Below are positions 1 through 41,179 of a stretch of DNA of 41,179 nt, piece by piece. A program made the position numbers and the translations under genes. The number at the start of each line of letters is the position of its first letter. Position 1 is the first letter of the stretch. The DNA comes from an uncultured bacterium. GTDB lineage: Bacteria > Omnitrophota > Gorgyraeia > Ghiorseimicrobiales > Ghiorseimicrobiaceae. The stretch lies in contig CAJVXN010000017.1 in NCBI GenBank assembly GCA_913009335.1, positions 1 through 41,179 on the forward strand, in the 5' to 3' direction. Below the pieces are notes generated by a model that saw only the letters and a list, made by a program, of their open reading frames with translations, was not told the origin of the DNA and did no database searches.

Positions 1-1
1 C

Positions 2-163
2 AGGGGTGAAAAGGTTGAGTTGCGTAATTTCGGAGTATTTAAGGTAAAAGAAAGACGGCCAAGAACAGGAAGAAACCCCCGTACAGGAGAGATTGTTCCT
101 GTTCCCGCAAGAAAAGTCGTAGTATTCAAGCCAGGCTTAGAGATGAAAAAACAAGTAAGGTAG
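2..163 (+). CDS. HU/IHF-family DNA-binding protein, C-terminal part (5' truncated by window edge)
   Basis: Frame 2 reads [53 protein letters not shown], with the typical HU/IHF arm [23 protein letters not shown]. Confidence 0.93.
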
Positions 164-327
164 AATTGTTTTGTAGTGCATGAGGTCAGCTTGTCTGAAT
201 ATAGTGATAGTTGGTATCCATACTGCTAATAATTAGATTATTCTGGTTATTCAAATTAGAATTCCATCCTGATAAGCGGCAAATAATTATATTAATAAAA
301 TAATCAGCACACTTTAAATTAAACATA

Positions 328-1581
328 ATGGCAGCAAAGTTTAGTGTGGTACGTGGTACAAAAGATATCCTGCCGGCTGAGGCAGAGAGATTTAATGAAA
401 TAAAATCCAAAGCCGGAAATATTTTCTCTGTCTATGGTTATCGTCAAATTTACACTCCTATCTTAGAATCAAAAGATTTATTTATCCGTTCCCTGGGTGA
501 GGAAACTGAAATTGTCGGAAAACAAATGTTTCTTATTCAGAGAGAAGATAATGATTTGGTTCTGCGTCCTGAGGCAACCGCAGGGGTTGTCCGGGCCTAT
601 ATCGAAAATAATTTAGCAAGAACAGAAGGTTTTGTTAAGCTCTTTTATATCGGGCCGATGTTTCGGGCTGAACGTCCGCAAAAGGGGCGTCTGCGTCAGT
701 TTCACCACATCGGTGTTGAGGCTATCGGATCAGATGATGCCAGTTTAGACGCGGAAATTATTAGTTTGGCAGATTCGATATTAAAATCTTTATTGATTGA
801 CGGGTATGAGATAAAACTAAATAGCTTGGGTTGTTTATCTGATAAAAAACGTTTGAGCGATACGCTGCGTAATATTTTATCTGATAAGCTAAATTTACTT
901 TGTGACGATTGTCAGGGTAGATATGAGCGCAATGTGTTTAGAGTTCTTGATTGTAAAAATAAGGCATGTAGAAAAGTTATTAGTGGTTTGACACTTAAAC
1001 GTTCTGATTATCTTTGTGATGATTGTCTCGCGCATTTTGAATCAGTCTTAGTCAATTTAGACGCAATCGGTGTAGGTTATACCGATTGTGTTTATTTAAT
1101 GAGAGGGCTTGATTATTATACGCGTACGGTGTTTGAAATAACCCATGCGGGTTTAGGCGCGCAAGATGCGATAGGCGCGGGAGGCAGATACGATAATCTA
1201 GTTGAGGAACTCGGGGGAAATAAGACTCCCGCTATAGGTTTTGCGTTTGGTGTTGAGAGATTGATTTTAGCTAGGAATAAAGAAATAGAAAATACCTTGG
1301 ATAATAATCTGGTTTACATTATTCCTTTAGGGGATGCAGCAAAGAGAGAGAGCTTTAAAATATTAAGCAATCTCAGGGCTGCCGGAATAATATCCGATAC
1401 TGTTTATACGGATAAATCGTTAAAAGGCGCAATGCGTAAGGCTAATGACTTAGGGGCAAGATTTGTTTTAATTGTTGGTGATGATGAGCTTGCGAAAAAT
1501 GTGGTTACTGTAAAAGATATGAAGAGCGGCGAACAAAATCAAATCAGCCGCAATAATTTAATAGAGGAATTAAAATGTTAA
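328..1581 (+). CDS. hisS: histidyl-tRNA synthetase
   Basis: FSVVRGTKDILPAEAERF N-terminus; LVLRPEATAGVVRAYIEN, MFRAERPQKGRLRQFHHIGVE, GLDYYTRTVFEI, GAGGRYDNLVEELGG, PAIGFAFGVERL. Confidence 0.97.
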   Translation: MAAKFSVVRGTKDILPAEAERFNEIKSKAGNIFSVYGYRQIYTPILESKDLFIRSLGEETEIVGKQMFLIQREDNDLVLRPEATAGVVRAYIENNLARTEGFVKLFYIGPMFRAERPQKGRLRQFHHIGVEAIGSDDASLDAEIISLADSILKSLLIDGYEIKLNSLGCLSDKKRLSDTLRNILSDKLNLLCDDCQGRYERNVFRVLDCKNKACRKVISGLTLKRSDYLCDDCLAHFESVLVNLDAIGVGYTDCVYLMRGLDYYTRTVFEITHAGLGAQDAIGAGGRYDNLVEELGGNKTPAIGFAFGVERLILARNKEIENTLDNNLVYIIPLGDAAKRESFKILSNLRAAGIISDTVYTDKSLKGAMRKANDLGARFVLIVGDDELAKNVVTVKDMKSGEQNQISRNNLIEELKC

Positions 1582-2963
1582 GAACGCACACTTGCGGGGG
1601 TTTGAATATTTCAAATGTTGGAGAGGATGTAGTTTTATGTGGTTGGGTCGGTTCCCGCCGTGACCACGGAAAACTGATTTTTATTGATATACGAGATAGG
1701 TACGGGAAGATACAGGTGGTATTTTTACCTAAAGAGTGCCCGGAAATTTACGAGGCAGCCCAGACATTAAGATCGGAATTCGTAATTAGATTATCCGGAA
1801 AAGTCGGTAAGCGGCCAAAGGGTACGGAAAATCCAAATATTTCTACCGGTGAGGTTGAGGTAGCCGCAGGCGGCTTAGAAATTTTAAATCCTTCCGATAC
1901 TCCGCCTTTTGAAATAGCTGATGATATAAAGCCAACGGAGGAGACGCGCCTTAGCTTTCGTTATCTTGATTTAAGGCGCGCTAAAATGTTGAAGAATTTA
2001 CTTGTTCGTAACGATGCCTGTATAATAATTAGGAATTTTTTACACAACCAGGGTTTTATTGATGTAGAAACTCCTATACTTACTAAATCTACTCCTGAAG
2101 GGGCGCGAGATTATCTTGTTCCATCGCGGATTAATCCAGGGAGTTTTTATGCTCTCCCCCAATCACCGCAATTATTTAAGCAGCTTTTGATGGTTTCCGG
2201 AATAGATAAATATTATCAGATAGCTAAGTGTTTTCGCGACGAAGACTTAAGAGCCGACCGGCAGCCTGAATTTACGCAGTTGGATTTAGAGATGTCCTTT
2301 ATATCAGAGGATGATGTGTTTTCTCTGGTTGAGAAGTTGATATATGAATTGGTTAAAGCGGTAAAAAATGTTGAACTTACTATTCCTTTTCCCCGCATAA
2401 CTCATAAGGAAGCAGAGGAGCAATATCAGTCTGATAAACCCGACACAAGAAAACCGGGTGATGAGCTTGCGTTTGTTTGGGTAGTAGATTTTCCTTTGTT
2501 TAAATATAATGAAGAAGAAGGCCGTTGGGAGAGCGAACATCATCCCTTTACGGCCCCAAATGAAGAAGATGTATCATTCCTAGATTCTGATTTGTCAAAA
2601 GTGCGGGCGCGCTCCTATGATTTAGTATTAAACGGAAATGAAATCGGAAGCGGATCGCTAAGAATACATAAGCGCCAAATCCAGGAAAAAATGTTTAATC
2701 TTATAGGCCTGCCCAAGGAAGAGATTAAGCAGCGTTTTGGTTTTTTACTTGAAGCGTTTCAGTACGGCGCTCCTCCTCATGGAGGTTTTGCATTGGGTTT
2801 GGATAGGTTTCTGGCTATTCTATTAGGAGTTGACAGCATACGCGATGTAATTGCTTTTCCAAAAACGCAGAAGGCGGCATGTCTTTTAACATCTGCCCCT
2901 TCCGATGTAGATAAAAAACAGTTAGATGAATTAGGAATTGAAGTTACAGACAGTCAGGAGTAG
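1575..2963 (+). CDS. aspS: aspartyl-tRNA synthetase, bacterial type but without the GAD insertion domain
   Basis: LRTHTCGGL..GWVGSRRDHGKLIFIDIRDRYG; FRDEDLRADRQPEFTQLDLEMSF; DFPLFKYNEEEGRWESEHHPFTAP; GGFALGLDRFLAILLG. Only 462 aa. Confidence 0.95.
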   Translation: MLRTHTCGGLNISNVGEDVVLCGWVGSRRDHGKLIFIDIRDRYGKIQVVFLPKECPEIYEAAQTLRSEFVIRLSGKVGKRPKGTENPNISTGEVEVAAGGLEILNPSDTPPFEIADDIKPTEETRLSFRYLDLRRAKMLKNLLVRNDACIIIRNFLHNQGFIDVETPILTKSTPEGARDYLVPSRINPGSFYALPQSPQLFKQLLMVSGIDKYYQIAKCFRDEDLRADRQPEFTQLDLEMSFISEDDVFSLVEKLIYELVKAVKNVELTIPFPRITHKEAEEQYQSDKPDTRKPGDELAFVWVVDFPLFKYNEEEGRWESEHHPFTAPNEEDVSFLDSDLSKVRARSYDLVLNGNEIGSGSLRIHKRQIQEKMFNLIGLPKEEIKQRFGFLLEAFQYGAPPHGGFALGLDRFLAILLGVDSIRDVIAFPKTQKAACLLTSAPSDVDKKQLDELGIEVTDSQE

Positions 2964-2992
2964 TCCTTGCTGTTTCTAAAATGGGAGGTGTT

Positions 2993-3526
2993 ATGGAGAA
3001 GAGAGATTTTATAAGATTAGTTTTTTTATTTACGATTTTTTGTTTTGGAATTGTAAGTCTATCTGGTTGCGTTGTAAGGAGGCGCAAGATGATTAAGCCG
3101 AGAGTTGATCAGGATTTAAGCAGTGGTAATCGCGGTTATATTTCCGGTAATATCCCGCCGCAGGAGGATATAGAGAGAAAAGAAACACGTCAGACTTACG
3201 AGTTTGAAATTGAGTTATCTAATCCGTTTAATCGTAAAAAGGAAGTAGTTGAGCCTGCGGCAGTTGAAGATATTATATTGCCCGATGTGTCTTTTGAAGA
3301 AGATTTGTCAGGTGAGTCTTTTGATGATTTTAGTAATTTGGATGTTGAAGGAGATTCAGGTTTTGAGATTTATACAGTAGGGAAAAGGGATACGTTACAG
3401 AAGATTTCCGATAAATTTTACGGGACAACGCGAAAATGGCAAAAGATATATGAGGCAAATAAGGATGTGCTCAAGAGTCCTGATCGTCTATATCCCGGAC
3501 AGGAAATAAAGATTCCGATTGAATAA
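2993..3526 (+). CDS. lipoprotein with C-terminal LysM domain (start probably the internal ATG MEKRDFIRL)
   Basis: Lipobox LSGC after a hydrophobic segment; C-terminal IYTVGKRDTLQKISDKFYGTTRKWQKIYEANKDVLKSPDRLYPGQEIKIP is LysM. Confidence 0.85.
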   Translation: MEKRDFIRLVFLFTIFCFGIVSLSGCVVRRRKMIKPRVDQDLSSGNRGYISGNIPPQEDIERKETRQTYEFEIELSNPFNRKKEVVEPAAVEDIILPDVSFEEDLSGESFDDFSNLDVEGDSGFEIYTVGKRDTLQKISDKFYGTTRKWQKIYEANKDVLKSPDRLYPGQEIKIPIE

Positions 3527-3527
3527 T

Positions 3528-4478
3528 ATGCGCGAGTTAATCCTTATCGAAAATAATGATGAAGCTCGCCTGCTTTTCGGGCAGTTTGATGTTAATCTTA
3601 AGGCAGTAGAATCTGAATTTAATGTAAGTACTCATCTTAATCCGGAAGGGCTAGAGATAGCAGGAGCGACAAAAAACGTAAATAAAGCCGCGGATTTATT
3701 GAGGCACTGGCTTAAACTTATTAAAGAAGGAGTAGAGTTGTCCAGGAAAGATGTAGCTTCTGATATTCATGTGTCTAAGAATCATAAAGTTAGTGAGTCA
3801 CGGCGCACTCATCGTGACCGTATTGAAATATCGGTAAAAGGTAAGCAGATTGTTCCCAAGACAAAAGGGCAATTAGAATATGTTGAAGCAATAAAAAAGC
3901 ACGATATTGTTTTTGGTATTGGCCCGGCAGGTACGGGAAAAACCTATCTGGCCATGGCTATGGCAGTAGAGGCTTTAAAAAAAGGATACGTTCGCCGTAT
4001 CATACTTACGCGTCCGGCAATTGAAGCAGGGGAATCATTAGGGTATCTTCCGGGTGATATGTACGATAAGGTAAATCCTTATCTCCGTCCGCTTTATGAC
4101 GCACTTTATGATATGATGGAGGCAGAGCGAGTGGAGAAATATAAAGAGTTAAATATTATTGAGGTGGCTCCTATTGCTTTTATGCGGGGCAGGACGCTCA
4201 ATGATGCTTTTGTTATATTGGATGAGGCGCAAAATTGCACGTCGGATCAATTAAAGATGTTTTTAACGCGCTTGGGGTTTGATTCAAAGACAGTTATAAC
4301 AGGGGATATTACACAGAGCGATTTACCGGAAGGAAAGCCTATTGGCCTTCTTCACGCAAAAGACGCTCTTGAAAAAATTGAAGGGATAGAATTTATATTT
4401 TTATCCGGTCAGGACGTTGTCCGGCATGAATTAGTGCAAAAAATAATTAAAGCTTATGAAAAAATGGCTAATAAGTAG
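3528..4478 (+). CDS. phoH: PhoH-like ATPase
   Basis: TKGQLEYVEAIKKHDIVFGIGPAGTGKTYLAMAMAVEAL, LTRPAIEAGESLGYLPGDMYDKVNPYLRPLYDAL, VILDEAQNCTSDQLKMFLTRLG; track start 3519 is a TTG, ATG at 3528 preferred. Confidence 0.95.
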   Translation: MRELILIENNDEARLLFGQFDVNLKAVESEFNVSTHLNPEGLEIAGATKNVNKAADLLRHWLKLIKEGVELSRKDVASDIHVSKNHKVSESRRTHRDRIEISVKGKQIVPKTKGQLEYVEAIKKHDIVFGIGPAGTGKTYLAMAMAVEALKKGYVRRIILTRPAIEAGESLGYLPGDMYDKVNPYLRPLYDALYDMMEAERVEKYKELNIIEVAPIAFMRGRTLNDAFVILDEAQNCTSDQLKMFLTRLGFDSKTVITGDITQSDLPEGKPIGLLHAKDALEKIEGIEFIFLSGQDVVRHELVQKIIKAYEKMANK

Positions 4479-5817
4479 TATTTGGTTTATTTTTGGGATT
4501 ATCGGATTATTTTCCATCTCGCATTTTATCGGTACGGGAAGCATGATTCCGGTTATTGTGGTAAGTTTGTTTCTTTTTTTACGATACCAGGAGAAGATTG
4601 CTAAAAAGAAAAAATATAATTATCTTGATCTTGGGTTGCTTTTGGTAATAATTATTACCGCGGCCAAATTTATCGTCGGTTATCCGGTTTTTTCAGTTTA
4701 TTATATTCCTGTTGCAGCACTTTCAATTTTATGTACGATTCTTTTTAATAATATTACCCTTTCGTTGGTGTTGACCTTAATCGGCGCTTTATCAGCAGGA
4801 ATAATCGCGGGGCTAAATCTAAATTTGGCATGTATACTTTTGGTGGGAGGTGTTTTCGCGAGCTTTATGGTTTTAAATGTACGACGGCGTTCTCAGATTA
4901 TTAAGGCTGGTATTGCCGCCGGAATACTTCAGGGGATGTGTGTTGTTCTTATTCAGTCTCCCAACTTAGACGGCATAACAAAATTTATTATACCAAATCT
5001 TTTAAGCGGACTGCTTGCCGGTGTGGTTATTACCGGGGTTCTTCCTGTCTTTGAATATCTATTTAACGTCATTACCAATATTACACTGCTTGAACTCTCT
5101 GATTTTAACCATCCGTTATTTAGAAAGATGGTTCTTGAAGCTCCCGGTACGTATCATCATAGTCTTATCGTGGGTAATTTATCGGAAACTGCCGCAGAGT
5201 CAATAGGGGCGAATTCTCTCCTCGCTCGTATCGGAGCGTATTATCATGATATCGGAAAGATAGAGAAGGCGGAATATTTTATTGAAAATCAGCCGCCCGA
5301 AAATGCCACAAGCACTCATGAGCAGCTCAAACCCTCGATAAGTAAGATGGTGATTATGAATCATGTCCGGGAAGGCGTGGAGTTGGCACGTAAGTATAGA
5401 TTGAACGATTCAATAATTGATTTTATTAATCAGCACCATGGGACAAGTTTGGTTTTTTATTTCTACCTTAGGGCTTTAGAAAATACAAACACTGAGAAGG
5501 AAGTAGAGGAAGAAGGTTTTCGGTATTCAGGCCCCAGGCCTCAAACAAAAGAAACAGCTATAGTTTTATTGGCGGATTCGGTTGAAGGAGCAACAAGGGC
5601 CTTAAGGGATAGGACGCCTAAAAAAATAGATGAGTTGGTGCGTAAGGTGATAAATAATAAGTTTATTGATGGTCAGCTTGATGAGTGTGATCTTACTTTG
5701 TTTGACTTGGAAAAAATCGCGTCTGTTTTTATTAAGATTCTATCTGCAGTATATCACGCGCGCATAACTTATCCTGAAAAGAATAGTGGCAATAATCATA
5801 ATAAATCTACAAAATAA
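4456..5817 (+). CDS. PgpH/YqfF-type membrane HD-domain phosphohydrolase (c-di-AMP phosphodiesterase-like), short form
   Basis: Multiple TM helices, then FRKMVLEAPGTYHHSLIVGNLSETAAESIGANSLLARIGAYYHDIGKIEKAEYFIENQ..NHVREGVELARKYRLNDSIIDFINQHHGTSLVFYFY. Confidence 0.88.
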   Translation: MKKWLISSIWFIFGIIGLFSISHFIGTGSMIPVIVVSLFLFLRYQEKIAKKKKYNYLDLGLLLVIIITAAKFIVGYPVFSVYYIPVAALSILCTILFNNITLSLVLTLIGALSAGIIAGLNLNLACILLVGGVFASFMVLNVRRRSQIIKAGIAAGILQGMCVVLIQSPNLDGITKFIIPNLLSGLLAGVVITGVLPVFEYLFNVITNITLLELSDFNHPLFRKMVLEAPGTYHHSLIVGNLSETAAESIGANSLLARIGAYYHDIGKIEKAEYFIENQPPENATSTHEQLKPSISKMVIMNHVREGVELARKYRLNDSIIDFINQHHGTSLVFYFYLRALENTNTEKEVEEEGFRYSGPRPQTKETAIVLLADSVEGATRALRDRTPKKIDELVRKVINNKFIDGQLDECDLTLFDLEKIASVFIKILSAVYHARITYPEKNSGNNHNKSTK

Positions 5818-6247
5818 AGTAAATATTCGGCAGAATAAAATTCGTAGTATTGTCGGATTAGTTTTGTCATCAGAAGACAGAATATACGGCGAAGTAACAA
5901 TTACGATTTCAACCGATCAAAGGATTAGAACGCTTAACCGTAAGTTCCTGGGGAAGGATTACTCTACGGACGTATTGGCGTTTAGTTTTATTGAGGGTAA
6001 ATCGTTAAAAGTTAAGGCAGCTAATTCAGCTTTATCTCGGATGAGGCTATTAGGCGATGTAGTTGTATCTGCGGGTACGGCAATAAGAAACGCAAAAAAA
6101 TACAATACAACTGCTGAGTACGAGATCTATTTGTACGTTATTCATGGAATTTTGCATTTGCTGGGTTTTGATGATGCAAACGCGCTTAAAAAAGCAATAA
6201 TGCGTAAAAAAGAGCAGTATTATCTAAAAAAATATTATAATTTATAG
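5786..6247 (+). CDS. ybeY: endoribonuclease YbeY-like (rRNA maturation)
   Basis: LNRKFLGKDYSTDVLAFSF; LGDVVVSAGTA; YVIHGILHLLGFDD; GTG start overlapping the upstream CDS. Confidence 0.85.
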   Translation: MAIIIINLQNKVNIRQNKIRSIVGLVLSSEDRIYGEVTITISTDQRIRTLNRKFLGKDYSTDVLAFSFIEGKSLKVKAANSALSRMRLLGDVVVSAGTAIRNAKKYNTTAEYEIYLYVIHGILHLLGFDDANALKKAIMRKKEQYYLKKYYNL

Positions 6248-6285
6248 ATAAGAAGCATCTGGGTATATTTCGGGAAGTTGGTTTT

Positions 6286-7020
6286 ATGGCGATTTGCAAA
6301 GCTGAAGCTTTGGTAATAAGAAAATTCGATTTTCGCGAAACAAGTATTATCGTTGAATTTTTTACCCGTGAATTTGGCCGTTTAAAAGGAATATTAAAAG
6401 GGATTAGGTCCAACCCAAAAAAATTCGGCTCTACCCTTGAGCCATTTTCATGTAATGAGATTGTTTTTTATCGCTCACGTAATAGTGAGATTCATTTGGT
6501 TTCTCAATGCGATTTAAGGGATAATTTTTTAGAAATCCGATCCGATCTAAAAAAGATTAATCTGGCAAGTTTTTTTATGGAATTAACTTCTGCGTTACTT
6601 GCACCTGAGGATAAGCATGAGGAAGTATTTGAACTTGCTTTATCTTGTCTTAAAGATATGTCTCTTGCCGCGGATCCGGCACGTATTATAAACATTGCCC
6701 AGATAAAATTATTAAAACTTTCAGGTTTTAAGCCGCATTTTGATTCTTGTGTTTTATGTGATAGCAAGATAGATGAGTACGCTAAATTTAGTACTGCTTT
6801 TGGAGGGCTGTTGTGTTTTAAATGTGCCTATCGTGACAGTAATCGCCATGCTGTTTTAAAAGGTACGGTTGCCTCAATACGGCATATTGAAAAATCAGAC
6901 TGGCAAAATAGCCAGCGCCTGGGGCTTAGTCCGTTAGTAAAAGAAGAGTTGGATATGATGTTGAATCGGTTTGTGTTGTTCCATCTGGAAAAGAAATTAA
7001 AAACGGCGAGGTTCATATGA
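6286..7020 (+). CDS. recO: DNA repair protein RecO
   Basis: EALVIRKFDFRETSIIVEFFTREFGRLKGILKGIRSNPKKFGSTLEPFS; CVLCDSKIDEYAKFSTAFGGLLCFKC. Confidence 0.85.
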   Translation: MAICKAEALVIRKFDFRETSIIVEFFTREFGRLKGILKGIRSNPKKFGSTLEPFSCNEIVFYRSRNSEIHLVSQCDLRDNFLEIRSDLKKINLASFFMELTSALLAPEDKHEEVFELALSCLKDMSLAADPARIINIAQIKLLKLSGFKPHFDSCVLCDSKIDEYAKFSTAFGGLLCFKCAYRDSNRHAVLKGTVASIRHIEKSDWQNSQRLGLSPLVKEELDMMLNRFVLFHLEKKLKTARFI

Positions 7021-7946
7021 AAATCGTTATTGTTGGCCCGGGTGCAATGGGTTGTTTGGTTGCTGCTTTTTTATCTAAATCAAAACATGAAATATGGATT
7101 CTGGATAAGAGTAAAAAACGCGCAGAGATAATTGCCAAAAATGGCATAAAACTTGAGGGTATTTCCGGTAATTGGAAGGCCAGGGTTTCTGCAACAAACA
7201 ATGCTAAGGATATAAAGTCAGCCGATTTAGTAATTATTTGTACTAAGTCATACGATACCAAGAGCGCTATAAAATCAGCCGCCGAGATTGTTAACGATAA
7301 TACCAGTGTAGTAACTTTACAAAATGGAGTAGGTAATGTTGAAATTATTGCTGATGAGATAGGAGAAGATAACGTTATTGGAGGAGTAAGCAATTTAGGG
7401 GCAACATTATTAGGGGATGGTCATATTCGTCATGCCGGTTGTGGTGAGACGATTATTGGTAGAATTGATGGAAAAATACCCGTATTAATGCGCGATATAA
7501 GAGAGATATTTAATAAAGTGGGGATAAAAACGCGTATATCGCGTGATATAAAGAGCCTTATCTGGTCAAAGCTGATAATAAATGTAGGGATAAATGCTTT
7601 AACAGCTATTACACGTTTAAATAACGGACGCTTGGTAGAATTTGTCGGTACGCGTGAAATTCTTAAAGACGCGGTAACAGAGGCCGTAAAAGTTGCCAAA
7701 CGAAAACGCATAAAACTTATTTTTGATGATCCGTTATCGAAAGTTGAGTCTGTATGCGAGGCAACCGCGACTAATGTCGCATCCATGCTTCAGGATGTAT
7801 TAAAGCAAAAGCGTACAGAGATTGATTTTATAAACGGGGTGATTGTAAGGCAGGGTAAATCGTTAGGGGTTAAGACCCCTGTTAATGAAATACTAGTTTA
7901 TCTGGTTAAGACAATTGAACAGAGCTATAACTTAAGAGTGAAGTAG
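7017..7946 (+). CDS. panE: 2-dehydropantoate 2-reductase (ketopantoate reductase family)
   Basis: MKIVIVGPGAMGCLVAAFLSK Rossmann motif; VVTLQNGVGN; LIWSKLIINVGINALTAITR. Confidence 0.88.
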   Translation: MKIVIVGPGAMGCLVAAFLSKSKHEIWILDKSKKRAEIIAKNGIKLEGISGNWKARVSATNNAKDIKSADLVIICTKSYDTKSAIKSAAEIVNDNTSVVTLQNGVGNVEIIADEIGEDNVIGGVSNLGATLLGDGHIRHAGCGETIIGRIDGKIPVLMRDIREIFNKVGIKTRISRDIKSLIWSKLIINVGINALTAITRLNNGRLVEFVGTREILKDAVTEAVKVAKRKRIKLIFDDPLSKVESVCEATATNVASMLQDVLKQKRTEIDFINGVIVRQGKSLGVKTPVNEILVYLVKTIEQSYNLRVK

Positions 7947-7950
7947 GGTA

Positions 7951-9654
7951 ATGTTAAATCAACAAATAGCTGATATATTTAGGAATATTGCTCATATTTT
8001 AGAAATTAAGGGGGATAATTCTTTTAGGATTCGGGCTTATTTAAGAGCTGCCGATTCTCTGGAGAACGTAACTGAAGATTTGGAAGATGTCCAGCGTGAA
8101 GGGCGGCTTCTGGAGATTGAAGGAGTTGGTAAGGACCTGGCTGCGAAGATATCCGAGTTTATCGGGTTTGATAAAATTAAATACTATGAAGAATTAAAGA
8201 AGACTGTTCCTGCCAAGCTTCTTGATCTTTTGGATATTCCCGGAGTAGGGCCCAAAACCGCAAAGCTTTTATATGATAAATTTAAAATATCAGATATTGA
8301 AACATTAGAGAAATATGCAAAAGAGGGCAGTTTGCGTAATACTTTTGGCCTAAAAGAGAAAACAGAGGAAAATATATTACGCGGCATAGAATTGGTTAAG
8401 AAAGGAAGAGAAAGGATGGATTTAGGCACAGCCTTTCTTGCTGCTGAAAAATTCATTAGCGCTCTAAAAGGTGAAAAATATGTTGAGAAGATATCAACCG
8501 CAGGCAGTCTGAGGAGAATGAAAGATACGGTGGGTGATATTGATATATTGGTAGTTTCGGCTGATTCGAAAAAAGTAATGAACGATTTTGTAAAATTAAA
8601 AGACGTAAAGAGCGTATTAGCGCAGGGTGAGACCAAGTCTTCTGTTTTAACAAGGGACGGATTACAAGCTGATTTACGTGTTGTGGACAAAGAGAGTTTT
8701 GGGGCAGCGCTTCTTTATTTTACCGGTTCTAAATCGCACAATATAAAATTACGCCAGCTAGCTTTAAAAAAAGGCTTAAAGATTAACGAATACGGAGCAT
8801 ATAAGAAAGATAAGCGTATTGCCGGTGAGACAGAAGAAGAAATTTATAAGCTCTTAGGTTTATCTTATATTGAGCCGGAATTACGAGAAGATTTAGGCGA
8901 GATAGAGGCAGCCTCTAAAAAAAAGCTGCCGAATTTAGTAGGTATTACTGATATCCGGGGTGATTTACATATGCATTCTGAGTATTCAGATGGGCATTAT
9001 TCTATACGGGATATGGCGTTGGTTTCCCAGGAAAAAGGATATGAGTATATCGCTGTAACTGATCATTCTATATCGCTTAGGGTTGCCAATGGTCTGGATT
9101 TAGACAGGCTTAATAAAAAGCGTAAAGAAATAGAAAAGCTAAATAAAGAATTAGAGATAAAAATTCTTTTTGGGGCCGAAGTAGAGCTGGATGCAGACGG
9201 AAATTGTGATTATTCCGATAGAGTACTTTCCTCCTTTGATGTGGTTATCGCCGCGATACATTCGCGCTTTCGCCAGTCTAAAAAAAAAGTTACAGAGCGT
9301 TTAATCAGGGCATGTCAGAATAAGAATATTGATATAATCGCTCATCCTACAGGTAGGCTTTGGGGTGTGCGTGATGCCTACGAAATAGATTTTGGTTCTT
9401 TTTTTAAAGTAGCAGCGGATACGGGAACGTTTTTAGAAATCAGTTCATATCCTACGCGGCTTGATTTAAATGATGTTAATGCAAGGATGGCAAAAAATGC
9501 CGGGGTCAGGCTTGCTGTATCAACAGATGCTCACCATGTTGTGCATCTTGATTATATGTGTTTTGGAGTTGCATGCGCCCGGCGCGCATGGTTAAGCAAG
9601 AATGATATTGTCAATGTTTTGCCGCTTAAGGATTTTTTAAAAGCTAAAAAATGA
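7951..9654 (+). CDS. polX: DNA polymerase X family protein with C-terminal PHP domain
   Basis: HhH IPGVGPKTAKLLYDKF; nucleotidyltransferase GSLRRMKDTVGDIDILV; PHP GDLHMHSEYSDGHYSIRDM and AIHSRF, DIIAHPTGRLWG. Confidence 0.94.
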   Translation: MLNQQIADIFRNIAHILEIKGDNSFRIRAYLRAADSLENVTEDLEDVQREGRLLEIEGVGKDLAAKISEFIGFDKIKYYEELKKTVPAKLLDLLDIPGVGPKTAKLLYDKFKISDIETLEKYAKEGSLRNTFGLKEKTEENILRGIELVKKGRERMDLGTAFLAAEKFISALKGEKYVEKISTAGSLRRMKDTVGDIDILVVSADSKKVMNDFVKLKDVKSVLAQGETKSSVLTRDGLQADLRVVDKESFGAALLYFTGSKSHNIKLRQLALKKGLKINEYGAYKKDKRIAGETEEEIYKLLGLSYIEPELREDLGEIEAASKKKLPNLVGITDIRGDLHMHSEYSDGHYSIRDMALVSQEKGYEYIAVTDHSISLRVANGLDLDRLNKKRKEIEKLNKELEIKILFGAEVELDADGNCDYSDRVLSSFDVVIAAIHSRFRQSKKKVTERLIRACQNKNIDIIAHPTGRLWGVRDAYEIDFGSFFKVAADTGTFLEISSYPTRLDLNDVNARMAKNAGVRLAVSTDAHHVVHLDYMCFGVACARRAWLSKNDIVNVLPLKDFLKAKK

Positions 9655-10583
9655 TAAAAAAAATTGTTTGCGTGTTATTCTTAACTTTTACTATTTTCGG
9701 ATGTATCCATAAACCGTATTATACTGAAACACGTTTGATAATGGGGACAGTGGTTGAGATAACCGCGCAGGATAAAGACGCGATTAATGCCGCGTTTTTT
9801 GAGATTGAGCGTATTGATGCCTTGATGAGCAGCTATGATCCGGATAGTGAAGTTTCCCGGTTGAATAAAAAAAGGGAATTAAAGGTTTCTTATGAGTTAC
9901 TTAACTTAATTATTGCGGCCAGAAATTTTTACGATATAACCGGAGGTGCTTTTGATATAACTATAGGGCCCTTAGTAAGATTGTGGAATATTAAAGAGTA
10001 TATGCAGATGGAGCCGGAGAGAATAAAAATACCTACTCAGGCGCAGATTGAGAAAGTTTTATCATATACGGGAATAAATTTTATTGAGATAGACGAAAAA
10101 GATAGTATAATAAGATTAACGGATAAGCGAACACGCCTTGATTTAGGAGGGATCGCTAAAGGATATGCTGTTGATAGGGCGATTGAGATATTACGTCAAA
10201 GCGGGCTAAAAAGTGCCTTGGTGAATGCCGGCGGCGAAATATATTGCCTGGGTAAGAAGGCTGGCAGGCAATGGACCATTGGCCTGGAGAATCCGCAAAA
10301 AACCGATGCGTTTCCAGAAGTCTTCCGTCTTAAAAATCGCGCGGTTGCAACAAGTGGTAACTACGAACAATTTTTTATATATCGTAATAAGCGCTACAGT
10401 CATATTATAGACCCTCGTACAGGATATCCCGCGGATAATAACATTAGTTCTGTTAGTGTATTTGCCGGTGATTGTTTAACTGCTGATGTTCTTGCAACGG
10501 CAATTTTTGTCCTGGGAGAAGTGCGGGGTGCGCAATTAATTAATAAATTTGAAGGTGTTGAATTAAAAATTATAACACGCTGA
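9651..10583 (+). CDS. apbE: FAD:protein FMN transferase, ApbE-family lipoprotein
   Basis: Lipobox-like FGC; TRLIMGTVVEITA; LMSSYDPDSEVSRLN; DLGGIAKGYAVDRAIEIL; SGNYEQFF..YSHIIDPRTGYPA. Confidence 0.93.
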   Translation: MIKKIVCVLFLTFTIFGCIHKPYYTETRLIMGTVVEITAQDKDAINAAFFEIERIDALMSSYDPDSEVSRLNKKRELKVSYELLNLIIAARNFYDITGGAFDITIGPLVRLWNIKEYMQMEPERIKIPTQAQIEKVLSYTGINFIEIDEKDSIIRLTDKRTRLDLGGIAKGYAVDRAIEILRQSGLKSALVNAGGEIYCLGKKAGRQWTIGLENPQKTDAFPEVFRLKNRAVATSGNYEQFFIYRNKRYSHIIDPRTGYPADNNISSVSVFAGDCLTADVLATAIFVLGEVRGAQLINKFEGVELKIITR

Positions 10584-10588
10584 TTTCT

Positions 10589-11395
10589 ATGTTTAATGTC
10601 ATTAAAAAAGAAATTTTAAATCAATCCGTAAAACGGATGGTCATCACGGCTCCTGATATAGCTAATAAAGTATTGCCCGGTCAGTTTGTAGTTATTCGAA
10701 TCAATGAGGAAGGAGAGCGTATTCCTCTAACCGTTGCAAGTTGCAATAAAAAGAAGGGAATAATTAGTATAATCTTTCAGGAGGTAGGATTTACGACTCG
10801 CAAATTAGGGAGATTAAAAGAAGGGGATGCTATTTTAGATATTTTGGGGCCGCTTGGACATGCGGCTGAAATTAAAAAGTATGGCAAAGTTGTTTGTGTT
10901 GCCGGTGGTGTTGGAGTAGCTGAGGTTATCCCTGTAGCGGATGCTTTACAAAGAGCGCACAATAAGGTAATAGGTATAATTGGCGCGCGTACCAAGGAAC
11001 TTATAATTTTAGAGAAGGAAATGCGTCTATTTTCTGATGAATTATATATTGCCACCAATGACGGAAGTTACGGGCAGGAGGGGTTGGTTACAGATGTCCT
11101 AAGGAGTATCCTTGAACAGAAAATAGATTTAGTCTATGCCATAGGTCCGGTTCCGATGATGGAGGCAGTAGCAAATCTTACCCGTGATTATAAGATAAAA
11201 ACAATAGTTTCACTTAATCCGGTTATGGTTGACGGAACAGGTATGTGTGGTTCCTGTAGGGTTTCTGTGGGGGGGGAAACAAAGTTTTGTTGTGTTGATG
11301 GTCCGGATTTTGACGGACACTCGGTGGATTTTAGAGAATTAGCCGAAAGGTTAAAATTGTTTAATAATCAAGAAAGCGAGATGTCAGCCAGATGA
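10589..11395 (+). CDS. sulfide dehydrogenase/NfnA-like FAD/NAD-binding subunit with C-terminal [2Fe-2S] motif
   Basis: PGQFVVIRINEEGERIPLTVA; DILGPLGHAAEI; CVAGGVGVAEVIPVADAL; NPVMVDGTGMCGSCRVSVGGETKFCCVDGPDFDGHSVDF. Confidence 0.9.
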   Translation: MFNVIKKEILNQSVKRMVITAPDIANKVLPGQFVVIRINEEGERIPLTVASCNKKKGIISIIFQEVGFTTRKLGRLKEGDAILDILGPLGHAAEIKKYGKVVCVAGGVGVAEVIPVADALQRAHNKVIGIIGARTKELIILEKEMRLFSDELYIATNDGSYGQEGLVTDVLRSILEQKIDLVYAIGPVPMMEAVANLTRDYKIKTIVSLNPVMVDGTGMCGSCRVSVGGETKFCCVDGPDFDGHSVDFRELAERLKLFNNQESEMSAR

Positions 11396-12315
11396 GTATA
11401 CTAATTTTAATTTTAGTGTTAGGGGCAATTGGACTGGTGATTTATATACTTTTTGGGCCTATGGCTAATGCCGCATCTCTTGATATGCCTGAGCAGGTAG
11501 CGGGTGATTCAATTGCGAGTAATCGGGATGCAGAGGCAGCGGCTGCGCTACAGAAAGAACTCGATATATTAAAGTTAGACGCAGAGAATAATAAAACGCA
11601 AATTCAGAGCTTGACTACTGAGTTAGAGGCAGAGAAGGCAAGGAAAGATGAATTAATTAAGCAAGAAGCCGAAAGCGACAAAGATGGAAGTTCTTTAGAG
11701 GATTTAAGGTTAGAGCTTGCTGATGTAAGATCTGGATTAATTGAAAAAGACAGGCAGTTAGATGAGGCGCATAACGCGAATTTGAATCTTAAAAAAGATG
11801 TTGAGGTTTATCATCACCAATTAAATGACTTAAAGGCGGAACATAGCAAAATGGCTGAAGATTTTAAACAATCAAAAGAAGAGCATCGGGAGCTGGAAGC
11901 TAGAATTCAAGATCAAAGCCATAAGCTAGAGGGCGATGGTTTGGATTCTGATAGCCAAAGCCATAAGCTAGAGGGCGATGGTTTGGCAACCGATAGCCAA
12001 AGCCATAAGCCAGAGGGCGATGGTTTGGATTCTGATAGCCAAAGCCAGAATGACGTACAGTATACCCTATCTAAAGAATCAGAAAAGGATGAGTCGAGTT
12101 TTGATTTAAAACTTAAGGATGCCTCGCGCGTAGTTACTAGGCTTAATCCGATTGAAGAAGATAGAAAGAGTGATGTCGTTGATGAGGGCGTTGATGAATT
12201 AGTAGAGCAGGCAGATGAGCAAAATATACACCCAGAAGATGAGAAATCGGCACAGGAAGATTTAGGTAGAGATGGTCCGGAATCAGAAGATAAAAAAACC
12301 AACGCAGATACATAG
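11392..12315 (+). CDS. single-TM coiled-coil protein with internal 14-aa tandem repeats, function unknown
   Basis: N-terminal hydrophobic segment ILILILVLGAIGLVIYILFGP; Glu/Lys-rich coiled coil; SHKLEGDGLDSDSQ x3; start overlaps upstream stop (ATGA). Confidence 0.7.
   Translation: MSILILILVLGAIGLVIYILFGPMANAASLDMPEQVAGDSIASNRDAEAAAALQKELDILKLDAENNKTQIQSLTTELEAEKARKDELIKQEAESDKDGSSLEDLRLELADVRSGLIEKDRQLDEAHNANLNLKKDVEVYHHQLNDLKAEHSKMAEDFKQSKEEHRELEARIQDQSHKLEGDGLDSDSQSHKLEGDGLATDSQSHKPEGDGLDSDSQSQNDVQYTLSKESEKDESSFDLKLKDASRVVTRLNPIEEDRKSDVVDEGVDELVEQADEQNIHPEDEKSAQEDLGRDGPESEDKKTNADT
11914..12045 (+). repeat. 42-nt tandem repeat, 3 complete units plus partial, in-frame in the 11392 CDS
   Basis: Units begin with caaagcc at 11914, 11956, 11998, 12040; each encodes SHKxEGDGLxxDSQ. 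Confidence 0.95.
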
Positions 12316-12378
12316 GAAAAGAATAAGATTTGTAAGGGGTAATTTAAGGATGCGGTATTAAACTTTTCCTTTGGTAGT

Positions 12379-12412
12379 GGCTTTGGCTATCGGTTGCCAA
12401 ACCATCGCCCTC
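12379..12412 (-). repeat. perfect 34-nt inverted copy of tandem-repeat unit 2 in the intergenic region
   Basis: ggctttggctatcggttgccaaaccatcgccctc is the exact reverse complement of 11971-12004 (gagggcgatggtttggcaaccgatagccaaagcc). Confidence 0.95.
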
Positions 12413-12430
12413 AGGCTCATAGAAAGGTTA

Positions 12431-13870
12431 ATGATGGATTTTATATACGGGTTTTTTACAGATTTTATAATCAGAGATGTTTTAGATGTTGCGATTATTG
12501 CGGTATCTATTTATATGGCTTTGGTTTGGTTTGAAAAAGCAAGAGCCCGTTTTATGATGATTGGTTTATTTATTTTGGGTTTAATCTATTTTATTGCTCG
12601 TTTCTTTGGTTTGTATTTAACTACTATTATGTTCCAGGCTTTTTTTGCCGTATTTTTAATAATGTTGGTAATAATATTTCAGGATGAATTACGGCATTTC
12701 TTTGAGCGTGTAGCTTTATGGGGTTTGATTCGTAAAAAACGGCGATTTACATCGCTTAATCAAAATATTGAAATTTTGGCAAATACAATTGCTAATTTCT
12801 CACGTAAAAAAATTGGCGCTTTAATTGTTTTAAAGGGAAATGATCCTTTGGACCGTCATGTTGATGGAGGATTGCTTCTTGAAGGTGTTTTGAGTCAGAT
12901 TATGCTGGAGAATATTTTTAGTCCTCATGTCGCTACTCATGATGGCGCGATAATTATTGAGGAGGGGCGTATTGTTAAGGTGGGGTGTCATTTGCCTCTT
13001 TCGATAAATATTCAGAAGATTGGTCATTCCGGAACACGGCATGCAGCAGCTTTAGGTTTATCCGAGCGTACGGATAGTATAAGTCTTGTTGTTTCAGAAG
13101 AGACAGGTACGATATCCATTGCTGATGGCGATAGAATAAGGGTGGTAAAGGATATTGTCGGCTTGCGTCTGCGGCTGGAAGATTTTTACCGTAAGCGCTT
13201 TCCTCGACGTGGAAAATTTTTTGCTGATTTTCTGACAGGGCATATTTTAGAGAAGCTTATAGCGGTTATTCTTTCTTGCAGTTTATGGGTTGGGTTTGTT
13301 CAGAATCAAGAAGTGGTTCGCCGGGATTTTGTTGTCCCTATTGAGTATCGCAATCTTGCTTCGGATTGGATAATTGGGGAGCCTAAATCCAGAGAAGCAA
13401 CAGTTGCTTTAAGCGGGACAGAGAGGACCTTTTATCTTGCCAAGTCGGAAGAGGTTAAGATATCGTTAGATATGTCGCAAGTTAAAGAAGGGGATAATGA
13501 AATTTTCTTGGATAAGGATAGCCTGCGCAGGCCCTCAGGGCTTTCGGTCGTAAGTATTACGCCCCATAAAATTAGTCTTAGTGTTTATAAGATGCTTAAT
13601 TTTAATGTTCCTGTTGAGATTGAAACGTCTGGACGTGTTGCCTATGGCTTTGAGGTTAAGGAGATTAAGGTTATTCCCGAGAAGGTTTCTATTGTTGTTC
13701 CAAGTATATTACCGAGAGAGAAAATTAAAATTACGACAGAAGTAATTGATTTGCGGAAATTGAAAGAATCTAAAACTTTTACTCCGAAAATTATACTGCC
13801 TGCAGAGTTACGATTTTCGGAAGATAAAACCCCTCAGATAAAAGTATCGGTTATCGTAGAAAAGAAATAA
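12431..13870 (+). CDS. cdaA: membrane diadenylate cyclase (CdaA/DisA_N) fused to C-terminal YbbR/CdaR-like domains
   Basis: Three N-terminal TM helices; DGAIIIEEGRIVKVGCHLPLS; GTRHAAALGLSERTDSISLVVSEETGTISIA; then a further TM and YbbR-like repeats VVPIEYRNLASDWIIGEPKSREATVALSG and FNVPVEIETSGRVAYGFEVKEIKVIPEKVSI. Track start 12371 is a TTG inside the repeat; ATG at 12431 follows aaagg. Confidence 0.9.
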   Translation: MMDFIYGFFTDFIIRDVLDVAIIAVSIYMALVWFEKARARFMMIGLFILGLIYFIARFFGLYLTTIMFQAFFAVFLIMLVIIFQDELRHFFERVALWGLIRKKRRFTSLNQNIEILANTIANFSRKKIGALIVLKGNDPLDRHVDGGLLLEGVLSQIMLENIFSPHVATHDGAIIIEEGRIVKVGCHLPLSINIQKIGHSGTRHAAALGLSERTDSISLVVSEETGTISIADGDRIRVVKDIVGLRLRLEDFYRKRFPRRGKFFADFLTGHILEKLIAVILSCSLWVGFVQNQEVVRRDFVVPIEYRNLASDWIIGEPKSREATVALSGTERTFYLAKSEEVKISLDMSQVKEGDNEIFLDKDSLRRPSGLSVVSITPHKISLSVYKMLNFNVPVEIETSGRVAYGFEVKEIKVIPEKVSIVVPSILPREKIKITTEVIDLRKLKESKTFTPKIILPAELRFSEDKTPQIKVSVIVEKK

Positions 13871-13885
13871 GTGAGGACATAAGTT

Positions 13886-13910
13886 ATCCGCCACTAAAGC
13901 TTTGGCGGAT
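13886..13910. repeat. hairpin downstream of cdaA (atccgcca...tggcggat)
   Basis: 8-bp perfect arms with 9-nt loop; no clear T-tract. Confidence 0.7.
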
Positions 13911-13916
13911 TAATTC

Positions 13917-13958
13917 GACCGTATAGTTTATGAAACATATATTTCATAAACTATGGTC
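13917..13958. repeat. long palindrome gacc-gt-atagtttatgaaa-catata-tttcataaactat-ggtc
   Basis: 13-bp perfect arms extended by 4 bp after a 2-nt bulge. Confidence 0.9.
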
Positions 13959-13967
13959 TCATTAAAT

Positions 13968-15446
13968 ATGTGGACAAAAGATAGTCTTCAGGAGTTGATT
14001 AAGGAAAAAATGACGGATTATTTATTCGTTGTTGTTTCCAATCGTCAGCCCTATATTTATAAATTTAAAAAGGGCAAGATTGAGTCTTTGCGTGGTGCCG
14101 GCGGGGTTATTTCAGCGCTTGATCCTGTGATGCAGGCATGTGGCGGTTTATGGGTTGCCAATAGCGGCGGCGATGCTGATCGTCGCGTTTGCGACAGGAA
14201 GGGTAAGGTGGGAGTTCCTCCGAATAATCCAAATTATACGCTTAAATGGGTTTGGTTGACTAAAGAAGAAGAGAAGGGGTATTATTACGGCTATTCCAAT
14301 GAAGCGCTATGGCCGTTGTGTCATATGGCATTTCATCGGCCCATATTCCGTAAGGATGATTGGGAACATTATAAGACAGTAAATGAAAAATTTGCCCGTT
14401 CAATTATTGAGGAAATCGGCAACCGTAAAGCTTTTATCTGGATACAGGATTATCATCTAGCGCTTCTTGCTAAGTATCTGAAACGCTTAGCGCCAAAACA
14501 GTTAATTGTGGCGCAATTTTGGCATATCCCTTGGCCGAGCTACGAAACTTTTCGTATATGCCCTCAAAGAAAAGAAATCTTAGAAGGGCTTCTAAGCAAT
14601 GATCTTTTAGGATTTCATATCCGTTATCATTGCGATAATTTTCTTGATGCGGTTGATCGTGAATTGGAGAGTAAAATTGACAGAGAGCGCTTTATGGTCA
14701 CTCGCGCGAAGCAGCATACGCTTATTCGGCCATACCCGATAAGTATTGATTTTGAGGGTATAAACCATATTGCTCAGTCTCAAGAGGTCAAAACAATTAA
14801 GAAGAATTTAGTTCAGGAGTTCGATTTAAAGAAATATCGCGTATTATTAGGAATTGACCGTATTGATTACACCAAGGGAATACCCGAGCGTCTTTTGGCA
14901 ATTGATCGCCTTTTGGAAAAACATCCCGAATTAAAAGAAAAATTTGTTTTCCTGCAGATGGGGCAAATCAGCCGTATACACATACCAAAGTATAAGCAGT
15001 TAAATGATGAGATAAACGCGTTGGTTGAGGAGATTAACTGGAAGCATTCTACAGATGGCTGGAATCCTATAATCTTAGTGCGGCGGCATCTTTCGTTTAA
15101 GGAGGTAATTGCTTTTTATAAATTAGGAGAGTTGTGTGTTATAAGTTCTCTGCATGATGGGATGAATTTAGTGGTAAAGGAGTTCATTGCTGCTCGTCGG
15201 GATAAAAAAGCAATGCTTGTGCTTAGTCAGTTTACAGGAGCAGCCAGAGAATTAACCGATGCCGTATTGATAAATCCATATGATCGGGAACAAACAAGTG
15301 ATGCTATATGGAAGGCTTTAAATTTTACGGATGATGAAAAGAAAAAACGTATAACTAAGATGCGGCAGGTTATTAAGCATAATAATATCTATCGTTGGGC
15401 GGGAAAGGTGCTTTCTGAACTTCTAAAATTTGATTTTAAGGAATAG
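13968..15446 (+). CDS. otsA: GT20 alpha,alpha-trehalose-phosphate synthase-like glycosyltransferase
   Basis: VVVSNRQPYI..GAGGVISALDPVM; IWIQDYHLALL; FWHIPWPSYETFRICPQRKEILEGLLSNDLLGFHI; LLGIDRIDYTKGIPERLLAIDRLL; SSLHDGMNLVVKEFIAA. Track start 13953 lies in the palindrome; 13968 or 14010 more plausible. Confidence 0.9.
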   Translation: MWTKDSLQELIKEKMTDYLFVVVSNRQPYIYKFKKGKIESLRGAGGVISALDPVMQACGGLWVANSGGDADRRVCDRKGKVGVPPNNPNYTLKWVWLTKEEEKGYYYGYSNEALWPLCHMAFHRPIFRKDDWEHYKTVNEKFARSIIEEIGNRKAFIWIQDYHLALLAKYLKRLAPKQLIVAQFWHIPWPSYETFRICPQRKEILEGLLSNDLLGFHIRYHCDNFLDAVDRELESKIDRERFMVTRAKQHTLIRPYPISIDFEGINHIAQSQEVKTIKKNLVQEFDLKKYRVLLGIDRIDYTKGIPERLLAIDRLLEKHPELKEKFVFLQMGQISRIHIPKYKQLNDEINALVEEINWKHSTDGWNPIILVRRHLSFKEVIAFYKLGELCVISSLHDGMNLVVKEFIAARRDKKAMLVLSQFTGAARELTDAVLINPYDREQTSDAIWKALNFTDDEKKKRITKMRQVIKHNNIYRWAGKVLSELLKFDFKE

Positions 15447-15482
15447 TATTAGTAATCATCTCTAGCAAGAGGAGTAATTTTA

Positions 15483-17117
15483 ATGCAAGTAACGGATATA
15501 ATATTTGGCATCTTAGGAGGGTTATCTCTCTTTATCTACGGGATTCATTTAATGGGTGATGGCCTGCAAAAGGCAGCAGGTGATGGCTTGAGGAACATAT
15601 TAAAAAAGCTTACTTCAACTCCTCTTTTAGGGGCAATAGTCGGAGCCGCGATTACTTCTATTGTTCAGAGTTCTTCTGCGACAAGTGTTATGGTTGTGGG
15701 GTTTGTAAATGCGGGGCTTATGAATTTGACTCAGTCAATTGGGGTTATTCTCGGTGCAAATGTGGGTACGACAGTAACTTCTCAGATTATCGCTTTTAAA
15801 TTAACTACTTATGCTCTACCGATATTAACGCTTGGATTTGTTTTAAATTTTCTTTGTAAAAAACGATTCTGGAAATTTTTCGGTTTGTTTTTATTTGGCC
15901 TGGGATTACTTTTCCTTGGTTTGAAGTTAATGACTGGCGTGGTTAAACCCTTGGGGGAATCGGAAGCAGTAAAACAGATATTTGTTAATTTCAGCCATAA
16001 TGCGTTTTTGGGGGTTATGGTGGGTGCGGTAATGACTGCGGTTTTTCAGTCAAGTTCCGTAACTACCGGTTTAGTCTTGGCATTGGCAGCTGTCGGTTTA
16101 TTAGATTTAAGCGGAGCAATTCCTATAATTTTAGGCTGTAATATTGGTACGTGCATCACGGCCATTTTAGCATCTATCGGTACTTCTGTTTCAGCAAGGA
16201 GGGTGGCTGTTGCGCATGTAATGTTTAATGTGCTGGGGAGCTTGCTTTTTATTGTTTTACTTGGCCCGTATAAGTTTTTTATTGCGAAAACTTCTTCGGA
16301 TTTATTAAGGCAGTGTGCTAATGCGCATACATTTTTTAATGTTTTTAATACGGTATTATTCCTTCCTTTAGCAGGGTTATATGCAAAACTTATAACAAAG
16401 CTAGTACCCGGTAAAGATGTGATTTTTGATTGGGAGCCTAGATATTTAGAGAAACACTTACTTGCTAGTCCCTTAGTAGCCTTTGATGCTTCTACTAAAG
16501 AAATAGTACAAATGGCAAGATTATCTAAAGAGATGGTGGCGGATTCCATGGATGGTTTTCTTAACGGTAATACCCGGGCCCTTGCGCAGATCTCAAAAAA
16601 AGAAGCAGCCCTGGATAATCTTCAGACGGCAGTTACTGACTATCTGATTGAGTTAACGCAGAAGAATTTAACTCGCCAGGAATCTATCAAGATTCCCCCT
16701 ATGCTGCATTCCGTAAATGACTTAGAACGCATCGGTGATCATTCTGAGAATCTAGCAGAGCTTGCGCAAAGAAAAATAGATAAAAAATTGATATTTTCTA
16801 AGGAAGCTATCGTGGAATTACGCGGTGTATATTTTTTAGTTAATGAGATGATTGATAAAACGATTACGGCTTTAAATACCAATAGTCATGACGATGCCGC
16901 AAAAGTCCTTGTGATTGAAGATAAGATTAATAAGTTAACGATTTCATTGCGCAATAATCATATCCAAAGATTAAACGATGGTAAGTGTAAGGTTATGTCC
17001 GGGATTGTATTTTTGGACGTAATTAGTAATTTTGAAAAAATGGGCGATCATCTAACAAATGTCGCGCAGGCTGTACAGAAAGGCCTGCAGTGGAAGGCCC
17101 GAGAGAGTAGTATTTGA
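15483..17117 (+). CDS. Na+/phosphate cotransporter (NptA family) with C-terminal PhoU-like domain
   Basis: GGLSLFIYGIHLMGDGLQKAAGDGLRNILKKLTSTPLLGAIVGAAITSIVQSSSATSVMVVGFVNAGLM; QSSSVTTGLVLALA; ILGCNIGTCITA; PhoU-like tail HSVNDLERIGDHSENLAEL. Confidence 0.93.
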   Translation: MQVTDIIFGILGGLSLFIYGIHLMGDGLQKAAGDGLRNILKKLTSTPLLGAIVGAAITSIVQSSSATSVMVVGFVNAGLMNLTQSIGVILGANVGTTVTSQIIAFKLTTYALPILTLGFVLNFLCKKRFWKFFGLFLFGLGLLFLGLKLMTGVVKPLGESEAVKQIFVNFSHNAFLGVMVGAVMTAVFQSSSVTTGLVLALAAVGLLDLSGAIPIILGCNIGTCITAILASIGTSVSARRVAVAHVMFNVLGSLLFIVLLGPYKFFIAKTSSDLLRQCANAHTFFNVFNTVLFLPLAGLYAKLITKLVPGKDVIFDWEPRYLEKHLLASPLVAFDASTKEIVQMARLSKEMVADSMDGFLNGNTRALAQISKKEAALDNLQTAVTDYLIELTQKNLTRQESIKIPPMLHSVNDLERIGDHSENLAELAQRKIDKKLIFSKEAIVELRGVYFLVNEMIDKTITALNTNSHDDAAKVLVIEDKINKLTISLRNNHIQRLNDGKCKVMSGIVFLDVISNFEKMGDHLTNVAQAVQKGLQWKARESSI

Positions 17118-17136
17118 AAAGAATATTTAATGGCAT

Positions 17137-17158
17137 AGGAAAGCAAAGACACTTTCCT
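17137..17158. repeat. hairpin aggaaag...ctttcct downstream of the NptA gene (possible weak terminator)
   Basis: 7-bp perfect arms with 8-nt loop. Confidence 0.5.
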
Positions 17159-17239
17159 GACCACTGAAACCTGGGGGGGGAAGGCCCTCTGAACCCGCCT
17201 TAGGCAGACGCGGTTTCTAGATATTAGGAGTTGTGAATT

Positions 17240-18214
17240 ATGCAAATAGGTATACCAAAAGAAATTTCCGCTCATGGTAAAGAAGTACGTGTTATTCTCT
17301 TGCCGCGAGAAGTCAAGCGTATTGTTGAGGCTAAGCATATTGTTCTTGCAGAAAAGGGGTTGGGTGTAAGGTTGGGAATAGAAGATAGTGAGTATGCTAA
17401 AGCTGGTGCTTTACTTACTTCAAATAGGCGTAAAGTTTTTCGTCAGGATATTCTAGTGAAGCTTAAACCTCCTTTACCTAAGGAATTTGCAATGTTGCAT
17501 AGCGGTATTTTATTTTCAATGCTTCATGCCGAACAGAGTCCTAAATATGTGGATATGTTAAGACAAACAGGCAGTTGGGCCATAGCTATGGAATTGATAA
17601 AGAGCCGCGCGGGAGAACGATTGATTCAGTGTACTGATATAACCGGTGAGCAGGGTATGCTTATGGCTTTTTATTTAGCGAAAAAGTCTCCTATAGATTG
17701 CAAGGTTCTTGTGTTGGGTTATGGGGCTGTTTCAAGCGGTGCGCTTAATGTCGCCTATGCCCTGGGTGCCAATGTTAAAATATTAAGAAAAAATGAATTC
17801 AAGAATATCAGGCATTTTTTGCGAGGTGTTGATATTTTGGTTAATGGTATATCCTGGCCAAAAGAAGAAAGAGATAGGCATCATTATCTAGTGAGCCGGC
17901 CGATGTTAAAACTAATGGATAGACATGGGGTAATATTAGATTTATCTGTTGATTTCCCTAATATTATTCAGACATGCCGTCCGAGCCTAATTGATAAGCC
18001 GGTTTATGTTGTTGATGGAATACGTCACATTAGTATATTTGGCTATCCTGTTCTTGCGCCCATATCGAGTGCAGCACGATATTCGCGGCAAGTATTGCCC
18101 CTCCTTTTAAAAATTGCTCAGATAAAGCGAAAAGAGCGTCTGCCTCTATATATAAAACAGGCAGTAGTTGATCCTGAGCAGTTTTTTAGTGTCGTTTACC
18201 CTGCTGAAAAGTAG
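17240..18214 (+). CDS. alanine dehydrogenase/PNT-family NAD(P)-binding protein, short form (possibly N5-carboxyethylornithine synthase-like)
   Basis: MQIGIPKEISAHGKEVRVILLPREVKRI; LVKLKPP; FSMLHAEQ; VLVLGYGAVSSGALNVAYALGANV. Specific substrate not readable. Confidence 0.75.
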   Translation: MQIGIPKEISAHGKEVRVILLPREVKRIVEAKHIVLAEKGLGVRLGIEDSEYAKAGALLTSNRRKVFRQDILVKLKPPLPKEFAMLHSGILFSMLHAEQSPKYVDMLRQTGSWAIAMELIKSRAGERLIQCTDITGEQGMLMAFYLAKKSPIDCKVLVLGYGAVSSGALNVAYALGANVKILRKNEFKNIRHFLRGVDILVNGISWPKEERDRHHYLVSRPMLKLMDRHGVILDLSVDFPNIIQTCRPSLIDKPVYVVDGIRHISIFGYPVLAPISSAARYSRQVLPLLLKIAQIKRKERLPLYIKQAVVDPEQFFSVVYPAEK

Positions 18215-18373
18215 TATGTATAGGTTGTGTCAATCGCATATTTTGTAATCTAAGAGATTATTTATCCCAAATTTTGCATTAAACATAAAGTAATAATGGT
18301 AATTCATTAAGAGTACTATAGTTATATAATATAATGTACTATTGCGTCAAAAAAGTGCAATACAAAACTCTGG

Positions 18374-18462
18374 ATTACCTCAACAGGCACAATAAAATCG
18401 CATCGAGATTTTATTGGTTGGCCCTACGGGCAGATTTTTCTAATGAAAAATCTGGGTTTATT
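18374..18462. repeat. intergenic structured repeat, copy 1
   Basis: attacctcaac..gcacaat + perfect hairpin caataaaatc-gcatcga-gattttattg + ggttgRccctacgggcagatttttctaatgaaaaatctgggttta. Confidence 0.9.
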
Positions 18463-18465
18463 GAA

Positions 18466-18565
18466 ATTACCTCAACGAGCACAATAATACTCCCCCTTTT
18501 TTAAAGGTGAAGTATTATCGGTTGACCCTACGGGCAGATTTTTCTAATGAAAAATCTGGGTTTAT
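18466..18565. repeat. intergenic structured repeat, copy 2 (different central stem)
   Basis: Same flanks as copy 1; central stem ataatact...agtattat; 3' part gaccctacgggcagatttttctaatgaaaaatctgggtttat nearly identical to copy 1. Confidence 0.9.
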
Positions 18566-18588
18566 CTGATTTTAAAAATGAGGAGAAG

Positions 18589-19638
18589 ATGAAAAATACT
18601 TTATTGATAGTAGGAGATCTTACTTTAGATGGGTTTAAGCCCGCGCCTTCTTTAAATAGGTTTTTGGAGTATCGGGATGCAATTAAACATCGCGGCATGG
18701 GTTTTGAATTTATTACTTATGATGATGTATTTGCCGGGAGGTTTCCTAATATTCTAACCCGCAAGCTTAAAATATTACTTTTTTTCCCTTATAATTATTG
18801 GAATAATAACATTGAAAGATACACCAAAGATGACCGTATTTATGGAAATGATGCCTTCGGTACTGAATATGCTGATTTTTTTAAACAGGTGAGCTATATC
18901 ATAACCAAAAATTATAAAAATAAGCAGATCGAATATGCCAATTCTCCAAATTCCTGTGTCCTAGACCGAGATAAGCGTAAGACAAACACTAAGTTGGCTA
19001 AGGCTGGGATTCTTGTCCCTAAAATATATAAATTACGCAGCTTAGAAAAATTTCATCATTTACTCAAATACCATGATTTGTATATTAAGCCGCCTTATGG
19101 CTCAATGGGTAAGGGTATATCCTTTGTTACCAAAAATAAATGTTATACTAATTTTATCTTTGACGGCAAGAAAATTATAAGCCGCCCCTTTGATTATAAT
19201 TGGGAGTTTGTTGAACTTCCTAGAAAAGAACAGGATGCCTTTATAAAGATTCTCATCAAAAACAAGTTTATATTTGAGGAGGCTATTTGTACGCCAATAG
19301 TTAGGCGAAGAAAGTTTGATTTGCGTGTTTATGTTATTTATAGCGAAATCCCTTATTTTTACGCGCGCAGCACGCCGTATAAAAGATTTATTACTAATTG
19401 GTCCCAAGGCGGCAGGATAGAAGATCAGAAGTTTCTCGGGGGAGTTTTTTCCGGGGAAAAGATGAATGAGGTTTTTAATATTGCCAGGCGCTGCGCGAAA
19501 ATTCTGAAGATAAATTATATGGGCATAGATATACTACCAAGTCATGATTTCAAAAAAACATACGTTTTAGAGGCGCATTCCTTTCCGGGGTATGAGCATG
19601 GTTTTGATTTGATGGGTTTTTTAGCATCTAAGGTTTAG
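18589..19638 (+). CDS. ATP-grasp family protein (RimK/YheC-D-like)
   Basis: LYIKPPYGSMGKGISFV; RRKFDLRVYVIYSEIPYFYARSTPYKRFITNWSQGGRIE; GIDILPSHDFKKTYVLEAHSFPGYE. Track start 18547 lies in the repeat hairpin; ATG 18589 has SD aggag. Confidence 0.8.
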   Translation: MKNTLLIVGDLTLDGFKPAPSLNRFLEYRDAIKHRGMGFEFITYDDVFAGRFPNILTRKLKILLFFPYNYWNNNIERYTKDDRIYGNDAFGTEYADFFKQVSYIITKNYKNKQIEYANSPNSCVLDRDKRKTNTKLAKAGILVPKIYKLRSLEKFHHLLKYHDLYIKPPYGSMGKGISFVTKNKCYTNFIFDGKKIISRPFDYNWEFVELPRKEQDAFIKILIKNKFIFEEAICTPIVRRRKFDLRVYVIYSEIPYFYARSTPYKRFITNWSQGGRIEDQKFLGGVFSGEKMNEVFNIARRCAKILKINYMGIDILPSHDFKKTYVLEAHSFPGYEHGFDLMGFLASKV

Positions 19639-19676
19639 GTCATCCTTTTGCGAAAAGATAGATGGAAAATTAAAAA

Positions 19677-21173
19677 ATGACAAATACCATATATGAGAGT
19701 AGTGATTTTTTTTGTCATGATTTACCTACGCACCCCTTACCAAACCTAGGTAAAGTTCTTGTTACGGGTGCTTCCGGATATATCGGAGGAAGGCTAGTTC
19801 CGGAATTATTGGTTCGAGGATATAAAGTGCGAATAATGGTTCGGGGGGATGCTCACGTATATCAAAATCTCTGGCCGGATGTAGAAGTAGTAGTTGCTGA
19901 TGCGTTGAATCTTGATCAGCTAAAGGCTGCTCTCTGCGATATTGATACCGCTTATTATTTGATTCATTCATTAAACCTGGGTCCGCGGGAATTTGAAGCC
20001 ACGGATATAAAAGCGGCGCATAATTTTCAAATTGCTGCTGATAAAACAAGGTTAAGACGTATAATTTATTTAGGCGGTTTAGGGGATATTCGAAGTCCGC
20101 TTTCTTCTCATTTGCGCAGTCGTATGGAGATAGCTTGCGCGTTAAAAGAGTCAAGGACGCAGTTAACTGTTCTTCGCGCAGCCATAATTATAGGTTCTGG
20201 TAGTGCCTCGTACGAAATTATCCAACATCTTGTAAAAGAACTTCCTATTATTCCTGTTCCTTATTGGGCAAAGAATAAATGTCAGCCGATTGCAATACGG
20301 GATGTAATTAAGTATCTAGTAGGTGTTCTGGAGGTAGAAGAGACGCAGGGTAAGGATTTTGACATCGGGGGCCCTGATATTCTGACTTATCAGGATATGC
20401 TTAAAAAACTTGCCGGTATTCTTCATAAGAAGATACTTTTTGTCCCGTCGTTTTTTTCAAATATCAGGTTTTACGCATATTGTGCGAGCCTTTTTACTCC
20501 TGTTCCGGATTCTATAACACAGTGTTTAATGGGAGGATTAAAGAATGAAGTTGTTGTTCGAGATGATTCAATCAAGCGCTTTCTTAAGTTTGATCCGTTA
20601 TCTTACCGCGAAGCTTTGGTTAGGGCTATGTCTAGAGAGGAGCAGGATAAAGTCGCAACTCGTTGGTCCGATGCTTATCCTCCGGCAAATGAGTTAGCTT
20701 TAAAGCTTCGTGAGTTAAAAGAGATTTCCTATATAACACATTATTCAATCTTTAGCCCTAAGGCTGCATCAAAGATTTTTCGTTCTGTCTGTAAAATCGG
20801 AGGAAAAGAGGGGTGGTTTCATAGTAGTTGGATGTGGCGATTAAGAGGGATGGTTGATCGTATTTTTCTGGGGGTGGGAACATGGCGGGGGAGAAAGAGC
20901 CATTCACGCCTGCGAATAAGCGATGTCGTAGACTTTTGGCGAGTCGAGGATTTAGAAAAAAATAGGTGCTTGCTTTTACGCGCTGAGATGAAACTTCCCG
21001 GCCGCGCCTGGCTTGAATTTGATGTTAAGGATGAGGGGCAAAGACGGAGGCTTTCTGTGGTAGCATATTATGATACGAATTCCTTCTGGGGGCGGATATA
21101 TTGGTATATGTTTCTTCCGTTGCATCATTTTATTTTTCAGCATTTAATTGAAGAGATAGAGAAGAGAAGTTAG
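19677..21173 (+). CDS. NAD(P)-binding SDR (NmrA-like) fused to C-terminal DUF2867
   Basis: VLVTGASGYIGGRLVPELLVRGYKVRIMVR; ATDIKAAHNFQIAADKTRLRRIIYLGGLG; C-terminal WRLRGMVDRIFLGVGTWRGRKSHSRLRISDVVDFWRVEDLEKNRCLLLRAEMKLPGRAWLEF. Confidence 0.88.
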   Translation: MTNTIYESSDFFCHDLPTHPLPNLGKVLVTGASGYIGGRLVPELLVRGYKVRIMVRGDAHVYQNLWPDVEVVVADALNLDQLKAALCDIDTAYYLIHSLNLGPREFEATDIKAAHNFQIAADKTRLRRIIYLGGLGDIRSPLSSHLRSRMEIACALKESRTQLTVLRAAIIIGSGSASYEIIQHLVKELPIIPVPYWAKNKCQPIAIRDVIKYLVGVLEVEETQGKDFDIGGPDILTYQDMLKKLAGILHKKILFVPSFFSNIRFYAYCASLFTPVPDSITQCLMGGLKNEVVVRDDSIKRFLKFDPLSYREALVRAMSREEQDKVATRWSDAYPPANELALKLRELKEISYITHYSIFSPKAASKIFRSVCKIGGKEGWFHSSWMWRLRGMVDRIFLGVGTWRGRKSHSRLRISDVVDFWRVEDLEKNRCLLLRAEMKLPGRAWLEFDVKDEGQRRRLSVVAYYDTNSFWGRIYWYMFLPLHHFIFQHLIEEIEKRS

Positions 21174-21193
21174 TTGGTAAAAGGAGGTAATGT

Positions 21194-21733
21194 ATGAAAG
21201 GAATTTGGATTGTGATATTGTTAATTTTAGGTTTTGGTAGTAACTTATACGGAGGTAATGTGGAGAATAAAATCGCAGTTTTAGAGACAAGTCAGGGAAT
21301 AATCGAGATAAAACTTTTTTATGATATTACTCCTAAAACATGTGAGAATTTTATATCTCTTATTGAAAAAGGATATTATGACGGCATTATATTTCATCGC
21401 GTAATAAAGAATTTTATGATTCAGGGAGGAGATCCCACGGGAACTGGCAGTGGAGGTAATTCTATATGGGGCGAACCTTTTGAGGATGAGGTTACTCCCG
21501 GAGTTAAATTTGATAAAGTCGGGCTTCTTGCGATGGCGAATTCCGGACCTAATACTAACGGCAGTCAATTCTTCATTACAACGGCTGTAACTTCCTGGCT
21601 TAATATGAAACATACTATTTTTGGTGAGGTTGTATCCGGATACGATGTAGTTTCTAAGATTGAGAATGTTGAGGTTGGTCCTGGCAGTAAGCCGATTGAG
21701 GAACAGAAGATAATAAAGGCATATTTAAAATGA
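21194..21733 (+). CDS. peptidyl-prolyl cis-trans isomerase, cyclophilin type, with signal peptide
   Basis: ILETSQG-like start; [73 protein letters not shown]. Confidence 0.96.
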
Positions 21734-21757
21734 AGTACTCCAATAGTAAAGCACTGC

Positions 21758-21778
21758 GAAAATTTAGAATAAATTTTC
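21758..21778. repeat. hairpin gaaaattta-gaa-taaattttc
   Basis: 9-bp perfect arms just after the PPIase gene. Confidence 0.75.
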
Positions 21779-21799
21779 TGGTAACTATCGGAGTCATTC

Positions 21800-21842
21800 G
21801 CGCAGATAACTTACGGCAGCTTTGCTTTCGTAAGTTATGCGC
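21800..21842. repeat. hairpin gcgc-ag-ataacttacg...cgtaagttat-gcgc
   Basis: 14 paired positions with 2-nt bulge, directly upstream of the GNAT start. Confidence 0.85.
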
Positions 21843-21850
21843 TCATTGAA

Positions 21851-22297
21851 ATGAATGATTCTGTGGTAAATGTGCAAAAGGCAGCGCAGGCTGAGTGGCC
21901 CTATATCAGCGAAAAATTGCAGAAGTATGCTTTGGATGATACGGCTGTAGAATGGCAGCAGTTTTTTGTCATAAAGAAAAGTGAGAAAACTGTCGCGTTT
22001 GCCAGAATAATTGATCATGGTGATTATTTCGAGGCTGCTTCTCTAGGAGTAGATTATTACCACCGGAAGAAAAAAATCGGTTTGTTTATGCTTATGTTTC
22101 TTGTTAAAGAGGCAAAAAGAATGGAGAGAAAAAAACCTATATACGCGGTAACACATAGGCCGGGATTTGTCGAAAAAGCCGGATTTAAAGAAGTAGATAG
22201 TGTGCCCACAGAGTTGGAGTATAAGCGTCAGAATAAATGCCGGCTTCATGCTTCAAAGATTAAGATACTTAAGTATGCGGAAAATTACAATGACTGA
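21851..22297 (+). CDS. GNAT-family N-acetyltransferase-like protein
   Basis: VAFARIIDHGDYFEAASLGVDYYHRKKKIGLFMLMFLVKEAKR..IYAVTHRPGFVEKAGFKEVDSVPTELEYKRQNKC. Confidence 0.7.
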   Translation: MNDSVVNVQKAAQAEWPYISEKLQKYALDDTAVEWQQFFVIKKSEKTVAFARIIDHGDYFEAASLGVDYYHRKKKIGLFMLMFLVKEAKRMERKKPIYAVTHRPGFVEKAGFKEVDSVPTELEYKRQNKCRLHASKIKILKYAENYND

Positions 22298-23453
22298 TTT
22301 TAGCAAGAAGGAGGGCAAGCTCAAAATAAAGATAGGTGTTTTAGTCGGCGTAGCTTTATTTATATTTGGTTTTTTTTATTTTTCAAAAAGCGTATTTGCA
22401 GATGATATTGTTTTAAAAAGCGGTAGGATCGTTAAAGGCAGTATAACTGAACAAACAGACGAATACGTAAAAATTGATTTTCAGGGAGTTAATCTGACTT
22501 ACTGGAAAGATGATATTAAAGAGATTAGACCGGATGCTGCGAATTTGCCTGTAAGTATGACTCCTAGCCGTTTTCACCTTCCGGTGTTTGAGCCTTCGCC
22601 TGTTACGGAAAGCAAATCGCTTTTAAGCGTGCAGAATCCCAGTAAGGGTAAAAAGTCTTTTTTCTGGAAAGTGGCATCTGCTAACGCGGATATGTATGTT
22701 TTAGGTTCAATACATATGGCAAAGGCTAACCTTTATCCTTTAGACAAAAAAATAGAAGATGCTTTTGCTTCATCAGATATTTTGGCAGTTGAGGCAAATA
22801 TAAATCAGATGGATTTTTTAAGTAATTTATCGTTTATGGAGAGTGGTATATATTTACCGCCTGAAACCCTGGATAGGCATATTTCCAAGAAAACATACCG
22901 GCTTGTTAAAAAAAAGGTTGCGAGGATTGGTATGGATATGAACCAGCTGAATATGTATAAACCTTGGTTTCTGGCAATGCAATTATTGGGTCTTGAGCTT
23001 ATTAGTTTAGGTTTTGATCCTGGTCAAGGTATCGATATGCATTTTTTAAAGCGCGCGCAGGGTAATATGCGAATTATCGAATTGGAGGGGCTTGCTTATC
23101 AGATGGATCTCTTAGACGGGCTCACGGATAATGAGCAGGAGGGATTTTTAGTTTCTACGTTAGCGGATTTGGATATTTTAGAGACAAAGATGGATCAATT
23201 ATTTAGTATATGGAAATCCGGTGATGTGGCAGGTTTGGAAGCGATGATACAGGAGGCTTCTAGCTATCCGCAGATGGCTTCATTTTACCGTAAGGTCCTT
23301 TATAAACGAAATAGGCTCATGGTTAAAAAGTTAGACGGTTTTTTAAGACGCGGGGGGGATTATTTTATCGTTGTGGGGACCGCGCATTTAGTTGGTAGTG
23401 AAGGGATGATTCAACTTTTGAGGAAAAAAGGCTATTCAGTGAGCCAACTTTAA
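22290..23453 (+). CDS. TraB/GumN family protein with N-terminal TM
   Basis: FFWKVASANADMYVLGSIHMAKANLYPLDKKIEDAFASSDILAVEANI; GQGIDMHFLKRAQG; DYFIVVGTAHLVGSEGMIQLLRKKGYSV. Start at ATG 22290 overlapping the GNAT stop preferred over track 22200. Confidence 0.87.
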   Translation: MTDFSKKEGKLKIKIGVLVGVALFIFGFFYFSKSVFADDIVLKSGRIVKGSITEQTDEYVKIDFQGVNLTYWKDDIKEIRPDAANLPVSMTPSRFHLPVFEPSPVTESKSLLSVQNPSKGKKSFFWKVASANADMYVLGSIHMAKANLYPLDKKIEDAFASSDILAVEANINQMDFLSNLSFMESGIYLPPETLDRHISKKTYRLVKKKVARIGMDMNQLNMYKPWFLAMQLLGLELISLGFDPGQGIDMHFLKRAQGNMRIIELEGLAYQMDLLDGLTDNEQEGFLVSTLADLDILETKMDQLFSIWKSGDVAGLEAMIQEASSYPQMASFYRKVLYKRNRLMVKKLDGFLRRGGDYFIVVGTAHLVGSEGMIQLLRKKGYSVSQL

Positions 23454-23468
23454 AAAAAGGGGTACTAA

Positions 23469-23741
23469 ATGGAAGCAAAAAAACACGTAACAGGCGAGGA
23501 TGTAAAGCGGATAGGTGAATCACTGGGGATAAAATGGGATAAGTTTGATTTGGATCAATTAAGGCGGGGTATGGATGTAGAACTTGAGCATGGTTTAGGC
23601 GATTCGCATACGAATGTCACTAATGATGATTTGCTTATAACCGGTAAAATTGCCCTTGCCCATCTTAATGAATTCCCGGACTATTATGATAGATTAGAGA
23701 AGATGGAAGAGGAAGCGGAAAAATTTTGGGGGAAGGAATAG
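23469..23741 (+). CDS. small conserved protein, DUF5661-like
   Basis: DVELEHGLGDSHTNVTNDDLLITGKIALAHLNEFPDYYDRLEKME. Confidence 0.75.
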   Translation: MEAKKHVTGEDVKRIGESLGIKWDKFDLDQLRRGMDVELEHGLGDSHTNVTNDDLLITGKIALAHLNEFPDYYDRLEKMEEEAEKFWGKE

Positions 23742-23751
23742 GTAAATAGAT

Positions 23752-24783
23752 ATGAGGATACCTAAGACAAAAATAATCGCAACAGTCGGCCCTAGTTCAA
23801 GCAATACAATCATGTTGAGAAAGATGTTTATTAGTGGTTTGGATATGGTTCGTCTTAATTTTTCGCATGGCAGTCATCTTGCGCATACACAGAATATTAA
23901 ACGTATACGTGTCCTTAATAAGAAAATGAGACGCTCAATAAAAATAATGCAGGATTTAGAGGGGTATCGTATACGTATTGGGATGATGGCGCAGGATATT
24001 AGCCTTGCTAAAAATTCCACAGTTAAGCTTGTCTGCCGCGATATAATCGGCACAGAAAAGTGGATTCCTTTTGACTATCGGGGTCCGCTGGGTGTGATTA
24101 AGCCGGGTAGTTTAATTTATATTGATGACGGGAAAATAATTTTAAAGGTTACAGCGCGCCGTAGTAGTTTTATTAGTGCTCGCGTTATTACTGGTGGGTT
24201 ACTGCGTGAGAAAAAAGGTATCAATATTCCCGGTGTTGATCTTGTCTTTGAAACCTTAACAGAAAAAGATAAAAAAGATTTATCTGTAGCAATAGATTTT
24301 GGTCTTGATTTTGTTGCTCAGTCGTTTGTAAGAGATGCCAAAGATATAATTCTGGTGCGCGATTTTCTAAAGGCTAAAGGTAGTAAGATTAAGATATTCG
24401 CAAAAGTGGAAAATCAGAAGGCCCTTCTTAACCTGGATGAGATTATTGACGAGGCCGATGGTGTTATTGTTGCCAGAGGAGATTTAGGAATATGCCTTCC
24501 TATCTATGAGGTTCCCATCATACAAAAGGAGATTGTTAAACGCTGTTGTCTTAAGAATAAGCCCGTTGTTGTAGCAACTCAAATGCTAGATAGTATGACA
24601 GTTGATACAATGCCTACAAGAGCGGAAGTCTGTGATGTGGCAAATGCAATTCTAGACGGCGCGACACATTTAATGCTTTCCGCGGAAACGGCTATTGGTA
24701 AGCACCCTCATCGAGTTATTGATATGATGAATAAAGTTATTAAATCTACAGAAAATTATCAAAAGAAACCCTTCTTTTTCTAA
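23752..24783 (+). CDS. pyk: pyruvate kinase-like protein lacking the C-terminal domain
   Basis: KTKIIATVGPSSSN; MVRLNFSHGSHLAH; KIFAKVENQKALLNLDEIIDEADGVIVARGDLGICLPIYEVPIIQKEIVKRC..KPVVVATQMLDSM; TRAEVCDVANAILDGATHLMLSAETAIGKHP; ends at 343 aa. Confidence 0.92.
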   Translation: MRIPKTKIIATVGPSSSNTIMLRKMFISGLDMVRLNFSHGSHLAHTQNIKRIRVLNKKMRRSIKIMQDLEGYRIRIGMMAQDISLAKNSTVKLVCRDIIGTEKWIPFDYRGPLGVIKPGSLIYIDDGKIILKVTARRSSFISARVITGGLLREKKGINIPGVDLVFETLTEKDKKDLSVAIDFGLDFVAQSFVRDAKDIILVRDFLKAKGSKIKIFAKVENQKALLNLDEIIDEADGVIVARGDLGICLPIYEVPIIQKEIVKRCCLKNKPVVVATQMLDSMTVDTMPTRAEVCDVANAILDGATHLMLSAETAIGKHPHRVIDMMNKVIKSTENYQKKPFFF

Positions 24784-26028
24784 ATGCAGAAGAAAAAAAT
24801 AATTATTATAGGAGGCGGTCCGGCTGGAATGATGGCAGCTATACGTGCCGCGTCCTTTAATACTGAAGTAATCCTGATTGAAAAAAATTCATGCCTAGGT
24901 AAAAAACTTCTATTAAGCGGTAAGGGCCGTTGTAATCTTACCAATGCTTGCGATCTCATGTCCTTCCTTAAGCGCTTTTCAAAAAACAGCGAATTTTTAC
25001 GCGATGCCTTTAAGATTTTTTTTAATCGCGAGTTAATGGATTTTTTTAAAAAGCGGGGATTAAATCTCAAAATAGAGCGGCAGTTGCGTGTCTTTCCTGT
25101 AACCGATGATTCAAGGAGTATCCTTGACGTTTTAGAAAAAGAATTAAAGCGGGTCAGTGTAAAAATTATCTACAATACTCAGGTTTCAGGTATTGATATC
25201 GTAGATAATAAGGTGCATGGTTTAAAGCTTCAAGGCGGAAAAAGTTTTTCCTGCGATAGTCTTATTCTAGCCACAGGGGGTATATCTTATAGCTTTACGG
25301 GTTCAACAGGAGATGGATTAAAGATTGCTGAAGCTTTAGGGCATAAAATGATCTCTTTACGTCCCGGGCTTGTTTCTTTGGAGTCTTTACAGCCTTATCC
25401 CGGGAGCCTGGAAGGACTTTCGCTAAAGAATATACGTTTTTGTATTGTCTGCGGCAGGAAGAAAATCACAACAGATATCGGAGAGTTATTGTTTACCGCC
25501 CGTGGTGTTTCCGGGCCGTTGGTTTTATCCTTAAGTGGGCAAATTGTGGATTTTTTAAACGCGAAAAAAAAAGTTTTTATAGGGATAGATTTAAAGCCCG
25601 CGCTGGATAGAGAAAAACTGGATAATCGCTTTGTGCGGGAATTTAGATTAAGGCCCAAAAGGGCAATTAAGAACATGTTAAAAGATTTATTGCCTCTACG
25701 TTTGATTGCGCTATTTTTGAAAATCACAAATATCAATCCTGATAAAAAAGCGGCCCAGATTGATGCTAGCGAGCGTAAGGCATTAGTTGATTTATTTAAA
25801 GCTTTGCGTTTGGATATTGTAAAATCAAGGCCGATAAAAGAAGCAATGATTACTAAAGGAGGGGTTTGTCTTAAAGATATAAATCCGCGTTCGATGGAAT
25901 CTCGTAAAATTTGCGGTTTATATTTTGCCGGGGAGATGATTGATGTGGATGCTGATACCGGAGGGTTTAATTTGCAGGCAGCATTTTCAACCGGCTATTT
26001 AGCCGGAGAAAGCGCGGCAGAAAACTAA
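24784..26028 (+). CDS. NAD(P)/FAD-dependent oxidoreductase, HI0933/YhiN family
   Basis: IIIIGGGPAGMMAAIRAA; KKLLLSGKGRCNLTNAC; LILATGGISYSFTGSTGDGLKIAEALGH; ITKGGVCLKDINPRSMESRKICGLYFAGEMIDVDADTGGFNLQAAFSTGYLAG. Confidence 0.95.
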   Translation: MQKKKIIIIGGGPAGMMAAIRAASFNTEVILIEKNSCLGKKLLLSGKGRCNLTNACDLMSFLKRFSKNSEFLRDAFKIFFNRELMDFFKKRGLNLKIERQLRVFPVTDDSRSILDVLEKELKRVSVKIIYNTQVSGIDIVDNKVHGLKLQGGKSFSCDSLILATGGISYSFTGSTGDGLKIAEALGHKMISLRPGLVSLESLQPYPGSLEGLSLKNIRFCIVCGRKKITTDIGELLFTARGVSGPLVLSLSGQIVDFLNAKKKVFIGIDLKPALDREKLDNRFVREFRLRPKRAIKNMLKDLLPLRLIALFLKITNINPDKKAAQIDASERKALVDLFKALRLDIVKSRPIKEAMITKGGVCLKDINPRSMESRKICGLYFAGEMIDVDADTGGFNLQAAFSTGYLAGESAAEN

Positions 26029-26066
26029 GCATTATTTTCTAGATAATGTAAAATAAATTGTACTCT

Positions 26067-26087
26067 GGTTGAAGCTTAGCTTCAACC
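26067..26087. repeat. perfect palindrome ggttgaagct-t-agcttcaacc
   Basis: 10-bp arms; shares ctggttgaagct with 32838-32849. Confidence 0.85.
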
Positions 26088-26283
26088 GTAAAAAAGATTG
26101 TTTTTATCGGCCAGCTGTGGCAAAATAGATAACATATATACTAAGTATTTATTGATACGTTCGACGGCGTCATGCGTCGCTCAGTATTCTTTCGATTTTA
26201 TTCAGGACTAAGCTTAGATGGTGAGCGAGGGCGAATTATAATTCTGAGCAAGGGTGAATGGATTGATGTGTTGGGAGGGGTTG

Positions 26284-26736
26284 ATGGATTGTCCGGTATG
26301 TCGCGATGCAATGATAGTTTTGGAATTAGACAACGTCGAGATCGATTATTGTTCGACTTGTTCTGGTATTTGGCTGGATAAGGGAGAGCTTGAGCTTTTA
26401 TTGGAGAGTAGTTCTAAGAAAGACGATTTGCTTGCATCTTTTCGTCTAGACTTACAAAATAAAGAAAAAAAGCGGCCCTGTCCTATATGTTTAAAGAAGA
26501 TGCAGAAGGTTTTTTCTACTGTAGGGGAAAGTATCCTCATTGATAAGACCTCTTCTTTAAAAGTATCCGGAGGGTCTATCCTCGTGGATAAATGTAGGCA
26601 AGGCGATGGTATTTGGTTTGATAAGGGTGAACTTAGCGGGATTATTCAGAGATCGAGCCTTGATAAATATAATAAGGTTTTGAATCTGATCAGGGATATG
26701 TTTGCCGGAGAATTTAGCGTCAAGAAAGATGTCTAA
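26284..26736 (+). CDS. zf-TFIIB-like zinc-ribbon protein
   Basis: MDCPVCRDAMIVLELDNVEIDYCSTCSGIWLDKGELELLL; second half RPCPICLKKM...VDKCRQGDGIWFDKGELSGII. SD gggagggg upstream of ATG 26284. Confidence 0.87.
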   Translation: MDCPVCRDAMIVLELDNVEIDYCSTCSGIWLDKGELELLLESSSKKDDLLASFRLDLQNKEKKRPCPICLKKMQKVFSTVGESILIDKTSSLKVSGGSILVDKCRQGDGIWFDKGELSGIIQRSSLDKYNKVLNLIRDMFAGEFSVKKDV

Positions 26737-26754
26737 TTAAATGAGGAGGTAGTT

Positions 26755-27306
26755 ATGATTTTTTTATGGATTATTCTAGCGATAGTTGTTGTGGCAGCAG
26801 TTAACTTTGTGGGGATTTATAATTCTCTTGTCCAGTTGCGAAATCGGGTAAAAAATGCATGGTCTCAGATTGATGTTCAGCTTAAGAGACGTCATGATCT
26901 TATTCCGAATTTAATCGAGACGGCAAAAGGGTATATGCAGCATGAAAGAGAAACTTTAGAAGGTATCACTCAGGCGCGAAGTCAAGCAATGAGCGCGGAT
27001 GGAGTTGGCGCTAAATCAAAGGCCGAGGGTCAATTAAGCGGTGCTATGGGCAAATTTTTTCTCGTTGTGGAAAATTACCCTGATCTTAAGGCAAACCAGA
27101 ATTTTCTATCTCTTCAGGAAGAGTTAACTTCAACAGAAAATAAAATTGCTTTCTCTCGTCAGGGCTATAACGACCAGGTACTTTTCTTCAATAATAAGAT
27201 ACAAATGTTTCCGTCGAATGTTGTTGCCGGTATGTTTACGTTTAAGCCTGAAGAATTTTTTGAAATTGAAGATAAAGAAAAAGAGGTTCCCAAAGTAAAG
27301 TTTTGA
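26755..27306 (+). CDS. lemA: LemA family protein
   Basis: IYNSLVQLRNRVKNAWSQIDVQLKRRHDLIPNLIETAKGYMQHERETLEGITQARSQAM; ENKIAFSRQGYNDQVLFFNNKIQMFPSNVVAGMF. Confidence 0.97.
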   Translation: MIFLWIILAIVVVAAVNFVGIYNSLVQLRNRVKNAWSQIDVQLKRRHDLIPNLIETAKGYMQHERETLEGITQARSQAMSADGVGAKSKAEGQLSGAMGKFFLVVENYPDLKANQNFLSLQEELTSTENKIAFSRQGYNDQVLFFNNKIQMFPSNVVAGMFTFKPEEFFEIEDKEKEVPKVKF

Positions 27307-27357
27307 CAAAAGTATCATACCTTTAGAATATTTTAAATTAAAAATTAAATTTTAATT

Positions 27358-27393
27358 TAGCGCACTGTAATATAAGTACTCAACAGTGCGCTA
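27358..27393. repeat. hairpin tagcgcactgt...acagtgcgcta
   Basis: 11-bp perfect arms between lemA and the M48 gene. Confidence 0.9.
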
Positions 27394-27410
27394 ATGTCGG
27401 AGTGGGTATA

Positions 27411-28853
27411 ATGCAGATACAGATGTGGGAATTAATTGCGGCTAACAGACGAAAGTCTTGGATTCTTTTTTTCTGTATGGGGGCGGCTCTTTTGTTTCTA
27501 GGCTATGTTATAGGAGAGTCTTTCGCTAAAACCGGAGGATTAATCGGAATTGCTATTGCTTTCGTTGTTTGGTCTATTCTTTCTTTGGTGAGTTATTTTT
27601 CCGGTGATTCGCTTATATTATTTATGAGTAAGGCAAAAGAAGTATCTCATGAGGTTCATCCACAGTTGTTTAATGTTGTCGAAGAGATGAAGATCGCCGC
27701 AAGTTTACCTGTGATGCCGAAAGTCTATATTATGCCTGATGCTGCTCCTAATGCCTTTGCTGTAGGCAAGTCTGTGGATAAAAGCGCTATTGTTGTAACT
27801 GCGGGTCTGCTTTCACGGTTAAATCGGGATGAGCTTCAAGGTGTAGTTGCTCATGAAATGTCTCATATACTGAATCGTGATGTCAGGTTTTTAACCTTTG
27901 CCGGTATTTTATTGGGTAGTATTGTGTTGCTTTCTGAGATATTTTTACGCAGCCTTTGGTATTCGGGATCATCCCGGCGTTATCGCTCAAGGACGTCTTC
28001 ATCCGGAGGACAGGCCCAGGCGATAATGATGATTGTTTCTATTGTTTTTGCTATCCTTGCTCCTATTTTAGCGCGACTTTTGTATTTGGCGATATCAAGA
28101 AAACGTGAGTACTTAGCCGATGCCTCAGCCGCAAGGCTTACGCGTTATCCGGAGGGGCTAGCTTCGGCACTTGAGGTGATATCATCAAATACGCTTCCTT
28201 TAGAGGCAGCTAATAAGGTAACAGCTCCTATGTTTATAGTCAATCCGCTTCTTAAGAAGAAGAAAAAAGTTTCAGCATTAACCAGTACTCATCCGCCTAC
28301 AAGCGAAAGAATTAAAATCCTGCGTAGTATGTATGGGGCGGGTTTCCTGGATTATCAGTCATCTTTTGCTTCAGTTAAGCCAAAGGCTTCGTCGATTATT
28401 CCAAAGTCCGCTCTGCGTAGTAAAGAGACGCTTAGTAAGCGCGCCTCATCTATTGATGATTCAAAGCCCAAGAGCTTAAAGGAGGGCGTGCGCAACGTGG
28501 GAGATTTGATTCGGGCCGTTAACGGGTATGCTTTTCTAGTTTGCGCCTGCGGCCTTAAGATTAAATTGCCTTCCAATTATAAAAAGCCGCAAGTTTCATG
28601 CCCTAAGTGTAATCGAAATATTGCTGTTCCTTTGGTCCAAGTAGCAGCTGTGGTGACTGCAGCTGAGGCGGCAATGAAAAAGAAGGATAAGGATGGTGTA
28701 TTCGGCGTGAGTGTTAATTCTTACACTAGGAAAGGCAAGGGGTGGGAAAGCTTTTCTTGCGCATGCGGCGCAACACATAGTATTTCTCCTGTATTTTCTG
28801 CGGGAGTTATGACTTGTACTAAATGCGGCAGTAAAACACAAATTAAGGGTTAG
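27411..28853 (+). CDS. M48 family (HtpX-like) zinc metalloprotease with two C-terminal zinc-ribbon-like modules
   Basis: LQGVVAHEMSHILNRDVRFLT; SRKREYLADASAARLTRYPEGLASAL; TSTHPPTSERIKILRSM; C-terminal VCACGLKIKLPSNYKKPQVSCPKCNRNI and FSCACGATHSISPVFSAGVMTCTKCGSKTQI. Confidence 0.93.
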   Translation: MQIQMWELIAANRRKSWILFFCMGAALLFLGYVIGESFAKTGGLIGIAIAFVVWSILSLVSYFSGDSLILFMSKAKEVSHEVHPQLFNVVEEMKIAASLPVMPKVYIMPDAAPNAFAVGKSVDKSAIVVTAGLLSRLNRDELQGVVAHEMSHILNRDVRFLTFAGILLGSIVLLSEIFLRSLWYSGSSRRYRSRTSSSGGQAQAIMMIVSIVFAILAPILARLLYLAISRKREYLADASAARLTRYPEGLASALEVISSNTLPLEAANKVTAPMFIVNPLLKKKKKVSALTSTHPPTSERIKILRSMYGAGFLDYQSSFASVKPKASSIIPKSALRSKETLSKRASSIDDSKPKSLKEGVRNVGDLIRAVNGYAFLVCACGLKIKLPSNYKKPQVSCPKCNRNIAVPLVQVAAVVTAAEAAMKKKDKDGVFGVSVNSYTRKGKGWESFSCACGATHSISPVFSAGVMTCTKCGSKTQIKG

Positions 28854-28880
28854 ATTTTTTAAAACTTCAGTAATAAACCT

Positions 28881-29693
28881 ATGTCTTATTTACGGTCTAA
28901 ATTGTTATTAGTGCTCCTCGTTTTATTTGGGGCTTTTTTTATTTGCTCTTGCTCAGGCTTAATTAAATCTGCGTCTATTGATAGAGCTAATAATAAAGAC
29001 TATTATAGCTACCGTGTTATTAATAGTTATCCTCATGACACAGCGTCTTTTACACAGGGTTTGGTTTTTGCCGATGGCTTTCTCTATGAGAGTACGGGTC
29101 TTTACGGAAATTCCCGATTACGGAAAATAGACTTAACGACAGGAGAAATTCTAATGGAATTACGGCTTCAAGATAAGTTTTTCGGTGAAGGGATAACAAA
29201 TTTTAAAGATAAGATTTTTCAGTTGACCTGGCGTTCTAATATAGGTTTTATCTATGATCAAAACAGTCTTAAGTTCATCGGACGGTTTAGTTATCCGTTT
29301 GAAGGATGGGGGATTACTCATGATGAAAAATTATTAATCATTAGTGACGGAAGCGCAAAATTGCGCTTTCTTGACCCCGAGACTTTTGAGCAAGTTAATG
29401 AGATTAGCGTTTATACCGATAAAGATGTTTTTCTACGCGGCCTCAATGAGTTAGAATATATTGATGGTGCGATTTATGCTAATATATGGAAAGAGGATAA
29501 AATCGCGATAATCAACCCTCGTACAGGTTGGGTTTCCGGAGTGATAGATTTAACCGGTATTTTAGATAGACAAGAAGCTGGTGGTTCGGATAATGTATTG
29601 AATGGTATCGCTTACGATAAGAATCAAGGGAGGTTGTTCGTTACTGGTAAGCTTTGGCCCAAGCTTTTTGAGATTAAATTGGTAGAGAAATAA
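28881..29693 (+). CDS. glutaminyl-peptide cyclotransferase (glutamine cyclotransferase), lipoprotein
   Basis: Lipobox CSCSG; YRVINSYPHDTASFTQGLVFADGFLYESTGLYGNSRLRKIDLTTGE; NELEYIDGAIYANIWKEDKIAIINPRTGWVSGVIDL; NGIAYDKNQGRLFVTGKLWPKLFEI. Confidence 0.94.
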   Translation: MSYLRSKLLLVLLVLFGAFFICSCSGLIKSASIDRANNKDYYSYRVINSYPHDTASFTQGLVFADGFLYESTGLYGNSRLRKIDLTTGEILMELRLQDKFFGEGITNFKDKIFQLTWRSNIGFIYDQNSLKFIGRFSYPFEGWGITHDEKLLIISDGSAKLRFLDPETFEQVNEISVYTDKDVFLRGLNELEYIDGAIYANIWKEDKIAIINPRTGWVSGVIDLTGILDRQEAGGSDNVLNGIAYDKNQGRLFVTGKLWPKLFEIKLVEK

Positions 29694-30676
29694 TGAAAAC
29701 ACTTCTGCGTCTATTATTTTTGCTTATTATTGCATTTTGTTTTGTTAAGGCAGCTAGTTTCGGTTGGTTTTTTTGGAAAGATGCATATGAGGGGAATGAA
29801 AAATATAAAGATTCTAAGTTATCAGAGAGACTAAAAGAACATGTCTATAAGCTTTCCCATGATATCGGGAATCGCAGCGTATTTGAACCTGAAAAACTAG
29901 ATGAAGCAGCAGCTTATATTGCTAAAGAGTTTAAAAGTCTTAATTACTATATAGAGCTAGAGAAGTATGATGTTTTCGGTAGGACGGCCACAAATATAAT
30001 TGCAGTAAAAACCGGCAGTGTTAATCCCGAAGAGATTATTATTATCGGTGCTCACTATGATACCTGCTTTAACCCTGGTGCTGATGATAATGCAAGCGGG
30101 GTTGCCGGGTTATTAGAGCTTGCGTCTTTATTGTCCGATATTCAAATTGATCGTACTGTAAAATTTATTGCCTTTGCTAATGAAGAGCCGCCATTTTTTA
30201 AAACTGAAAATATGGGTAGCAGGGTTTATGCGAAGAGCGCTAAAGAGAAAAACGAAAATATAAAAGCCGTGTTTATATTGGAGAGTATAGGATATTATTC
30301 TAATAAGTTATTCTCACAGAATTATCCGCCCCTTATGGGGCTTGTTTATCCATCAAGGGGTAATTTTGTTACCGTAGTGGGGAATCTTCCGTCGCGCAGT
30401 TTAGCTAAGGAAGTAGTAGTAAGTTTTAAAAAGAACACATCTTTTCCGATTGAATCGTTTATCGGCCCCGGATTTATTCCGGGAGTTGATTTTTCCGATA
30501 ACTGGTCTTTTTGGCATGAGGGGTATCCTTGTGTAATGATTACGGATACCGCTTTTTACCGAAACTCTAATTATCACGCCGCAACTGATACTTACGAAAA
30601 GCTAGATTATGATGCTATCGCGGAGGTTGTGAGCGGGTTAGGTGAGGTTGTAATTGAAATCACTAAGGCACCATAA
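29693..30676 (+). CDS. M28 family peptidase
   Basis: TNIIAVKTG..EEIIIIGAHYDTCFNPGADDNASGVAGLLELASLL; FIAFANEEPPFFKTENMGSRVYAKS; YHAATDTYEKLDYDAIAEV. Confidence 0.92.
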   Translation: MKTLLRLLFLLIIAFCFVKAASFGWFFWKDAYEGNEKYKDSKLSERLKEHVYKLSHDIGNRSVFEPEKLDEAAAYIAKEFKSLNYYIELEKYDVFGRTATNIIAVKTGSVNPEEIIIIGAHYDTCFNPGADDNASGVAGLLELASLLSDIQIDRTVKFIAFANEEPPFFKTENMGSRVYAKSAKEKNENIKAVFILESIGYYSNKLFSQNYPPLMGLVYPSRGNFVTVVGNLPSRSLAKEVVVSFKKNTSFPIESFIGPGFIPGVDFSDNWSFWHEGYPCVMITDTAFYRNSNYHAATDTYEKLDYDAIAEVVSGLGEVVIEITKAP

Positions 30677-30689
30677 GGCAGGATATGTA

Positions 30690-31028
30690 ATGGAAAAAAA
30701 TAATGATTCTCGGCGAATGATGCGGGAGCGAAAAACTATTAAGCTCATGATTGAGCTATATTGCACGGATCATCATAAGAAAGATTCTCGTCCTTGCGAG
30801 GATTGTGGAGCGCTTCTTGATTACGCATATCTCAGGCTCCTGAAGTGTACCTTTGCTGATAAAAAACCGGCCTGTTCTAAGTGCCGGGTGCATTGCTATA
30901 GTCCGGATATGCGGGATAAGATACGCAACGTTATGAAATATTCAGGGCCAAGACTCATCAAACATAATCCTATATTAAGCTTGAGGCATCTATTTAACGG
31001 ATTAAAATCTAAAAAGATAATTTATTGA
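30690..31028 (+). CDS. nitrous oxide-stimulated promoter family protein-like, small Cys-rich
   Basis: RERKTIKLMIELYCTDHHKKDSRPCEDCGALLDYAYLRLLKCTFADKKPACSKCRVHCYSPDMRDKIRNVMKYSGPRLIKHNPILSLRHL; ATG 30690 preferred to track start. Confidence 0.85.
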   Translation: MEKNNDSRRMMRERKTIKLMIELYCTDHHKKDSRPCEDCGALLDYAYLRLLKCTFADKKPACSKCRVHCYSPDMRDKIRNVMKYSGPRLIKHNPILSLRHLFNGLKSKKIIY

Positions 31029-31047
31029 AAGGAGAAAAGATAAGATA

Positions 31048-31302
31048 ATGGATTCAGTTACTTTTGTTGGTATTTGTGCGGGTATTTTGACAACAAGCTC
31101 ATTCTTGCCACAGGTTATCAAGATTCATCGCACTAAGAAAACCAGCGATTTATCTCTGGCGATGTTTGTTGTTTTGGCTATAGGGATCTCTTTATGGATA
31201 ATATACGGGATACTGTTAGGAAGTTTACCTATTTTGCTTGCAAATTCCGTTGTTTTTGTTTTATGCATATATCTTATTGTTGCCAAGATTCGTTATGGGT
31301 GA
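31048..31302 (+). CDS. SemiSWEET/PQ-loop family transporter
   Basis: 84 aa, three TM helices: FVGICAGILTTSSFLPQVIKIHRTKKTSDLSLAMFVVLAIGISLWIIYGILLGSLPILLANSVVFVLCIYLIVAK. Confidence 0.93.
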   Translation: MDSVTFVGICAGILTTSSFLPQVIKIHRTKKTSDLSLAMFVVLAIGISLWIIYGILLGSLPILLANSVVFVLCIYLIVAKIRYG

Positions 31303-31333
31303 ATTCACAGGGAGTAAGTAAAAGGAGGGAGTT

Positions 31334-31879
31334 ATGAGAATGATAGCATTATGTATGGTAGTTTTAGCATTTTTTATTTTTGCAACTTCATCGTTTGCGG
31401 AAGACATAACTGGCAGATGGGCATTGGGTAGCCGCTACAATTATGTTGTTGTAGATGATGCCGACTTTAAAAATAATGGGAATTCCTATGGTCTTAATTT
31501 TACCTATGGCATAAGTAAACATTTTGCGCTTGAACTTGAAGGTGATTTTTTTAAGGTAGAATCAAAGGATAATACAAAGTTGGTTACTTATACGTTACAT
31601 TCGAATATGCAACTACGAAAAGATGTCGGTGTTTTTACTCCATATCTTGTGGGAGGGTTAGGTATACAATATTTCGATTACGGGATCCTTAAGGTCGATG
31701 ACAGAAAGGATAAAGATGTCTCTTTTTCCTATAAGTTAGGCGGAGGGATAGAGTATTTTTGTGATCAGAATTGGGCCTTGAATATTGAGGGAGCTTATGT
31801 CTATGGAAATACCGGAGGTTCGGCTACTTTAGATGTTTATGGGTGGCGCTACGGCGGCGGCGTTAAATATTATTTCTAA
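31334..31879 (+). CDS. outer-membrane beta-barrel protein (OmpA-like/OMP_b-brl)
   Basis: Signal peptide; alternating strands FALELEGDFFKVE, FTPYLVGGLGIQYF, YKLGGGIEYFCDQNWALNIEGAYVYG; C-terminal YGGGVKYYF. Confidence 0.82.
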   Translation: MRMIALCMVVLAFFIFATSSFAEDITGRWALGSRYNYVVVDDADFKNNGNSYGLNFTYGISKHFALELEGDFFKVESKDNTKLVTYTLHSNMQLRKDVGVFTPYLVGGLGIQYFDYGILKVDDRKDKDVSFSYKLGGGIEYFCDQNWALNIEGAYVYGNTGGSATLDVYGWRYGGGVKYYF

Positions 31880-32763
31880 GCAGGATTAGAGGAGGATAGT
31901 TGTTTTAGACGGGTGACGATTGAGGCAACAATTTCATCGGGGGTTGATGCCCCTGCCATAATTCCCACGCATTTAATATTTTTAAACCAGTTAGTTTTAA
32001 TGCTCTTACTGTTTTCAATCCAGTAAGTTTTTTTATTTATCGAGCGGGATATTTCATAGAGGCGCCTTGTGTTAGCGCTTGTCGCGGATCCAACGATAAG
32101 TATAAGATTATTTTTTTTAGGAAGGGTTCTTATCTCGGCTTGTTTGATTAGTGTTGTGCGACATACTGTACTGTAGAGTTTTGCGCTGGGGATAATTTTT
32201 TTAAGGCGCGTCATTATTCGATTTATATTATACATTGTTTGCGTTGATTGGGTTACGACCGCTGCTTTTTTAATACGCTTTAATTTATTGATAGGAAGGT
32301 TGTGATCAGATTCTATAGTTATGGGTTTTTTTCTTAACTGTCCGGCAATGCCTTTTACTTCTTCGTGATTTTTATCCCCGATAATTATTACTTTATTTGT
32401 TTTCTCCAGCCTGCGTGATATTCGATATATATCTTTTACTTTGGGGCACGTTGCATCGATAATTTTATATCCGGATTGTCTTGCTTTGGTGAATATTTGT
32501 TTTGGGGCTCCGTGAGCGCTTATGATTAATACGGAATTTTGCGTTTTGTAAATTTTGGCAATTTTTTTAATACCTTTTTTTGCGAGCTTCTCGACAACAA
32601 AATTATTATGTACAATATCGCCTAAAACACATATTGACTTTTTAGAGGAAGATAGCTGTAGGCATGTATTTATTGCCCGGCGTACTCCGAAACAAAATCC
32701 CGAACTTTTCGCGATGTTTATTTTTATCTTTTTAGTGTTTGTGGTTTTGTTTTTAGTTTGCAT
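31876..32763 (-). CDS. ispH: 4-hydroxy-3-methylbut-2-enyl diphosphate reductase
   Basis: INIAKSSGFCFGVRRAINTCLQL; VLGDIVHNNFVVEKLAKKGI; VLIISAHGAPKQIFTKA; IIDATCPKVKDIYRI; VVTQSTQT; VCRTTLIKQAEIRTL; GVMAGASTPDEIV-like end. Confidence 0.94.
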   Translation of the reverse strand: MQTKNKTTNTKKIKINIAKSSGFCFGVRRAINTCLQLSSSKKSICVLGDIVHNNFVVEKLAKKGIKKIAKIYKTQNSVLIISAHGAPKQIFTKARQSGYKIIDATCPKVKDIYRISRRLEKTNKVIIIGDKNHEEVKGIAGQLRKKPITIESDHNLPINKLKRIKKAAVVTQSTQTMYNINRIMTRLKKIIPSAKLYSTVCRTTLIKQAEIRTLPKKNNLILIVGSATSANTRRLYEISRSINKKTYWIENSKSIKTNWFKNIKCVGIMAGASTPDEIVASIVTRLKQLSSSNPA

Positions 32764-32849
32764 GGAATTTATTTTAACATATCTTTATCCTTCTGGCAAC
32801 ACAGAGGAAAAATTACTAGCGTTAAGATAATCCTACGCTGGTTGAAGCT

Positions 32850-32868
32850 GTTGAGGTTAGACCTCAAC
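32850..32868. repeat. perfect palindrome gttgaggt-tag-acctcaac
   Basis: 8-bp arms; preceded by ctggttgaagct as at 26066. Confidence 0.85.
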
Positions 32869-32901
32869 AAGAGTATAATCTATCCAGAAGGAAAAATATT
32901 C

Positions 32902-32933
32902 TTGACAAATGATACTAAAGTGGTATCATTTGT
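32902..32933 (+). promoter_or_regulatory. promoter with overlapping palindromic operator upstream of rrf2
   Basis: -35 ttgaca (32902-32907), 16-nt spacer, -10 tatcat (32924-32929); palindrome acaaatgatac-taaagtg-gtatcatttgt at 32905-32933. Confidence 0.8.
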
Positions 32934-32950
32934 CTGGGAGAAAAATATAA

Positions 32951-33361
32951 ATGAATTTAATTAACCGTGATACAGATTATGCAATAAGGGCACTTTGCTT
33001 TATTGCTCAGCATAAAAAAGAAAGGCTTGCAGTTTCAGATTTGGTCAAAGCTTTAAAAATCCCTCAGCCATTTTTGCGAAAAATACTGCAGAAACTCAAT
33101 AAGAACGGCTTGCTCATTTCTTATAAGGGGCAAGGTGGGGGGTTTAGTTTGGCGCGCATACCAAGAAAGATTCTCATATCGCATCTTATAAAAATATTTC
33201 AAGGCTCCCTGAGGTTAAATGAATGTTTTTTTAAGAAGCAGCGTTGTCCTGAAACGAATGATTGTTCACTTAAGAAGCGAGTGGATATTATCGAAAAGCA
33301 CGTAATTTCGGAATTGGAATCTATTAGTATCGCATCCTTAATGCGGAAAGGGAGGGATTAG
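32951..33361 (+). CDS. Rrf2 family transcriptional regulator with Cys triad
   Basis: RDTDYAIRALCFIAQHKKERLAVSDLVKALKIPQPFLRKILQKLNKNGLLISYKGQGGGFSLAR; NECFFKKQRCPETNDCSLKK. Confidence 0.94.
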   Translation: MNLINRDTDYAIRALCFIAQHKKERLAVSDLVKALKIPQPFLRKILQKLNKNGLLISYKGQGGGFSLARIPRKILISHLIKIFQGSLRLNECFFKKQRCPETNDCSLKKRVDIIEKHVISELESISIASLMRKGRD

Positions 33362-33364
33362 TTT

Positions 33365-34219
33365 ATGAGTAAGCGTAAGATAATAAAAATTGATCATGAT
33401 AAGTGTAATGGCTGCGGAGATTGTATACCGAATTGTCCTGAAGGTGCTATACAAATGATTGATAATAAGGCGCGCTTGATTAGCGATTTATTTTGTGATG
33501 GATTAGGCGCCTGTATTGGTCATTGTCCTGTTGGTGCGATAATTATTGAGGAGCGCGAGGCTGAGGCCTATGATGAACGTCGAGTAATGGCTAATATTGT
33601 TAAGCAGGGCGAGAATGTTATTATTGCGCATCTTACTCATCTTAAAGAGCATAAGCAGGAGAAATTTTTTAAACAGGCTGTTGATTTTTTAACAGAAAAA
33701 AACATTGCGCTTCCCGGTGATAAGATACAGGAAATTATGGGTGCAGGTCAAGATGTACCCACAGGAGGATGTCCGGGGTCAAAGACTATGGATTTTAGAG
33801 ATAAAAAAGTGGCATCTGCAAAAACTGTTAAGGCCGCATCCGGCGCAAAGTCAGAGTTAGCGCAATGGCCTGTTCAGATTAGTTTGGTTTCTCCCATGGC
33901 GTCTTATTTACAAGATGCGGATTTATTAATTGCTGCTGATTGCGTGCCATTTGCTTATGCGGATTTTCATGTAGATTTATTGCAAGGCAAGACTTTGCTC
34001 ATAGGATGTCCAAAGCTCGATGATGTAGAGGAATATAAAGAAAAGATTACTCAGATTTTAAAATCTAACAATATTAAATCTGTAACCTGTGCGCATATGG
34101 AGGTGCCTTGCTGCTTTGGCCTGGTAAGCGTTGTTAAGTCTTCACTCGCGGCTTCGGGGAAGACGATACCGTTTAAGGAAGTTACAATTGGTATAAAAGG
34201 CGATAAGACAGAGGCCTAA
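33365..34219 (+). CDS. 4Fe-4S dicluster ferredoxin-type protein
   Basis: IDHDKCNGCGDCIPNCPEGAIQMIDNKARLISDLFCDGLGACIGHCPVGAI; LLIGCPKLDDVEEYKEKI; MEVPCCFGL. Confidence 0.93.
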   Translation: MSKRKIIKIDHDKCNGCGDCIPNCPEGAIQMIDNKARLISDLFCDGLGACIGHCPVGAIIIEEREAEAYDERRVMANIVKQGENVIIAHLTHLKEHKQEKFFKQAVDFLTEKNIALPGDKIQEIMGAGQDVPTGGCPGSKTMDFRDKKVASAKTVKAASGAKSELAQWPVQISLVSPMASYLQDADLLIAADCVPFAYADFHVDLLQGKTLLIGCPKLDDVEEYKEKITQILKSNNIKSVTCAHMEVPCCFGLVSVVKSSLAASGKTIPFKEVTIGIKGDKTEA

Positions 34220-34233
34220 AAATGGAGGTTATT

Positions 34234-34455
34234 ATGAAAGAGAGAATAGAGGCAGCTTTAGATAAAATACGCCCTGCTTTACAGGTAGATGGCGGTGGAG
34301 TAGAATTAGTGGAGGTTACTCCTGACGGTGTTGTTAAAGTAAGATTAACCGGTGCCTGCGGAGGATGCCCGATGAGCCAGATGACATTAAAAATGGGTGT
34401 TGAGAAAGCGATTAAAACGGAAGTAGCCGAAGTTAAGGAAGTCGTAGCAGTGTAG
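34234..34455 (+). CDS. NifU C-terminal domain (Nfu-type) Fe-S scaffold
   Basis: IEAALDKIRPALQVDGGGVELVEVTPDGVVKVRLTGACGGCPMSQMTLKMGVEKAIKTEVAEVKEV; ggagg SD places start at 34234. Confidence 0.94.
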   Translation: MKERIEAALDKIRPALQVDGGGVELVEVTPDGVVKVRLTGACGGCPMSQMTLKMGVEKAIKTEVAEVKEVVAV

Positions 34456-34568
34456 GTTGAGAGTATTTTGACTATAAAAACTAGTTGCATAAAAAAAATA
34501 TTTGCAGTATGGTAATAGTGTATTTGGTTATAAGTGTTAACCAGGTTTATTTTTTGAGGTAGAGGATA

Positions 34569-35258
34569 GTGGATGCAAATGTATTGCATAATATAACTTA
34601 TGGGATGTATATTGTGGCTTCGTTTAAGGATGCGGCAATAAATGCGCAGATAGTTAACGCATTAATCCAGGTTTCAAGCCACCCTGCTAAAATTGCCGTA
34701 AGTATCAATAAAAAAAATCTTACTTATGAATTCATAACAAATAGTAGGTATTTTACGGTTTCAACCTTGGATGAGGCAACGCCGCTTAATTTTATCGGTA
34801 AGTTTGGTTTTAAGTCCGGAAGAGCCGAGGATAAACTTGAAGGTGTCGAATATAAAAAACTTGTATCAGGTTGTCCGGTTATGCTTGATAATTCAATTTG
34901 TTATTTTGAGGCGCGCGTTTTAGATGAATTTGATTGCGGAACACACGCACTTTTTATAGGGGAGGAGACCGAATCAGAAGTGATAAAAGTGGGCCGGCCG
35001 ATGAGTTATGATTATTATCATAACGTAAAGCGTGGAACAACTCCTCAGAGTGCACCCACATTTATTAAAGAGGAAATCCCAATAGAGGGAAATAAGAATA
35101 TGCAGAAATATCGATGCAGTGTATGTAATTATATATACGACTCTGCGGTAGGCGACCCTGATAATGGGGTTGCTCCAGGCATATCTTTTGAGCAATTACC
35201 GGATAAATGGGTTTGTCCTGTGTGCGGAGCAGAGAAGAAAGATTTTGTAGTAGAATAG
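34569..35258 (+). CDS. flavin reductase-like domain fused to C-terminal rubredoxin (Hrb-like)
   Basis: [50 protein letters not shown]-terminal [49 protein letters not shown] or nearby start. Confidence 0.94.
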
Positions 35259-35361
35259 TTCTAAGGGGATAGTGGAGAAGGCGTAATTTGTGAGATGTAA
35301 TATGCACATGGGTTTTGGCAAGACGTATTATTAATTTCAAATTTTAAAAACGGATTTAATA

Positions 35362-36552
35362 ATGAAACCGGTAGAGATAAAAAAAGGTATTTATTGGGTA
35401 GGTGTTGTAGATTGGAATATGAGAAGTTTTCATGGTCATACATATACGACAAAAAGAGGTACTACATATAACGCTTATTTGATCGTAGATGATAAGATTA
35501 CTTTAGTTGATACTGTTTATGGACCGTATTCGACGGATTTGATTAATAACATAAGCCAAATAGTTCCTGTTGAGAATATTGATTATATTGTTGTTAATCA
35601 TGTAGAGATTGATCATTCCGGGGCTCTGCCGGAAATACTTAAAATTTGCCCCAAGGCCAAATTATTCGGAACAGAAAAGTGTAAGGAAGGATTATATAGA
35701 CATTATTATGCTGATTGGGATTTTCAGGTTGTAAAAACCGGTGATGTGCTAAAACTCGGTAAACGAACTCTTTCTTTTATTGAGGTTCCTATGATCCACT
35801 GGCCGGATAGTATGTTTACTTATTGTCCTGAAGAAGAGTTACTTTTGCCTAATGACGCATTCGGGCAGCACTATGCAACTAGTGAACGTTTTGATGATGA
35901 GGTCGATTCGTGCGCGTTAATGGATGAAGCTGTGAAATATTATGGCAATATATTATGGCCGCTTAGTTCTTTAATATTAAAGAAAATCCAAGAAGTTAAA
36001 AAGTTAAATATACCTATTGATATGATTGCTCCCAGTCACGGCATTATCTGGAGAACTGATCCCTCGAAAATTATAAATGCCTATGTTAGCTGGGCAAGTA
36101 ATGAGGTAAAATCTAAGGTAGTAATAGTATATGAGACAATGTGGAAGTCTACGGAAAAAATGGCTCGCGCTATTGCTTCAGGTGTAAAGGATGCCGGCGT
36201 AAGTGTAAAAATGTTTGATATTGCTTTGTCTGATCGTACGGAAGTTATCAAGGAAATGTTAGACGCTAAGGGTTTCTTATTAGCTTCTTCTACGCATGAT
36301 AATGATATGTTGCCTACGCTTGCCGGGTTCCTAGAGTTTCTAAAAGGCCTAAAACCCAAGAATAGAATTGGTGCTGCTTTTGGTTCTTATGGTTGGGCGG
36401 GTGGCGCAGTCAAAAATATTGAAATCTCTCTTAAGTCCGCGGGAATTGAGGTTAGAGGACCTGGTGTTTCCTGTAAATACGTTCCGGATGAAGGCGAGTT
36501 AAAGCAATGTTATGAATTTGGGAAAGAATTTGCTGTTAAGGTTAAAGCCTAG
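35362..36552 (+). CDS. flavodiiron protein (FprA family)
   Basis: HGHTYTTKRGTTYNAYLIVDDKITLVDTV; VNHVEIDHSGALPEIL; MIHWPDSMFTYCPEEELLLPNDAFGQHY; flavodoxin VVIVYETMWKSTEKMARAIASGVKDAG. Confidence 0.96.
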   Translation: MKPVEIKKGIYWVGVVDWNMRSFHGHTYTTKRGTTYNAYLIVDDKITLVDTVYGPYSTDLINNISQIVPVENIDYIVVNHVEIDHSGALPEILKICPKAKLFGTEKCKEGLYRHYYADWDFQVVKTGDVLKLGKRTLSFIEVPMIHWPDSMFTYCPEEELLLPNDAFGQHYATSERFDDEVDSCALMDEAVKYYGNILWPLSSLILKKIQEVKKLNIPIDMIAPSHGIIWRTDPSKIINAYVSWASNEVKSKVVIVYETMWKSTEKMARAIASGVKDAGVSVKMFDIALSDRTEVIKEMLDAKGFLLASSTHDNDMLPTLAGFLEFLKGLKPKNRIGAAFGSYGWAGGAVKNIEISLKSAGIEVRGPGVSCKYVPDEGELKQCYEFGKEFAVKVKA

Positions 36553-36596
36553 GGTTAGTAATATTTGTCAATGGTTTATATTGAAAAGGTGTAAAA

Positions 36597-36698
36597 GTGC
36601 CTAGAAAAAAAGCAAAGGGTAGTAAATGCGCGCAATGCGCGCGCAAGGATGTCTGTAAAAAGAACAGAAGTTTGAATGCCGGAAAGAACATGATATGA
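36597..36698 (+). CDS. 33-aa Cys/Lys-rich microprotein MPRKKAKGSKCAQCARKDVCKKNRSLNAGKNMI
   Basis: GTG start preceded by aaaggtg; CxxC..C motif; not in the supplied ORF track. Confidence 0.5.
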   Translation: MPRKKAKGSKCAQCARKDVCKKNRSLNAGKNMI

Positions 36699-36726
36699 GA
36701 GGCTATTGTAATAACAGGGGGTAGTT

Positions 36727-36909
36727 ATGGCAAGGCTTAAAAAAGGCGGTAAGCTTTTATGCGTGCCCTGCGGCCGCGAGATAATTATTGATGCTTGCGG
36801 AGTTTCAAAGACGACGATTTGGTGTTGTAGCAGGCCGATGAAATCAAAGAGTAAGGCTAAACCGAAAATAAAACGCAGGATAGGGAAAAAACAAAAAACA
36901 AAGGGATAA
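36727..36909 (+). CDS. 60-aa desulforedoxin-like protein with Lys-rich tail
   Basis: KLLCVPCGREIIIDACGVSKTTIWCCSRPM resembles desulforedoxin CxxC...CCxxxM spacing; tail KSKSKAKPKIKRRIGKKQKTKG. Confidence 0.7.
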   Translation: MARLKKGGKLLCVPCGREIIIDACGVSKTTIWCCSRPMKSKSKAKPKIKRRIGKKQKTKG

Positions 36910-36923
36910 TCAATTAAAGCCTT

Positions 36924-37379
36924 ATGCTTTCACCTGACGTAATCCATTTTTTTAAAAACGCGAGCTTTTCGATTGTAACAACACTTGATGTTCGCGGAGG
37001 GTTGCATAACTCTTGCAAAGGTATTGTAAAAGTAAAACCCAATGGAGATATATATCTTCTGGATCTTTATAAACGTCAGACATTTAAAAATTTACAGCAT
37101 AATTCGAAGATGAGCGTAACCGGAGTCGATGAACATAAGTTTACAGGTTATTCTCTTAAAGGTGAGGGGAGAATTGCTGAGGCATCGGAGTTGGGTTCGG
37201 ATATTATCGCTGCCTGGGAGGCAAAAATTACGAGTCGTATAACCCAGCGCGTAATAAATAGTATACAAGGTAAGAAGGGTCATCCTGCTCATCCGGAGGC
37301 GTTATTACCAAAACCCGAGTATTTGATTGTTATGAAAACTAAACAGGTTGTTGAACTTACTCCAACGCACTTAAAGTAG
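36924..37379 (+). CDS. pyridoxamine 5'-phosphate oxidase-like FMN-binding split-barrel protein
   Basis: FSIVTTLDVRGGLHNSCKGIVKVKPNGDIYLLDLYKRQTFKNLQHNSKMSVTGVDEHKFTGYSLKGEGRI. Confidence 0.85.
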   Translation: MLSPDVIHFFKNASFSIVTTLDVRGGLHNSCKGIVKVKPNGDIYLLDLYKRQTFKNLQHNSKMSVTGVDEHKFTGYSLKGEGRIAEASELGSDIIAAWEAKITSRITQRVINSIQGKKGHPAHPEALLPKPEYLIVMKTKQVVELTPTHLK

Positions 37380-37412
37380 AGGGGGGTCAACTTCGATGAG
37401 GAGGTATAAAGA

Positions 37413-37988
37413 ATGGGTAATTTGAAAGGAACACGTACGGAAAAAAATCTTCTGGCTTCTTTTGCCGGAGAATCACAGGCAAGAAATCGCTATACCTATT
37501 TTGCGTCTGCTGCAAAGAAGGCGGGTTATGAACAGATTGCGGCAATTTTTCTTGAGACCGCTGATAACGAGAAGGAACACGCAAAAAGATTCTTTAAGTT
37601 TCTTGAGGGTGGTGATGTTGAAATTTCTGCTACATATCCTGCCGGGGTTATTGATGATACTGTGAAAAATCTAGAGGCATCTGCTGCAGGGGAGCATCTA
37701 GAATGGACGAAGCTGTATAAAGAGGCAGGAGATATTGCGCGCGAAGAAGGATTTGAGGAAGTAGCCGTGCAATTTGAAGAGATAGCTAAGGTGGAAACTG
37801 AGCATGAAAGACGATACCTGAAACTACTGGCTAATATAAATGAAGATAAAGCATTTAAGAGAGGAAAGGTAGTAAAGTGGAAATGCCGCAATTGTGGTAG
37901 GGTTATTGAGGCTGATGAGGCGCCGGATGAGTGCCCGACATGTAAGCATCCTCGGGCTTATTTTGAATTGAAGCTCGAGAATTATTAA
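37413..37988 (+). CDS. rubrerythrin
   Basis: GTRTEKNLLASFAGESQARNRYTYFASAAKKAGYEQIAAIFLETADNEKEHAKRFFKFL; KVETEHERRYLKLL; KWKCRNCGRVIEADEAPDECPTCKHPRAYFEL. Confidence 0.97.
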   Translation: MGNLKGTRTEKNLLASFAGESQARNRYTYFASAAKKAGYEQIAAIFLETADNEKEHAKRFFKFLEGGDVEISATYPAGVIDDTVKNLEASAAGEHLEWTKLYKEAGDIAREEGFEEVAVQFEEIAKVETEHERRYLKLLANINEDKAFKRGKVVKWKCRNCGRVIEADEAPDECPTCKHPRAYFELKLENY

Positions 37989-37992
37989 ATCT

Positions 37993-38559
37993 ATGTATGT
38001 ATTAGGAATAAACGGTAGCCCTCGGGAAGGGGGGAATTGCGATTTATTGCTGGATCGTGCTTTAGATGGAGCTCGTTCTAAGGGTGCGCGCATTGAGAAG
38101 ATTGTATTAAATCGTCTAAAGTTTGTCGCTTGTCAGGAATGTGCCAACATGCCTGATGATGGAAGCTGTATTGTGGATGATGATATGCAGAAGGTGTTTG
38201 AAAAAATTAAAATGGCAGATGCTGTAATTTTGGCCTCGCCGATTTTCTTCGGTTCTTTATCAGCACAAACAAAAATGATGATTGACCGCTTCCAGTGTCT
38301 TTGGCGCGCGAAATACATATTGAAAAATAAAGGTATTGAATATAAGAAGAAAAAAGGTATTTTTGTTTGCGTTGAGGCATCTAATAGGGATGATTTTTTC
38401 CAAAACGCACGGTCAATCGTTAAAAATTTATTCGCGACAATAAATACGGATTATTCATCAGAGCTTTTTTGTTCCGGCGTGGACAATAAGGCGAGCATAA
38501 ATACGCATCCCGATTGGTTGTCTCGCGCGTATGAATTAGGTGTAGGAATTGTCTCTTAA
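37993..38559 (+). CDS. NADPH-dependent FMN reductase/flavodoxin-fold protein
   Basis: MYVLGINGSPREGGNCDLLLDRALDGARSKGARIEKIVLNRLKFVACQEC; DAVILASPIFFGSLSAQTKMMIDRFQCLWRAKYIL. Confidence 0.93.
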   Translation: MYVLGINGSPREGGNCDLLLDRALDGARSKGARIEKIVLNRLKFVACQECANMPDDGSCIVDDDMQKVFEKIKMADAVILASPIFFGSLSAQTKMMIDRFQCLWRAKYILKNKGIEYKKKKGIFVCVEASNRDDFFQNARSIVKNLFATINTDYSSELFCSGVDNKASINTHPDWLSRAYELGVGIVS

Positions 38560-38574
38560 GCAAAGGAGGTAGAG

Positions 38575-39018
38575 ATGAAATGGCCTGTATGTAAGGTGTG
38601 TGGATTTATATCAATCAATGGTGAGGCACCGGATGTTTGTCCTGTTTGTGGTGCGCCTAAGACTTCCTTTGAAGAGAAGGATGGTGTCATAAAAAGTCCG
38701 GTTAATAGTGCGAATTTGAATGAGTCGGAACAGAAACATGTACCACAGACTACTCTTGTTAAGAAATGTGGCTTGATTCCGGAAAATTGTCAGGATGTGC
38801 ATGTTAGAGTGGGGCAGATTTTACATCCTATGAAACCGGAGCATCACATAGCTCATATAGATTTCTATCTGGACAAGGAATTTATCTCTCGTATTATCTT
38901 AACGCCTGGTAGTCTTAATCCGGCAGTTGCATTGCATATTAATGCCGCAGCCGGCAGGCTTTCCGTTGTTGAATTATGCAATGTGCATGGCGCCTGGATT
39001 AATGATGTATATTTATAA
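38575..39018 (+). CDS. rubredoxin-like domain fused to superoxide reductase (neelaredoxin/desulfoferrodoxin-type)
   Basis: CKVCGFISINGEAPDVCPVCGAPKTSFEE; KHVPQTTLV; VRVGQILHPMKPEHHIAHIDFYLD; CNVHGAW provide the His4Cys ligand pattern. Confidence 0.9.
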   Translation: MKWPVCKVCGFISINGEAPDVCPVCGAPKTSFEEKDGVIKSPVNSANLNESEQKHVPQTTLVKKCGLIPENCQDVHVRVGQILHPMKPEHHIAHIDFYLDKEFISRIILTPGSLNPAVALHINAAAGRLSVVELCNVHGAWINDVYL

Positions 39019-39032
39019 AAAGGGGTAGAGTT

Positions 39033-39536
39033 ATGTTGAATATATTTTCTGCCAGCGAGATAGCTCAAATAGCCATACAAATAGAAGAAAATGGCAAGGA
39101 TTTTTATGGTTTATTTGCTGAGAAAGCGAAGGATTCAAAAACAAAAGAGATATTTAAATTCTTGCTTAGTGAAGAGGAAGAGCACATTGCCGTATTTACG
39201 CAGATTTTAACTTCTATTGAAAAATACGAACCTGTTGAATCGTATCCACCGGATTATTTTGCCTATATGAATGCCTTAGCAAGCGGTCATATATTTTCCG
39301 AGAAAGATAGGGGCAGGAGTTTTGCGGCTAAAGTAAAAACCTATGCTGAAGCAATAGATGCGGGTATTCAGGTTGAGAAAGATTCTATTCTTTTCTACGA
39401 AGGAATGAAAAAGGTGACTACGGATCGCGATAAAAAGATTATTGATCAGATTATTTCGCAGGAACAAAACCATTTACGTAAGCTTTCGGAGATAAGGGGA
39501 TATTTATTAGAGCGCGATGATCCTGTAAATCCATAG
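39033..39536 (+). CDS. rubrerythrin-like ferritin-fold diiron protein without rubredoxin domain
   Basis: IAIQIEENGKDFYGLFAEKAKDSKTKEIFKFLLSEEEEHIAVFTQIL; AIDAGIQVEKDSILFYEGMKKV; IISQEQNHLRKLSEIRGYL. Confidence 0.9.
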   Translation: MLNIFSASEIAQIAIQIEENGKDFYGLFAEKAKDSKTKEIFKFLLSEEEEHIAVFTQILTSIEKYEPVESYPPDYFAYMNALASGHIFSEKDRGRSFAAKVKTYAEAIDAGIQVEKDSILFYEGMKKVTTDRDKKIIDQIISQEQNHLRKLSEIRGYLLERDDPVNP

Positions 39537-39555
39537 CAGGAAGGAGAGTAATTTT

Positions 39556-39792
39556 ATGAGTAAAAATGTTTTAGTCTATAGCACTCCTACATGTCCTTAT
39601 TGTACAAAGGCAAAAGAGTTTTTAAAGACAAATAATATTGAGTTTGAAAATATCGACGTATCTGTTGATCAGGCAAAAGCTGATGAAATGATTAAGAAGT
39701 CCGGACAAATGGGTGTACCGGTAATAGATATTGAAGGCAGTATAATCGTGGGGTTTGATCAGGAAAAGATAAAAGCTGCTTTAGATTTATAG
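39556..39792 (+). CDS. glutaredoxin/NrdH-like redoxin
   Basis: VLVYSTPTCPYCTKAKEFLKTNNIEFENIDVSVDQAKADEMIKKSGQMGVPVIDIEGSIIVGFDQEKI. Confidence 0.95.
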   Translation: MSKNVLVYSTPTCPYCTKAKEFLKTNNIEFENIDVSVDQAKADEMIKKSGQMGVPVIDIEGSIIVGFDQEKIKAALDL

Positions 39793-39809
39793 GGGTTACA
39801 TTTTTTTAT

Positions 39810-40724
39810 ATGCCGAATACATATGATCTTATCATTATTGGCGCAGGTCCTGGCGGTATAACTGCCGCAGTGTATGCCGCTCGCAAGGGCTTGAAACTTT
39901 TGGTCATTACAAAGGATATAGGTGGGCAGGCGGCATTAAGTGGGAATGTAGAGAATTATACTGGTTATCAGTTTGTTCCTGGTCCCCAGCTTGCTGCGAA
40001 ATTTGAAGAACACCTGCGAAAGTTTAATTTCGAATTAAAGGAATCTGAAGCCGTAAAGGAAGTTAAATGCGAAAATAGCGGATATATCAGGATTAAGACT
40101 GATAAGGGGATTTATGCCGCAAAAACAGCTATAATTGCAACGGGCGCCAGATGGAAGGAGTTGAATGCCTTAGGAGAACGGGAATTTAAGAATAGAGGAT
40201 TAACTTATTGCGCTACGTGTGATGGCCCTTTATTCCGAGATAAGACAGTTGCTGTTATAGGCGGTGGTAATTCGGCATTAGACGCAGCAATACAATTGAT
40301 AAATATCGCAACGCATGTGTATATTATTAATATCGCATCCAACATTACCGGAGATAGAATAATGCAGGAAAAAGTAGCGAAAAACAAAAAAGTAACAATA
40401 TTTAATAATTCTAGAGTTGCGGCTATATCAGGAGATAAATTTGTTAATGCTATTGTTGTTAAGCGCGGCGGTAAAGAAGAGAAGATATCGGTCCAGGGAG
40501 TGTTTGTAGAGATAGGCCTTAATCCTAATTCTGAAATCATCCCGAATATAGAAAAGAATAAAAAAGGAGAAATAGAAATAGATAAGGATAATCATACAAG
40601 CATACCCGGAATATTTGCTGCCGGAGATGTTACTGATGTGTCTGAAAAACAGATTATCATTGCAGCAGGAGAAGGGGCAAAGGCTGCGTTAAGCGCTTTT
40701 AAATATTTGACGCGACAGGCATAG
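39810..40724 (+). CDS. trxB: thioredoxin reductase-like
   Basis: DLIIIGAGPGGITAAVYAARKGL; GLTYCATCDGPLFRDKTVAVIGGGNSALDAAIQL; TSIPGIFAAGDVTDVSEKQIIIAAGEGAKAALSAF. Confidence 0.95.
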   Translation: MPNTYDLIIIGAGPGGITAAVYAARKGLKLLVITKDIGGQAALSGNVENYTGYQFVPGPQLAAKFEEHLRKFNFELKESEAVKEVKCENSGYIRIKTDKGIYAAKTAIIATGARWKELNALGEREFKNRGLTYCATCDGPLFRDKTVAVIGGGNSALDAAIQLINIATHVYIINIASNITGDRIMQEKVAKNKKVTIFNNSRVAAISGDKFVNAIVVKRGGKEEKISVQGVFVEIGLNPNSEIIPNIEKNKKGEIEIDKDNHTSIPGIFAAGDVTDVSEKQIIIAAGEGAKAALSAFKYLTRQA

Positions 40725-40749
40725 GTGAGTTTAAAAAGGAGGTGATATC

Positions 40750-40815
40750 ATGGGTTGTGCGAAAAAGAGCTGCGGAACAAAGAAAAAGAGCGTAAAAAAG
40801 AAAAAAAAGAAATAG
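40750..40815 (+). CDS. 21-aa Cys/Lys microprotein MGCAKKSCGTKKKSVKKKKKK
   Basis: Strong SD aaaggaggtgat 5-10 nt upstream of ATG; clean stop; below the ORF track length cutoff. Confidence 0.6.
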   Translation: MGCAKKSCGTKKKSVKKKKKK

Positions 40816-40848
40816 CTTGGCTAACTAATTTTTATTTTGGAGTTAAAC

Positions 40849-41007
40849 ATGGATAAGTATCGTTGTACGGTTTGTGAATATATCTACGATCCGCAGATAG
40901 GCGATTCCGATAATGGTATTGCTGCTGGAACCAGCTTTGACGATTTACCGGATGATTGGGTTTGTCCTGAGTGTGGAGTCGGTAAAGAAAGTTTTGAAAA
41001 ACTCTAG
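40849..41007 (+). CDS. rubredoxin
   Basis: [52 protein letters not shown], 52 aa; absent from ORF track because of length. Confidence 0.97.
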
Positions 41008-41179
41008 AAAGTTTATAAAAAAAGGGTAGTTTTCTTGTTTAGGTGAACTACTCCTATTGACTCATTAATAAATGTTACCGAAGAAGGCCGGGGTAAGAGT
41101 TCCTGCGGCCAAAGTGAATATTGAATATTTGCTGGAGTTTTTTCTCCATAGCTTTACGCAGTCTAAAAGGATTTAAATC

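Follow-up and report, generated by a model that had tools for sequence, protein, structure and literature searches.

The window, a contig of 41,179 nucleotides from an Omnitrophota genome, carries a 42-nt sequence both in frame within a gene and, inverted, in the adjacent intergenic region. This arrangement raises the question of whether the sequence was duplicated locally, is kept for the peptide it encodes, or is a mobile element. The host CDS (11392..12315, + strand) encodes a poorly conserved coiled-coil protein with an N-terminal membrane segment and has no Pfam family. Within it, three units follow one another on the + strand: copy 1 (11922..11963), with the variant loop ATTCT, encodes KLEGDGLDSDSQSH in frame fwd2 and scores 59.6 bits with covariance model R1; copy 2 (11964..12005) has the genome consensus sequence, encodes KLEGDGLATDSQSH, and scores 65.6 bits; and copy 3 (12006..12047), again with loop ATTCT, encodes KPEGDGLDSDSQSQ and scores 62.4 bits. 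Directly before copy 1, CAAAGCCA (11914..11921, +; TRF array of 3.2 copies) repeats the 3′ end of the element and represents a partial copy or a residue of array expansion. Copy 4 (12378..12419, − strand; 59.6 bits) lies between the host CDS and cdaA and matches unit 2 perfectly over 34 nt and at 93% over 43 nt. An earlier note had described both the in-frame array and this perfect reverse complement of unit 2 beyond the stop codon, and both are confirmed. Its claim that the intergenic copy is specifically akin to unit 2 fails: the exact 34-mer recurs at seven other loci of the same genome, and therefore unit 2 and copy 4 simply both match the genome consensus. The conditions under which the note would have given up its mobile-repeat reading do not hold, since the 34-mer recurs and a weakly similar positional homologue before cdaA in genome G003 lacks the 14-aa repeats. 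In G001 the host gene is absent.

Copy 4 is located inside the leader of the cdaA-like diadenylate cyclase gene (12431..13870, +; CdaA_N, DAC, and YbbR domains), whose ATG is at 12431 or 12434. There it lies within the remnant of a leader motif, TTAAACTTTTCC..GGAAAAGTAATATTGACTTCCATTA..AGAAAGGTCAATG, that is also found upstream of further genes in the genome; in several of these cases the same element occupies the same place. The TTAAACTTTTCC portion occupies 12358..12369 (+), and AGAAAGG (12421..12427, +), at the end of the shared motif, is also the probable Shine-Dalgarno sequence of cdaA. The dispersed motif (window 12358-12430; loci L272-L278) contains two potential hairpins, AAACTTTTCC..GGAAAAGT and ATTGACTTCC..AGAAAGGTCAAT, and is found ahead of the start codons of genes that include accC and cdaA. 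The 42-nt element occupies the second loop in several motif copies, and L277 is empty; the motif is possibly a third mobile family, or else a regulon. Before two genes, reading frames pass through the element. The antisense element end and a flanking A form ATGGC.. at L014:1723, from which an ORF reads through the element into accC, and a TTG-start ORF at window position 12371 reads through the element into cdaA. Both are putative N-terminal extensions, read from the DNA.

Beyond the window, the repeat is widely dispersed. In its own 1.88-Mb genome, the pattern GGCGATGGTTTGGNNNNNGATAGCCAAAGCC matches 44 times when as many as 3 mismatches are allowed, at about 30 sites, singly or in arrays of 2-4 units. 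The reversed control pattern has 0 matches, and the number is thus far above what chance would give. Three pairs of insertion sites lie within 450 nt of each other (C7, C11, and C17) vs. 0.2 expected (p = 0.0016). Element copies therefore do cluster locally in this genome, a pattern suggestive of local hopping or of the use of a nearby template. Model R1 has matches in 73 of the 386 genomes of the class, in a patchy distribution. A scan of 85,462 species, one genome per species, with the pattern TGGTTTGGCNNCCNATNGCCAAAGCC yielded at least 80 loci from at least 43 assemblies (counted by accession prefix). Among the matches listed, 77 of 80 loci are titled Candidatus Omnitrophota or Omnitrophica, and the remaining three belong to two MAGs named 'bacterium' and one named 'Kerfeldbacteria'. 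The 42-nt repeat has spread through many Omnitrophota genomes; no description of such repeats in this phylum was found in the open-access literature, subscription journals being outside the search.

The unit follows the pattern YARGCC-N4-GGCNR TGGTTTGGC-N8-GCCAAAGCCA, with the ends YARG...GCCA, and folds into a 15-nt hairpin (columns 1-15) abutting a 27-nt hairpin (columns 16-42) that contains a bulged G and an 8-nt loop. Model R1 was built from 141 units. In alignment A1, 9 of 14 pairs are altered on both sides. Doubly changed cells number 85 vs. 25.7 in shuffles, with 0 of 500 shuffles as high, and the covariation signal disappears when partner columns are slid out of register. Hairpin 1 provides the best test of the fold because its columns lay outside the collection-scan pattern and were thus unfixed by the search. 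Its pair 1-15 occurs as U-A in 69 sequences and as C-G in 43, and its pair 5-12 as C-G in 102 and as U-A in 14; in the asd copy L166, pair 4-13 is flipped from G-C to C-G. The fold is retained, by way of different stems (TGGTGCGGC/GCCGCAGCCA, TTTCGC/GCGAAA), in divergent members from GC-rich genomes; their alignment is 92.9% paired (0 of 500 shuffles), a value that leans towards the model because the alignment was fitted to it. Wobble-type mismatches in the stems are G.U in 32 cases vs. C.A in 14 (p = 0.01), which hints that one folded strand is what counts. Genome G050 contains a sister type of 45 nt (15 codons), in which the same 27-nt hairpin is joined to a different 18-nt 5′ part. The G050 units (L246-L262) are near-identical, and one of them lies inside an ORF that, judged by eye, resembles DNA polymerase III delta′.

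Empty and filled versions of one gene, asd, display the exactness of insertion. An asd match was obtained in 98 of the 108 genomes that make up family f3 of the class, with states read directly in 30 loci and judged by alignment coordinates in the others. Five of the 98 are filled, all at the same position immediately preceding the catalytic NPNCST loop, and in one of these the first unit harbors another, which makes 28 extra residues. The empty protein sequence KDVKKH-KGIIANPNC corresponds to KKH-RPEGRGLASNSQSH-KGIIANPNC in filled genes, and the DNA changes from AAACA^CAAAGG to AAACA[42 nt]TAAGGG. The insertion is clean, adding 14 codons with 0 host codons lost and no target duplication. Both states occur in genus g166, where two genomes differ. 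Filled rows are scattered on the asd tree rather than forming one clade; several branches are weakly supported, and the well supported ones force at least 2 state changes. Some shared asd insertions may be old, or recombination, not renewed transposition, may have spread them. The AlphaFold model of the asd protein with the nested copy has a mean pLDDT of 53 (7 sequences), which is too low for use.

Insertion is equally precise when the target is the element itself. Eight nested copies were found, all at A30|T31 of the acceptor loop and in the same orientation, and excising 42 nt from them restores a normal acceptor loop. A TA target duplication was rejected, as the inner ends of the nested copies (CA, TT, and AT) differ from the flanking TA; about a dozen junctions underlie the statement that no target is duplicated. 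At insertion, Y alone may still be duplicated (1 nt), because unit position 1 and flank position +1 are correlated (odds ratio 8.9, p = 1.7e-4), a correlation that GC content may confound. The flank consensus, A^YAR, is a weak site whose signal falls mostly on the 3′ side of the insertion point rather than on the 5′ side. The same sequence is formed where the unit's own end joins its own start, and therefore tandem arrays are consistent with the same rule. The period is 42 nt in in-gene arrays and 43 in two intergenic arrays.

Among 127 distinct insertion sites, 75 lie within ORFs of at least 100 aa and 52 (41%) are not in an ORF. Each in-frame unit adds exactly 14 amino acids and leaves the reading frame intact. 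The hosts include asd, tyrS, topA, fumarate hydratase, dnaX, ispD, lysS, leuS, gmk (guanylate kinase), and uvrA. A single frame and orientation, encoding (K/R)PEGSGLASDSQSH, is used at 54 of the 75 ORF sites, and its peptide is hydrophilic (KPEGSGLASDSQSH; GRAVY -1.3 to -1.4). Four other open frames, on both strands, are also in use, including in essential enzymes, while the sixth frame contains a stop and is never used. The bias is strong (binomial p about 4e-22), with the five open frames taken as equally likely and some orthologous sites counted twice. In TyrS, the insert follows DLDDIK and precedes the MHPMEAKK segment; at this point the sequence of a solved homologue is shorter and unrelated. 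IspD carries four reverse-orientation units, or 56 residues, within a 66-residue stretch between residues 147 and 214 that corresponds to three residues in a solved homologue. Array length also varies: two paralogous kinases of the window's genome contain 1 and 4 units, and the orthologues L092 and L130 contain 1 and 2. Together with the dispersed and nested copies and the empty and filled asd genes, these arrays strongly support the earlier note's suggestion of a small palindromic mobile repeat, resembling those of Rickettsia, that inserted into coding sequence and was amplified in frame.

Thus, the repeat is very probably a non-autonomous Omnitrophota mobile element that folds as a single strand and is inserted precisely at A^YAR by an enzyme acting in trans, with selection leaving in-frame copies. 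A putative trans-acting enzyme would recognize the folded single strand and insert it at the weak A^YAR site without target-site duplication, using the element's own loop and own ends as further targets. Insertions within genes can survive because the unit is 14 codons long, its preferred frame is stop-free, and its peptide is hydrophilic. They would persist as short in-frame additions, worse frames and orientations being mostly purged by selection, and tandem arrays would grow and shrink in 42-nt steps. The dispersal, the fold, the exactness of insertion, the nesting, and the frame bias are observed directly, whereas movement in trans, recognition of a single strand, selection as the source of the frame bias, and a selfish nature are inferred from them. 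In the window, the three units of the host CDS and the opposite-orientation copy in the cdaA leader are best read as separate insertions.

Other explanations account for part of these observations. If the unit were a coding peptide repeat kept for protein function, serving as a linker or tag, and the copies between genes were debris, the dominance of one frame and the hydrophilic, conserved peptide shared by many proteins would follow. However, the large share of sites outside ORFs, the use of other frames and of both strands even in essential enzymes, and the unrelatedness of the hosts make this explanation very improbable, and conservation and compensatory changes track base pairs, not codons. 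The earlier note had also proposed that a local inverted duplication produces a 34-bp mRNA stem controlling cdaA translation. The stem does fold well in silico (-175 kcal/mol vs. -134 for shuffles), and the excess of copies less than 450 nt apart is in its favor. Its role as a control device is unsupported, as any two opposite copies of the family give such a stem, G003 has no copy upstream of cdaA, similar copies precede accC and other genes, and the 34-mer is the genome consensus. Control of cdaA by the stem is therefore highly improbable, and the stem is a by-product that exists because two opposite copies of one family are present.

The remaining alternatives concern how a mobile element would be moved. 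One version of the favored explanation names the enzyme: a REP-type element would be moved as a folded single strand by a RAYT, a Y1 transposase of the IS200/IS605 type. The bulged hairpin, the wobble bias, and the lack of duplication at nested and asd junctions would fit such a mechanism. Y1_Tnp genes are also common in the class (298 of 386 genomes, with 5 in the genome of the window), and all genomes with the strict pattern have Y1. However, Y1 is found in 62 of 73 element-positive vs. 236 of 313 negative genomes (p = 0.09), and without a clear association Y1_Tnp was rejected as a necessary factor. Eleven of the 73 positives have no Y1 match, including G050 (95% complete, 35 copies, many near-identical), although single gene absences are weak evidence because the genomes are MAGs. 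No element lies within about 2 kb of the four Y1 genes examined in the window's genome, and a unit pair about 2 kb from one Y1 gene in G005 is compatible with chance. The GTAG tag is missing from the 141-unit alignment, and the target signal is chiefly 3′ rather than 5′ of the insertion point. On this evidence, a RAYT is an unlikely mover, though one worth keeping in mind. Copy-and-paste of a structured RNA by a reverse transcriptase would fit the structure and the wobble bias, and a comparable route has been suggested for the GC clusters found in yeast mitochondria, which are likewise 42 nt long (PMC4478555). This route deserves very little credence, given that 13 of 15 element-rich genomes have no RVT_1 match.

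Set beside known systems, the element described here works like the RPEs of Rickettsia, with a different architecture. RPEs (Ogata et al., 2000, 2002) are about 150 bp long and end in CGTC (described in PMC10969869 and PMC3733652). Both are dispersed palindromic DNA found between genes and in frame in unrelated, often essential genes, with no dedicated transposase known and several families per lineage. In contrast, the Omnitrophota unit is 42 (or 45) nt long, has two adjacent hairpins, builds arrays both in tandem and by nesting, and belongs to a different phylum; the CGTC tag is at neither end of the 42-nt unit in the 141-unit alignment. REP/REPIN sequences of the GTAG superfamily, which are associated with RAYT, are hairpin repeats of 20-40 nt (PMC3733652). 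They share dispersed hairpins, an imperfect stem, sometimes intragenic location, and presumed single-strand mobilization. However, the 42-nt element has no GTAG tag, no RAYT gene flanked by it was found among the four Y1 genes examined in the window's genome, most of its known sites are in ORFs, and each unit has two hairpins. The GTAG and CGTC tags define two large REP superfamilies, and, as both are missing, the element is filed in neither. PARCEL repeats are protein-coding, have dyad symmetry, and are apparently mobilized within genomes, but they form 25-residue amphipathic tandem units in ORFs without assigned functions (PMC2996958), whereas the Omnitrophota units encode 14 or 15 residues and occur as single insertions in housekeeping enzymes.

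The element also resembles some organellar ones. The GC42 clusters of yeast mitochondria have AG repeats on their flanks, which resemble a target duplication (PMC4478555). Like the Omnitrophota element, GC42 and the fungal double-hairpin elements are mobile hairpins of about 42 nt with mergers and nesting, but they are organellar. In the Omnitrophota unit, two adjacent hairpins likewise make up the whole mobile unit; the likeness is one of architecture, and homology to the fungal elements is not expected. Paquin and colleagues are said to have described the double-hairpin elements of fungi in 2000. We know of no GC42 or fungal double-hairpin element in frame in an essential gene. The byp elements of Magnusiomyces mitochondria are hairpin insertions in essential genes that the ribosome skips. 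The 42-nt element shares their location within essential genes but is open in frame, and therefore bypass is not needed. A MITE moved by a DDE transposase was rejected on the basis of the missing duplication described above and of the unit ends, which are not inverted repeats of each other in the alignment of 141 units.

Protein-coding palindromic elements are best known from Rickettsia, and to our knowledge the mode of movement of RPEs has remained unexplained since 2000. The Omnitrophota element adds a second case, apparently unrelated, from a different phylum. It offers many genomes, matched empty and filled sites in the same enzyme, and two whole-codon unit lengths. Comparison can thus test the route of insertion, whether length was selected for frame, and how essential enzymes gain loops. 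It also serves as a warning that an odd short insertion in an Omnitrophota protein can stem from mobile DNA instead of adaptation. It is possible, though we lean towards doubt, that these repeats form a phylum-wide class of selfish elements whose 42/45-nt length, a multiple of three, and sequence have been shaped for tolerated insertion in essential genes. The mover of such elements would read the folded double hairpin, insert precisely at A^YAR, often in hairpin loops, and be neither a known RAYT nor a reverse transcriptase.

The asd gene also hosts insertions of other kinds. A second palindromic family, AACCCCGTTAGAAATTGG..GATATTTCTAACGGGGT, of about 54 nt and encoding the 18 aa NPVRNWFLRGSSDISNGV, stands in frame in the same asd loop at L167 and L168. 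Genome G421 contains 73 exact arm matches of this family, mostly in pairs 41 nt apart, and G421 and its sister genome G424 differ in its presence in asd. The asd genes L169 and L170 have another in-frame 14-aa insertion, SAGARTGYSAVAGY, at about residues 248-262, and L164 contains TCLPAGRQ; these two are possibly yet other insertion families.

Follow-up and report, generated by a model that had tools for sequence, protein, structure and literature searches.

Comparison with described mobile elements

Insertion sequences of the IS1380 family (NF033539, PF13701), such as ISEcp1 and ISPme1, generate AT-rich target duplications of 5 bp; that of ISEcp1 was TATGA, with a preference for AT-rich targets (PMC2887853). 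Bacterial MITEs are short, non-coding, multi-copy, intergenic elements with target duplications and with terminal inverted repeats (TIRs) in common with an autonomous element. REP/BIME sequences associated with RAYT genes are extragenic palindromes, often found in inverted pairs, and the REP superfamily is marked by GTAG or CGTC (PMC3733652).

The window (the whole stretch of 41,179 nucleotides that was analysed, from the Omnitrophota genome G000) contains a 295-bp non-coding insertion (18266-18560) with both of its hairpin units inside and TTTAT on either side. Like the IS1380 insertion sequences, it has an AT-rich 5-bp target duplication, and the IS1380 transposases of related genomes are flanked by the same 17-bp ends starting with CCC; unlike them, it has no coding capacity, is only 295 bp long and carries hairpin units that were not observed in those insertion sequences. 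Its family agrees with bacterial MITEs in every property listed above, but its members hold modular units of four stems, either singly or as two in tandem or head to head, and turnover in these is heavy and compensatory. With REP/BIME sequences it shares the extragenic palindromes and inverted pairs, but not the GTAG/CGTC tag, and it differs from them in having TIRs, 5-bp duplications and only rare RAYT neighbours.

The window element is very probably a non-autonomous transposon of the MITE type with IS1380-type TIRs, placed by an IS1380 family transposase that is absent from the finds in G000. On the basis of ends, duplication, size and copy number, the family is best read as a new MITE family mobilised by IS1380 transposases, and this is backed by the observed copy number, shared ends, target duplications, patchy spread, empty site in a congener and DNA-type covariation. 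A literature search of partial coverage found no IS1380-derived MITE and no such repeats in Omnitrophota; the family supplies a MITE family for the IS1380 (piggyBac-like) transposases. Its unusual part is the internal four-stem unit and the way in which the arms of that unit stay matched.

Architecture of the window element

The original prediction, made from the letters of the window, described two copies of an intergenic element at an offset of about 92 nt, with conserved flanks and a swapped but self-complementary central stem. These are present as described: the left blocks (ATTACCTCAACRRGCACAATAA) lie 92 nt apart, and the 51-nt right blocks are 96% identical at an offset of 104 nt, which is 12 nt larger because the central stem of copy 2 is longer. 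The central hairpin of copy 1 pairs at 10 of 10 positions and that of copy 2 at 88%, and the CCC-TAC-GGG and CAGATTTTTC/GAAAAATCTG hairpins are found in both copies. The chance expectation of the right-hand motif in the window is 0.01 occurrences, and folding of the region is far stronger than that of shuffled sequence (z of -4.4 as RNA, -5.1 and -6.9 as DNA).

The left limit of the element (18266) lies approximately 108 bp to the left of these repeats, where the element opens with its right end in inverted form: TTTAT-CCCAAATTTTGCATTA, from 18261 onward, is the inverted copy of CTAATGAAAAATCTGGG-TTTAT (18544-18565), and the TIR motif has an exact match at 18262-18277. There is no long ORF within the element. 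The weak hairpin of its AT-rich spacer (Table 1) is similar to a GCAC-TAAAAA-GTGC hairpin at the equivalent place in other copies. Each unit consists, in order, of ATTACC, a bulged P1-P2 stem, a CCC-TAC-GGG hairpin (P3), the CAGATTTTTC/GAAAAATCTG hairpin (P4) and GGG.

Table 1. Features of the element in the window and its downstream neighbour
Feature	Position	Strand	Remarks
Left copy of target duplication, TTTAT	18261..18265	.	Flush with CCC (right copy flush with GGG)
Left terminal inverted repeat, CCCAAATTTTGCATTAA	18266..18282	+	Shares 15/17 bases with the end next to the IS1380 transposase of G201
AT-rich spacer	18283..18373	+	Weak hairpin TATTGC..GCAATA at ~18341-18361
Unit 1	18374..18456	+	Covariance-model score 108.5 bits; ATTACC first, GGG last
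Stems of unit 1	P2 18390-18399/18407-18416; P3 18422-18430; P4 18431-18440/18445-18454		P1 CAAC/GTTG with 5-nt bulge
TTTAT between units	18457..18461	.	
Unit 2, tandem copy	18466..18560	+	93.5 bits; different central stem, 18484-18499/18503-18518
Right terminal inverted repeat, CTAATGAAAAATCTGGG	18544..18560	-	Shares 16/17 bases with the end next to the IS1380 transposase of G201
Right copy of target duplication, TTTAT	18561..18565	.	
ATP-grasp gene (YheC/D-like), outside the element	18589..19638	+	Own GAGGAG ribosome site

The left end and unit 1 alone would equal a complete element of 191 bp, with TTTAT again directly behind it, which makes a tandem duplication, within or at the terminus of an element that first measured 191 bp, the best interpretation of unit 2. 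The swap of the central stem is real, since P2 differs between the units in both sequence and length. The stem of copy 2 (TTTAAAGGTGAAGTATTAT, TTTAAAGG) has one other exact occurrence in four genomes, inside an element of the same genome (G000:C10:24581-24714), where it adjoins a typical P2 stem; its remaining matches are near background or part of another repeat.

Copy number, distribution and orientation to genes

A covariance model built from six copies identifies 12 confident copies (E < 1e-6) in the genome of the window, so the further copies that the original prediction proposed to look for do exist, and copies were found with it in 36 of the 246 genomes of the class. The number per genome ranges from 1 to about 40 (37 in G023 at E <= 0.1), and complete copies are approximately 100-310 bp long, with head-to-head pairs frequent in the other genomes. 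An exact pattern searched against 84,980 species genomes matched 24 stretches, 21 of them from Omnitrophota; the family is patchy and lineage-restricted, and its named matches are almost all Omnitrophota. Related palindromes with the same ends are found in two metagenome-assembled genomes labelled Chitinophagaceae and Bacteroidetes (L167, L152), which reflects either horizontal spread or mis-binned contigs. Many copies lie at contig ends, as expected of repeats, and the family accounts for repeats that break Omnitrophota genome assemblies.

Judged from the long ORFs around each copy, the right end faces a gene start and the left end a gene stop in 42 cases, and the reverse holds in 41, as expected if the element is tolerated in intergenic space alone. 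This balance bears on whether the element is a structured regulatory RNA, a riboswitch-like tandem leader of the ATP-grasp gene, as could be suggested by its position 24 nt before the ATG, its strong covariation, its UNCG-like P3 loops, and the right ends that touch the start codons of ftsA, ruvC and other genes. Right ends frequently abut start or stop codons because the flanking TTTA/ATAA gives TAA or precedes ATG, and the two gene orientations are equally common, so the element is evidently not a leader RNA. With target duplications at its borders, no Rfam match for the element and no preference for wobble pairs (see below), a leader function is highly improbable. A structured RNA was one of the three readings offered by the original prediction; one with a common function is disfavoured.

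Terminal inverted repeats and target duplication

For each right end, the inverted CCCRRATTTTK motif lying farthest out, up to 330 bp away, was taken as its partner. Among the 51 complete copies, 22 have identical AT-rich 5-bp flanks flush with CCC and GGG (TTTAT, ATAAT, ATTAT, TTTAA, TTAAA and ATTAA being the duplicated 5-mers seen), where 3.5 would be expected and the highest of 300 re-pairings gave 9; the pairing of ends was blind to flank matches, except that motifs at inner unit borders were excluded by their flank. A perfect 5-bp duplication is lacking in the other 29 complete copies. The 3-bp TWA core of the flanks is repeated directly in 31 cases and inversely in one, and this direct polarity rules out that the flanks simply prolong the inverted repeat. 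An initial reading of the flanks as a 3-bp TWA duplication (IS5/PIF-like) was abandoned because the flush 5-bp test fits better. The TIR motif is present in 53 exact copies in G023, which contains none of the reversed pattern.

IS1380 family transposases in related genomes

Because the duplication and target preference of ISEcp1 resemble those of the element, the IS1380 transposase family (PF13701) was sought in the relatives. G022 encodes a 436-aa IS1380 transposase (NCBIfam NF033539, E 1.4e-78; PF13701) between perfect 17-bp CCCGGATTTTGCAATAG repeats, at a contig edge that leaves its left flank unread. In G216, a transposase 54% identical to that of G022 is bounded by perfect CCCGGATTTTGCATTAG repeats. 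G201, a genome with eight copies of the element, has a C-terminal fragment of an IS1380 transposase followed by CTAATGCAAAATCTGGG, an end that matches the left and right ends of the window element at 15 and 16 of 17 bases, respectively. No internal P1-P3 unit was observed in this parent. An IS1380 family element of another clade, with ends CCTGAATAATGCGT and a TTGAT duplication, is located at 1679-3189 of L237 (G023:C175).

The genome of the window (92.6% complete) gave no match to PF13701 and none to the G022 protein at E 1e-20; the mover is therefore deduced from the relatives, and the copies in this genome are most likely relics. According to the proposed mechanism, an IS1380 family transposase would have inserted an element with ends CCCRRATTTTGCATTAG... 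into an AT-rich intergenic target, duplicating TTTAT (5 bp); the element carries inside it a four-stem unit (outer ACC/GGT, bulged P1-P2, P3 and P4), tandemly doubled in the window, and the IS1380 transposase clade of the relatives would move it in trans.

The intergenic hairpins and inverted pairs would also be expected if the element were a palindrome of the REP/BIME type moved by a RAYT (Y1 tyrosine transposase), and the genome of the window has five Y1 transposase genes, one of them about 400 bp from a copy. However, that RAYT has AAGGGAGTTGACCCC repeats of its own, of 20 RAYT-centred stretches, only two have an element within about 1 kb of the gene, and no GTAG/CGTC tag is present at the foot of the hairpins, the conserved unpaired bases being ATTACC and an RRGCA bulge. 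Since the family has TIRs with 5-bp target duplications as well as IS1380 parents, mobilisation by a RAYT is largely refuted and can be given very little probability. The AAGGGAGTTGACCCC repeats on both sides of the RAYT-like Y1 transposase gene (L086, G000:C52, 3095-3910) are probably the REP family of that gene.

Of the readings in the original prediction, that of a mobile palindromic element is thus borne out by the many copies, the inverted ends shared with IS1380, the 5-bp target duplications and the congener with an empty site. A recombination site of the integron type receives no support: the RYYYAAC...GTTRRRY core of attC sites is missing, and P1 varies freely (CAAC/GTTG, CGAC/GTCG, CGAT/ATCG).

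Covariation of the hairpin arms

In an alignment of 105 copies, which was fitted to the stem structure, standard pairs occupy 94.8 to 99.0% of the cells of each helix from P1 to P4, and changes on both sides of a pair number 615 (outer stem included); shuffling gave 171 and slid controls no more than 125. Such changes are seen already between copies only four positions apart. The helices of a structured RNA would be expected to accept G·U much more readily than A·C. Here they contain 33 G·T and 32 A·C, and the copies in sense orientation have 13 of each, whereas tRNAs from the same loci have 22 G·T and no A·C, a control biased by the tRNA finder. The null result for G·T is conservative, because fitting to a model in which G·U is allowed could raise the G·T count but not lower it. 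As G·T is no commoner than A·C, it is concluded that the palindromes are maintained at the DNA level and not as a one-strand RNA. The original argument that divergent arms with preserved pairing denote a selected structure therefore holds as regards covariation, which is overwhelming, but not as regards selection on an RNA from one strand.

The P3 loop follows the rule T-N-C (44 TTC, 19 TAC, 9 TGC and 4 TCC), which is compatible with a UNCG tetraloop in RNA from one strand and a C-GNA-G triloop in DNA of the other; the rule fits both forms and so does not decide between them.

Template switching between the arms is the likeliest cause of arm matching, with selection for a DNA hairpin as the alternative, and an RNA under selection on both strands alike is possible. 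The arms would stay complementary by template switching, the quasi-palindrome mechanism discussed in PMC3820800, or by arm-to-arm correction during hairpin replication, rather than through an RNA function. That the four-stem unit persists in dozens of genera through hairpin-templated correction, or through selection for a cruciform or single-stranded DNA form required for spread, with RNA-like covariation but no wobble as the result, is a tentative proposal, somewhat short of probable. Overwhelming covariation can occur in a palindrome that is not RNA, which is a warning for RNA discovery, and missing wobble pairs are a cheap filter against false RNA families. If paired evolution at the DNA level is true, covariation alone is no proof of a structured RNA, and the ratio of G·T to A·C is a simple discriminator.

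Individual insertion sites

The other three genomes of the family gave no hit for the ATP-grasp gene at E 1e-20, so an occupied site can be compared with an empty one only upstream of ruvC, where G000 carries the element, as does G003, which belongs to another genus, but G002, a congener of G003, lacks it. The copies of G000 and G003 are 77% identical and differ by a paired change from A-T to G-C in P2. Either an old insertion was lost in G002 or the element was acquired twice; common descent of the two copies is favoured by unusual features that only they share. Copies of G000 and G001 abut an identical junction at tRNA-Gly(TCC).

These sites raise the question of whether the mobile element retains or has acquired a function for the host in certain locations (behind tRNA-Gly, before ruvC), with selection for pairing there. 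The occurrence of the ruvC copy in two genera with a compensated P2 pair, and the identical tRNA-Gly junction, are consistent with such a role, but the ruvC copy is missing in G002 and hence dispensable there. A host role is rather unlikely, and it refines the interpretation as an IS1380-mobilised MITE without replacing it.

In G003, the P3 loop of the ruvC copy (L049) is interrupted by a double-hairpin repeat of about 61 bp (TCCCTAGGAATTGCGAAG...CCTCGGGA), with no target duplication visible by comparison with the G000 copy. Repeats related to this insert replace the left end of several copies elsewhere (L017, L131, L192).

Other features of the window

A second short repeat (ATAAGACYC..CCTTTAAA..GGTCTATCC..GTGGATAAA, approximately 50 bp) is located at 26541-26592 of the window and at several other sites of the genome; the window copy lies in frame within a Zn_ribbon_TFIIB protein (ORF 26254-26736). 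A single ORF at 12371-13870 encodes both a diadenylate cyclase (DAC) domain and a YbbR domain.
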